Of a DNA stretch of 64,000 nt, positions 1 through 64,000 are shown piece after piece. Below the pieces are notes generated by a model. It was given only the letters and a program-made list of their open reading frames with translations, ran no database searches and was not told the origin of the DNA. Position 1 is the stretch's first letter, and every line of letters begins with the position of its first letter. The DNA is from Tubiluchus corallicola (lineage: Eukaryota > Priapulida > Priapulimorpha > Priapulimorphida > Tubiluchidae), in assembly GCA_030141605.1 (NCBI GenBank), contig JAQGDQ010000660.1:53053-117052 (forward strand). Direction: 5' to 3'. The position numbers and the translations under genes are program-made.

Positions 1-1845
1 GTTTATATGTAAGCTTAAGTCGAGTAGCTGTTTTTTAATGTATGATAAATATATTGAACTGCAAATTAATATTTTAGTTAAAACGTTACTTCCAAACAAT
101 GTCTGGAAGGTGTTCCTGCCAGGTCACTAGAGGTCTGATTATAAGTGGGATAAGAATATTCAATTATAAGCAATAAACAATACGCTAACATTTCAAGCTT
201 CTGGCTGCTTCCTATGGTTACAGCTAAAACTTGTACCAGTACAAGTGAAATCAGCTGTATTGATTTTGAGCACATAATGGCTAGTGAGCTTGCCAGGTAA
301 GAGCCGGCAAATAATAACATTACTTGAAAGTGGAAAAATAGTTTTAATTAATATCACAAACAGTAACGTCTTCATAATTATTCAGAGTTCTACAATAACT
401 GCACTTAAAAAAATTTAAATTAGGGCTATTCAGCAGATAATTGAAAGAAAACTAAATTAGTAAACTCATCCGGGGCTGGTGCTAGGAAGTGCAGGTTCCA
501 ATTAGACAATTGTTAGTGGGGCCCTCTACCCTACAAAAGCTGAAGATTTATGTTTTGTGCTTTCCGGAAATATTCAATTATCTCGACCAGAAATAAGCAA
601 CAACAAGGAGTATATTCGTAGCTTTAACTCTGAATAGCGCCAACAGAAAAAATGGCTTTGCCGCTGTGAAGTAAAAATGCATTGTTTTGCTTCCCATGTT
701 TGCTGTATGGAGGTGATGTAACGATTCAAGTGTAATTTTCTGAAGCAGCACCCCCACTAATTTTAGCTGCTGTTTCGTGTAGTATGCCATGCTTAGTCAA
801 AAAATGTTGAGGGCTTGAGGCTCCACCATTCGCCATAGTGGTATGTACTAGAAATTGAAAACCTGTACGAAATATTTGAAGTTTTATTACAAGTCAAGAT
901 ATTTACTGGCATACTGTTTATGTTCCTTCTAAAAACAGACTCTTCTGGCTTTTTTATTCAAGAAATCTTTCAAAATTATTTCAAAGTTAATGGTTTTTAC
1001 AGCCATTTTCTATAGAGAGCAACACCAAATTATTTAGTCCGTCTAGTAAAGTTGTTGACCCAGGTATGTTTTAATCAGTTCTGACTTTTGAAAAACTTTT
1101 TTCACCTGATGCGACTGTTACGAGCATTGTCAAGCAAATCCTCGTCGCAATAAAAACATTAAGAAATGCTGTAAATCTATTGTTCGCTGCCAGGTCTTCA
1201 GCACAACCTTGCAATAGGACTAAACTAAATCGCGTGCTATGCACGGTGTGCTTCGAACAACTAATACATTAGGGCTCACTAACTACCTTTCTAAAAGATA
1301 ATTGGTGATGAACTAAAATTACAAAACAAATTAACAAGCGATCAGTAAAAATGCATTGAAACATAGATATACATCGTTTCAGTACGTTCACAATATCAAG
1401 AAAATTCGTGCATGCTCATTTGGTCTTTTTATAGCGTCTCCGGTTCGAGCGTGTGCACAGGACCCCTCGTGGGCGGGGCCCAATTTGAAGAAATTGGTAA
1501 AATAGGCTTATGACTGGCCCTGTACTCATTTTGTCCTGTACTGTAATACATTATGTAACTCATGCCTGGGGAAAAATTTAAAGGCAATTCCAACAAATAG
1601 TAATATTTTTAATTGATTCACATGATAATTTGAATGGAATTACTTTGTAGAATTTTTTGCGTTTTTTCTTCGTTTAAATGATAAAAAATATCTGAATATC
1701 GGAAACCTTGTTAATTGCAATACTTATAAAACTGTGTTTTATTGCGATGGAGACAGAAATTTTTGTTACAAAGACATTGTGTCTCTCAAGTGACTTATTT
1801 ATAAGTTTTTGAAAAATACTGTTACGATTACATTTATGCAAACAG
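1..1845. other. Upstream non-coding stretch, no supported gene
   Basis: AT-rich sequence with no exon I can support on the plus strand. The first recognisable exon of the polycystin gene, at 1846, begins in phase 1, so at least one earlier exon with start codon and signal peptide must lie here or left of the window. I looked for an ATG followed by a hydrophobic stretch and a phase-1 donor on the plus strand and found none that convinced me. A possible minus-strand signal-peptide reading frame at 193-375 is listed separately. Slightly GC-richer patches near 470-530 and 1435-1490 look like repeat debris. Confidence 0.6.
193..375 (-). CDS. Possible signal-peptide exon or small secreted ORF
   Basis: A 60-codon minus-strand frame starts with MKTLLFVILIKTIFPLSS, which looks like a signal peptide: one lysine, then a hydrophobic core, then small residues. 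The rest of the frame has three cysteines. Near base 324 a GTAATG donor-like site follows the signal sequence and would leave a phase-1 exon, the phase used by secreted-domain exons. It could therefore be the first exon of a divergent secreted-protein gene running off the left edge, a tiny secreted peptide, or chance. There is no homology that I recognise. Confidence 0.2.
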   Translation of the reverse strand: MKTLLFVILIKTIFPLSSNVIICRLLPGKLTSHYVLKINTADFTCTGTSFSCNHRKQPEA

Positions 1846-3410
1846 GAGATACGTGTCCACCCGGTTTTATGTCGCTACCATCTCATGGCTGCTACTATTA
1901 CACAATGGAAACAATGACATATGATGAGGCAAAAGTATACTGCGAAAGTCTTAACAGTCGACTGTTGAGTATTGAGACATTACTTGAGTTTGAAAGTCTG
2001 AAGTCATGGCTCATACATGAACAGAGTAAGACTTTAAGAACATTAATAAAGATAAGTTTAAACTGTTAAAGATTTCATACCAGAGATGAAGAAAATGCTC
2101 TTGTATAAAAGTATTGAAATGTCATTAATGAAATGAGATTGCCAAAACATGTTAAATTAGATATTTAAATAAAACATGAGTAGAAGTTATTCATTCATGC
2201 TCTTTAACATAATAAAAGAGTTTTGTAGCATGACTATTGCAAACAAAAGGTACCAGTGTCTGACTTTTGCAGGCTGTGGACTCTTTTGTATCTATTTCTG
2301 CCACAAAATTTTATTGTATTTATTGTTGTTCAGTTATGTTGTTTGTGCTATAAAGAAGAACTCAAATTTTTAAATGGTACACACTTGAGCAGCATAGAGG
2401 TCTAAAAAGAAGGAAAAGTTTTGTAAAATTATGGAATAGTTTTCCAGACAAACAAACAGAAAAGTTACGTGCAGTTTGCAAGCTATGTGCTGTGATCAAT
2501 TTGCACTATTTTTTACTGAGGAATAGGTAAAACTTAATATAGCATACATTGTTGTCAGAATAGCTACCATTAACCCTTTCACTACAGTAGGCGGCACACT
2601 GCGCCCTATGTTTTTACTGCAAAAGACGGAAGGCGGGTAGGCTGACGCTTAAGATTAGCACTAAGCACAGTCACCCAAGTCTGATTATTTCACTGCTACG
2701 GCCATAGAAAACGTTTTAGAAAAGTTTAACAGCCATGGTATTGGGGGTTACTTCCCAGCAAGTATTGCTAACAAGGCAATCAGTGTCTGAAGACAGAAGC
2801 AATTCACAACACTGTACTGTATGGTATGCTCCCATGCAAAATCACTTGTAGATTGTTGATGAAACATATATTCACTTGACTATTCTCCACTTCTTATGAA
2901 ATGATTGCATATTATGGATTAGTATTACGCCTTTTGTGAAAACTGGTTTCAAAATATAAGTACATGCTTATTTATTTATCACGTGTGTGTGCATGAGTGC
3001 ATATATGTGTGCTTGTATGTGTGCGCATGTGTAGAAATAAAACTAATATTTAATTTTAGGTCTCGGTAACGAACAAATTATTTGTTTATTTACAAGATTC
3101 TGTTTTAGTAACACACCATAGGAAGTTATTGTCAAATGTGCACAAATCAATGTGGCCCAGTTAATAAACCAGTAATATTTGATTGTGTTGATTTAAATTT
3201 CAGTACCAAATAACAATGTGTGGACAAGTGGTTACTATGATGGTGAAAAGTGGTGGTGGGCTTCAACAGGAGAGGAGTTCACATTTACAGCGTGGGCACC
3301 TGATGAACCCTCCCTCGCAGGAGAAACTTACGTGATGTTAATGGCTTCACAGGACTTCGAATGGGATGATGTATTCACAAAAGATACTGCACACCCTATG
3401 TGTGAAAGAG
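1846..3410 (+). CDS. Polycystin exons 1-2: C-type lectin domain
   Basis: Two exons (1846-2025 and 3204-3410), both entered and left in phase 1, encode about 128 residues of C-type lectin fold. The first half runs from CPPGFM through GCYYY and the helix AKVYCESLNSRLLSIE. The second half has the WWW core, an EPS-like loop at DEPS, the WDD strand at FEWDD and the closing MCE. The usual inner disulfide partners are missing: where families normally have CV before WND and C just after it, this protein has YV and no cysteine. Calcium motifs are only partly kept (no clear EPN/QPD), so sugar binding is uncertain. It is the outermost domain found; C-type lectins are common at the N-terminal side of polycystin-1 relatives. 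Confidence 0.85.
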
Positions 3411-6400
3411 GTAATTTATGCAAAAAGCCAAAGCTTACTACATTTTCACTATCTTAACTTAGTATGTGAATATTTTTATCTAGTTTTTCACACCAAATTA
3501 TTTTCATTTTGCACTGATTCTAAATGTTTACTTATTTGTATATCAGGCCTATTACTAGCTCAGGTGATACTGGCTGGTTGTTATTTTCTGTGAGTCTTAG
3601 TGTAGGTATCATAAATTAGTGCGTTATGATTTGGGTTCACTTTGCAGTATTAATTCATGCTTACAGCTGCTTACAGTTTTAGATGTTCACAAAGTTCCTT
3701 AAAATTTTTTTATTCATTTTGTTATAATGATATTGTAAGACCAAGTTACAGTAATTCGTACTATAACTAGGCAAAACGTCGCTAAAGAATTTTGCACGTA
3801 AAGTTACAGTGACAACCCAAACCACACCACATTACACGATTCCACATCAAACCATACCACACTCACTACACTACACATTCACACCACACCCACCACATCC
3901 ATACCATACATCACTACTCTCACCGCATCACAACATATCATCAGATCATATCACCTACACCACACCACCCAAACCATGCCATTCACACCACACCTTTATC
4001 AAGACAACAGTGGTGATGATAGCAGCAGCAAAAACAACAACAACAGCAACAGCACCAGCAGCGACAACGATAACAACAACAACAGCAACAGAAACTGCAC
4101 GTCATACATGAACAGCAACAACAACATTAAATTTTACACAAAAGCAGAACTGTGTAAAATGACAAAAACTTATTTTTTGCACCCACTAATGATCAATAAT
4201 GCATGAACAGTAATATCACACTACTTACGTAATCTTATGTTTAACAAAAACGGCTTAATAAAATAAGCAATCTATAGGCATAATACAATGGATGACGTAA
4301 CTAAGATTTAATTACGCTCTAGACTTCCCCAGTGGGAATCACGAAAAAGAAATGATAATTATTTCGTTCTTGTAGGTTATTGTGGAAATGTTTCAAAAAG
4401 AGATATACCTCATGAGGGACCCCAGTTCCTCTTCAATACAAAATGCCAGAAAACTCCCTCCAGAACTACGAGAAAGCTTCTCACAAACTATTTTTCTACA
4501 TAGTGTTTGGTCAGAATTTTGCAAAAAAATCTAGTGGCTGGCTTCGGGAAACACTTATTGCAGGAAAGCTGGGGCTTCCTGGGAAAGTAAATTATGTCTG
4601 TTAAGCCCTATGTTGAATACTCTTTCGAATGATATATAGCACCCTTGGCTCTCACAGTCCATTTTTTCAAATCTTTGTTTTATAAGTGTTGTGAAAGGAG
4701 CCCATCATTTTTGGCATTTTTTTGCCTGCTGTGGGACACAGTAAGACGCGTGATTCATCTAACCTCTTGTTGATATATAATTTGTTGTAAATAGTTAAAC
4801 TGACACTTTAGCAGTGCCGAGAAAATCACACGTTATATAAACATGTGAATCTAGATAGACATGAAGATACTTGGAATTAATGTGTTGTCATAAGCTGAGT
4901 TTTCCCTGCTGTGGATTCAAAGTTCCACTCTCTCAGGGATACAGAATGTAAGACCTGTACATTATATCATATTCACTTTATCACAAAAACGTGTTAAAAG
5001 GCGTGAATCCTGCTTCTGATTGACTCAAATTCAAATTTCTTACCTGACCCATCCCCCTGTGTGAAATTTATAAATCTATGTGATCTGCCATCAATATATT
5101 AATGGTGGCCATGGGGTCTAGGATCCAGCACTGGATTGTAACACTCTGGTACTCTATAGACAGCAATGACGACAGCAATGACATTACACAGGGCTGTTGA
5201 CTAACATAAATGGCATTTCGCATACTATGCAGTATATATGTAATTAGATAAGTGAACAGGTCAACTTACGTAAAAGACTAACACAACACTGTTAATGTAC
5301 ATTATCGCTAAAATCACGCAGTACAAAAATCAAGTACAAATCAGTACAAAATCAGCCATGAGAGATGTGACATTCTCCAATTGAAAAGTCAGAAGCATCT
5401 TCGTAATCATGATCAATCATCCAGTTACCAGATTAAGGCATTTATGTATCGGTCATACCCTGAGGCTACTATAACAATTAATGTGTTATTTTTCAGTGGC
5501 TAGAGAAGTCCGATCTGAATACAGGGGCTGTTGGCTGTTTCCACCAGACGTTCAGTTTACAGAAGAACGGCGGGCAGTGAAAACAGCCTCCGAATGCCTG
5601 GCTGAATGCAGACGACCTGAGCTGTTGGATAATGGCCAATTAACAATAGGCTATTTTGCCATTATGGGAAAAAAAGATTGGGCAAATATATGTTATTGCG
5701 ATCTCCTTGGTACTGGCAGGGCTACCTCTGCAGCTGATAAGGCATGCCCTCAGTGCATTGATGGCAGTTATTGTGGTAGCAGTAATTCATATGCTGTATA
5801 TGACACAGGAGGTAAGAATCAATGCTTTAATGTATAATAATATGTGGGCAGTTTGTAGAGAAGGTAAACAACAGAAAAACGTTTTTTACATTAATGGTGT
5901 TCCTATTTTTAGTCAGGCGTTTCCCACTGAATAAGAGCATACTTGTGAAAAAGACAGAGAAAATGGAATTCTTTTTGGTTTCTTTCAATAGTCTATTTTC
6001 CCTTACTGGTAACTGGGGGGCTGTTAGATAATGGTGAGGGTGTTATATTGGTTTTTCACAATTTTGTTTTCGACGAGTGATATATTGAGTGTCGTAATTG
6101 ACTCGTCTGTGTTGTTTTTGTAAGTGTAAGTCTATGAAGGTTAAAATCGGTACTGCACAAAAAATAGCTAGTATTTATAACAACATGGTACTGCTTACAT
6201 TTCGATACACTCCTGATGTATTGTGAATTTTATAATTATTCAGTCCATTAGGCATATGTTGACAATTTTTATATGGTTGCTCCTTCTACCCTAAAACCTG
6301 GTTATGCCCCTTTTGAAGCTCCTCCATACGATGGCCTTATACACTTTGCAGAAGCTTACAAGTTTCGTTGTCACCTTCATCTCGCTGTGGCTGAATTTAC

Positions 6401-9400
6401 CATTTGCATATTTAAGCGGGGAGTAATTTGCAACACCTGTTGATTAAGCAAATGAAATGTTGTTAAAGAGAGGCTTAGAATATTCTAAGTGGTTCATCTT
6501 AGTGGGACAGCTTTCATAACGAGCCAGATTCTGGCCTTCAGCTAGGTAATGAGCCACAGATATCAACATTAAATAGGCTATGTCACTGAGTACTCCCATT
6601 CGCTTTTGGAACAATTTCTATAAAAATGATAACTAAAATTAAATCCATCAGTAATGTGTATTTTTTGATATTTGCAATAATGGATGCCAAATTAGTAACA
6701 TCAACTAACTTATTAATGTGTGTTACAGGGCCTCATGAATACTACCAGGGATGCTTCTCACTTTTTCGCTGGCATGCTTATTTCCAAATACACCACAAAC
6801 TTAAACAGACTGTTAAAATTGACAAAGAGTGTGAAGAAGTATGCTTACAAAAAGGCTATTATTTTAGCAGCATTGTTTTGAATGACCTTGATGAGTATAC
6901 TTGTAAATGTGGTAATGGTTTTCCATTCACGAGATATTCATTATCCTGTATACGCTGCTCCATGACTACTACTGGCACATGTCCTGGAAAAAATTCTGCC
7001 GTTGTTTATGTTACTAGAAGTAAGTATGCAGATAATTTTGACCATCGTAAATTCACAACTTATGTTAACTGTACCCTTTGCTATGGGATACACGGGTTTT
7101 GTTTTTTCTTCCTTATTTATGTATATTTCTTTAGTTTCTCATATACAAAAAAATATAACATTTGCATAGCGTGGGCATGTAACTGTACTCTGGTGTGTGA
7201 AACAGCTCATGGGTCCCACTGTGTATTTTGATGTGTGAACGCTAATCAATATCAAGTCTGATTAGTATAGACGGCTTTCTGCTCCATGCAACTATTTTTT
7301 AAAATCAAATCTGTTCTTCTAGGTGATAAGTCCAACAGATTGTCCCACACTGTTACAAATCCCTTCTTGCTCTATCTGATGACGCATACTATGACAGCAT
7401 CTAGTGAACCCAAATTCTATTTTTAATTTCCGATAATAAACATGATGTTTTATTTATAGAATTTTCTTTGGAAGAAAAATAAAAAACGAGTTGACGATGT
7501 TTTTGGCGTAATTACTGAAGATTTTGTAAACAATAGTTATAAAAATGAGCCTTGAAAATGAAGAGACGACACCCTTTCTTTTTGAAAGTGCTTTTTTATT
7601 GAATTCACCGTGCTTGAATACATAGGACATGCATTTCACTCCTGAGCATTTAACTGTTTAGCCTATCACCCACGAGTCAAAGGTCAAACAATCCCAGCAC
7701 TACTTATATCATTTGGTTTGTCTCATTGAGATCTTTAATTTGATGTACAACAAGCTAGTTTTGGTTGATACTGGAAAGCATTTGTCTCCTCATCCCCTAT
7801 CTCCAGAGGGTTAACCATTCTTATTAAACTTATTCTTATTAACCTTTCATTTGATATGCTGCATGTTACTATTGCTCGACACTTGGTGCATTTCACTTCT
7901 TGACCCAATTTTTTCAGTTTTTGCCCCCTACTGGGGTCAGAGATCAACCAATCTCTGGGTAATTATTACCATTCACTTTGTCCCATCGAAACCTTTCATT
8001 TGATAGACTACGTTAGTTTCAGTTGACACTGGAAAGCATTTGTCTCCTCGATCCCCATTTTACCCCCTAGTGGGGTCATAGATTAACCATTTTCATTGTA
8101 CCCCATGCCTTTCGATTTGCCTCATCAAGATCTTTCAGTTGATATGCTACAAGGTACTATTTCTTGACACTCAGTGCATTTCTGTTTGCAATCGCCATTT
8201 TTTGGTTTTCCCCCCAGTGGAAATTTTTCCTCATGTATGTCCCATATTTTGTGATGCACAAAGGACACAGCCCCACTTAGCAGTATGCCAAACATTGTCG
8301 CCCTAGCTCAAAAACTATGAGAAGAGATGAATCCTAAAGAAAAATAAATGATGACCCACCTGCTCCGTGACCTTTGATCCTGCAATTCCCTTTGCCCAGA
8401 GAGTGTACCCTGTAAGTTTCTGGCTTCTAGCCCTCAGCATGTAAAAGGTCACCAAATGGGGAACCCAAATTTTGCATTTTGGCCCGTCTCTCGAGTGTTT
8501 AAGGCTTATAAGTACATCTAACCGACAGTAGCCAGATGCTTGTGAAAAAAATGGAAAAAACTGAAAGCCCTGGGAGAAGTTGCAAACTAAAGGAAAAACT
8601 ACGTCCATTGCCCTTCCCCTTGACCAGTGTCAGTGGTCAAGAAGCTGTTGTTCGTCCTCCGCCCAGAGTTACCAACTTTGTGAGTTTGGTGACCCTAGCT
8701 TGTAAGGCTTATGAATTATTGAGCATTAAAGTTGCAGAGAATAAGTAATACATAATAAATGATAAATAACTATATGAGAAACAGCAGAATGCACAGAAGA
8801 TGACTAAAGACTATTTTTATATTAAAATATTATGCAATACTGAGGAAGAACACATTGTACAACACAGAGAAACACAAAAACATGAATGTGGGCTTGATTA
8901 TCTTATAAAAGGCACCACTTACATTTTTAATACAGTAGGTGCCGCTTAATAGATTCACTTTGGGATGAAAGTGTTTTGATCCAATTAACAGACTGAATCT
9001 ATTCTATCGGACGTAGTACTGTCCAAGCTTGATCTTTTATTTTGAATGCCTGCGCAAGCCAAATAAACACTATTTTATTTTTATTCTTAACAATTAGGTT
9101 AATATTAATATGTTGCAATATTATAGTGCTAAGGTTATTTGAACTTGAAATATTTCTTTACGAGGTGAAGAGATGAAGCAGTTTAGTTTTGCATATGTAC
9201 AGCTGTGAAATCGGCACGGTAACCTAGTTATGTTTAACACATACTTGCCTCTCATTGGTTATTTTAAAAATGCATAAACACAGGTGATTCCTACAGGTCG
9301 TGGAGAAGTGAATTTCTCGATCTAGCTATACAGTTGATACTTAGTTTTTGAGTGTATTGTTGCGTGTGGCAGGCACATCTAAAGTCTGCCCACACTGCTC

Positions 9401-11162
9401 AGTTCGAACATCTCTAACGAGATTGATTGAGATGTTTTGATTTATACTATTGTGGAACTTCCTCAACTGATATAAACGGAATAGAAACGGCATGTTAATA
9501 TGGTAAATGGAATACGGAACTTAATCTAGACTTGTATTGGTGATACTCCCAGCAAGTTGGCAGACGGAGTCGAGCAAGCTAGACTCACGAGGAAGTTGTA
9601 GCTATCGTGTCAGTGGTGAGGCGAAGGGGTGGTGGTCCTTGAGGTGAGCTGTCAGCGGCTGTTGGAACTTGGTGGAATCGAATGACGGATGGTATGTTAT
9701 GAATCGATAACGCATAGAATGGAATGGAATGTTGCAGATACGTTTACAAAGTCTAGTGATGAAACCATTGTCATGGAATGGAAATGGAATGGTAACGCAG
9801 TTGATGCCAGGACTGGAACTCCGACGTGGTAAACCGGGTACCGGTATGCTTGTAGCCTCCTATACACTTGTACAGTTTTGCTTAAATGATCTGTGCACAG
9901 TTTTTTTCATGCATATTATATTTGTAATTAAATAAAGCAATTGAATTTAATGCCCAGTTTATTTAGACTAATAGAGATTGTCAATTTCTTCTAAATATTA
10001 CATCACAACAGTGACGATGTTACGCGTTAGGGAAATAACACAGAACCCTTAGCACGTGCTTTAGGAAGGGCCGTCACATCTATCATGTGATAGATTTAGT
10101 AATATTAATGTAGAAGTATAAATCATCAGCTTGGTATGCAGTGCAAAGTTTTTAAATGAATTTAAAAATGAAATAATGCCAAATTTCTATGCAGTTATTT
10201 AAAAATATTAATTTGTAAGGTGTATTAATAAAAAGAGAAGTTCAAAAAGTTTACTTTTCTAATTCTTTGACAGCAGTTTGTGGTGCCCGTGTTTTTCTGC
10301 AATTGGCTTTGTCTGTAGTTTCGTCTAAGCTTCCGCTTGCTGTCATGACAATTTCATCATTGGTTAATTGGTGAAAAACAGCGACAGTTTCAGAAGCAAA
10401 CCGCAGAGCAAGTGCTTCTATGTCTTGTTTCCATAAGTTCTTGGGTAACGAGGTTAATGCAGTTAGCACGTGGGTCAAAGCAAATCCTCTAGGCTAGCAT
10501 ATTAGCATATGATAAACGTTGCTTTTTACAATCAAAACTGTGCATAACATGATTACTTCTACATATACTATAGAACAAAAGTGAACTAAAATGACATAAA
10601 AGTCATAAAAACTTATTGGTCACACAAAAGTGTTTTATTGAAGCTTGTGAAACCGACATATTATGCAGAGTTATTTGAGCTTATTATCATATATATATAT
10701 ATATATAATTGTTATATACATATGAATAGAAGCGGTCCTCACTAGGTGAATAAATTAAGCGACTGATTCTATGCTTACTGTAATATGCTAAAATCTTATT
10801 GTTCTCTTTCTGTACAACTAAGAAGCAGCAGATTGTTTAATCAGCTTTAACTGAGAAAAAACTTTTGGTAAGTCTCAACGTATTAACTTAACGGCTTGAG
10901 GAAAACAAATAATATTTTTCAACTCAATTCTTCCATTAAAATCAACCAAATCACAATCAAAAATTAAATTTTCAGATGTGCATCACTGGTACATGACTTC
11001 CCTCTACCCATTAGACATACTCTTTGTGAAAAACTTGCCAGCTACACGTTAAAATTTAATATTTCTGTTTTTCTTTCATATGTTTCTAGAGACATCTGTA
11101 AATCAATTGTTAGTTAAATACCTGCATGGAGAGAAATAAAAAAAGGGATAAAAGGATATGAG

Positions 11163-11214
<52 letters not shown>

Positions 11215-14200
11215 AATTAGAAAGAAAGACAGGGGGAAAAGGGTAACAGAGAGGGGTAAAGAGAAATCCTATTGAAATAACATAAATCATAATGTAAAGA
11301 GAAATCCATGGCAACAGTAACAGATGTTTTAGATGACATATCCTAGTATTTGGACAGAAAACTACTAAATTAACAGATAACCCAATGCTTGTCATTCCGG
11401 ACCTGTTTTCTCTGTACCCTGTGACAATTAGCCTAAATTGACCTATATATTGACAGAGCCTGTAGTATTAGAAGAGCATTTTTTGCTGGTGGCACTGGCT
11501 TTTGGTGACATTTTGTGTCTTTTGTTATATTTTTATGTTTCTTTGTGGTGGCAAGTCATTTCAATTTGCTGTATAAAATCATTGAAACATTAGGCAGGCA
11601 TTATTTGATTATTGTTATGTTAATTTTACAGATTATCTTGCTAGTGACGACTTATTGGGGTGTTGGAAGGACAAAGTTCCCTTTTTGCAAGGTCATCTTC
11701 GCGGACCGCGAGATATTGGAAAACAACCAACAGGGGAACATTTTAGGGGAATGTTGACCCCGCAAAATTGCAAGAAAGTTTGTTCGGAGAAAAACTTTGG
11801 TTATATAGGCTTGCAGTATTCTGCAGAGTGTTATTGTGGCAATATGTATGGGCGACATGGTATTGTTTTTATGCCTTGTAATTTTGAATGCTTCTGGAAT
11901 TCTAACAGGCGATGCATTCTGCATGAATCATTATGTATGACTTGTGGTGGGAGTGCAGCTCTGCAAGTTCATCCAAGTAATGGTAAGAGTTTATTATTTC
12001 ATAATGAAAAGTAAGTTACCAATAATTTTCGAGTATCTTAGAATGAGTTTCTTTACACGCTGCTAGCTGTCATGAACAGGGTAGCTGATAGTTACTGTTG
12101 TGGTAGTGTATGTATCGTGTATTTTATCCCAACTTGTAAGATAGGGTCTTGGCCTGGATCACAACTTTTATATTTTTCATTCATCTTCTATTTTTTTAGC
12201 TATAATCATTATATATTAGTCGGGTTAGGAAAAATTGTTGTCATTTTAGTTCTTGCAAAATTTGATATGATGCTAGATGCTTCTTTAAGCAACAGTTCAT
12301 AAACATTAGTAGAGACCATTCCAAATTTGCCAGCATTTACAGTGCTGGACAAACTGGTTACGTAATCAGACAGAATTTACTAGCAAAGGCCTCTTCACCT
12401 GTCCAAATACTCTGGCCAAAGCTCAACACAGGGACAACGATTAAACACAGACCCTTCAGACTTGAAATTTCTATAATGATAAGCAAGAGTCAAATAATAT
12501 TGGGCCTAATGATACTTAAAATTTTAAACAGTTAACCCTGTTAACTACTTAATTGGTGCATGATGGTCCCTGCCTATATAAACTGGTTGTTTATTTGTAA
12601 ATTTACTACTGATAATGATAGCAGCAGCTAGTCGAAACGTATGGCATGATTTTAACTTTTAACTTTTTAATGTAAACGTTTTTGATAAAGTTCTGTTGTT
12701 TTTAACTGTAAATATTTAAAATTGGTATAATAACCATGTATAGGCATATGCCATGTAAATCACATGCTAAAACAAATTGTTGTTTCTTGTAGAATGTTTC
12801 TGATATTTTTAGGAGTGTTAGCATGATAATTTATTTATTCATGTTATTGTTTTAATTCAAGAATTTGAGCCCGGTGAAAAACTTGGTTATGGATGCCACA
12901 AATTGAGTTCATACCATGATCTGCTTGGGGTAGTTACAAGGGAAACCATGGCACCTAGAATGTGCATGTATCATTGCTATGAAAAAGGTATGCTAAAATT
13001 TTGTAGTGAGATAATACGTTGACTGATTTTGTAAAGTTTCTATGCTAAGCCACATTTAGACAATTGAGGGTCACATTCTGACCGAGTGACACTCAAAGTT
13101 GTCATTCTTGCATGTCAGAAATAAAAGTAAACGTTCGGAACATACTAATTTGTTATTTGATTTGTTTCTAATTTTTTTTTCTCGTTTTTAGACAGTTCAA
13201 TTTCTTGCCTCTTTCATTTGTCATTTACTTTTATGCCCAGTCATAATGGCAATTATGCTATTTTAAATGTAGTAAACTAAAATGATAATCCCATCCTGTT
13301 ATACTCTGGCTTTATGTTATTGTGTAATGAAAAACATGTATTTGATTCCACGTGTTATGTTCACAAGCACGTTACTGCTATTGTAACTTACAATGTAGTA
13401 TACGGGTTGTCATTTATTTTCAGGACACAAATATGCTGTAATTCTTAGCGAAGATACTTGTGGCTGTGCCGTACATGAAGCGACTTTCATAAAAGAAGTG
13501 GATTCCAAACTCTGTGATTACCTATGTGGCGGATCAATGACAGGCAGAAAAAATTTTCATTTTTGCGGTGGACATGAACATGCTAGTGTGTACAGATTAT
13601 ACCATGGTAACTACCTTTTTTGAACTCATACTTCTCTCGGCTATTTGTTGATATAACAAAATAAATGGTCATGTATAGGAAATTCGTGAATATTGTTTGT
13701 TTTAGGATTAATTGACATGAAACCACAATGCCATAGTTGTAGAATTGTCTGTTTATTGAATACAGCACTTTTAGTTTGTTCAGTAACTATAATAGTAGCC
13801 GTTTAAGCTCATTTCATAACAAACATTTTGGACACAGTTTATTTGGGCACATAGGACATTTAGGCACAAGATAATTTGTACGCAGGGGACATTTAGACAC
13901 ATCGGACATTAATTATTTTTGGCCATAGGTGTTTTTACATAGGACATTTACAAACGGCAATAATTTGGATACGTAACTGTTTAGAGATACTAAAGATACC
14001 ATTTCGATTCATTTGTGAGATCGTATCATTTAACAACAGTGGTTGTTTGGTTGTACCCTGTTCTTGGAGATTGCTGAATTTAAGTTGTTTTTTACAACAT
14101 TCAAGTAGTTTCTAATGTCTGAAAAGCCATAGATCAAACAAATTATGTAATATCTATTTGAAAGATCTATTTGTCGCTACTTCAGAGCTCCTCCAGAGGT

Positions 14201-17200
14201 AAACACTGCAGTCTGCAGGTCAAAAATATGTAAATTTTAGAGGGCTTTCATAACATGTGGATGTTCGGATGCGGTGACGGTAGCTGCAGTTATTGCGGCA
14301 ACAGAGACATGTGCAATTGACAAGGTACGGCGATTGTAATGGATGCAACGAGATTTTTTGCGGTAACTTTTCATGCTGAACTTTGAAACCAAAATCTAAT
14401 GGGCAATTAAGTGTGATAATAATGCAATATAGATTAAGCTGTTAATGTTCTAATTAAGATTTAATATTGAACAGCAGCGCGAGAAAATTTTCCTGAAAGA
14501 TTTTTCTTTAGAAGTTAATAAAATGGACTCAGCTACAGTTGTCATAGAAAATGAATAAATTTTTGGCATTCTCACCATGTGGAGACTGACTTGAGATTTT
14601 TTTACGGGTAGGATGTGGGTCAGACTCGGAGTGTATTAATTTTTGGGTCAGGTGGCTCAAATAAAGTTTTTTTTACAATTTTTAAATATCTGCATGTAAC
14701 AACCCATGCTGCAATCTGCCGATGCAGCCAAACAAATTATGACTTATTACTCATTAGCAAGATATCGGGTAACAACTTGTTATAGTTTAAATCGGCATGA
14801 TTTAAAGTGGCTGCATTTTTTCACAGACATTCAGTAAATATAATGATGGAGAATTACAATGCGTGTCAATACAGAAATAGCCTTGAATCCAAATTACCTA
14901 TGTCCAAATAGTCAATGTGCCCAATTTGTCTTGTACTCAAATGACTTATCTGTCCAAATCTCCTTGTGCACAAATTACCTATGTGTCAAAATAGCCTTTT
15001 GTCCAAATGAGCTATGTTCCAAATGTTTTGTGTCCAAATTACCTAGTGTTAAAATAGCTTTGAATCCAACTTGCCCATGTGTCCAAATAGCCTGTGTCCT
15101 AAGTATCCTGTGTCCGAATAACCCGTATACAAAAAGTCTTGTGACGAAATGTGCTGTGTCCAAACATAATGATATTAACGATAACGATACGTATCAATAA
15201 TTATTGACAATCGTATCGATACAATTTTTTTTATTGTTGTATAATATAATATTGTTATCGTATCGATATAATTCTAGGTATATCATTGTTGTAATGAATT
15301 TGGCACGTATTGTTACTTATCGCTTGCCATTATAAAATTGCATCAATTGTCTTTTCTATTTATGTGCAGTAATTATTTGTAAAAGTGGATAAAAGAATAA
15401 TTTAAAATTATGAGCTTATCAGATGTTGATTTCATGCTAACAAAGTACAGATACACTTTGATACTGACTGGTGCATGCCAAATATACTGTATACTATTTT
15501 TAGTGTCACTTTCCCGGTGATGTGCAGCTCGCATAGATAAATATTTTTATCATAGTAATATGTTTGTCCATCACAGCTTACTTATGTATGAATCATTATG
15601 ACAAATAAAATTTCATAACTAGCTGCTAATTTAAGTATACAGCTCTGAACGCAATGATAATTTTAATTATCAATGGTACTTTTTCTGTTGTTGCAAAAAC
15701 TGCCTAATTTCAGTATCATTTTTATCGTTTGAAAAAATTTTATTGTATTGTGCTGTCTAAGAAGTAGATTATCATTATCGTGCCATTGGAAAAAAGAATT
15801 GTGTGGTGTCATTATTGCATCACCAAATTTGATCATTCAACATCCCTCTACAAATGTCTGTGTCAAAATGCCTGCACACCAGTATATAGTGTAGAAATAA
15901 TGTTTCTATTTGTTATTCTGTCTTCCAGAACCAATTGATGCAGTAGAGCTTTTAAAAGAAGACAGACTTTTGTACGTTGGCGTTCCCTTGAAGTTTATCA
16001 TGCGTGCTGGAAGTTTACGTCCCAATGTTAAAATAAAATGGCAAATGAGAGATGGTTATGAATTGAACCTTTTCCACAAGGACTTTATTCCTACATATAG
16101 ACTTCCAGCTTCTGTGCTGAGCTCTTTCAACATAAGTGTAGATGCTTTTGCCCCAGGTGTGGCTTATTTAGGTACTTATACGTACTTCACACCTGGCTTA
16201 TTTGAAGTCATTGTTGATGCGAAAGATGATGGTGGCAATTTACTTTGGAAAGGAAGTCTTGCATTAGATATTTTGAATGCCACTATTTGCTCAATTAGAG
16301 TAGCAGTTGTTAATACTAATCCTACCAAACAGGAAGCAGAAAATAATCCATTTAAAGTGAATCAAATGTTCTCTGTCACATCAACTTCAAGAATGTCTGA
16401 CTGTATTTTTGTAATTTCAACTGACTATAAATGGGAAGTTTACAGCATTTCGAATAAGTGGCCTGTACCTTGTCGTGAAAACAAAATGGAGTTGCCAAGA
16501 AGACTGCCCACTGACAAAAAATATATAATATTTCCCAAATACGTATTACTTCCTGCCACCTACACTGTTCGCCTTGTTGCAACTGTTACTACAAACACCA
16601 CTACTGGGCAAGGAAGATCTGAGGTATTGTATGTACTTTTCACTTTAATTTTTGTGTATTAGAAGAGCAAATAAATAGTTACTTGTGACAGTGATGTTCT
16701 TTAGTAGTACTTATTTATTTAGTTTAACATTAACAATTCTCAGTCTAATACATGTATCTGTAAGTGAAGAAAAAGCAAGACAAGCCAAGTTTATAGAGCT
16801 GCCACCTCGCTTGGTGCTAAAGATCAAAATTTTGGGGTATCTTGGCCTTTTAATGGATTATTTAGGCTATTAGTGATTGGGAATAGATTTTTTTGTCTGA
16901 TCACCTTAATATGAGAAAAAAGTAATCAGTGATCAGAAATAAAATCATAATCAAGTATAAGCAATTAAATCAGCTAATCAGATTATGCGAATATAATATG
17001 CAATTTTTAGTTGATCCTTGATCAATTACTGATCATCAGTTCATCATTTAACATAAAGTCCTAAATTATGCCTTGTATACTTTACAGATAGATTTCACGA
17101 CATAATTAACATGCTGGTAGATTTGTTAAAGTATTTAAGGAACTAATTTGTTAGAATACATTTACGATGTCAGTGTGGATAATTTATGCTGCTTTACACT

Positions 17201-20200
17201 AACTTTGAATGAAATTATTTTATTATTATGCTGTAAGTTTCGGAGATTTTACTTTGAATTTGTGACCAAAAGTTTTGTATTGCTAAAGATAGAGATGGGA
17301 GAAGTTGGACTAATTGGAAAGCAGACATTTTAATCATTTATAGCAGTAATATGCTGTACATTGATACTAAAATAGCTAAATTTTTGGCCTTATCTCTTCA
17401 AAAGTAAAAGTAAAGTAAAGTAAACGTCAACCCTGCAGTTTCTCTCAGTAACAAACCATGAACATTCACGACGTTAGTATTTTCTTTAGTTACTGGGTAA
17501 TTAAGACACAAACTTTTGCCTGTCTTCTCGATGTAACATTTTATTTAGGGCTGGATTGTTGTTGCAAGTTCCCCTGTAATAGCAGTCATTTATGGGGGCA
17601 CCCGAAGAGTTGTTTCATGGGAGGAAGAATTTACTTTGAATGCTTCTATGTCCTATGATCCAGATGTGAATCCTCTCAGTGACAAGAGATACCTGGGTTT
17701 TACGTAAGTACATTGTTAAGATGGGAATGTGAGTCAGTATCTGTTTATACATTTGGCCTTCATGAGCAGCCAGTCTTGTTTTTTTTATTAGTTTGCAACA
17801 TAAGCAAATCCTTATAATTGTTCTTGTTGCTATTGGAGGAAAAAATCAGCTTTTTCGTACTAAGACATAAGTCATTCTAAATGAGTCAAAGACCGTAGAC
17901 ACACATTTTTGAGTCTCTCTTTTGGTCTTAGCAAAGTGAATGACATTTGTCACAAAGATTTGCGGGGCCATTCTATTGTATAATTCAATGAAATTGTATA
18001 TTTGCAATATCCATAGACGTATAATCAACAGAGATTAACCAAGAATACAAGCTATATCAATTTTCAACTTGCATGTTTCAGTTGTATAGTAATATTTTTA
18101 TATTGTATTAGCTCAGAATGTGAAAGAGAATTTTTTATCATTGATGCTGTCTTGGAATTACAGATTTAAATGGTACTGTTACATTGGCATTGGTGAGATG
18201 CCTAGTGATGATGCTCCAGGATGCCCAGGTCAGCAGCAAGTGTTTATGAACAATTTACAGCAAAATGATTCCGGTAAGTAAAGCGAGTTATTTTGCTGCC
18301 GTTGAACAAGATTAGGTATAATAATCAACTTAGAGTTAATGTGTCGATGTACAGCAATGACTGTAATTTGTGCTGCAATATCATATTGGTGACCATCATG
18401 AAAAGTCTTTTCACTTTTCATTAGGCCTGTAACGATACGATTCATTGATCTATCGAGATACCTTTTGTGACAATACATGTATTGTCAAAGTGCGCTAGTT
18501 ACGCGATTATCTGAATTGTTCTGTTTAGCACATGTTTGTCAGTCCGCTAACAAAAACAATGTGAAATAATTCAAGCTACAGTTATAGAATGTACTATGTA
18601 TACTTAACAGTCAGTGCAGTAAGCACAGCTTTAGCAGACTAGGCACAGGTAGACCTGCTGCTAACAACCAGCGCGAAGCAGTTGAAAGCACATGTATTTA
18701 TAATAATCTATAGTAGTCTAATTAAATATTTGTTTATAACTTTCTGAAGCAGCTTACAATAAATGTAGACAGGAAAATGCAAGTGCTTATTTTAAATCAA
18801 AAGTGCTGAAACGTTTTTCATTTCTACTGGCTTACAATGTAAACAGTACAAGAGTATAAGCAAAAATCTAACAGTTTGCTGAATCATTGTAGCACTCACT
18901 TGGCAATTTTAAAATTGTTGATAAATCTAATATATATATTGAAATTTTAATATATCAGTATATCATATTATAGCATATTAACAGCTGAAGCTAGTTTTTA
19001 TTAAAGCCTGCAAACGTTAACTCAATGTGTATTATTATTATGTTGGTATCGTGATATGTATTGTATCGTGACTTAGATGTACCATTACAGCACTACTTTT
19101 TATTGTAAGAAATCAAAAATGATCAAAGTTTTTGAATAGCTAACGTCACCAATAATTGTTATTATATAGCATATATTTTAAACGATTAAAGGACAAGGAA
19201 GAATTTTGGTATCATTGCTGTTGCTATCCTGATTATTGCTTTTGCAGTTGTTGCACTGTTGTTGTTACTGTGCTGTGGTACTTAAGCTTTACTATTGTTC
19301 TTGAACCTATTTATGTTCTTACAGATTGTGTGACTATTGATTTCAAATTTTTATTGTTCAGTGTTTGTGCTTGCTAATGTGACTTTGAAATTTTCACTTC
19401 TTTTATCATTTGTGTTTTTAACTGATGGTCTTTCTTTTCTATAGTTATTTATATGTCTGGAAATAATTTCACTGCCCTTGAGAGATATACATTTGTTGTT
19501 GAAGTTAAAAAGGGTGTGAGAGCAAAAAGATACACACAGGTTATTGAAGTTCTAGCAGGACAACGTCCAACTTTAGATATCAAGTAAGCAAGATTTGGAA
19601 CTAATCTTATTGTTTATTGTTCTTTATTCTTTACAGTTCACCTACTTTTGACACAAGCTACAAAAGAGTTGTTTAAGATGAATGAACTTTTAGGTTTCTT
19701 TTGCATGTTTCCTGTTATAATACATTCGAAATCTATTCAATGCAATTTTCAGTACTAAACTTTCAGCTGTTCAAAGCATTTAGCTTCTTAAGCAACTGGT
19801 AAGGTGCAAGCTGTACATAAATAAATTGGACTGTTGAAAATTAGAACATTTTCCTGATAGATTTAAAAGCTTTTCTTTTGACAAGATCAGAAGGCAGTCT
19901 AGGTTAAATGTTATTAGTTTTTAGTTTTACCCCCCCCCCCCCTATTTAAATTATGACTTTGAATTCCAAAAACGAACATACTATAGCATTGTGTATCTCA
20001 TCAACTATTAAGCAACCCGGTAATAGTTGGAAAAAAGATGCTGAAAAATTGTGAACCAGTCAAGTTTTGAACCCGAGGTCTTAGGATTAAAAAGTTCCTG
20101 TATCTAACAGCGCTGATTACTCATGTTGCAAGCTGAGCTACTTCACAATTTATAGCCTTTAAAATTCAACTAGCCGTATTAAAACATAAAGTTTGTATTA

Positions 20201-21075
20201 CGATGTGTTTATGAAAATTAAAATTCAATCAATCAATGTGCTATTGCAGATGCTTGTTGAATTGTGGTATGAAAATGAATCCCAGTGAAGCTATGTCATT
20301 CCAAGTTGAGTGCATCAGCTGTAATTACTCGGATGCAAGCCTTGTAGAATCTCTCAATTACATTTGGGCTATTGAGCCGCTAGATATTGAAAACAAAGAT
20401 TTGATTGTTGATCCACATGATACAAGTGTGAGTGTCAACACTGATACTTTTGTCATCAAACCAGATGCACTTAAACAAGGCTATACCTATTTTGTAACAG
20501 TTAAAGGTAAGCGATCTCTTGTGTCATAACATCGTTTAGTCTTTTGCTGAATTACTGCTGTGTTTGCCTCTCTTTCTTTTATTTTATTATTCTGCCTGCC
20601 CAATGTCTGCATTTGACGTAATATGTATATGGTGATATGATGATCATCTCTTGTGATATTTTAGGAACTTCTCATCTCAGCAAAACTTTAACAAAACGAG
20701 AGCAGGGTGATCTAGAAGTAACTTTTGTATGCTGTTAATTTTACATCAAAGTTTTATGTATCATTTTAAACTATTTATTGTCTGTGCAAAATTCAATGTT
20801 TTTAGCTATTAAAAATAGTAGTTGTACCTTTTGGAGTCACCGCTTTTAGTGACAGTGACATGCAATTTAAACAAATATTTAATATTGTATACCTCCCGCT
20901 TCTCTCAGTCACAATGTACAAAATATGGAAGTAGATGTTTTTTAAGTCATGGATATGTATTGTAAGGAACTTTAATGTTTAGTATGCTGACTTGTTTATT
21001 TTGCATTATTGATGGCTTTATGTTTGTTTAACTTTAAAAAACTTATAGTTAACTTTTATTAATGTTATTATTATT

Positions 21076-21110
<35 letters not shown>

Positions 21111-24100
21111 TATTATTAATATTACATTTGTATAACTTTATACACCTCAGTGGGTTAGATAACGGTGCATTAATTAAGAATCAGTATATTGTATATAATG
21201 TGGATTTGAAGTGAGATTTTGAACATTTTCTATGTTAGGTAAAGCTAAAGGTTTTTTCTTATATTTCAGGTGGCCCTGGTGGTGATGCATGTGGAATTGC
21301 TTATTTCCAATTTACTGTAAATGAGGCTCCCAGAACCAATACCTGTACTCTATCACGCTCTGAAGGTAAATGTATTATATTGGTATTTTGACTGTGGTCT
21401 CACTTTCAAATGGCAGGAATTACCTCACTTTTTTACATCAGATGATCACTACTTAATCCTTGCAATTTTATAAATATTCCTTTTTTCCTTAATATATATG
21501 TGTATTGTATATCCGTAACTGATTGCTAGAGTTCTGGTGTGTGGCAAAATAAGTACATTAAATATGCATTTTGGATAGTTTTTTCAACAATATTAGTTAC
21601 ATTTTTGGTTTACTAGCTTGTGATATAACATTTTTTCACTACAAACAGATTTTTTCCCATGAAGCTGGTTTATTTTTTGTTCTCATTGTTCTTGTTCATG
21701 TGATAATTTTTTAATCAATTTTTATATTGTGACATCTTTAGAGTAACTTTGTTTCTGAATTTATACAATAAAACAGATCTATGGCAACAGTGAAAAATAG
21801 ATTCCATGGCATCGCTAAATTCTGTTGCAAACGTCACAATCAGACAGTTGGCAGGGCACAAGTTTAACACTGGTCCGCCCGGAAATTCGGTAAATCCACT
21901 CGAGAACATGCAGAAGTAGTCTGAAAACTGGTCCTATGGCCATTATACTAAGTTTGCTATGTTTATTATGTCTCCATATCAATCAAACCTTGTATCTTTT
22001 TCGAGTTGATACAAACAGTTAGCCAAGCCCATTTACACTAATTTGTAATGTTTTAGCATAGTTTAAATTAAAATAGTTGTCTAAAAATCATCTAAATGCC
22101 TTATCACATGTAGTTTTCACTCATGTGTTACTGCTGTCGTGTTAGTGGCATTCTCGCTGGCGCTTGTTGGAATTGAACCACGTCACTTACTCGCACACCA
22201 AACTATTTTAGAAAGGCATAAATATGAAATAAAACAAATGAAATACAAATATATTTGACTAAAATGTATGCAGATAACATTTCAATAGCTTTTGCATAGC
22301 ATTCAACTAGAAAATTGATTTTTGTTTGTTGAAAACTCTGCTGTATTCACTTCTTACGATGCCATTGGACACAATTACTTATCAACCGCACAGCATATGT
22401 GTACGAACAGCATAGCAACCAAAAATAAGTAAAAACAAAAAACAGTGTTGTTTGTGAGTTTTTTAGTAAAATAGTTAAATGAGGAATTTACTGTTAAGGT
22501 AAGCAACAAGTGAGCAACCCAATGCTTTGCATTCCAAACTATGATGGCAGGCTCATCATGACTGAGTGCTTTTTATGACTAGTGTGTAGTCACAATGAGT
22601 CCTGGGTACTGTCACTTGTAAACCTTAGCTGTTTACCTCAGGTTTATATGTCCAAACATGGTTGTAACACTTCAGGTGGTTTAGTGGCTCTTAGAGGTTC
22701 CTTGATAATAAGCCAGACTTTTGTCTTTCAACAAATTTATTGAATAGATCTTGCAGTTGAACCCTGATTTCTGGGTTGCAATATGGTGAAGTGTATTAAA
22801 AAATAGTCAGAATAGCATGGTGCATGCTTGGTTCTGGTGCAAGCACCAACTTACAAACATCATCCCTAGCATCTTTGCATTAACCCAATATAGTTTACAA
22901 AGTATCTTTTTGCGTAGGTGTATCATTCAAAGATGAATTTACAATAAACTGTGAAAGCTATATTGATGGTGACACACCACTTACTTATGAATTTTACTAC
23001 AGAACTTTGGAAAAACCTGGCAATGACATATCAGATGGTAAAACATTTTCAGCTGTTGTTATATCATGTGTTTTCATTATCTGACTCTGTCTGAGACTGT
23101 CTCCTTTTAATATTCATGAGCTTCAATTTCATATGTTGAAACCCATTGCTAGCGTAATATGTCTAATGCATCTTTCCTGCAGTCATATAGTCGTAGAGTA
23201 CATTTACTCAAGTAAAAAACTCGTTCATTTTTTTCCAGCAATACTTCTCTATTTTACTGACATAAAGTCTTCACTGCCTGCTACAAAACTGCCACCTGGA
23301 AACATTGATAGGAATTATGAAGCCGACATTATTGTGCGAGTTCTTGATATATATAAGACAAGTACATCACGTACATTCACAGTTCGTGTAAGTTCAATTA
23401 CATTTTTTGTGTACGGTACACACAGCATTACTTTGTTCACAGTGTCATTTTGAAACTATATTAATAATTTTGTGATTAGACTGTACATATTACTGTCAAA
23501 GGATTTGAACTTCTTATTTTGAAACACAATATTAGTTTTGTCTGGATACAAAATTAAACGAACATTTCATTTCACATTTTTATTACATTGTTCTGTTCTA
23601 GGTAACTCCTGCAGAAGAACCATTAGAGGCTCTTAGAAAGTTTGCAGTAACGAGAGACCCCAAGAAACCATGTGAACTAGATCAGCTAGTAGCTGCTGGC
23701 AATGCTAATGGTATTTAGATAAGAAAGTTATATAGATTACAGAATTTGCTTGAGTCTCCTTTCCTCTCTTCATTAGCCATTGCTTAATTGTTGTTATAAT
23801 CCATTGTTCAGAATTAGCTAGCAATTGATTTCTTGATGTTTTACACTGTTTTATCTGATTTTTAATCTAATCTCTCTGTCTGTGTTGATGTTACTGCTTT
23901 TCGTGCATTTTGAGTTTAGATTGCAGTTATAGACATTTTCTTTATCAAGGAATTTAAGCGAGTGATTTATTTTTTGCTAACAGTTATTACTAGTTTTGGC
24001 AGGCAGTCATTATTTTTTAGGTGACCGACCCATATTTGAGTTGCTAGTCCCAAAGAACTTAAAGATCTCACAACCTTTCACCTAAGATTTTCCAGTCCAT

Positions 24101-27100
24101 ATGATCATGAAATTATTTGAAACACTAGTACCCGCTAGCTAGTCAGTTTAAGCATTTAGTGCCTGTTCCGAACTTGGCACTGATGCTTCCATCACTGCCT
24201 TGTTTCATTGGCTGAAACACGTCAAACAAAATTACTACTGCAGGGCATACTAAGCAAATTAACGAGCATTTTTAATCGCTTTTTCTAGGTATTATAAATT
24301 TTGCTGCAACAGCAGTTAATACATTAAATGCTCCTAGAAGTGTGCCAGAGACAGCTGAGGAGGAAACTAAAAAGCAAGAGGAGGACAAAATTAGAACTGA
24401 GGTAATTGTTGCAAATGGAATTATATGTCTCTAGCTTTTCAATGCTTGGTTGTTTGGTGCGTACAGTGCTCGTACTATCAAATTGTTGAAGTGAAATAAG
24501 TGAATGATCATTAAATAATGAAATTTTTGACTTTTTCGGTTGGTCCAGTTTACTATTCTCATAGACATTTGCCTTCCTCTTTAATTATCAGATCAGCTAG
24601 CCAGAAATGTGCCTTTTGTTATTTTACTTTTTTGTTTCTTGATAACTAGTATAGACTCAGCTTAAATTAATTGTAAATAGTTTTTGTAAGTCAGCTAGTA
24701 AGTTGATTCATTGGGTCACCACGACTTCTAAACAAAATGTTACCATTGCTTGAAGTAAAATACTGTAATCAAATCTAATTAAACTAGGCCAAAAAACATT
24801 TGGCTGGTAAGGAATTAGTTACATTGCTTTGCAGGACACTGCGAAAAAGGAATACCATCTCCGAGCAGGCATAATTTTTGCAACTTTCATTGATGGAAAA
24901 ATTATGTAGCATTATTTTTTGAACATATACTTTTGTAAAATGGCAATTCTTAGAAATCATGCAATGGGTCCTGTTTTTTTTTGTATGTCTGTTTATACTA
25001 GAAATGTTGTGGACTGTTCCCAGCCTAACTTGTTGCAACATTTCTTAACTCGACTTTTTTGCAGGTTAGGTCTGCTTTAATTAAAGCACTTGAACAGTTG
25101 CCGGTGCACGGTTTTGCTTCAATGAAACAGTTAGCTGGGTTGCTTAATCAAGCAAGTCTTATCTTTGAAGAACTGACTTACGAAGCAAAGGTTAGTTATT
25201 TGATGCACTGTTTTGTCATTAAATAACCATTATAACTATAATATATGTTTAATTACTCGTAATAGATTCTGTGATTAGCAGCAAGCTTGAAGAGTTATAC
25301 TATTTTATATCCATAGTGTCCTGTACGCTACCTAACAACAATTGTCATGTGATCTTCCCGCAAGCTCTAGAAATATCCCTACAGAGAGTGGGTAGTTTTT
25401 CCGTATTTGAGATCTAAAATGCTATAATACAATAATGCAGGTCCGATAAATGAATGCATTAAAATCAGTATAGTGATTTTTCTGTGTAATTTTAATGCAG
25501 TAATGTATACTCAAATTCGGACATCGGGTAAATGCAGCATATTATTCAATTTTTAAGAGGCATTATACTTTCTCATACTTGAGGAACAATACAGTTTCTT
25601 TTGTTTTTCAATACGACAAAAATCAAAGATGGATTCGTGGATGTTTTTAACGAAGACTTCTACTGTTATCTACCTTACAAAACATATTTCGAAAGCCATT
25701 ATGGGTTTCTTCCTCGTGCAGTGCGTATGTGAGCTACGTGGCACACCTCGAAATGGAAGATTGTAGATGAGGCCTAACAAAAATACAAAAAGTGTTCTCC
25801 CCATGGCAGATTGCTGTGCACATGTAATTTGTCTGCTAAGTTTCAACAAAGATCTCAGGTATCAAAAGTGGTAAACAATTAGATTCAAGAAAAATATCTC
25901 AAGAGAGTTTGGAGGACTAGTGTAAGCTCCCCATAATTGAAGCATCATGATTGAAGATTAATTTAGCAACTTACATTGGAACCAGGGTCTACTTCTATAA
26001 GAAAATACTAAACTTAAAAGTAAATTAAAAAATTCAAAATTTGTTCTACACAACTGGATCTGTTAAAAATAAGTTTTATTATGCACATACAATTTTCATT
26101 AATTTTACTCTAACGATGGTTTTGTTCGAATTAGTTGAAAAATGATATATGTACATCTGTACGTACTTATTATATTATATGCTAACCTTAACTGTGTGAG
26201 CAGGAACATAACCATAGTAATCGTTTATTTCACACAGTATCATGCTATTAGAAAGATTCCTTTTCATGCTTTTTTAATAAAATGTGGAACATCTGATGAA
26301 AGAAAGCTGGACAAAATTGCTTAATCTTTTTGTTTAGATTTCACTTATAGATGCACTTTTAAAGATTGCAATGTTTATGAGTGATCTAACAGAATTTGCA
26401 GACTTGTCAGTTCTACAGGACACTATGAGGTAAGTTGTTAATTACACCCAGGTTTTCATATTTCATTGCCCATAATTGTTAACTACTTGAACTGTACAGT
26501 AAAGCAGCACCGATAACTTCATTGCTAACCCTGCGTTTAACTGTAGTACATGATTGTACATAGCTTCTCATTAGTCTTTCAATTTTTAAAGTTGGATGGT
26601 AAGTGAGAGAAATAGGCTTAGCATAAGGCATTGTATACCTTGCAGTTAATTCAAAATTGTAACACTTGTATACTGTGTTAGATGAATTTTTCTTATCATT
26701 TTTGTAACATAGTACTTTATCGCATTACTCACTATTTGTAAACATAATGGCATATTTGTTTTTTTTTACCTTATTTTACACGAACTTTTTAGCATGTTAA
26801 TTATGATTTCGGAAATAAATCAGATTTTTATGTTAAAGGTTTCTAGTTGCTGGTGCGGCGAAAGCATACGAGCCTCTTGTGAAGGACTATCGAATCGAAT
26901 TGCTTGGCTTAGAGACTAATGAATCATTAACTATAAAAGAAAATACAGATATTGCGGTAATTAGAAATCAGGTAATGTGATTTGATTGTTCCCATTTTCC
27001 ATTTTCATATTTTGTATCTCACAGGCGGATTTCTAATGGAATAAGAGAGGGGCGATCAGCACCCCAAACTTTCCAGCTAGGGGCCTGGATAGGGCTGTTT

Positions 27101-30100
27101 TTGTGTTTTTGCTATTCTTAATTTAAGTAATTTGTTATCTCACCACCCCTGCTATCTCAGATATTGTAGCGTTGATGGTCTAACATTCTAAGAGCTCTTT
27201 TCATACCATACAATTTTATATTAAAATTGAAATAGTAAACTAAAAGTGATTAAAAGTAATTTGATTTTATTGCCATTATCAACACAGCAAGCATACTAAC
27301 ACATTTCCATAATAAGTTCTAATGAATATTGCAAGTTTTTGAATTCATTACAGTTTTGCATACAGCAGTAATTCATATAAAATGAAATTTCCATACATAT
27401 AAGCTTAGCTTTATTGATCGTCTGCTTTTCTCGATAGTTGGTAGTTGTTACTGCACAGATTCATAGAAAGGTGGGGTGCCAAAAGCAATCACCTCCGGGT
27501 GCAAGGGTGAGAAGGTGCAAAATTCTTCTAGTTCAGTGACCCTTATTCATTGACATTATTTATTTATTATTAATTATTAATTATGAATCCAACATTAACA
27601 AAAGTTTTCAAATTGCATCAAAATTGCCTAGTCAGAAATCATTGTAGCCAACTTAATTACTACATACGGCCTACAAAAAAGGCTATTATTGTTACTTTCA
27701 TAACTTTGCATGTTTTTATGCTGGAGCAGAATGTTTAAAGGTTCTCATGTTATGAGCAACTTATATATAGAAAAGAGTTATTCTGGTGCAGTACCACAAA
27801 TCAAACTCTGGGCGATTCTTTGTTTTTTTTTGTTTGGAAATGTTTGTTTATCTTTTTCCCATCATGAAAAAGCAAAGTCAGACTCAGGGATGCAAAATAT
27901 GTGCACAATTTATGGCTTCATCCACGAAACAAATGATGAATACATTTAAGGAGCGCCAGAAGTTTTAATGTCCCCGGGTGCCACAAGCACTTGCTACACC
28001 ACTGTTAGTGAATTAAAAATTTTGTTTCAATCAAAAGCAATTTTATATGCTTCAAAATTTTTTAGGCAGAAGTTTTGGTGGAAAAACTATACAATTTAAC
28101 TGTTATTATCAGCTCTGCTGTTTTTCATCATATGTTTGATCAAGATAAGCCTCTCGAAGCAGAAACAGAGTTCATAACTATGCATTTTGAAAGACAGTCT
28201 CTTCTTCATTTGGGAGGTAATTGCTTTCTTTATTAATATTTGATTGACATGTATTATATTGATCTCCAACATTAGTGCATGATGTGCCACTGCATCTGTA
28301 ATTTTTTGTGAACAGTCCATGAATCACCTTAATGAGTGTTTTATGCCACACATTTCAACCTGGTAGCAAGGGGCTAAATTTATATAATAGTGTGAGAAAA
28401 TGTCATCTATTTATTTTATCACTTTTTCTTGTGTAAAGTATGGAATAAATCTTGAGTCATTTTTGTTGCTAGAATTAACAATCTTGGTTTTACTTCTGAG
28501 TAGTGGTCAACATTACCTTGTGTTGTTACCTTACACAATCTGCTTATTAAACTACTGAAATGAAATTCTATGTATATGCAGGTACAAGAATTGACTTAAA
28601 AAGAATCGGATATTTTATAATGCCATCTCTTTCGTCATTGTTGTTACTTGGGTCAGAGGTAACAGACATAATTAATGTAACGGTAAGAAAATAAATAATT
28701 TATGTATAAAAAATAATTCAAAATAAATTCTGGTATGAGAGAAGAATATTTGCACTTTCATTTATTGCAAGATTTTAAATTTTTTTAATGCTAACCAGTA
28801 CTTAATATGTATACTATATGTACTATATGTATGCATATATACTAGTCCAAACCTGTGTTTGTCATCACTAATTGATTCATTCAATCTTAACTATACAACA
28901 TTTGTATTTTTTGTTCATAAAGGCCACAAATGTTTAACATGAAGATTAAAAGTAAAAGTAATTTAAACAAAATTTAGACAAAACAAAGTGTCAAAAATGA
29001 AATGCTTAAATGTTAACATATTTTTGTCGTTTGATAATTTTACTTCGTTCTTGTAGTAAGTATAATCTTGCGATTATAATTTTTCAGAATAAGTTGTGTA
29101 ACCAAAAGTTTCTAATGATTATACTGAATATGTATATGTCATTGGTATATGTTTGCTTTTTTATTTTGTTTTTTTTGTAATGCAACCTTTATCCTTATTT
29201 CGTTTTTACCTTAGCTTTTTTGACATTTGACGTTGTCTTACTGCTTTTGCCACTTACTCTCCCCTAACACAATTCATAGAAAGGGTTTTGTCTATCCTAT
29301 TGCTTTGCTGTCATCTAATTTGTCTTAAGTAAATGGTATATCATTAGTTACAACAAAAACGTATATTGTGAAGGAAACAAATTAACTGACAAACTTTAAG
29401 TGTTACAAATAAAAAGTAAAATTGTTAACTCTAAAATAAGAAAGTACTACAAGACCTTAAATACTGCTTGTTCAATCAAGTGTAAAAACTTTTTTACAGG
29501 TTTTAAGTGTCGCTGCAAATCCAGTTGTTTGGGGTAATTCCTTCTATCAAGCTAATACACGTGTTGCAAAAGTACTGTTTCAGGACATAGCCAATAAGTC
29601 TAAAGAAGAAACAATACAGCTTGTACAACCATTTGAGTACATTTTAAATATATCAGGTATTTCTAACCTTTTGTATCTTCATGTAATGCCTTATTCTTTA
29701 TCTTGTTAATTGAGTTTTTAACTTCCACAGTTTGTGAGATGTTGTCTGTGTTTTAAAAAAATATTTTTATGACATTTCTTTGTGTTTATATTTTCAAATA
29801 ACAATGAAGCCAAACAATGTTTGCATGTCAGTCAGCTAACATGTTGTAGAGCACTAATTGACACAGTTATACATATAATTACTTGGTTGCACGAGTATAT
29901 TATGAATGTGCAAGTAAATTGTGCCAATTTAGCACTACAAGAAAAATGAAAACATATGTACATTTTAACAATGCTATTCAGTATTTAAGCTTTTATATCA
30001 AAATGCACAAGTATTATGACTATTGTACATTTTTTGCCAAAGTACTTTTTCATTTTACTGTTTCGTTTATACTAAAGCTTAGTAAATGGTGAACTTCTTC

Positions 30101-33100
30101 TTTAATAAGTAATGCCACTTTAACACAAAGTAGTTTCTTGTATTTTATGTGTTACCACTTATTGAATTGGCAATTGTTGAGTTCTATTTGGGTTTATTAC
30201 TACAACTAACATTTCTGTAAACATACTCATTGCGCATTCTCATTAATACAGGTTCAAATGTGTCTCAGGTTGATTCATATTTTCTTATAAGTCCATTTAA
30301 GCCCAGTGACAGAGACATTACTGTGCACAAATTTACTATGGATGCAGAAAGGAACACTAGTTTAACGTTTGACAATTTACCTCCTGATGTCACATTGAAG
30401 GTAAAGATCATTGTGTACATATGTTTTTCAAAACTGTGTTTTTTAGGTTCGCTTTAAAATTTCACCCACTAAAAGTAAATTCATATCAATTATTGTAGTT
30501 TAACAATATTACCAAAGTTGCACTATGAGACGCCAAATAATAAGCAGTTTTTATTGTAGGTTATATTTAAATGGAAAGATAGACCGGTACTTGAAGATTT
30601 TGCAGAAAAAATAAATTTATTTCGTATTCCTGTGTCTCGAAGTGAAGGTGTGACTAGTGATATTCCTTTGCATAGTATAAATCTCTACAATGATAGAACG
30701 ACAACATCTGATTTGTACATTGGAATAATGTTTGAATCCTACGGTGATGAGTTATGTGGCAAACCGACTAAACGTTGCAGGGAAAAAACAGAAACGTGCC
30801 AACTTAGTGGGAATAATAATACGTGCCAGACTATGGATCAGTGTATGTCCGGTCAACAGTGCTATGATGGTTGGGTAGAACACTGTGTTCAAATTTCTAC
30901 AAAGTGTGAGAAAGCCATGACTAAATGTAGTAAAGCAGCTGTACTTAAGTGTGGCACTTTTGATGATTGTTGCAGAAGCAGTTGCAATGCTACTGCAAAT
31001 CCACCAGAATGCGAGTCTCATTGTGACGAAATGCAAAAAAATTGTACAATGGCTGCCAATGGCACGTGTGTTAGTGTAGAAACTTGTATACAAAACTCTG
31101 ATGGTGCTTGTGTAGAGACAGTGAAGAATTATCGTTTAAATGAATACTGTTTAAGCTTTTACTACAATTGTTCACAGCAACTTGAAACCGCCTGCAAGAG
31201 CACACTTAGGAATTGCAAGAAATCATGTTCAAATAATTTATGCAAACCTGTTTGTGACACCGCGTTACTGGACGAGTGTTTGCAAATGTGTCAAAGCGAT
31301 GCATCTAAATGCAAATCGCCAGTTGTAAAACGTTGCAGAGAAGAAGCTGTGGAAGCTGACAGCATATGTAAAGAGGTGCTTGAAACCAAAACTCCTGAAA
31401 TTGCAACAAATGAGCAGAAAAAACCTTCTGATTTGGGTATGTTATATAATAAATAAAAGCACAACCTATTCATTAAAACAAGCTGTAGTGTCTTCATGCA
31501 AAATTTGTGCAGCAGCACAAAAAACTGGACATGTTAATTTTCCAATTTTATTTTTTTAATTCTATGGTTACTAAAATAAACATCTACAGAGTTCTTTGGA
31601 AACATTCCTCTGTCAGATTAGCTATTCAGAATATAAACTTGCAACAAACATCAAATGAAGACATTTTAAAAATTTTTAGTTGCACTTGTCAGTGTTAATG
31701 AAAAGCCAAGCTTCCTTATGAACAAATTTAGATTACAAAGTTCTTGATGAATTTTTGGTGGACATGAGATATGAAAATATTAGAAAATGCAAATATTACT
31801 AATTAGACGTCCAGCTTGCTTGTTTTACAATTGTGGAAATAATTTGAATAAATATGAATATACATAAGAAAATAACTTGAAGATCAGGAAAAGATTGCAT
31901 TAATTATCAAAACGAGTATATAAGAGATCTTCTAATACAATTAAACTGTGTTGACAGGCGAGATTGTTGATTACCACGTTGCCACCTATACTGCAAATCA
32001 ACCAGATAGTGAGACTTCGGCTAAGGTGTCTGTCATCCTTCATGGCTACCAAGACTCTGGAGAACTGAATCTCGACATCTCTAAGTTTGCCCGTGGATCG
32101 TAAGACATAATATTGTCTGCAAGAAGCTTCAATTACTTATCAGAAACTGTGCAGAAAACAACTATTTACTTTAAAATTCTTGCAGATAGTTTATCGGCTC
32201 TATCGTCTCCTACCATGAGCTCTCATGTCTTGTTTGAGAAAAACTCGTTGTTATTGTTGTTTGTTTACAAAAAAGGCTTGTCTTGTTCAATCAACTAGTC
32301 TCTGCTACATATTATATATCTTTAATTGCTTACATAGTGGGCTAGTTTCATGCATAGGTACAAGGTTTGCTTATAATATTTGCATCTGCTTTTAATACTT
32401 AGCTCTTCTGATGAAATTTTAATACTTATAATGGAATTTTTTGTAATTTAAGTAAATGATTATATTGCAGAACTGACACATTTGAATTTAAAATAGCATC
32501 AATAGGAATGGTATCGGCTGTTAGTATCTGGCATGACAATTCAGGTGGAGGAGCTGATTGGTTGCTGGATAAAGTACGTAATTTATGATTTCAATGCCTA
32601 ATAGTGTTTAGCATCAAATACCTATATTCGAACAAATATTGTGATTCAAAATTCAGTTTGAACTTAGAAAATGTCTGACCAAACAAATTTGAATTATTTG
32701 ATAAAAAATAAAAAGTAATAGTTCAGTTTGTAATGCTACTTTCTGTAATAATAGCTTGTTACCAGTCTAAACAGTTTACGTTTTCTGCCCTCTTGTGTGA
32801 CTTCCATTTTTAAACTTCTTTTTGCAGTAGTTTACATTCATCTAAAACTATTGCATGGGAAATGCAGCATTACTTTCAAACTTGAAGGTGGGACAGTGGC
32901 TTGTTGATATTGCAACTGTAAATGTTAAAGCAAAATGTAAAATAAAAGTTCATTTGAAATTAATGAGAAATAACAAGACAATATTTATATATATAGTAGT
33001 GCAGCTGATGAAATTACAGTATGATGACTGACAATAATTTACAGTATCTTAAGCACCTTTTTTTGCTTTTTACGTAAAATTTCCAAAAATTATCTTTCTG

Positions 33101-36100
33101 TAGACTTAATTCAGGTATGGGTAGGACAAACATTCATACCTCTCATTTTACAAGTTCCTGGTTTTGGCAAATATTGTAGAATGTATGTGTATAGAATATT
33201 GTGTAATATTTTACAAAGGAAAACAGCATAATTTTTCATACCTTACCCCATTTTAAAGTATAGTAAAAGTATACAGTAAAATTCAACACCTATAATATTA
33301 CCAAAGTACTTCTATTAAATAAATAATAGTAACAACATCACGACAGAACATAACTTTCAGCAGAACAATCATTCCATGAGCACATTGCATGTGTTTTGTC
33401 GGAAGCAAAAATTGAAGCACAGTTATATCTATAAATATTCAGGGTTGTTTGCAAAACCTCGCAAATTGTACGCTTAAAATTCAAATTTAAAGTTTACCAC
33501 TGTGCTCATGCATGGGCTCTCAAACATGTGTACTGAACTCCTCTGAACTGAGAGGTACAGCATCTGTTGTTTGCATCGCATTTCCCAGTTGCAGGCATTA
33601 GTGATTATCTAACTAGCAAATGACGAAATGCATGTAACAGCAAAGTACTAACTGCATGAACATGAAATTATAGTTTTGTGGTAATAAAATATTCTCGTAA
33701 GTCATTTTTGGAAAAATAGTGTTCTCTTTCAATATTTTGTAAGATAGATTGTTTTAAGCTATAATTTAAAATGTGATTTTTGAATAGCAATAGATGGATA
33801 TACAATGTATTTGCATTAATAAAAAAAGTTTCGCTAGTTAGTATGGTTTATGTCTTTTCTTGTTGTTTTTTTAATCTTTATATTCAGGTGGCAGTATATA
33901 AAGGTTACCTGCAGTTCACCTGTCCTTGCAGGACATGGCTACGGGGCAGTGTCAATGAGAATCTACAGAAAATTCCTTGCTTCCTTAGTGCTAATACCAC
34001 ACCTACAGGTAATATAGAAATGTGGTTAAGTAGTTCTCATTAGATGCTTTTGAAAATGCTGAAATTCCTGTGATAAGTTTATGTGGACATTTATAGTGAA
34101 GTGCTAGACTGATGCAAATCTAGATGTTTTTTTTGCGTTAGAGCTAAGACTTGTTAGTTTTTGTCTTATGATTTTTTTGAGAGTGTAGTGCTGCCTTTAA
34201 GTTCTTATTGACTTCATAATTTTTCTAATGATCAGTCTAGATATAGTTCCATCATCAGGTACATGATTTGTACATGTTTGTGTTTATACATTTATGCGTT
34301 TTATGATTTGTGCTTCATCATTTGAGACCACTAATTATATTGCTAATTAAATACTGATGGCAATAATAAAAATTGGGTTGGTGATGCTGCTGCTGCTGAT
34401 GATGATGATGGTGATGGCGATGACGTCCACGACAATGATTGACAGTGATGATAATGAAGAGGAGGAAGAGAGGGAGGATGAATCATTGGTCAAAGCATGA
34501 AACTGCATGATGATTGGACCTAGCATGGGTGGTCCTAAGTTTGCTATGATGTGCTCAATAAGGGTGACAATACATGACACCAACGAATTCCATTGGTTGC
34601 ACTGCTCAGTAAATTTTTGTAATTTGGTTTCCAAGAAAAACAGTTCGAAGTTTGCAGGAAAGTACTGGTTTAACAGCAATTTTATTAGCTATAAAGAGAG
34701 CTCAAGCTTGAAAGGACAGGGACTTATATGGAGATAAGGCTTTGATTTTATGATTTCTACCTACCAAGAATAATGAACAACACAGTTGTGTGCCCATTGG
34801 GGTAGTGTGGCATCTTTGAGGTACTTGCTACAGTGACATCTTTGAACTATTGTAATGAGTAGAATGCAAAACTAAAGGCATGATTGTGTCAATATGAGAT
34901 TGATTTTTATCCTAATAGCTCGAACAAATTGCTGATTAAATATACGAAAGAGCTAGGCTCTAGAAATTAAAGTTGTTTATTAGATGTAGACGATCGTTTC
35001 AACAGCAACTGTCATTTTCAATGCTATAAATCAAACCACATCAATTAATAACCAACCTAACCAAGAGATACAATAAATTGCATCATTACACAATGACAAG
35101 AGTGAAATTCAAATTGGCAGGATACGATTAGAAATAAGTTAGAAACAGGTTCTCGTGTAAAGAAAACTGTATCAAATCCAAAAGAAGTACTTTATATATC
35201 AGATTCAGGCAAAGAGATGTTCTTAATTATTTGGTGTTATCTTTGCCAAAATCTGATATACAAGGTACTATTTTTATGCTTTCTTTACAGTTTCCTTTAC
35301 ACGAGAACCTCTTTCCAACTTATTTCTCGTTGTATTCTGTCAATTTGAATTCCATTCTTGTGATTGTATAATGATACAGTTTATTGTGTGCATTGGTTAG
35401 TAGTGTCATAACTGAACTGATTTATATTTTCCTTGATTTATTACTTTGAAAATGACAGTTGCTGTCCATCTGTGTTGATAAACAATATGCTGAATTGCTG
35501 ATTTTTTTCTTTTCAGTGATATGTACTTGGTGCGTATTTAGACAGATTTGTTATAACACACATAATAGCAGATTGTGCAATTACATACATGCAATACTTT
35601 TTTTACTTGCCTTTAGTTTTTAGATGGCAGACAAAAAAAATCACAGTGGTCACCATAGCAATGCCACTTACCAATGCCCAGTCTGATGTGCTTTTAGAAC
35701 CTACGACAGGACAATGTACATAACAGGCTGTGTGTTACACACACTACAGCAACCTATTGTTCAAGCTAAGCTGCAGCTTGGTGGTGCATGAAATAATACA
35801 CATTTTTTACAAATTTTATTAGCGCACAATAATTTCATGTTCAAAATTTGCACAAGTATCATATTCCAGTTGGATATTTCATTGGCCTTTTAAAGATGTT
35901 GTCTGTTATTGTTTAAGTATTCAGATAATTTACTACTTGAGAAAAATGCTGACCCACAGTGGAAACTGTTTCTTTTATAATATAAACACCGTAAAACACT
36001 CAATTACTTTGCTCATAACACACAAAGCCTAAAAAGAGCTTGACATTAAATGTGATAATTACAAAATTTAAGACCCACACTCACTAAATCCATTGGCTGC

Positions 36101-39100
36101 TTTTATGAGGAAATACTCTTTAATAGGATTAACGAATATTGTGTATAAAGTGAAATTTCTCAACGGCCAACAAGTAATCCGGCACTATAATGAAACTTGT
36201 AATTGCACTCTTTGCAGTCTCATGATTAGTAAGAATAATGAATATTAGAAATTAAATAATACTACTGATGAATTATATGAGGTGACCATATTGTCTACTG
36301 CTAGATGGTTTTTCTTCTTAGGAAAAAAGAAAATGTTTGTAAATAGGTATTAGCGAATAGCTAAAATACAATTTTTTTGCAGAGCCACCACAAATTAAGC
36401 GTGTAAATTTTACCCTGTATTTTACTCAATTCCAATGTATCTACTGGAATGAATCCGGTGCATGGTCAGACAAAGGATGCTTGGTAATGACATTCGTTAC
36501 AAAAATTTTACATTTAGTGAGCATTTATTTTCTTTTCCAAAATAACTAGGATGGTTCATAAAAATGTAATTTGATTTCAAGATCCATGGTAACTTCAAAA
36601 CTTTGAAAAAATCCTTTGTAAAGAAAATGACTGTTTACAACTGATGGAAAATGTAGCTACTTTTCCTGCTATTTTATGAAAAATACAAAAATGAAATTAC
36701 AGATCATGAAATGACATAACATGCCAAGAAATCTGAAGTTATTTTTATAGTAAACTTTACGTCAAAGATTGCTAGTATTAATAACTTCCTGTAGGCAAAC
36801 TGTCATTGTTGGCTTCTTCCAAGATTAAACAAATGTTATCTGAGATGATTGTCGAGTAGTATGTTGTACAGCTTTCCCTGTAAGTTAGTTTTCAGTCATT
36901 TATGAGATAAAAGGTTAATTAAAGTAGAGTTACTGTTGGCTTATATGTCATGTCTTGACCATGTTCATACGTTACATCTTTTGATGGATTTTGCTGTTTT
37001 TAATTTATTTAAGATGTAAGTTAAAAAATAATATAATAATATAACAATCTTTACACATTTCTCACCAATAAAATACTATTTCATAACAACTATGATTTAT
37101 AAAAAATAATCCATTGTAATAAGTATGTTTAGTTGTATAAATGCTTAATACAATTCAATTTTTCTTTATTTCTCCAAAAGAGATAACTTGAAAAATAAAA
37201 AAACTAATAACCTACCGTGTGTTACTTAGGTTGGACCTTACAGATCTGCCCATCAGCTTCACTGTCAATGCTCTCACATGACATTATTTGGCGGTTTTGT
37301 GTATGACATGCCAAATCAGCTTCTTCCTCCATTGGCAAAACTTGTTCGAGGGTTTTTTGCTAATGGTCTTGTGCTTCTAGTGGTACTGGTAACCTGGATG
37401 ATTTTTTTCGTTCTTACACCTTATCTAAGCAGAATGGACGAAGAAGATGTTTTGCAGGTACATCATCACGATGCAATTAAGTGAAGTACTTGCTTGTCAC
37501 ATGTTTGTAAAATTTCTTCATTTCATTTTCTCAGCAATTTATTATTATACTAATTTTTATATATAAACCTATGATTAACGTTTCCGATCGATGATATTTT
37601 TTAACAGTAGGTAATGTCTTTTTTTCAAATATCATTCATTTTCACATGCCATGGATAATTGTTACAGATATTATTACAACACGCAGTTTTAGTTTACATT
37701 TCATCTGACATAGGTGGAGCTGTCATGTAAGTGAGCCTATCTTGTAATTTTAAAACACGTAACACTTTTGTAAAAAATGAAACGATTGTTTTTGTTAGTA
37801 TGTTTGTTTAATTAAAACTTTAATAAATCCTTACTCCCTAATTCACAAAAACATGGTCGGCTAAATGCGTCATTATTATCACGGATTTCTGAAGAGATAC
37901 AGGAAAAACAGCTTGCATTTATTACTCATCACATGATCTGTTTAATTTAATTGGTGAAGTGACATTTATTAAAAGAAATATTGTGAGAGTTTGAAAAATA
38001 TGGTAAATGATTGAAAATTTAATAAGCAAAAATGAAAAAAATAGGTACAACATTAAATTTTATTGGTGCTCAAATGTCTCGTACCAGAGTGTCCCATGCC
38101 CAAATGTTCTGTGACCAAGTGTCTCGTGTTCAAGTGTGCCCATGCCCAAACGTCCTGTGCCCAACACACATGTCACATACTAAAAGAAATAATATACTTG
38201 CATTTTTCTTATTATAATTAATTTATAGATTGAATAAACTTACACTTCTATTAACAGAGTAGCATGGTCATACTGGGAGATAACAGTCCACTTGACACTG
38301 GTGCCTATGTAATCACAGCATACACTGGACAGAAAATTGGTTCTGGTACGACATCACGAGTTACTGTTATTCTGAAAGGTATTTCTCGTTTGAACTATTT
38401 AATGGCGATTAGTTTTGCACAAAATTTAAAAAGACCCATCATCATCAGATACAGCCTTCTTTCAATAAATACATACAACACTTTGACATTTTTATTGCTA
38501 TTCCTGAGAAAATTTATTTATTTACGAAAAATGTCATTTTCTCAATGACTACTGAATCATTTGTGACAAATCCACGTCAAACAAACCATCTCAGTGTGTG
38601 GCTTTCCATTGGGGCTTTGTTTCCGATTAGAGGCCACGTTTCTATCAAAATTTCAGGACAGCAATGATTAAGCTGAAATTATTACAATGGTACCCTTAGC
38701 TTATTATTGTACTACAAGAAAAAGAAACCCCAGTTTTGCCTGCGTAACATTTTGCAACAGATATAACAATATGGAACATATGTCTTTGTCTAAGTCTTTC
38801 ACTAAGTTTGGGTGAAAGAACTTCAGTCCTATCGATTGTTGATTCGGTTTGCGAAAATGGTCTGCAAAACTGGAAAATTCGGCAAAAAGTGCTGAACCAC
38901 CAAGGCAATGACAGTTTCATTCTTCATATTATTGAGTATGATCTGTATTTAGATGATAAGATCAATTCTTCCTGAACACACATCATGCATTCTGCTTTAT
39001 GTACCTATGGCAGTGTTTGATACACAATGCACGATACACGAATGACTGCTATTCAATACACGAATGTAATGAAAGAAAATTAAGACATTTCCTATAATAT

Positions 39101-42100
39101 AGGATTGAAACAAATGCAAATTTGGAAAAGAATATTTTCCTACCAACTCTCTAATCGCATTAGAAATGTGGCTGCACATTCTGAAACCAGACACATGTGC
39201 AGACTGTTATATAAATCTTTGCATATGCGACGGCATAATCAGCTGCAAATTTACAAAATTTTAGGATGTAAAATAAAGGAGCTAATTGGGTTTATTAATA
39301 ATTTAGTCGGTGGTTTGTTTTTATTTATTTAAGTAGTAGATACATGTAGAAGCTGAAGAAAGTAGACGATACATACGTGTAGGTGATGCAAAAGTAGATG
39401 TAGATTAGAAATAGATGCCCCAAAACTGACCCATGATGTTTGACTCACTTTAAGGCCTGCTACCAGAACAACAAAGTTGGTGTAATGCTTCATATTTGTA
39501 TTTACCATTCAATGCTATATCTGTATTTTTATAGGTAGCAAGGGAAGCAGTTTCCCAACTATTTTGTACAGCAAAGAAAGAATAACTATGCAGAGAGGAG
39601 GTAAGGATTTGTTTTTAATGACAACAGCTTATCCTCTTGGAGATCTGACGGCATGTGAGATATGGCATGATAATCGAGGAGAAAGTCCTTCATGGTAAGA
39701 GCTTATTATGTGTAAAATATGAAATCTTATGAATGTATAAGCAAGAATTTTTGTGTCTGAGAGGGTTTAACTTTTTCACAAGAAGGAACTCGAGAAAATT
39801 GTAAGAATTGCCAGCAAGCTGCATTGTCACTGATTAGTGTATGAGTGTATTATTTCCCGCATCTTTAATATAAATCGAAATATCGCAAATTTGGCAGTTA
39901 TTTTTACTGTGAAATATCTAATTTTTCTGGATAGGTTTATAAAATTATATTTTTTAATACTTCCATCTCTTACGTTATGATCATGCTTAACATTCAAGTG
40001 ATGACAAATGTCACAATGTTATGCATGTTGTGTGAGGTATTTTCTCTTTTAATAGTTCTGAATTCTTCAATCATTATAACTTTCAGGTTTCTGAGTGAGT
40101 TAATTGTAAGAGATATAGTTGCAAATGAAACCTGGTTTTTTGTGTATAACAACTGGTTAGGAGCTGACAAAGGTCCCAGGACATATTACTTTGAGCTAAC
40201 GCCAGTATCGGAAGAAGAACTTAGGGTGTGTAATGTTATCCTTTTTCATCATTGATTTGCTATTTTGGTGTTTACTGTGTTTAATTTAGAATATAATTTC
40301 CATGCCATTCAGTTAGCTCCGCTTTTGAAACAGTAATTTCTAAAACTAAATTTTTGCAGCAATTCCGGAATCTGTTTGTAAGTTACTTTCGGAAACATAT
40401 GAGTGACAGCAATTTGTGGACAGGTCTGCTTTGGAAGCCTCCTGAGAGTACTTTTACTCGTGTTGAGGTGGGCGGTTGTAAACTACATTATATTTGCTTG
40501 CATTACTTATTCCAATTTTGTACCAAGTGTTTATGCGAAGACAATAGTATATAAACACTTGTGCTGTTCAATTATGTATAATTCAAGGTTTGGTATGGTG
40601 CATGTTAAAAAGCTAGTTATTAATGCTTTTGTGTGTGTTTACAAGATTGTCTGTGAAGGATAAGTGAAAATTAACAATATTTTATGTGTGATTATGTACA
40701 ATAATTGTAATTGTTATATTCTGTGTTGTTTTATGCATACTAACTTTTTTCTTTTTTGAATGTTTACACTAACTATTCCTTGTTATATTTTGTGGCTGCA
40801 TTTTTTATCGTACAAAATAAAAGAAGAACGATAATAATGATTTGCCTCAGATAGTAATCACTGATTAGTACCACTTGTATGAAAATCAGCTGCCTTTTTT
40901 CTTTAGCTTTTCTTGTTAGTTATACCTGGTTTCTTACATCGATTTTTCTGGTTTTCGTTTGCAGAGATTAGCTTGTGCTGTGTGTCTCTTAACTCACGCA
41001 ATGTTCTTTAACATCTTCTTCCATGGCTGGCCTAGTACTGATCCGGCTGATCAGTTTAAAGTTGACAAAATACGACTTACGCCAACAACAGTTATAATAG
41101 GTAATGGTTTAGTACTCTGCCTACATCATTAAGATCTCAGACATAAACTCATTTGTTCATGTGCAGATGTTTTGCTTAAACTATCGAGCTGTTTTGCTTG
41201 AAAACCATTGCTTTGAAATATTTTAACAGACTGTTAGGTAGATAGATAAATAGACAGATAGATGTTGCTTTACTTTTCACTTAAACCTACATAAATACAC
41301 TTTATGAAACTGAAAAGGAAAAATTTGTTGACAATATTTGATTCAGACTGATTATCCTTTCTTTGCCGATCTCATGTTTTAACACACATTTAACAAAATT
41401 AAAATAAACTATGTCAACTGGTGGTATCTCAAATTTAAAACGTAAATTTCTTGTGCCTCTGACATTGCTATTAACTATGTTGGGAAATGGTGTTTTTTTT
41501 CAATACACAAACAGCATACAGTATAAAAATAAAGGTCTATAACATAATAATGATCTTTCAGGTAAAACTATAAATTATTTTCCTGGGCTCAGTCCCGGCT
41601 TTTTTGTGTTTCCTTTCTTTTCTGACAACTTGGTATTTGCTCTTTTGCTTCATATGCTTTTGTTATTGCTGTTACATATTTAAATGGTTTTTCTTTGTCT
41701 TTTCAGGTATTATTTCAGGTGCTATTTCAATTGTCACCAGCTTCATTATTGTACTGCTTTTCCGCTTATCAGAAAATCGACCCTTTTTTAGCACCTGGAA
41801 AATGAAAGGGTGAGATTGTGTAGTTACTGCATAGTTAAATCAAGAATGTACATATCTGAAAATTGTCTATCCACCTTGAATTTTGATGTCAATTCACTTC
41901 TGTCGCTCAACTATTATTATTCACTCTCATTTTATAGTGATGTTATATTATACAAGCAGATATAAGTCTCTATAACAAATAGAGACTATTTATTATGCAT
42001 TATGTGTAATATAAAAAATGGTTTGCAAAAAATCAATACAGTACGTGCATACTTGTCTATTTGGTGTAAAATATAATTTCTTCTACTTCTTACAGAATTG

Positions 42101-45100
42101 TGAAAGTGAGCAGAATTGTCCAAAATATGCGGAAAGGAAAAAGAGAGATGGTAAGTGGTACTTGCTTAAAAACATAAATAAGAAAATTGGATGTTGTTTT
42201 TAATTTCCATTTAATTAAGCATTTAAGTTCATGACTAAGAAACGTGTGTGTTCACATGCTTATACATCACCATGTACTTCACTATTTTATACTATCCAAG
42301 ATGCAAATGCATTTTACTTTCATGATCTATGAGAAATCTTTATCAGCAATATTTTTTGTGTTTTGTAATGTTGGCTTTACAGGTTGATGTTCTTGGTGTT
42401 TTTTCTTTTTTTTTGATTATTTTGCTTTATTAATTGTAAAATTATGCATTAAAAGTGTTCTGGTGGAGGAGCTTTATCTGATGATTTGCTGACTACCAGC
42501 ATGCAGTTAACTCAAGAAAAACAGCACAGTTTTGGATGCACTGGCACTCAAAGGTCGTAGTTATGCTTTAATCATGCGCATAAAATAAATTTATATTGCT
42601 TCCTTGTATATATGTTTGTGTTTTTTGATGTTTATTTTTAGCCCCTCCCACTTTTTACTGATGAATCTGAATGGCTGACTTGGATTAAAGAGAGCAGAAA
42701 AGATGAGAATACTTACCTGAAGCAAATGACAAAACAAATGAAGGAGGTACAGGCGGCAGTACGTAAACTAACGAGACAATTTAAGCCATCGGATCGTCAG
42801 AAATTTCTCAAGTCTTTCTTGCAAGATAAAAAGGCTAAGAAACCTGCTAGAGGTAAAAGAGATGCTACTTCTGTTGCTGAAGCAGAAGGAGATGGGGAGG
42901 AAGAAGCTGAACAAGTAAAGCAGTTTAAGCTGCCATGGTGGTGTACAAATATAGCTTGGACACTAATGATTTGCTCCTCCTTAACAGCATCTGTTTTAAC
43001 TATTATAATTGGCATCAGATACAGCTACTCACGAAGCTTTATTTGGTTATTCTCTCTTGTTGCCTCATTTCTTCTGAGTTTTCTTGTTTTTGAGCCACTT
43101 AAGGTGCTAATTTTGACTATCATTGCTTCTGCTTACATCAAGAAACCCATAGAACTTGAGGACCAACCAACAGATATACAAGTAAAGGATGAGCAAGGTC
43201 TTACAGCATTCTCGGAAAAGGAAGGTCGCAGGTTTGTAGGCAATGCAGTTTTGTTTTTAATTTACACAGCGAAATGTGCAGTTCTTGTGTTATTGTGACT
43301 AGTTCTGTTAAATATAACATCTAACGGCATTTTCTTTTGCTCTGAGCTTAGTACTTAGCAGAATTTATTTATTAAGTTCTTATCAGATCTACTTTTATTC
43401 TAAGACCTGGCCATTCAGCTGCAGCTGTTTTACGTAAATATATATTACAGAAAAGCGACATGGCTAACAATTTACTTCCAATTTAAGTATTATATTGGTA
43501 TCAACAAAACATTATTTATTGCACTGCTGAATAGTTTATAGTAAGTCTTGAAGCTACCATTTAATTTGGTTAAAAAAATCAGTATTTTCAATTACAGGAA
43601 TACTTGGTGCCGACATAAGCCAACACAAGAGGAAATTGATAAAGCAAGAGAAATTGCTGATGCGATACAAAGAAAACAAGATTTACTCAAAGATATCATT
43701 TTACTTACTTCCTACACTCTTGCTTTGGTTTTCTTACTGTTTGTTGTATTTGATCCCAGGTATGTGCGTAATAATACTTTTCTAAGTTAAATCTATTCTA
43801 TTTACCTATGAGGTTTACTAACATTCTTCAGTCTGGCCAAAGCTACCAGTGTCGTATTCTCAGATTAAAATTGAAATATATTTATCAAAGCTAGCAAGAA
43901 GGAAAAATTAGTAAAGAAAATTACTCGTAGACCATATAAGACCATACAGATTATAAGTATAAAACATTTTAAAACTGTACAAGTTTATTGACAAAAATGA
44001 GGACAGTATGTATAGTCAGATATAAATATTTTGCAGCTTCTGGTATTTGGACTGTAAGAAACAGACATGAGCGTCATTAGCTACGAAGTTAGATGTAGCT
44101 AATGTTTGAATCCCTCCAGCTGTTTTAATGATTTTTTTGGACTTAATTATGATAAATTTTGCCCCACCTTTCAAGTTTTTACATCAGCTAGAGGCTGAAT
44201 ATACCTAGTATGGTTTACGGTTAAACAAGACTATGTAATTCTGTGCGTGTCTGAGAGGGTGAGGGTGTATGTGTGTGTGGGGGGGTTGGGTGTGTGTGTG
44301 TTATGGTTTTAAAACTACATCTAATTTTGTAGGTGTTTCCAGATATCTCAAATGGTCGAGGCTGTTCTACTACATTCCCATACCTACACAAAATTTATTG
44401 AAGTAAGTAATTATGAAAGGAAGAATATATTTGCCTTTGTAAATAATTATGAAAAGAATATAGTTGCAATTGAATGCCTGTTACTGTTTAATTGCCTTAA
44501 CAAAACATTAATAGCCAAAAATTGCCAAATTATTATAAATTCTCATGAATACATTGAGACAAGGTGTTATCATAAATGCTCAATATCAAGGTTTTATGCC
44601 TAAAAAGATTCTGGTGGAAAATCATGAATGTCAGTATTGTGCAAAATTAGAAGCACAAGATCGGATGCTTTTCCTCGTATATTACTTGGTACCTACATAA
44701 TATGACATGATAATCCGGCACATGTCAAGCTGGTTTTACTAAATTGTTCCTGTGTTGCATTGATTAGAAGAGAAGATTTCACCAGTATGTGGACATTGCA
44801 AATATTTTATTAATTTATGTAGTGCGTAAATTTTACTTCTGATCTTAATGCACAAAAATGTGCTCGTTTGATCCCTGCTGCTTTTATTACTGTATAATTT
44901 TTATTGTTTAAATAATATAAATATTATTGTAATTTGTAATGTGTTATCATTGTATTGCCACTTCATTTTGAAATTGGTGCAGTAAGGACCAATTGGTCAG
45001 AATTGGTGTAGCGAAGATTAACTGGTCAGAATTGGTGCAGTGAAGCTAAATGGTCAGAATTGGTGCAGTGAAGATAAAATGGTGAAATAACCTTTAACAA

Positions 45101-48100
45101 TTTTTTTTTAATATTGCTATCATTACCCTTGTAGATAGAGGATGTAAAGACCATGTGGCATTACATTGAATACACACTTGTGCCAAGCTTGTATCTGACC
45201 AACCTCTACAACGGAAAAGTGGCGCCACCTGGTTTTACTGATGACTTTGTAAGCAGACGTGTAGGTGTTGTGAGATTGCGCCAACTTCGAATGCAACCAG
45301 GTATAACTAAAATACATAAAGCAGTTCTGTTAAATGTGTATTTTTTTATTATAATAACAATGTTCTTAGGAATGTAGCTGTAGATGCTGTAACACTATTT
45401 GTGGCATTATAGCACCATATATAATTAGCATAGGTGCCATAAATGTTAAGACTAGAAAATTTTTAGATGTTTCATTTGATACATTTTTGTACAGCTCTGT
45501 GCTTATACCTAGAAACAAAAAATGGATTTTGTATTTTAAATTTGCTGACATTTTCTAGGAAAGTGTGAAGTTGTTGCTCAAACGAAAAACATTGATTCAT
45601 TCTGTGTTGGTGCGTATAGTTGGTTAGATGAAGAAACAAGATCCTATAAACCCGGGTGGCGACCTCGTAAATATCCTGCATTTCCTCCAGATGAGTGGAC
45701 ATATCAATCTACAACAGACCTTCTCACATTACCATATGTGGGTTAGTTACTTTCTACTTTTGTTATTTTTGTATATAATTATATATATACAACATAAGCG
45801 TAAGCAGTATGTTTAGAACCATGTCAAAACTATACCAGCATGTAGCAATGATTATTATAAGGCTGCTTTACAGTTTTATGATTCTGTAGTAAAACATTAT
45901 GTTTTATGCATTCAAATGCATGTTTAAATAAAGATTAGGGCAAACTCCTACTGCACATTAATTAATATAATTTTTTCAACCAACACATTCAAAAAGAATG
46001 AACCTATATGGAACTAGTTCCTGTAAATGTGTAAATGTTAGGATTTAGAATGTTGCTCTGAAAACAACCCTAGTTTCAAAAAAAGCTAGACAAACTTATC
46101 AAAAATGGTGAAGGTAATTTGAAGAACAAAATAAAATCAACAGAGAAAATTCCACTAGTTTTGAGCAACAGGTACACACAATCAAACCTCATTATGACGT
46201 ACCTCGTTATAATGCCTGCCTTTTGCCCTGTCCTGATTTCCATAATATATTAAGCATACGAAATACTGTCAAACTCGCCTTCTGCCAAAAGTTTATTGTA
46301 CACAATAAATCTACCTCGTTATAATGCCTGCCAAGATAAAGTACAATGAATTGCTGCTGAGAAACAGCCATTGTGTTGTAAAACCAATGACCTCTGAACA
46401 GAAAAAAACAGTTATCCCATTTAAATTAAGGTTTAGGTCTTGTTGCAGATGACTGTATGAAAGTGAATGTTGAGGTTTTGAACAAGGAAGTTGACGGAAC
46501 ATGCATTAGATAAAAATTCAGACCTAATTGGAAATAGAAAAGAAAACGATTTATAAGTGACGAACCCGTGTGCATGAGAAAAAATAGGTATAGGTTGTGC
46601 TGTCAATCTGAAAGTAATACACAAAGTTATCAATGATACTAATGACCAAGTTTAGCCTAACAGCAAGCCATGCATACTTCATTGTGCTGTGCTAAATGAT
46701 GTTGCATTTGAGGTGCCTAATAAAGGTATAAAGTTTGCTACTATGTCCCACACTTTGTAATGACAAAGTCAAGCTAAAGTTCAACATAAAAATATAAGTT
46801 CTATAAAAAGCTGTACTTTCTTTAGTCGAGGCGCTCCCACAAAATCCCGAAGAGGTAAACTCTCTTGTTAGAAATAAAAGCACTTTGATCCTTCAAGAGG
46901 TGAAAATGTAAGATTGGATGCATATACTAAGTACTAAATAGGTATATTGTGAAGCAGAATTCCAACAAAAATGTTGCTTTAGTTCCGTGGAATGCAGAGC
47001 TAAGAATCTTTTTGCCTCCTGTGCAATTAATGTGAAATGAACCAAGCGATGCTTTGATTTCATTAAAAAGTAAGTTAAGATTATGACTTACAACACTATA
47101 CGTATGTAGGTGAAATTTATTTTGACTGTTTTGCCTCATGATCATTAAACATTGAATTTGTTTGTTTTAGGTCAGTTTGCTGTATATAGTGGAGGAGGAT
47201 ATGTACAAGAACTGTCATCAAACCTTACTGGGAACTTTGCATTAATCGGCAAACTTATTAATTCAAGATGGATAGATGATCATACTAGTGCTATAATGGT
47301 TGAATTCACATTATTCAATTCGAACTCAAACTTGTTTACTATCGTATTCTTAGTTATAGAGTTTAGTGTAACGGGAGGTTTGTTTCCGTCGCACGATATC
47401 TTTACTGTTCACCTTGATCGCTACTCAGAAAGGATTGACTGGTTAGATATTATAAGCAAATGCATTTACTTTATTTTCATTGTGATTTTTACATATAGAG
47501 TATATGTCAACCTAAGTAAGAAGCGTGTGTCATATTTTGTACATTTTGTAGACTGGGTTGATTTGGTCATACTGACGTTGTCCCTAGCAGCAATATCAGT
47601 GATGGGCAGAAAAGCATTCATTGTCGGCACTTTGCTAGATAAATATGCTGAAAGTGGAGATTCGCAATTTGTAAACTTCTACGAAGCTGTTCTCTGGGAT
47701 TCAGCACTTAAATATATTTTAGCCATTCAGTTTTTCATTATAAATTTAGACCTTATTCAGAAACTATCTTGCCATAAGTATACGTCAAAGTATTTATTAG
47801 CATTTGCTATGTCCTTGATAGAATTGCTCAACTTCATTATATTGATGTCATTGGGTGTGTTTATATTTGCGATGCTAGGGCAACTTATGTTTGGCAATAT
47901 TTTGAGAGACTTCCATTATTTTGCGTTAGCTGTCGAGACAGTTTTAAATATGATCTTAAAAAATGCTCAGTTTGAAATATTCGAGGAGACCCGTCATGGG
48001 ACAGCATGGGATTCGATTGGATATGTCTTCTTTGGAGTGTTTATAGCGTGCTTTTTTCTTTTAACGCTTAACATGTTTCGTGCTATAATAATCACTACTT

Positions 48101-48216
48101 ATCATTCTGCAGTCAGAAGTGACAGCGACAAGTACGATGTGTTTACGAAAGCAAAATCTAAAGATCTTAGAAGATTAACAATAGCTGGTGATGAAGATGA
48201 GGCGGAAGATGAGTGA
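1846..48216 (+). CDS. PKD1-like: Polycystin-1-like receptor/channel protein, 5' incomplete
   Basis: Large multi-pass membrane protein of the polycystin-1 family. Relatives sense ligands or mechanical input through a giant ectodomain that is self-cleaved at the GPS, and pair with polycystin-2 channels. Exons: 1846-2025, 3204-3410, 5497-5811, 6729-7019, 11632-11982, 12862-12987, 13424-13606, 15929-16623, 17549-17703, 18164-18273, 19445-19583, 20250-20506, 21270-21365, 22918-23037, 23239-23387, 23602-23710, 24289-24401, 25065-25190, 26338-26429, 26839-26971, 28066-28216, 28582-28682, 29500-29656, 30252-30400, 30560-31436, 31958-32099, 32471-32573, 33888-34008, 36383-36483, 37230-37457, 38258-38378, 39535-39694, 40087-40225, 40360-40467, 40965-41100, 41707-41809, 42096-42150, 42642-43231, 43598-43759, 44333-44402, 45135-45300, 45559-45741, 47171-48216. 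All 43 have AG/GT borders and compatible phases; summed length gives 3,037 codons plus TGA at 48214. The start exon is missing. Splice sites were read by eye, so single exons could be off; the family call is firm. Confidence 0.9.
2026..3203 (+). other. Intron with piggyBac-like terminus
   Basis: Intron inside the C-type lectin domain. Near 2570 the sequence TTAACCCTTTCACTAC resembles a piggyBac-type end (TTAA target followed by CCC). I see no matching opposite end nearby, so at most it is a relic. Around 2985-3030 there is a GT/TG-rich patch. Otherwise I see nothing. Confidence 0.4.
3812..4092. repeat. CCACA/CATAC-rich and CAR simple repeats
   Basis: 3812 to about 3987 is a degenerate array of ACCACAC, CCATAC and CACAT pieces. 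It is followed from about 4018 to 4092 by CAG/CAA-type triplets (AGCAGCAGC, AACAACAAC). It opens reading frames rich in His/Thr/Pro or Asn/Ser, but these are composition artefacts: it lies in the intron between the lectin domain and WSC domain 1. Confidence 0.8.
4093..5496 (+). other. Rest of lectin-WSC1 intron, nothing recognised
   Basis: About 1.4 kb of AT-rich intron sequence with no open frame, repeat structure or RNA gene that I can support. It ends with the pyrimidine-rich acceptor before 5497. Confidence 0.5.
5497..5811 (+). CDS. Polycystin exon 3: WSC domain 1
   Basis: A single phase 1-1 exon holds one complete WSC domain, a cysteine-rich putative carbohydrate-binding module also found in fungal wall sensors and in vertebrate polycystin-1. 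The pattern is clear: YRGCWLF at the start, a CLAECR helix, the ICYCDLLG turn, then CPQC, GSYCG and the closing YAVYD strand. It lies outside the cell. Because the exon is symmetric, skipping it would leave the frame intact. Confidence 0.9.
6729..7019 (+). CDS. Polycystin exon 4: WSC domain 2
   Basis: Phase 1-1 exon encoding one WSC domain. It has YYQGCFSLF at the start, CEEVCLQKGYYF in the helix, YTCKCGNGF in the middle turn, then CIRC, TCPG and the closing AVVYV strand. Donor at AGAA/GTAAGT. It shares exon borders and phase with the other WSC exons but little identity beyond the cysteine frame, so the duplication is old. Confidence 0.88.
7729..8230. repeat. Alternating tandem repeat, four diverged units
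   Basis: Four related units start near 7732, 7841, 7990 and 8129, each opening with a variant of ATCTTTCATTTGATATGCTAC and ending in a block such as CCCCCTAGTGGGGTCA. Units 1 and 3 share ACTGGAAAGCATTTGTCTCC; units 2 and 4 share a TACTATT, ttGACACT and GTGCATTT block. The array therefore reads A-B-A-B with a higher-order step of about 255-290 bases. It is non-coding and intronic. Confidence 0.7.
8932..9022. repeat. Short imperfect palindrome, pogo-like ends
   Basis: The left end TACAGTAGGTGCCGCTTAAT followed by AGATTC is mirrored on the right by GAATCTATT and TACTGT. A small hairpin, CACTTT/AAAGTG, lies between them. The ends resemble Tc1/mariner-pogo termini beside a TA. At about 90 bases it could be a miniature element or a chance palindrome. 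Confidence 0.35.
9460..10015. mobile_element. Possible solo LTR or LTR fragment
   Basis: This stretch is GC-richer than its surroundings. It carries an AATAAA signal near 9931, and ends near ACATCACAACA followed directly by GTGACGATG, a layout seen just downstream of LTRs in Gypsy-type elements. The left border is unclear, and no second copy or internal coding region is present. This is weak evidence. Confidence 0.25.
10251..10487 (-). pseudogene. Unidentified reading frame inside intron, minus strand
   Basis: On the minus strand about 79 codons stay open from an acceptor-like CTAG near 10490 to a stop at 10251. The deduced protein looks like real coding sequence: an amphipathic segment with LPKNLWKQDIEALALRF followed by ASETVAVFHQLTND, then a polar tail. 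There is no methionine before the internal ones, no partner exon upstream and no clear poly(A) signal. It could be the last exon of a nested gene, a processed fragment, or chance. I do not recognise the family. Confidence 0.25.
10689..10707. repeat. (AT)n microsatellite
   Basis: About nine uninterrupted AT dinucleotides in the WSC2-WSC3 intron. Confidence 0.9.
11162..11214. repeat. (GA)n microsatellite
   Basis: About 26 GA dinucleotides with a single interruption (AAAGA). The antisense frame reads as Leu/Ser repeats and is not a gene. Confidence 0.95.
11632..11982 (+). CDS. Polycystin exon 5: WSC domain 3
   Basis: Phase 1-1 exon with the longest WSC copy, 116 complete codons. LLGCWKDK opens it; NCKKVCSEKNFGYIGLQ is the helix and strand; ECYCGNMYG is the signature turn; then CNFEC, RRCI and CMTCGG. 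The closing strand GSAALQVH is less typical than the YAVYD form of the other copies, and the loop after GCW is longer. Confidence 0.88.
12609..12641 (+). ncRNA. Hammerhead-like core motif, degenerate
   Basis: CTGATAA, a short self-pairing segment (GATAGC-AGCA-GCTAGTC with one bulge) and then GAAAC resemble the core of hammerhead ribozymes found in Penelope-like elements. The core has one deviation from CTGATGA, and I could not draw convincing stems I and III, so activity is unlikely. It may mark the end of an old Penelope-like insertion. Confidence 0.2.
12862..13606 (+). CDS. Polycystin exons 6-7: WSC domain 4, split by an intron
   Basis: Two phase 1-1 exons (12862-12987 and 13424-13606) together form one WSC domain. 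The first carries YGCHKL and RMCMYHCYEKG. The second carries KYAVIL, TCGCAVHE, LCDYLCGG, FCGG and the closing ASVYRLY strand. The internal intron falls after the helix cysteines, unlike the intronless copies before it, so this copy gained an intron or the others lost it. Confidence 0.87.
13820..15170. repeat. Inverted arrays of a 16-17 bp degenerate repeat
   Basis: The right array (about 14885-15165) repeats variants of TGTCCAAATNNCCTGTG at roughly 16-17 base steps, some 16 times. The left array (about 13830-13945) holds the reverse complement (GGACACAG, GGCACATAGGACATTT) in about 6 copies. The outer ends are similar (ATTTTGGACACAG and, inverted, ATGTTTGGACACAG). This gives a foldback-like structure of about 1.35 kb around a unique centre. 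It lies in the intron before the REJ region. Confidence 0.65.
15929..16623 (+). CDS. Polycystin exon 8: PKD-like fold and start of REJ
   Basis: A long exon, entered in phase 1 and left in phase 0, of 231 complete codons. The first ~125 residues look like an immunoglobulin-type PKD repeat: strands around VPLKFIMRAG, KIKWQM, then YTYFTPGLFEVIVDAKD and a closing LALDIL. The second half, with DYKWEVYSIS and YVLLPATYTVRLVATVT, is the opening of the REJ module. This is the only PKD-like unit visible; human polycystin-1 has many. Extracellular. Confidence 0.75.
17549..23710 (+). CDS. Polycystin exons 9-16: REJ module
   Basis: Eight exons (17549-17703, 18164-18273, 19445-19583, 20250-20506, 21270-21365, 22918-23037, 23239-23387, 23602-23710) encode the rest of the REJ (receptor for egg jelly) region. 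Hallmarks are SPVIAVIYGGTRRVVSW, LNASMSYDPD, then FKWYC, the CLLNCG and ECISCNY cysteines, YIWAIEPLDIE, and the repeat-like strands around GPGGDACGIAYFQFTVNEAP. REJ modules are fibronectin-like strands placed just before the GAIN/GPS in polycystin-1 and sperm REJ proteins. Many short exons with mixed phases contrast with the symmetric lectin/WSC exons. Confidence 0.88.
18422..19095. mobile_element. hAT-type non-autonomous transposon (MITE)
   Basis: The left end TAGGCCTGTAACGATAC and the inverted right end TAGTGCTGTAATGGTAC match at 13 of 17 positions. The flanks are CTTTTCAT at 18414-18421 and CTTTTTAT at 19096-19103, an 8-bp target duplication with one change, as expected for hAT elements. 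The 674-base interior has no transposase frame. It sits in the intron between the exons ending at 18273 and starting at 19445. Confidence 0.7.
19930..19942. repeat. Poly(C) tract
   Basis: Thirteen consecutive C on the plus strand in an intron. Confidence 0.9.
20046..20151 (-). repeat. tRNA-derived relic or SINE head
   Basis: Read on the minus strand the 106-base segment begins AAATTGTGAAG and ends TTCACAATTT, an outer 10-bp stem. GTAGCTCAGCTTGC matches a pol III A box with a D-arm-like stem (GCTC/GAGT). TCGGG-TTCAAAA-CTTGA forms a T-arm with a 7-base loop and B box. Spacing is about ten bases too long and no sound anticodon arm forms, so it is not a working tRNA. A tRNA-type SINE head or tRNA pseudogene fits best. 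Confidence 0.5.
21064..21110. repeat. (TTA)n/(TCA)n microsatellite
   Basis: A short ATT run passes into about twelve TCA triplets, all in an intron of the REJ region. Confidence 0.9.
24289..30400 (+). CDS. Polycystin exons 17-24: GAIN region, first part
   Basis: Eight exons (24289-24401, 25065-25190, 26338-26429, 26839-26971, 28066-28216, 28582-28682, 29500-29656, 30252-30400) encode about 340 residues. A helical first half (EEETKKQEEDKIRTEV, ALIKALEQLPVHG, then LLNQASLIFEELTYEAK) matches GAIN subdomain A. A strand-rich second half (DLKRIGYFIMPSLSSLL, ANPVVWGN, ANTRVAKVLFQDI) matches subdomain B, and continues into the next exon with TSDLYIGIMFES. The GAIN fold supports self-cleavage at the GPS. 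Here the last strands and GPS do not follow directly: a cysteine-rich block and a PLAT domain intervene. Confidence 0.78.
30560..31436 (+). CDS. Polycystin exon 25: cysteine-rich insert
   Basis: The largest internal exon (877 bases, phase 0 to 1). Its first ~60 residues finish a GAIN strand (DLYIGIMFES). From CGKPTKRC about 215 residues contain roughly 31 cysteines with recurring C-x6-C and C-x7-C spacings, many lysines and glutamates and several N-glycosylation sequons (for example NATAN, NGTC, NCSQ). There is no EGF, LDLa or TSP pattern. Alternating Cys and helix-forming residues suggest a disulfide-laced helical module. It ends in a polar linker (EQKKPSDLG). I do not recognise the fold. 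Confidence 0.85.
31958..34008 (+). CDS. Polycystin exons 26-28: extra extracellular PLAT domain
   Basis: Three exons (31958-32099, 32471-32573, 33888-34008) encode a PLAT (lipoxygenase-homology) sandwich: DYHVATYT, then SAKVSVILHG, FARGSTDTFEFKIASIG, VSAVSIWHDNSGGGADWLLD, and a closing strand ending FTCPCRTWL. The IWHDNSG motif is diagnostic. It precedes the GPS, so it should be outside the cell, whereas the known polycystin PLAT is cytoplasmic after TM1 (also present here, 38258-40225). CPCRTW and a later Cys could form a disulfide, fitting an extracellular site. Confidence 0.85.
34009..36382 (+). other. Intron before the GPS, with long inverted repeat
   Basis: A 2.4-kb intron. It has GATGATGATG-type simple repeats at about 34375-34475 and the 35002-35465 inverted repeat, listed separately. 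I see no coding sequence in the remainder. Confidence 0.6.
35002..35465. repeat. Long inverted repeat (foldback, arms about 215 bp)
   Basis: The left arm runs from ACAGCAACTGTCATTTT (35002) to CAGATTCAGGCAAAGAGA (about 35218). The right arm runs from TCTTTGCCAAAATCTG (about 35242) to AAAATGACAGTTGCTGT (35465). By eye the arms are about 80 percent identical when one is inverted, including AGAACCT with GTGTAAAG and GAAATAAGTT with GAAACAGG/GAAAGAGG. The loop is about 23 bases. In the polycystin pre-mRNA it would form a long hairpin. I found no clear target duplication. Confidence 0.8.
36383..37457 (+). CDS. Polycystin exons 29-30: GPS cleavage site and TM1
   Basis: Two exons (36383-36483 and 37230-37457). 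The GPS motif is complete: CIYWNESGAWSDKGC followed by LHCQCSHMTLF. Self-cleavage is expected between M and T of HMT (codons 37275-37283), a tolerated variant of the usual HLT. A short stalk follows, then a hydrophobic helix (GLVLLVVLVTWMIFFVL), which is TM1, and an acidic cytoplasmic end MDEEDVLQ. Four conserved cysteines and both tryptophans of the motif are present, so autoproteolysis is plausible. Confidence 0.92.
38065..38190. repeat. Second copy of the 16-17 bp degenerate repeat
   Basis: About seven units of the form CCCAAATGTCCTGTG, related to the arrays at 13820-15170 and in the same orientation as its right arm. It lies in the intron just before the cytoplasmic PLAT exon, so the repeat is dispersed rather than unique. 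Confidence 0.6.
38258..40225 (+). CDS. Polycystin exons 31-33: cytoplasmic PLAT domain
   Basis: Three exons (38258-38378, 39535-39694, 40087-40225). The typical PLAT order is clear: LGDNSPLDTGAYVITAYTGQ, SGTTSRVTVILKG, then DLFLMTTAYPLGDLTACEIW, HDNRGESPSWFLSELIVRDI, TWFFVYNNWLG and YFELTPVSEEEL. It is the orthologue of the intracellular PLAT after TM1 of all polycystin-1 proteins, which in vertebrates binds acidic lipids. Splicing 37457 to 38258 in phase 0 gives EEDVLQ-SSMVILGDN, as expected for the family. Confidence 0.92.
40360..43231 (+). CDS. Polycystin exons 34-38: TM2 to TM5 region
   Basis: Five exons (40360-40467, 40965-41100, 41707-41809, 42096-42150, 42642-43231). After FTRVE the helix RLACAVCLLTHAMFFNIFF is TM2, and GIISGAISIVTSFIIVLLF is TM3. 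A long cytoplasmic loop follows, with a basic/amphipathic part (LKQMTKQMKEVQAAVRKLT) and a charged segment rich in K, then E. LPWWCTNIAWTLMI opens TM4, and FIWLFSLVASFLLSFLVFEP with LKVLILTIIASAYI forms TM5. PWWC and EPLKVL are polycystin-1 signatures. Confidence 0.9.
43598..43759 (+). CDS. Polycystin exon 39: TM6
   Basis: An exon entered and left in phase 2. CRHKPTQEEIDKAREIA is an amphipathic cytoplasmic helix leading into LLTSYTLALVFLLFVVFDP, the first helix of the channel unit. The sequence R-x-x-KPT..E at this place is typical of polycystin-1 proteins. Confidence 0.88.
44270..44302. repeat. (GT)n-rich microsatellite
   Basis: GT dinucleotides interrupted by a G run in the short intron before the exon at 44333, close to its acceptor. 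Confidence 0.8.
44333..48216 (+). CDS. Polycystin exons 40-43: TOP domain and channel helices
   Basis: Four exons (44333-44402, 45135-45300, 45559-45741, 47171-48216). The extracellular TOP/polycystin domain includes FIEIEDVKTMWHYIEYTLVP, LRQLRMQPG, the FCVGAYSWLDEETRSYKPGW motif, GGGYVQEL and SRWIDDHTSAIMVEFTLFN. Five more helices follow: IISKCIYFIFIVIFTY, WVDLVILTLSLAAISV, LAIQFFIINLDL, LIELLNFIILMSLGVFIFA and FFGVFIACFFLLTLNMF. The pore segment (codons near 47929-47979) reads ETVLNMILKNAQFEIFE and lacks the GD filter of polycystin-2. The tail is only about 35 residues, acidic at the end, with no coiled coil; the stop is TGA at 48214. Confidence 0.93.
44972..45085. repeat. 29-bp minisatellite, four copies
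   Basis: Copies start at 44972, 45001, 45030 and 45058, each opening AATTGGTGCAGTGAAG or a close variant and ending TGGTCAG. The last copy is cut short. Lengths are 29, 29, 28 and about 28 bases. It ends about 50 bases before the exon at 45135. Confidence 0.9.
45742..47170 (+). other. Last intron of polycystin gene, pogo-like repeat
   Basis: A 1.4-kb intron. ACCTCGTTATAATGCCTGCC occurs twice as a direct 20-base repeat (46201-46220 and 46313-46332), each preceded by a similar ACACAAT segment. The phrase resembles ends of pogo/Tigger elements. Nothing else is recognised. Confidence 0.5.
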
Positions 48217-49740
48217 TCCCTAGCTAAGTATGTCTCGGTGTAAAACTGCCAGTTTTTCATTAATTCCAACTGCTATGGCTTATAAAATTGTAGGCGCTGC
48301 CTTGGAAAAATTTAAATGTAAATAGTTCAACAAAATTTAAAACACTATCTCCAGAACATTGGAAACATGTTGAAAAAAGGTTTTGTGCACTCCTCTAATT
48401 GAATACCACAAATTATGCATAGATTGATACGTGCTTGGGTTTGATAATCAGATAACATATGATATGTACGTATAACTTTCTATGTGTATGTAATAGATGG
48501 TATCGCACTTTTGTAATTTAGTTGAACCCATTTTGTTTAACCTAAATTAGAGACATTGTTATATCAATACTACAGAAATTTAATTATCATGACATTTTGG
48601 GTTGAAGTTTTAGCTAATCTGACCAGTTTTTTTATTTTCTTTATGGTCTGGTCTAACTTTTAAATACGTAGCATTGAGCGAAGTAGCAAACAGTGATTGT
48701 GGCCAACAATTTGTGATAATTTTAATTATACCGCCTGCCTTAACAAATCTGAGCACACTGAGAGAGACTTCACGTACCATAATACTGGCCATTTTACAAA
48801 TTGTTTCAACTAAAGCAGTGGAAGAACCAAGTCTTTTATCTTATTACTGTATGACAAACCAGGCTGACTCTTCGTAGTTTGACACCCTAGGCAAAAGTCT
48901 TTACTGCCCCCTCCTCATTGGTCAACCACTTACCCCATGGCCCTATCATATTCCCAACTTTGAGTTTTTCTTGCATCATACTATATAAAATTATAATGGT
49001 ATTTGTGTTTTAGGCTTATGCATGTATTATAGTGTACTTAAGAATAGTTAATTACCTACAGCTTGTGCTGCTTGAATTTGAAATTGGACTTATGGCACAC
49101 TTTTTTTATTTTTCATATCTTAAATTCCATCTGAAGACTTAGATTCTTATAGGTTTATCTGCCATAGTTAAATAAATGCTATTGTAAGAAATTTTTTATT
49201 AACAAAAGGGCCATTCTATAAGCACTTAAATAGAAACTGGGTGTATAAGGGTAACTCGTCACTAAAGGAAACCAAATAAAGCAAAAATAGAAGGTGTTTT
49301 GCTGCAGGCAAGTGCCTAGTGGGAAAAGTGGCAGAGCCAGCCCTCCTGCAGATTGTTTTAGCTAATTAAAAGTTTAGACTGTGATAAGTTAAATTGTCAG
49401 TTTGTGATTATAGCTGCTTAATAAGCTATTTGTTTTATGGCTTTGTACACTTAGCTTTTAACTGTGATATTTAGCAGTCATTATAAAATAGTAACAAACA
49501 TTGTTTTTTAATAATAATAATAGATATTTATTTATATCCATGTGTTCATATGTTTGAAAGGTAGTGTTACTGAATATTTATTTACTGTATAGCCTATGTA
49601 TTTTTGTTGAGTTTACGCGTTGTTATCAATAAATTAAGTTTGTTACAGCTAAATACTTGTGTATGGTTTTATTTTTGTCGACTTAAATACAATTCGTCAC
49701 TTAATTTTTAAACAAATTTATGTTTATGCGCAAAAAAAAA
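48217..49740 (+). other. 3' UTR and downstream intergenic sequence
   Basis: This follows the polycystin stop codon. Candidate poly(A) signals (AATAAA) lie near 49171 and 49629; I cannot tell which is used. Small open frames near 48610-48880 show no recognisable similarity. No other gene is supported. Confidence 0.5.
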
Positions 49741-50700
49741 CTAGTTTTAGGAGGCAAGTTAGAGTTAAACTAGAAGGGCTCTGCGATTGGGCAGTTGAAA
49801 ATGGTATGCAGTCCCATCCCAACAAGTGTAAGGTTGTATCTGTGGAAGCAGGATATGAGTATAAATACGAAATGTATGATGCAAGTGGCAAACTTTTAAG
49901 CTTCTGTGTGTGGCATTTGTGCGATCAAAAGTGGAGTATGGAAGTAGCATTTGGAATAGTCCTTGAGCATATAATATAGTGGACCCAGTCGAAGTGTAAG
50001 GTTGTATCTGTGGGGGCAGGATACGAGTATAAATACGAAATATATGATGCAAGTGGCATCCCGGCAGAACTGGACTTAGTGCTTGTGAGAAAGACCTTCG
50101 ATTATTACTAGATAATAAACTAAATTTTAAAGATCACATAGCTTAAATCATAAAGAATGCCAAACGAAACAATGTTTTAGTAAGGAGGAATTTCAAGTAC
50201 CTAGATCTGCAAACTTAAGCTTCTATATGTGGCATTTGTGCGATCAAAAGTGGAGTATAGAAGTAGTATTTGGAATAGTCCTAGAGCATATAATATAGTG
50301 GACCCAGTCGAAGCTCTCCAAATAAGAGCTTTCAAGATGTTACCGGAATTAATGAACTTGTTGTATAAAAGTCAGTTAAAACGAATAGGTTTGACTACAT
50401 TAGCTTTTTCACGTTTACGTGGACAGCTAATTGATGTATACAAATATGTATCTGGAGTTTACAGCTGTGATAATGATTGTCCTGTTAAATTAGAAGTACA
50501 TCGCACAGCAAGATCAGCTCCTGTTCTTCATAAATCAAGAACTGCACACAAAACTGGTAAATATGACTATTTTTCTTGTACGATGCCAGAGACCTGGAAT
50601 AGATTGCCTTGTGATGCAAGAACAGCAACATCTGTAAATTAATTTGAATCAAAATGAGATAGACACTGTCAACATCATCCATTGAAATTTAATCATCATG
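49740..50700 (+). mobile_element. Degenerate non-LTR retrotransposon relic (RT 3' part)
   Basis: Broken plus-strand frames match the region downstream of reverse transcriptase in Jockey/CR1-type elements. LCDWAVENGMQSHPNKCKV is the usual W..N.M..N..KC motif. Later come FVRSKVEYRSSIWNSPRAYN and VEALQIRAFKMLPEL, then LKRIGLTTLAFSRLRGQLID, the standard thumb/C-terminal pattern. Stops and frame changes break it. A piece is duplicated: 49826-49997 reappears split at 49998-50058 and 50215-50315. There is an ACT-rich run at about 50848-50876 downstream. Confidence 0.75.
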
Positions 50701-51260
50701 CCTATAACAAGGACGCTGGATTACATATTGTAATGAGAAAACCTGCAAGGTGTTGATGACAATCTAATGTATGTGCAAATGTGCAACTTGTCACAACTAC
50801 AGTGGAAGAACTATTTGTCTCAAATGTTATATTTAAAACTACAGGAGATTTACTACTACTACCACTACTACTACTAAATGTGAATTAAGTAATTACGTAG
50901 TCTGCACCACAGACATAAAAGTTATCATTAATTAACAGTTATTCTTGCAAATAAGTATTAATTTCGTATGTTTGACATTGCAAATTTATTAGTGAACAAT
51001 GGATTTTTCCAGTGCTTTCTATGTACTTTTACAATATTCTACTTATAGTATACAAAACTCTTTGCAGTTATACTTATTGGATATGAAATAAATGCGGCGC
51101 CTGCTTTTTAATTTTCGACATATTTTATCATTGTTACAGTTACTACAGGCTTTTTAACCCTACCTCAACACTTTATCGTCGAAACGAATTTTCATGTAGA
51201 TGTGATTTGTTGTTTTTTGTAATTTTAATTTATTATCACTTCAGCATGTATTTTTACATT
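50700..51260. other. Intergenic spacer with ACT run
   Basis: AT-rich. Includes (ACT)n at about 50848-50876. No gene is seen. Confidence 0.5.
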
Positions 51261-53826
51261 ATATATATATATATATATATATAATAATCTTTATTTGCCA
51301 TTAAAAACATTGATAATCACTGATAAAAACTTTATAGAGATAATCAATCAGTGTTAGTTAATAAAAACTTACACTGCTGAAGGCAAATGCGTCAGTGCAA
51401 TCTAAACTACTGTGCAGTAATGACGAATAAAATCAAACATATTTACAACTATACACAAAAAAATATAAAAAAAACTATGATTTAATTAATATGGCCGTGG
51501 TTATATGAATTCGGAATTAGTGTGTATGTTGTCGTACTGGTGTGATGGTATTTCATATCTGGTTAATATTAGTGATTTTAATTTTGTTTTAAATGCTGAT
51601 AGGGACTTGATTTGTTTAACCTGTAATGGTAGAGAATTCCAAAGTAAAATTGCTTGTTTGATTACAGAGTTCGTTCCATAGTGGGTATTTGTCCTAATTT
51701 GTTTTAGATTGCTTGTTCTGGAATTAACGATAGGATTTGGAAAAAAGGTAAATCTGTTATTCTGGAATGGTTTGCTGATGTTGTTAATGTATTTAAATAT
51801 AAAAAGCAGAGTAAAATATTCTTTGTGTGCTTCAATGATTGGGAATTTTAAAGTTTTTCTCAGGTTAGTTGTTGAAGCTTTGAATTTTTGTCTACCTGCC
51901 TTGTGTTTGTATGAGTACCCAGCTATCAATCTCAACGCATAGTTTTGAAGGAGATTTAATTTTAAGTAATTTTCTCTTTTGGTTTTTTGAAGTAGCGTAC
52001 ATCCATATAAGAAGTGTGGTAGAACTAAAGTTTTATATATTAGTGTTTTAGTTTCCTTTGTTAGTTGCCCTTTAACTTGTCGGAGATATGATGTGCTAGA
52101 TGCCATTTTTGTGTATATGTTATTAAAGTGATCATCCCATGAAAGATTATTGTCTACTTGTATGCCCAGGAATTTAACATTGTTAGTTTGTTTGATTACA
52201 GCATTATCTATTGTCAAAGTGGTTGATGATGCATCATTAGTATTTAATGAGGGTGACAGTATCATGAATTCTGTTTTGTCATTATTCATTTTTAGCTTGT
52301 AATGACTAAATGCCATATTTATATTTTTTATATCTTCTTCTAAATAATTTTTTGCAGTTTGGACATTTTCATGGGCTATGTAGATTGTGTCATCAGCGTA
52401 TTGCGTTATTTGTGAGTGTTTTAATACACTGGATATGTTGTTTATATATAGGCAAAATAATAACGGACCTAGTAGTGTTCCTTGCGGTATACCTCTGTTT
52501 AACGTGGCCCAGTCAGAAAAGTTGGTTGTATCTAACTTTACTCGTTGTTGTCTATCTTTGAGATAATTTTGTATCAGTTTTAACGATATCGAATCTAATC
52601 TGATTTGTTTTAAATTATCGTAAAGTAGTTCGTGATTAATGCTATCGAAAGCTTTACTTAAATCCAAAAATGCTGCTAAAATGTATTGCTTGTTGTCTAA
52701 ACTGTGTCTCCAATTTTCTGTTGTGTGTATTAGGGCGTCAATGGTTGAATGGTGTTTACGGAAGCCAAACTGATGTTTTGATAAAAGTTCATGTTTATTT
52801 ACATATGAATTTATCTGATCATAAATTACCCTTTCCCAAACTTTGCCGAAACAATGGATTACGGAAATTGGGCGATAATTCATGGGATCACATTTTGGAT
52901 CTTTTTTATGGATTGGAGTCACGTTTGCCATTTTACATACCGTTGGAAATTCGCCTCTCATAATTATCTGATTAGCAATGTAAGTCATATGCGGAGCTAT
53001 TACAGATGCGCTATCTTTTAGAATTTTGATAGGAATATCTGATGGTCCACTCCCTTTGTTGGAACTTAGGTTATTTAATATGTCGTTAATTTCTCCTACT
53101 GTGACGCTTTTGAATGAGAATACTGTGTTAGACGATTTGTTTTTTAATTTATTAATTATATTATTGCTAATATGAGAAGCCACTCCCTTAAAATTTCCAA
53201 GATTCAGGAATATTGCATTTAGCGCGTTGGCAATATCTTTGGGTTTTGTAATAACAGTGTTGTTGATCTTAATTTCGTCAACACGCGTTAGTTTGTTACG
53301 GCATTTATTTATTACATTGTTAATAATTTTCCATTTTTCTTTGGTATTTGTTGCGTTTTTACATTGTTGTTGTATATGTTTATTTTTCAAGCATTTATTA
53401 AGATTATTAAATTGATTTCTCTTTTTTTTATAATTGTTATGATTGTTTTTAGTTTTGTTCTTTTCCCATATATTATACATTCTGTTTTTCGCTATTCTTA
53501 GTTCGTCAAGTTCAGGTGTTGTCCAGGTACTTTCGTTATTGAGTTTGCTTTGTTGTGGGATTTGCTTTACGTTTTTATATGGTGCATGTACATTAAGGCA
53601 ATATTCGACATTATATGTCAGAATATTAACTTGTGTATCTATTTTATCAGTCATATATATGGAGGTCCAGTTCATTTTTGCTAAGTCGATTAAGTATGAA
53701 TGTTTGTTGTATTGGGCGTAATCTCTCATTAAATGCCAGACTGAATTTTGGTTATTACAATTTGCATTATTGTTTTTATAACTATTATGCTCTGTAACTA
53801 GAAAATGAATTGTAACAGAACTACAT
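51261..53826 (-). mobile_element. CR1/L2-like non-LTR retrotransposon, 5'-truncated
   Basis: A minus-strand element with its 3' end at the low coordinate. After the stop codon comes about 220 bases of 3' UTR, an AATAAA signal and a (TA)n tail of about 11 units at 51261-51283. The coding frame stays open upstream of the first methionine to about 53815, where it stops abruptly in what should be the end of the endonuclease domain, so the 5' part is missing through incomplete reverse transcription. ACATTA occurs on both sides (51256-51261 and 53823-53828) and could be a short target duplication. An intact frame and clean tail point to a recent insertion. Confidence 0.85.
51501..53729 (-). CDS. 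Reverse transcriptase ORF of non-LTR retrotransposon
   Basis: 742 codons without a stop. After a linker of about 200 residues with an asparagine- and lysine-rich part, the reverse transcriptase core begins. It has TPIHKKDPKCDPMNYRPIS, the QFGFRKHHSTIDAL segment, motif A FLDLSKAFDSINHEL (about 354-368) with its catalytic aspartate, motif B RGIPQGTLLGPLLF (about 412-425) and motif C YADD (about 444-447). The thumb and C-terminal region follow (LKMNNDKTEF, then FLGIQVDNNLSWDDH). The motifs place it in the Jockey superfamily, CR1/L2/Rex1 side. All catalytic residues are present, but without the endonuclease it is not an autonomous element. No neighbour depends on it. Confidence 0.9.
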   Translation of the reverse strand: MRDYAQYNKHSYLIDLAKMNWTSIYMTDKIDTQVNILTYNVEYCLNVHAPYKNVKQIPQQSKLNNESTWTTPELDELRIAKNRMYNIWEKNKTKNNHNNYKKKRNQFNNLNKCLKNKHIQQQCKNATNTKEKWKIINNVINKCRNKLTRVDEIKINNTVITKPKDIANALNAIFLNLGNFKGVASHISNNIINKLKNKSSNTVFSFKSVTVGEINDILNNLSSNKGSGPSDIPIKILKDSASVIAPHMTYIANQIIMRGEFPTVCKMANVTPIHKKDPKCDPMNYRPISVIHCFGKVWERVIYDQINSYVNKHELLSKHQFGFRKHHSTIDALIHTTENWRHSLDNKQYILAAFLDLSKAFDSINHELLYDNLKQIRLDSISLKLIQNYLKDRQQRVKLDTTNFSDWATLNRGIPQGTLLGPLLFCLYINNISSVLKHSQITQYADDTIYIAHENVQTAKNYLEEDIKNINMAFSHYKLKMNNDKTEFMILSPSLNTNDASSTTLTIDNAVIKQTNNVKFLGIQVDNNLSWDDHFNNIYTKMASSTSYLRQVKGQLTKETKTLIYKTLVLPHFLYGCTLLQKTKRENYLKLNLLQNYALRLIAGYSYKHKAGRQKFKASTTNLRKTLKFPIIEAHKEYFTLLFIFKYINNISKPFQNNRFTFFPNPIVNSRTSNLKQIRTNTHYGTNSVIKQAILLWNSLPLQVKQIKSLSAFKTKLKSLILTRYEIPSHQYDNIHTNSEFI

Positions 53827-53909
53827 TAGTATACTATAGCATTATATAGTTAGAGAAAAAATTCCAAATATAATTACAAAAATTTAAGTAGTATATTAAG
53901 TATATTAAT

Positions 53910-53945
<36 letters not shown>

Positions 53946-54548
53946 ATATATTAATGCAATGTTAAGTAGTATATATAGTTGAAGTATATTAACATAGTTA
54001 CTAAACTACATAATAGTTTGTCAACAAGAAATAGATGCTGCATGGTGGTCAAGAAGCAAAGCTGGTAAGACCACCATGAAAAGTGAAAAAACTACTTAAT
54101 TTACAAGAGTGATTTACATACTACAATTTTGTGTATGGCGGTGTAGGAAAACAATCGTGCTCGTCAGCCGAGGAAGTTAACATGCTCGTCATCATCGTTG
54201 ATGTCTGTTTCGCGGGAATCGGCAACATAAAGATTGTCTTTTATACGTACTGTGAAAAGTTACTCCTCAAAGTGTTGCTGAACAGCTGAAAAGCACATTA
54301 TGTTGTAAATTTTTGTAAACATTGAAAACTGATTGGTTAGTGCAAATGTTATTTATTGTCTGAATTAAGAAAGTAACAGAAACCACGTTCAATGGCAACA
54401 AAATGTTCTGATGGTATGACCCCCTTCTATCTCCGGTGGTGCCACTATATTTAATATCTCTTACCGGACAGCAGCTTACTTCTGCAAAATCGATAACATT
54501 GTCATTGGACGTATTGTAACTTAGCTGTTCAATTTCTCATTAACTGCT
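53827..54548. other. Intergenic spacer with (GTA)n microsatellite
   Basis: A (GTA)n run of about 12 units at 53910-53945. A small hairpin pairs CATGGTGGTC with GACCACCATG at about 54041-54080. No gene is seen. Confidence 0.6.
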
Positions 54549-55570
54549 TCCAATTTTTATAGCACATGACTATAACAGTCAGTCTAACTATCGTCCCATT
54601 TCACTTCCCCCACTAATCAAAAGTTTTTAAAAGTGTCATTTATCGTAGACCATACTCTTTTCTTGTCGAGCACTTCTGGAAAAAATCATTTTACAGCACT
54701 TGCAACTGTAGAAATTGTTCACAACCTTCTGCTCAGCCTGGATCAGAATTTAGTTACATGTGGTATCTTCTTCATCATTACAAAAATATTTGATAGTGTC
54801 AGTCACATAATATTACTAAAAAAACTTGAGCATTGTGGAGTACGTGGATATGCACAATCAACAGCACTTTACATCATTCAGTAATCCTTATTCTGCTCCC
54901 CATACGCTTGTTTGTAGTATTCCTCAAGGTTCAACACTTGGTCCTCTACCTTTTTGCTTTACATCAATAACCTTCTTATATTAATCATCGACTTTTTGCT
55001 GATGACACCGATCTTTTCCTCGCAGAGTTTAATATCGTAAACCTTGAGCTGAAAGTAAGCCAAGAATAAGTTAAAGTCGAAAAATGGTTATACTCAAATT
55101 ATCAGACTCTATTAACTTAAATAAAACAAAGTATATGATAATATCTAGAACATCCGTTAATTAATATTTCCAATAACTGTGAGATACATATGAACAATAG
55201 TATCATTGAGCAAGTTTTGTACATTAAAATCTTGGCATGTACATGGACAATGAATTTGCTTCGTATACACTAATTCAAAATATTGCATCTAAAATTAACA
55301 TTGGTATTATGTCAAGATTAAGACATTATTTGGACATCCTAACTCTCAAAATGACATATCTCGCTCTTGTCTACTCCTACTTACAGTATAGTGTTTTATG
55401 TTGGGGAACTGCATCAGCTAGTGAATTACAACCCGTGACGACGGCACAAAACAAAATTGTAAAAATAATGACCTTGGCGAAATTCGCGATCATGCAACTC
55501 CTTCGTAACTCAAACTATTAAAAGTAAGAGACATTTACACATTGGAATTAGCTAAGTTTATGGAATTAAC
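54549..55570 (+). mobile_element. Second degenerate non-LTR reverse transcriptase relic
   Basis: Broken plus-strand frames give SNYRPISLPP (near 54570), a segment LVTCGIFFIITKIFDSVSHI followed by ILLKKLEHCGVRG (motif A region with the SKAFD aspartate kept as FD), CSIPQGSTLGPLPF (motif B), FADDT (motif C, near 54994) and then LALVYSYLQYSVLCWG with VTTAQNKIVKIMT. Many stops and frameshifts make it a dead element. Motif wording differs from the minus-strand neighbour, so it is a different family. Confidence 0.78.
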
Positions 55571-56290
55571 CGGGTAATTACCCTCATCATTTATTACATC
55601 TGAGCCTGATAATGCTATTCAAGGCTTTTAAAAATTTTAAAAAATGGGACATTTATGATTAAGATCTTTAATATTGTAATTTTGTAGAAATTATGGCAAA
55701 AACTAGATTAAATAATGCTGATGTATTGATGAACTAGTACAATACTTGCAAAAGAACCTTGTTAGTGTCAAGCATACATTTAATTATTAAACAGTGAAGG
55801 AATGGACTAACAGTAGGGAGAGTGAACAACAGAATAGAAAGTTAGTCATCTAGATTGTCCAGCACTATTTATACACAAAGGTATATTATATATTAAATAA
55901 ATAATATATATATATAATATTTATGCCTTTGCATATAAATAGTGCCGGATAACTAACTTTCTATTCTGTTGTTCACTCTTCCTATTGTTAGTTCATTCCT
56001 TCACTGTTTAGTCGTCTGTTTTATTTTTATTATTATCTGTATCTGTTTTATTATTATCATTATTATTATTACCAATAATTAAATGTATGCTTGACACTAA
56101 CAAGTTTCTTTTGCAAGTATTGTACTAGTTCATCAATACATCATCATTATTTAATCTAGTTTTTTCCATAATTTCTACAAAATTTCAATATTACACACCT
56201 TAATCATAAATATCACATTTTTCTAAATTTTTAAAAGCCTTGAATAGCATTATCAGGCTCAATTAATAAATGATAAGGGTAATTACCCGG
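55570..56290. repeat. Inverted duplication of the relic's 3' end
   Basis: The left arm (55570 to about 55895) begins CCGGGTAATTACCC; the right arm (about 55915 to 56290) ends GGGTAATTACCCGG. Between these, long blocks match inverted: GCCTGATAATGCTATTCAAG, ACTAGTACAATACTTGCAAA, GTGTCAAGCATACATTTAAT and GAACAACAGAATAGAAAGTT. The right arm has about 62 extra AT-rich bases (near 56010-56075). The arms meet at an AT-rich centre. This looks like two tail-to-tail copies of the preceding relic's 3' region. Confidence 0.85.
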
Positions 56291-57132
56291 TTACCCGATG
56301 GAAAAACTAGTTCGTAAATGTGTGTATATATATATATATATATAATAAATTGCCAAACAATGTAATTTCTCTGTGTTTAATTGACACAATATTTGTGTAT
56401 AAAAGTCAAACTATATTGTTTGGCTAATACATGATGTGAGATTATGTTTGTTTAATGCACTACTCAACTCGTTCAGTAAAATTACCCTCGTGCTTTATGA
56501 ATTACCCCCATGATGTAGGATATCTAGATTGGTAAAATTATCATGTCTAGAAGATCTTGTTGAATAGTTGTGCATTTAACTATTTTTTTTAAATCGTTAC
56601 TATATAATTCTGGGAGCAAACATTTAGTGTATCTGTAATGTACCCGTAGTGTACAATCTGTAGTGTACCCGACATCTGTACTGTACATCTGTAGTGTACC
56701 CTATGGAAAAATTAGTTCGTAAATGTTTTATTGGTGTGCACTCTTCGCGACAATATGAGAACCTGTATGACGTAGTACACTACATTCTTGAAAGCAAATA
56801 AAAAATTACTGTGAATTACATCAAAAAGATCACATTAGGCATGGTTTACAAATTTTTATATATAAGAAGTAAACCTACATTTACATTTAGGCCTATTTAT
56901 ATGTTACAGTTTTTTCACTAGATGTGTGCTTTATAAGTTTTACAAGAGCTGTTGAAAATTGTTATCATTAATTAATTGACAACTTCTGTATTGGTTAAGC
57001 TTAAAACTTATTTTTGGTATCACCTTTCTAGAGCTCCACTGAAGTGATTTAAGCTTAGCAGACCTCTCAAATTTTACCACCAGCTTTTGGGTACGTTTTG
57101 ACCCCTGAAAGCCACAATTTCCAACAACAGCA
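56291..57132. other. Spacer and LIG1 upstream region
   Basis: A 29-base direct repeat (56293-56321 and 56698-56726, 27 identities) centred on ATGGAAAAACTAGTTCGTAA. An (AT)n run lies at about 56324-56342, a small inverted repeat around TTGCCAAACAATGTA and TATTGTTTGGCTAA (56347 to 56432), and a short GTAGTGTACCC tandem at 56635-56702. The bases just before 57133 should include the ligase promoter and 5' UTR, but I see no clear core element. Confidence 0.5.
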
Positions 57133-60100
57133 ATGGCTCAACGCTCTATTATGTAAGTTACTTCTAACGTTTCATTAAATTTTGTCGCTATAAATTGGCT
57201 TTGTACTATTTGATGTTTTTATAGTTTTTGAGTTACACGTAGGCTAGATGATAATAAATTAAAAGGGTAATGTTATTTGCAGAAATTAAGTTATATGTAC
57301 TAACCTGCCAGGCTGCTGTTCTTGGTGGTACTGGGTAGTGATGGGTGATTTTGAAATTTAGTAACTCGATTATAATCTTGTTTTTGTAATTTGATATCGT
57401 AATTAATCTTTTGTGACAATTTTTATTGGTGCACTTATATTTTTCTATGATTGCAGTGAAATATAGTCTATAGCTTCTTCATAACTTTTGTCACTATCTG
57501 CCATTTTTATACTCACACGCTATTTTTAGAGGCAGGCACCACTTTTTCATTAATTAATCTATTACTACATCACTTCACATGTCACATGTCATCGAATCTG
57601 AAGCCCCCAGTTTACAACACTGTTGTTTGCAATTATGTACAGTAAGAATGAAGAAAAAACACAAATATTCCTTTTATTTGTGCTAAAATACTGTGTTTTT
57701 GTCTGTGTGTAACACCCATTGTTTTGCTCTCGATTAATTGAATTTTCGTTCAGTCGTCGATTATATCAATTTATACATGGTTGTAATCACGATTAATTCG
57801 ATTAATCTATTAATCACCCATCACTAGTACTGGGTTCAGTTTCTTTGTTTATTTTTGTGTAGACAATAACAAAACATTAAGCTATTATTCATTTGCTGTT
57901 TAAACTTTGTTTCTTTTTTTAGTTTAAACAAATGAATATCGAAATAAGAAGATCAATGATAAATTTTGAAGCATGTTTATTTAGACTTCTTATAAATTAT
58001 TTTGTAATTGAGTTGTATAGTTGAATTACTTGCAAAAAAAATAAGTTAAAGTCTCAGATTTGGCAGAGAGTATTTTTATTTTTAGGAGTTTCTTTTCTCC
58101 AAAACAGAAAAACCTGTCCGATCATAAAGAAAAAGAATACAGCAACTCTAATGAGTCCAGTCAGAGTGATAGCAGGTAATATTTATTGCTAAGCGTTCTA
58201 TGCATTTCCTTTCTAGAATGGCTTTAGTTGTTTGCACTGGTATGTTTATAGCCGAAGTCAAGGAAATCTTTCTCAGAAATTAACACCACACATAACTAGA
58301 ATTTCAGCGACAGGCAAACTGTGTCCAGAGCCCTTCAGCTAATGGTTTTCTCGGATCTGTAGCACAGCTGTATCGATCAGTATATGAGCAGTTACCATTT
58401 ACCAATGACGTGATGCGAATTTATGGCCATTAAGTGCAGACTGACACTACAAGAAATTTAATTTTAGTCTAGCTGAAAGAATGACTGATTTAATATTCCT
58501 GTCTAATTCTTGATCGTAGTTTCTTAGTCAGATGTTCATTTTACCTATATATATTTTCTTACCTATAACAATTGCCAAATGGTGGTTATATTTTTAAATT
58601 GTTAATAATAATAATTAAAATTGTTAAATGATTAATTAATAGTTTGGAAAAACGGTTGATGTCAATGGGACATCATTGTTATGTGCAATTTCGAACAGCA
58701 GGGATCTTTCACAAATTTGTAAAAACAAAGATTGCTATTCAGCACTGCAGTATCCACTAGCAGTAAAAGATACAAACATTGACAGATTCTATGTTCCAAA
58801 TTCGGAGTGCAATTTTGTTGTTTGGCTAATGCTTGATTTCATTAGTCTGTCCTGACAGTTTAGTTAGTTTGTACATTTATCATTCTCTGCTGATTCGGTA
58901 CAGTACTTGTTTTTTTGTGATACGTTTCCACGTTTTGCTCATAAAGCGCCGAAAACCAATGGAATTAGTCTTTCAGTAATTCTTTAAAGTAAGTCGTTCT
59001 TAAAAAACAATACCTTGTTAAAATTATTTGGGGTCATGTTTTTTCGTTTTGAGTTCTGGCTAAACTGAATACTGTTCTTTTTTAAATTGTTAGTTTCCCA
59101 GCTATAACTTGTCTAAGTGACGCTATCAAAAGTCTGACTGCATTATTACAGTCCATTTACTTTCTAGAAATTCTTTAAATTTGATCATTTTCTTCGTTAG
59201 GATTGCGGAACAAAAAAGGAATGAAGATGATGTTGATGCTCTTACAAAAGTTGAATTCAAAAACAAAAATTTTTCTGCTTTGACGGGAGACTCGGTACCA
59301 GTAGGAAATCCTGTATCAAATTATGAGCTTGGTGTTTCATGCAAGAAACCTACACAAGTCACAAATAAACGTGCTAGGAGAATTATAGAAAGTGACAGTG
59401 AGGATGATGTGGAAGTGATGCCATCTGGTAACAAAAGTTCCGAGAAAGAGGATGCTGTCGCTTCTGCACCTGTACCAGCAGAGTCTCCTGTGAAGGTGAA
59501 TGAACATTACGTTATGAAACTAGAAATATTAACTATATTGAGATGTTATCACAATCCTTTAGGTTGAATGCTAGTATTCACATATATACATGTATATACA
59601 AATAACTTGTGACCAAATTCAGTGCTTATCTTTTTGCATGTGGAGTCATTATGATCATCATCATTATTATTGCAATGGCAATGTCATCATCGTTGTCTAG
59701 CTCAGCATCAGTTTTCACATCGACAAAGCCTTTCTGTTTGTCTATCTCTTTTATCTCTTTTTTCCTTTTGTCCATCTGTCTTTCTCCTGTTCCATTTCTT
59801 CTCGATGTGGTACTAATGCGGCTGTATTGCCATTTTCAGATGCTCCTCGGCCGCACTGCTTTAATATATATACGTAATGCATAGTCTTAAGTAATTACAG
59901 AAAAATACACGTTGTAATAATCGTATATGTTCCTGTTATTTACATGATGACTAAATAAAATTGTCACGTTCCGCCCTACATTTAATAGTTCTCACATTAT
60001 GCTTATGCAACATTAAGCCCTATTCATACTGTATGTTTAATTAATTGATAGGTATGATTTAATTGTGTATAGGTATGATTTGATTAAAGTGATATTTAGC

Positions 60101-63100
60101 TACTGGCAGTGATAGTTAATTGTATTATTAATTACTGATATTTTGTTAGGATGTAGGCACCTACTAACAAACCCCCTTTTGAATTCCGTCTGACCCACTC
60201 TTGTCTGCCCTATCGCGGCTGTAATGCACTGGCTAAGTCAAGGTTGACGATAGTGTACAGGTGAATAAAATTATAGCTGTTTAAGCGAGTGGCTTCTCGA
60301 TGAACTTCGTTCAACACTGTTTAGATATAGACAGCAACTTGACACAGAACGAGACAGGTCGTTTACTCGTCTCTGTGAAGTTACATGTTTTTGAAAAGAA
60401 ATGCCGTACTAGAAAGTTTCACACAAGATATGGTGTGTAATGTACATGGTGATACTGTGAGAGCCTAGTTGTTGTAAGCTGTGGTCGTCAACCAGAGTTG
60501 TCCAGAAATGCTGGCTTGCAGTCTGCAATAGTGGAGTTACCCACTGACTGACAAAAGGATCGACATCCAGTACTACAGAACCAGAGTTACCCAATACTAC
60601 AGAACCACATCCAGGGTGGTAACAGGTACTTTTCGCTTTTGTTACGATCGTATCTAACGTCGCAATGATAACGTAAACATCACGTATACTAGCCGAATGT
60701 TCTTCGATGCTACTTGCTGGGTAAAGACTAATTGGTAGTTTCTCTGACGAAGTTGGGAATCACAACTGTATTCAGACGCAGAGGTTATATTACGACGTAT
60801 TGCTACCGTTCTACAAACTGTTCGCTTTAAAGAAAAGGTGTTCCAAAAATACCTAGGTACAGAGTGGGCAGAGATGAACTTTATGCAAACGTATATACCC
60901 TACTAACCCCAAGCTTTGTCAATATTGCTATATCTTTGTTATTACTGAACTTTTGCTTAAATCGAATCACTTTGGAATTTGTTGATAATTAAATTGTTTG
61001 ATTAATTATTTTAATGTCTGCCATTTGATCTTTCTTTTTCTTCAGATCCATTAGTGTATAGAATGCAAATAGGCCATAGTCCCCCGTATTTTTAACATCA
61101 GCCTTAGGCCGATCTGCATCCATACATTTAGTGACTATCATACTAGCTCCCTTCTGTTATGAGATGTAAAACTAACGCAGCATGCCCCTCTTTGATTCCC
61201 CTATAGGAAATACAAGATCAGGGTCATCACAAAAATGTCGAAAATAAAATGCAGAGTTTTTACTTGCAGAACGTTGTTGTAAATGGAACAGCAGATCCTG
61301 ATGGCACTTGTGGAACAAGTATAGCAGATTTGCCTGGAACATCCACAGGCTTCACCACTGGACACAGTTTACAGTCACCGCAACATATTCCACTTCGTAA
61401 AACTGGTAAAGAGATCATTGCAAGGCAGTAGCTTATTTAAAGATGTAGTGTTAAATAGGGTGAAATTTTATTAGTTATTATATCTGTTATTAACAAAAGT
61501 TATACCCAAGATATATTATGATATATATATATATATATATATGGTAACAAAATTGTTTGCCAAGTTCTTTTCTGTTTAGTTTAGTTTATTCATTAACACA
61601 GTACATAATATACAACAACCTACAAAGATTGAAAGATGTCTTGCTGACCATACTATTTCCACTCATCTGGCAAAACGTGCTGTTAAACAAAGCCGTCCTT
61701 CCATTAAAAATGATGTAAAGACATTTAATTGCGTCCCAGGTGCAAAAATCAAGCACTTTGTTATGTTTTTAGCTTCTCTTCATTTTTACATCATTATATA
61801 AACACACAACTTTAGCTTCAATTACAGGGAAGCTATGAGACACATTATTTTTACCGACCTGAACAGCCTGATGGCTGCTTTCAGAATAAATAGGACAAAT
61901 TTTTACTATGATTTGCATTAGTACTGGACGTTTTGGAAATTATGAGTGCGGCAAACAAAATTTCGGCACTTAAAAAAACAAATAATCGCTGTTAAAACAA
62001 AATGTGACTAAACGGGGGTCATTAAGAGAGGCCTCACTGTGGAAAAGTTTTAAATTTTCCCAATTAGTTGGTGCCTAAAAAGGTATTAGTGACTCACCTA
62101 GAGACACTGCCATTAAACTCCTTCCTCACTCTCATGCCAGTGCCATCTATCCACAAGTTTACACTTTACCAGTAGGTGCTACCAGAAACTTGTTTTTAGC
62201 AAGGAAAGGCTTTGCCAGTCCCATGCCGTCTAAAAGAAAGTCAGAAGATGGCAGTCCTGGAGTTATTGACAGTACTTTACAAGAAAAAAGAAGCCGAACT
62301 GACCATTCTGCAACCTTGCCAACTATAGCAGGTAATATAATTTAAGAACAGTTATGTTTTAAATATGTCAGGAAAATACAAGTCACGCATAGTCATGGTT
62401 AATGTTTTGTTTAGCAATAGCCAGGTCTGTTATAGTCAAGTTTTGGAGTTATAAGCCTGTTAGTTCTCTTTTTCGGCTAACAGTATTGACTACATTGTGG
62501 AATAATAATCTCACGTCTTTGCACGTTTTGTTTCATGTCTGTTGAATGAGAGACAAAGAAAACTGTTGTCAATTAGCTCATTGGTCGAGATGTCAAATTT
62601 GTCTTTTATGCAAAAAGTTGTTTGTGTTACTAATTGTTGTGATTGTTGTAAGCTAGGTAATCCTCGCTGTGATGCTCCTGTTGCATCTTCCTGTACCACT
62701 TCTACTGATGATATTAATGTGATGAAATGATTGCTAACTTATGTGCCTTGTTATTATGACACAAATATTGGGTCTCACTTATCCATTTTTAAATTGCATG
62801 GTTTCTGGGTTTGCCAAGTCTATTATTGCTAGTAACAATATTTGCATTGATGACAATAAATTTTACATTTGTTTAAAATTTTATATTTATGTGTAATTTG
62901 TTTTTTTTTTAAGTAACATTGCTAGTGAAGTCAATTAAAGACACCTCTGTGGCATTAGTTAAATAACAACATGCAGGTATTTATGCATAGTTTGTTGTTA
63001 GGTAATATTACTACTGAACCAGGTAAAGAAGCATCGTCATCCAGTACAACTGAATCAGGGGATTATTCAAGAAGTGACAATCAATCAGTTTTAAATCACA

Positions 63101-63802
63101 CTGTTGAGAAGGATACTAAAGTCTCAATGAAGACGAGAAAAACTTTGAAAACTTTTTCTTATTCAGGTTTGTTTTGTTCAAATCTAACGTGAGTTTTCAG
63201 CAATCTTAATTTCTTATTTTCTTAAATTAAAAACTTTTCTCCACAGTAAAGACTAGTTTTGATGGCCAGTGAAGGGACAATTCTTTTTACTACTAGTTTA
63301 GGTGACATTTTGCACAACATTTTTTTAAGTTCTTGAATAAACTGACTGATATGTGATTAAGTTGATCTGTAATTTGACAACTATAATAATGACAAATATT
63401 ACGTGTGATTTGCCATTCTTATATTAATAAAATTTTAAATTAAACATTTTTGAGAACATTTTTGAAAGCAGTATTAGGAACACATCTTTGACAGGATGGA
63501 TTTAATGATTTAAATCATTATAATAAGTCCCTTGATTGGTCTTATAATCACACAGTAAGTGATTGTCTGAGATTGTGTCAATTTTTGACAGTGGAGCAAA
63601 GAGCGACAGCTTCTAATGAAGAAAAGGAGAGCATAGACACTTTAACAAAGAAAGATACCATTGAGTCAACGGATAAGGCAAAATTAACTGCAAAATCACC
63701 TGATGCAGATTCAGCGCAGGGAGATTCTGATATGAGTTCACAAGAAATTAAAGCAAAAGGCACAGACAAAAATTCGCCACAACAAAAGAAGTCTGGGATG
63801 AA
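57133..63802 (+). CDS. LIG1: DNA ligase I, N-terminal exons (gene runs off the window)
   Basis: ATP-dependent replicative ligase that seals Okazaki fragments in the nucleus. Exons: 57133-57152, 58086-58175, 59201-59495, 61270-61405, 62200-62331, 63002-63166, 63592-63802, all phase-compatible, giving 349 codons plus 2 bases. The start MAQRSIMSFFSPKQK is a PIP box (Q-x-x-I-x-x-F-F) that binds PCNA, and is nearly identical to the conserved ligase I N-terminus. The rest is disordered and charged: KRARRIIESDSEDD with a basic nuclear-signal-like cluster and acidic serines, PSKRKSEDG, and KTRKTLKTFSY, comparable to the second motif region of ligase I tails. DNA-binding and catalytic domains lie beyond 64000. 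The tail is longer than in mammals. The identity rests mainly on the N-terminus. Confidence 0.8.
57336..57826. mobile_element. hAT-type MITE with exact 8-bp target duplication
   Basis: The left end TAGTGATGGGTGATT and the right end AATCACCCATCACTA are perfect 15-base inverted repeats. GTACTGGG flanks both sides exactly (57328-57335 and 57827-57834). The 491-base interior is AT-rich with subterminal ATTAATCGATT-like repeats and no coding capacity. Termini of this form and an 8-bp duplication are hAT hallmarks. It lies in intron 1 of the ligase gene. Confidence 0.92.
58176..59200 (+). other. LIG1 intron 2, nothing recognised
   Basis: AT-rich intron. TTGTTTGGCTAATGCTTGAT (about 58817) resembles TTGTTTGGCTAATACATGAT at about 56419, hinting at a dispersed repeat. 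Otherwise nothing. Confidence 0.5.
59496..61269 (+). other. LIG1 intron 3 with possible repeat insertion
   Basis: 1.8 kb. From about 60145 to 60910 the sequence is GC-richer than its surroundings. It contains a short direct repeat (AGTACTACAGAACCA and ATACTACAGAACCA with GAGTTACCCA between) and begins TGTTAGGATGTAGGCACC, which pairs with CCTACTAACA just after. It may be a transposon or LTR fragment, but I could not define ends. Confidence 0.4.
61406..62199 (+). other. LIG1 intron 4, AT microsatellite
   Basis: (AT)n at about 61521-61541; otherwise no supported feature. Confidence 0.5.
62332..63001 (+). other. LIG1 intron 5, nothing recognised
   Basis: A plus-strand open stretch at 62542-62730 is cysteine-rich but has no matching splice phase with its neighbours, so I read it as intron. 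Confidence 0.45.
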
Positions 63803-64000
63803 GTAAGCATCTTTTGCCGTATTTTGTTTCTCTTGTGTGATATTTTTTTTAGATTCCAACTGTACTTTAAAGTTTGTATAATCAAAGTGTAGGGAAATGA
63901 AGCGGCTCTTGTTGCCCGTTATGCATCTCTTTTTGTGAAGTGCAGCAGAGAAGTTTTAATGCTGACCCGCTGGATGCCACTCAGAACACTATTGACGTAA

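Follow-up and report, generated by a model that had tools for sequence, protein, structure and literature searches.

A cysteine-rich module and an additional PLAT domain before the GPS in a polycystin-1-like gene family of Tubiluchus corallicola

A polycystin-1-like gene on the forward strand of a 64,000-nucleotide stretch of Tubiluchus corallicola DNA (contig JAQGDQ010000660.1; this whole stretch is termed the window) was predicted to carry a Cys-rich module and a PLAT domain between the strands of its GAIN domain and the GPS. According to a passage of PMC4810088, the GPS makes up five strands of the GAIN domain, of approximately 320 residues, and is cleaved at HL*T; the PLAT domain of polycystin-1-type proteins is stated in part of PMC1934368 to be always intracellular.

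Exon chain and domain order of the window gene

Canonical splice sites were tried near the expected exon boundaries, leaving only two chains, each with three frames, of which one was open. The spliced product displays, in this order, a GAIN-like strand (DLYIGIMFE), a Cys-rich stretch, a PLAT domain, the GPS and TM1. The open chain includes an exon at 30252..30400 (SNVSQVDS...DVTLK), aligned to an intronless paralog described below and presumed to encode GAIN strands, and an 877-base exon (30560-31436), which reads through from the GAIN-like strand into the Cys-rich stretch in one open frame. The 5' part of the latter (30560..30736), with DLYIGIMFE at its end, presumably encodes the last GAIN strands, a label given by position and motif. 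The Cys-rich module itself lies at 30755..31369; its presence agrees with the original prediction, while its length was set at ca. 205 residues rather than ca. 215. The PLAT domain that follows (PLAT1) is encoded by three exons, 31958..32099, 32471..32573 (IWHDNSG, with a counterpart exon in the paralogs) and 33888..34008 (FTCPC...PC), and phase-1 introns are found on both its sides. The strand preceding the GPS and the first half of the GPS (RVNFTLYFTQFQCIYWNES...GCL) lie at 36383..36483, and the second half (HQLHCQCSHMT), the stalk and TM1 at 37230..37457. In the 524-residue product Pfam placed PLAT at residues 298-396 (42.5 bits, cut-off 23; E 1.3e-10) and GPS at residues 432-468 (33.3 bits, cut-off 22.5; E 7.1e-8). 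The whole insert, Cys-rich module and PLAT1 together, comprises approximately 360 residues (361 as cut). Cleavage is predicted between Met and Thr of H-M-T; the Thr codon occupies 37281-37283, its last base being the end of the feature as originally delimited.

The other parts of the gene were located by alignment to the intronless paralog and by Pfam. A second PLAT domain, the ordinary one claimed to follow TM1, was recovered by tblastn of the paralog at 38264..40250 (exons near 38264-38380, 39534-39695 and 40088-40250; E 1.5e-5 to 2.1e-12). Further downstream are part of the polycystin domain (PF20519 match at 47065..47415, or G000:C862:100117-100467; E 1.4e-20), where the match crosses three stops and so includes an intron, and a channel exon (47170-48150, its end approximate; tblastn E 3.5e-43). 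Upstream, one exon of the REJ region was matched by PF02010 at 17555..17680 (G000:C862:70607-70732; E 3.4e-9). By paralog alignment the gene probably extends from 16.2 kb (E 7.5e-6), or from ca. 13.4 kb by a weak match (E 0.005), to 48.2 kb. REJ, a GPS before TM1, a PLAT after TM1 and a polycystin domain with channel are all features of the polycystin-1 (PKD1/REJ) family. A set of 11 transmembrane segments also characterises that family; hydropathy of the intronless paralog, described below, places TM1.

A family with the same arrangement

The intronless paralog encodes the whole order, along with another PLAT that follows TM1 and with the channel, in a single frame of 2,739 codons, in which Pfam detected REJ (E 9.3e-45), two PLAT stretches, PF20519 and PF08016. 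The claimed succession of strand, Cys-rich module, PLAT and GPS is therefore borne out by the open splice chain, by Pfam and by this paralog. The hydropathy of the latter reveals one signal-like segment near Met28, the next TM-like segment being TM1 at 1621; this predicted topology supports the proposed location of the module outside the membrane, on the GPS side of TM1.

The exon encoding the strand and the Cys-rich part matches 36 places in the genome, the window included, some of them near-identical. At all 27 intron-bearing loci fetched, an AG acceptor precedes the matching codon of this exon, and the strand and Cys-rich part share one open frame. The three PLAT1 exons and the two GPS exons were complete and in order at five of the seven loci fetched in long stretches, and partial at the other two. 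That the arrangement is more than a chance succession is confirmed by its recurrence across the genome and by the intronless paralog, where a single frame holds the whole order. Judged by sequence, a large family of polycystins bearing the Cys-rich module and the extra PLAT before the GPS is present in this one genome. Among marker genes of the same genome, COX1 was not found and innexin gave no match, a result that does not amount to absence, while a partial 18S piece bore a tentative resemblance to lophotrochozoan sequences.

Within the Cys-rich module, 29 Cys columns are kept in at least 80% of the rows, 27 of them being present in all 29 aligned rows; its length varies, with ca. 60 extra residues at four loci (L018-L021). 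The window copy had no Pfam match at E up to 1, and at the same threshold one of 20 family members was matched (E 0.3). Similarly, no PDB chain scored below E 2 (best E 2.1). At the sensitivity used, the module therefore appears to be new, with no clear counterpart in Pfam or PDB. An AlphaFold2 prediction for the exon alone (30560-31435) gave a poor, mostly helical model (mean pLDDT 46).

H-[LM]-[ST] was kept in 25/25 GPS matches, with HMT in the window and a strict H-L in some rows; as the search for them relied on resemblance to the window exon, exons devoid of the site could be missed. CPC and a later C are present in all eight PLAT1 rows of the PLAT tree alignment. In this tree, which is short, gappy and unrooted (left out were L041, which is close to L036, and L069, in which no PLAT frame was apparent), the PLAT1 rows separate from all other PLATs, including the cytoplasmic PLAT2, at 99% ultrafast bootstrap, and the insert-bearing genes have a PLAT2 that clusters at 90% with a short stretch of PLAT2 from L056, an ordinary polycystin. 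Among the paralogs, the intron before the first PLAT1 exon is in phase 1 in 5/5 and that after the third in 4/5, the fifth being ambiguous.

The part before the insert and the rival explanations

In L056 and L057, a pair of ordinary polycystins encoded by this genome, a Y-Y-x-G-V motif is followed by a short loop that leads to the GPS. In L056, 17 residues separate YYLGVV from QYTLQLWF; in L057 the best-looking junction within the loop is a phase-1 intron. A short loop at this point in both fits an insertion at that place. A motif resembling Y-Y-x-G-[IV] is common to the window family and both of these, and the part carrying it occupies the interval from REJ to GPS, the usual site of GAIN. Pfam did not list GAIN among the matches before the insert in the 524-residue product. 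Taken alone, the pre-insert part scored 7.5 bits on L057, where the highest of 200 shuffles reached 5.7, L056 being absent from the matches listed; a six-row profile of this part reached 6.5 bits on L057, the same as the best shuffle. A longer part, from REJ to the insert, scored 3.5 bits on L056, under five shuffles (best 5.9), with an hhalign P of 0.11. Scores obtained with the GPS included (55.9 and 39.6) came almost wholly from the GPS, which alone gave 51.4 and 39.5. These scores consequently do not establish sequence continuity with the ordinary GAIN across the insert site, and our confidence in the preferred reading given below is lower for that reason. Against the PDB, L056 matched ADGRG6 within the GPS (E 0.35 and 0.63) and, at E 1, a P-granule scaffold protein, matches so weak that the strands cannot be numbered from a solved structure. 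The two-part module thus stands directly before the strand leading into the GPS, as claimed, while its looping out of GAIN itself is weakly supported: as the pre-insert part has no significant similarity to the GAIN of ordinary polycystins, the grounds for placing it there are its position and a short motif, which weakly suggest that these strands belong to GAIN.

The same data bear on an improbable explanation, namely that what precedes the Cys-rich module is something other than GAIN, the module being simply one more domain of an ordinary kind ahead of a GPS whose sandwich is otherwise built differently, perhaps with that of the PLAT. The missing similarity and the Pfam result would agree with this; the position between REJ and GPS and the motif common to L056 and L057 argue against it, and fast divergence would mask homology. 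An error in the gene model, either by joining in exons of another gene or because the main transcript skips the insert, is very improbable. The exons were predicted from genomic DNA, weak phase-1 donors (30744, 30756) could be joined in frame to 36383, and the PLAT1 exons form a phase 1-1 cassette that can be skipped in frame; but the intronless paralog has the same order in one open frame, and both the exon series and the frame shared by strand and Cys-rich part recur at the loci described above. A direct join of 30400 to 36383, named in the original prediction as evidence against the insert, would break the reading frame, as phase 0 would meet phase 1. Least credible is an origin of PLAT1 within the gene, by duplication of its cytoplasmic PLAT; one protein does carry both domains, but the tree disfavours this origin by the split of PLAT1 from PLAT2 and all other rows, and by the grouping of PLAT2 with the L056 piece.

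Two further explanations concern what the module does. It may have a structural part, as a spacer or in dimerisation: a rod rich in disulfides would, together with the PLAT, determine the spacing of the ectodomain or its choice of partners, with no sensing involved. We regard this as unlikely, though worth weight: the regular cysteine spacing, the mostly helical assignment (in a poor model) and the variable length of the Cys-rich part speak for it, and the direct adjacency of the module to the GPS and the common binding of PLAT domains to membranes or lipids (stated in part of PMC6299612) speak against it. Alternatively, the module could block or regulate GPS cleavage, GAIN being held uncleaved until the insert is removed or bound. 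The insert immediately precedes the GPS-forming strands and the window has HMT in place of HLT, but retention of the site in every GPS match would be unexpected were cleavage unimportant, and we consider this distinctly unlikely.

Proposed role and comparison with known systems

Our preferred reading, to which we assign a probability of roughly 0.5, is a polycystin-1-type receptor-channel with a Cys-rich module and a PLAT inserted before the GPS strands and serving in extracellular sensing. Exon shuffling is the most likely route of insertion, with a phase-1 intron of the loop before those strands as the point of entry. The pre-insert strands would be GAIN subdomain B, closing around the insert; the GPS, to judge by its conserved motif, would still be cleaved, and the module would remain on the N-terminal fragment, close to the membrane. 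Recognition of membranes or lipids, with calcium, is common among PLAT domains (in a passage of PMC6299612), and stalk peptides of polycystin-1 work as a tethered agonist (in part of PMC11458180). The module may accordingly act as an extracellular recognition or membrane-contact element, on which binding or force would alter the grip of GAIN on the tethered agonist and, through it, the activity of the channel part. A more far-reaching version, which we offer tentatively and hold to be doubtful, is that of lineage-expanded receptor-channels whose GAIN has its own outward sensor, a new disulfide-rich fold with a membrane-binding PLAT; ligand or membrane contact at the insert would directly set the release of the tethered agonist, and the many divergent copies would differ in the cues they recognise.

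Should the module indeed be looped out of GAIN, the fold would tolerate ca. 360 extra residues just before the GPS strands, and one genome has retained and multiplied this layout. The disease missense changes studied in GAIN impaired or disrupted polycystin-1 cleavage (in part of PMC4810088). The predicted extracellular position of PLAT1 departs from the statement in PMC1934368, in the part cited above, that this domain is always intracellular. If true, the proposed arrangement would provide a natural system in which to study the relay of extracellular events to GAIN in polycystins and adhesion GPCRs. The latter have, in the portion of PMC13197933 covered, a GAIN with GPS and tethered agonist, as predicted here, but are seven-TM receptors, unlike the window polycystin; 'plat domain' has 0 mentions in the first 300,000 characters of that source. 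A layout with a Cys-rich module and a PLAT before the GPS was not found among the matches listed from the open-licence PubMed Central literature, as far as their text was covered, nor in the portion of PMC12716839 covered.

In a REJ-domain skeletal protein of Acropora digitifera, as partly described, one PLAT is listed, after the GPS, and no comparable insert was found. Pancreatic lipase and lipoprotein lipase are secreted, and their extracellular PLAT contacts lipid or membrane; they are enzymes, not GAIN receptors. Human polycystin-1, the PKD1-like proteins and sea urchin SpREJ likewise have REJ, GPS, TM1, a post-TM1 PLAT and a channel, and in the window family this common plan is extended, ahead of the GPS and apparently outside the cell, by a Cys-rich module and a second PLAT.

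Order of parts in the window gene and its intronless paralogs

The exon chain of the window gene (G000:C862:53053-117052, in an assembly totalling 343,548,820 bases) was derived from translation, splice-site inspection and a small enumeration of two chains in three frames each, of which one was open. This open chain comprises, on the + strand, exons 30252-30400, 30560-31436, 31958-32099, 32471-32573, 33888-34008, 36383-36483 and 37230-37457, separated by introns of phase 0, 1, 2, 0, 1 and 0. As indicated by the spliced translation and Pfam, the product runs from the strand DLYIGIMFE through approximately 205 Cys-rich residues, a linker, a PLAT domain (E 1.3e-10), RVNFTLYFTQFQCIYW and the GPS (E 7.1e-8) to TM1, with strand and Cys-rich part encoded by a single exon. 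REJ and the polycystin domain were also matched by Pfam on the window contig, the latter match crossing stops and hence including intron; judged by its sequence, the gene is polycystin-1-like. A WSC assignment was rejected as resemblance only, being unlisted by Pfam in the intronless paralog (E up to 1).

A genome search with the window product, in which 82 of the 154 candidates from the first look were scored, gave 88 matches. Five places, on contigs C1882, C1923, C2172, C198 and C1930 (L002-L005, L034 and L035), carry the whole order in one frame of 2,437-2,748 codons, with 32-33% identity over query residues 2-522. For the C1882 copy (L005; 2,739 codons), Pfam listed REJ, two PLAT stretches, the polycystin domain and the channel; its GPS was unlisted in the full scan, yet scored 26 bits in a separate GPS search (cut-off 22.5). 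In tblastn, the parts of the intronless paralog map in order onto the window; they begin at 13.4 kb if a match of E 0.005 is counted, otherwise at 16.2 kb (E 7.5e-6), and end at 48.2 kb. Since these paralogs encode the same order in one frame, the order is independently proven, and the predicted succession of Cys-rich module, PLAT, GPS and TM1 is confirmed by the open chain, Pfam and the one-frame copies alike. Such copies might have arisen from spliced transcripts. The flanks of C1882, C1923 and C2172 (both sides) and of C198 (upstream) are similar in blocks only, which suggests that these are not plain haplotype duplicates.

A genome-wide family with the same insert

The arrangement, originally noted in the window, extends to a genome-wide family: as counted from the genome search, the strand-Cys exon occurs in at least 36 places, comprising the window, 30 other intron-bearing places and the five intronless frames; C1882 holds one more, partial copy. 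An AG directly precedes the matching codon, placed using the family's own first residues, in all 27 strand-Cys exons retrieved from the 30 intron-bearing places. Identity to the window exon is 26-37%, and some copies differ little from one another, with 12 of the 406 row pairs lying above 85%. The 29-row alignment (27 loci, the window and the C1882 copy; some rows extend past the exon end into intron) contains 29 Cys columns at 80% of rows or more, 27 of them in every row. In a 20-sequence Cys-rich alignment the window member had no Pfam match and one member had a weak one (E 0.3), while nothing below E 2 was found against the PDB. In four loci (L018-L021) this module is longer by about 60 residues, which include more cysteines at regular intervals; in L015 and L016 it contains an insertion of about 8 to 10 consecutive acidic residues.

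Seven loci (L036-L042) were studied in longer stretches. The three PLAT exons (PLATa, b and c) and two GPS half-exons (GPSa and GPSb) were found in order in five of these (L036, L037, L039, L040 and L041); L038 yielded PLATb and PLATc, and L042 all three PLAT exons, its GPS half-exon matches falling just outside the stretch examined. Junction enumeration in those five placed phase 1 before PLATa in 5/5 loci and after PLATc in the four of five (all but L037) that gave a clear phase there; the best-scoring phase was not that of the window for PLATb to PLATc in L036, nor for GPSa to GPSb in L041.

GPS-first-half matches also occur in tandem, with a period of about 87 bases, at G000:C1210:13779-15750, adjoining an insert-bearing polycystin, and at G000:C2040:276-2101. 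An 18S probe had only two matches, L072 (G000:C555 near 66895) and G000:C555:42775, in opposite orientation and about 24 kb apart. The piece read is partial and may resemble lophotrochozoan 18S.

Insertion site, topology and possible alternative transcripts

The insertion site was compared with two ordinary polycystins of the same genome, L056 (C1787) and L057 (C1831 near 0.92 Mb), both with REJ, GPS and polycystin matches nearby; L058 (C2047) was left out. Between YYLGVV and QYTLQLWF, L056 has 17 residues; in L057 the best-looking junction places a phase-1 intron after NGTYYIGVMQN and ahead of the strand preceding CRYW. The insert-bearing rows have a similar motif, with conserved Gly and Phe columns (each 27/29). 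A profile of six insert-bearing sequences, with the insert omitted, reached 55.9 bits for L057 and 39.6 for L056 (best of 200 shuffles, 10.1), a test weaker than it appears because the GPS part alone gives 51.4 and 39.5. On L057 the pre-insert part alone scored 7.5 (best of 200 shuffles, 5.7), or 6.5 when the six-row profile was used (best shuffle, 6.5); on L056 the longer REJ-to-insert part scored 3.5, beaten by five of 300 shuffles (hhalign P 0.11). Given these weak scores, what marks the pre-insert part as putative GAIN is its position, with REJ on one side and the GPS on the other, together with the short motif. The strands noted before the insert are present, in the same exon as the Cys-rich part, and the original observation stands apart from their GAIN label. 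Looping of the insert out of GAIN is likely. The same ordinary-polycystin matches occur on C1787, C2138 and C2264, which suggests uncollapsed assembly duplicates.

In a hydropathy scan the C1882 copy has one signal-like segment around Met28, and the next above threshold is TM1 at 1621; the Cys-rich part (residues 1178-1395) and the extra PLAT (PLAT1; residues 1418-1538) therefore lie on the GPS side of TM1 in this copy, as was predicted. The window insert has six N-glycosylation sequons. In a PLAT tree (21 sequences or pieces from this genome; short, gappy and unrooted), the eight PLAT1 rows split from the other 13 with 99% ultrafast bootstrap, and the post-TM1 PLAT (PLAT2) of insert-bearing genes grouped with a 33-residue L056 piece at 90%. 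CPC and a later Cys are present in all eight PLAT1 rows, and CPC is absent from the three PLAT2 rows covering the same place; this pattern fits disulfides outside the cell.

In the window, PLAT1 has a phase-1 intron on either side. Together with the phase-1 intron in the L057 loop, this suggests exon shuffling into such a loop intron, with later loss of the strand/Cys-rich intron, as the simplest history.

Transcripts joining 30400 to 36383, named as contrary to the insert's retention, would break the frame. Isoforms without the module are possible, since the exon phases in the window would let a transcript leave out the PLAT exons without a frameshift, and since weak phase-1 GT donors lie at 30744 and 30756, just past the strand before the insert; joining 30743 to 36383 would keep the frame and remove the entire insert.

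A putative sensing lobe

In polycystin-1, five GAIN strands are formed by the GPS and the cleaved fragments can remain together (PMC4810088); stalk peptides act like a tethered agonist (PMC11458180). The cleavage tripeptide H-[LM]-[ST] is kept in 25 of 25 GPS second-half matches (among them L004 and L005, which represent a single place). The best-supported reading from these sequences is a GAIN that would still cleave, with an outward sensing lobe near the membrane. GAIN is predicted to self-cleave at the kept tripeptide; the insert, as a lobe close to the membrane, would engage either a ligand or the membrane's outer leaflet, and binding there might alter GAIN's hold on the tethered agonist. 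We infer folding, cleavage, binding and coupling alike, and propose the sensor role as a hypothesis. Among the literature matches listed, the parts available describe no layout with a Cys-rich module and a PLAT before the GPS. Against that literature, the layout is a new form within the polycystin-1 kind.
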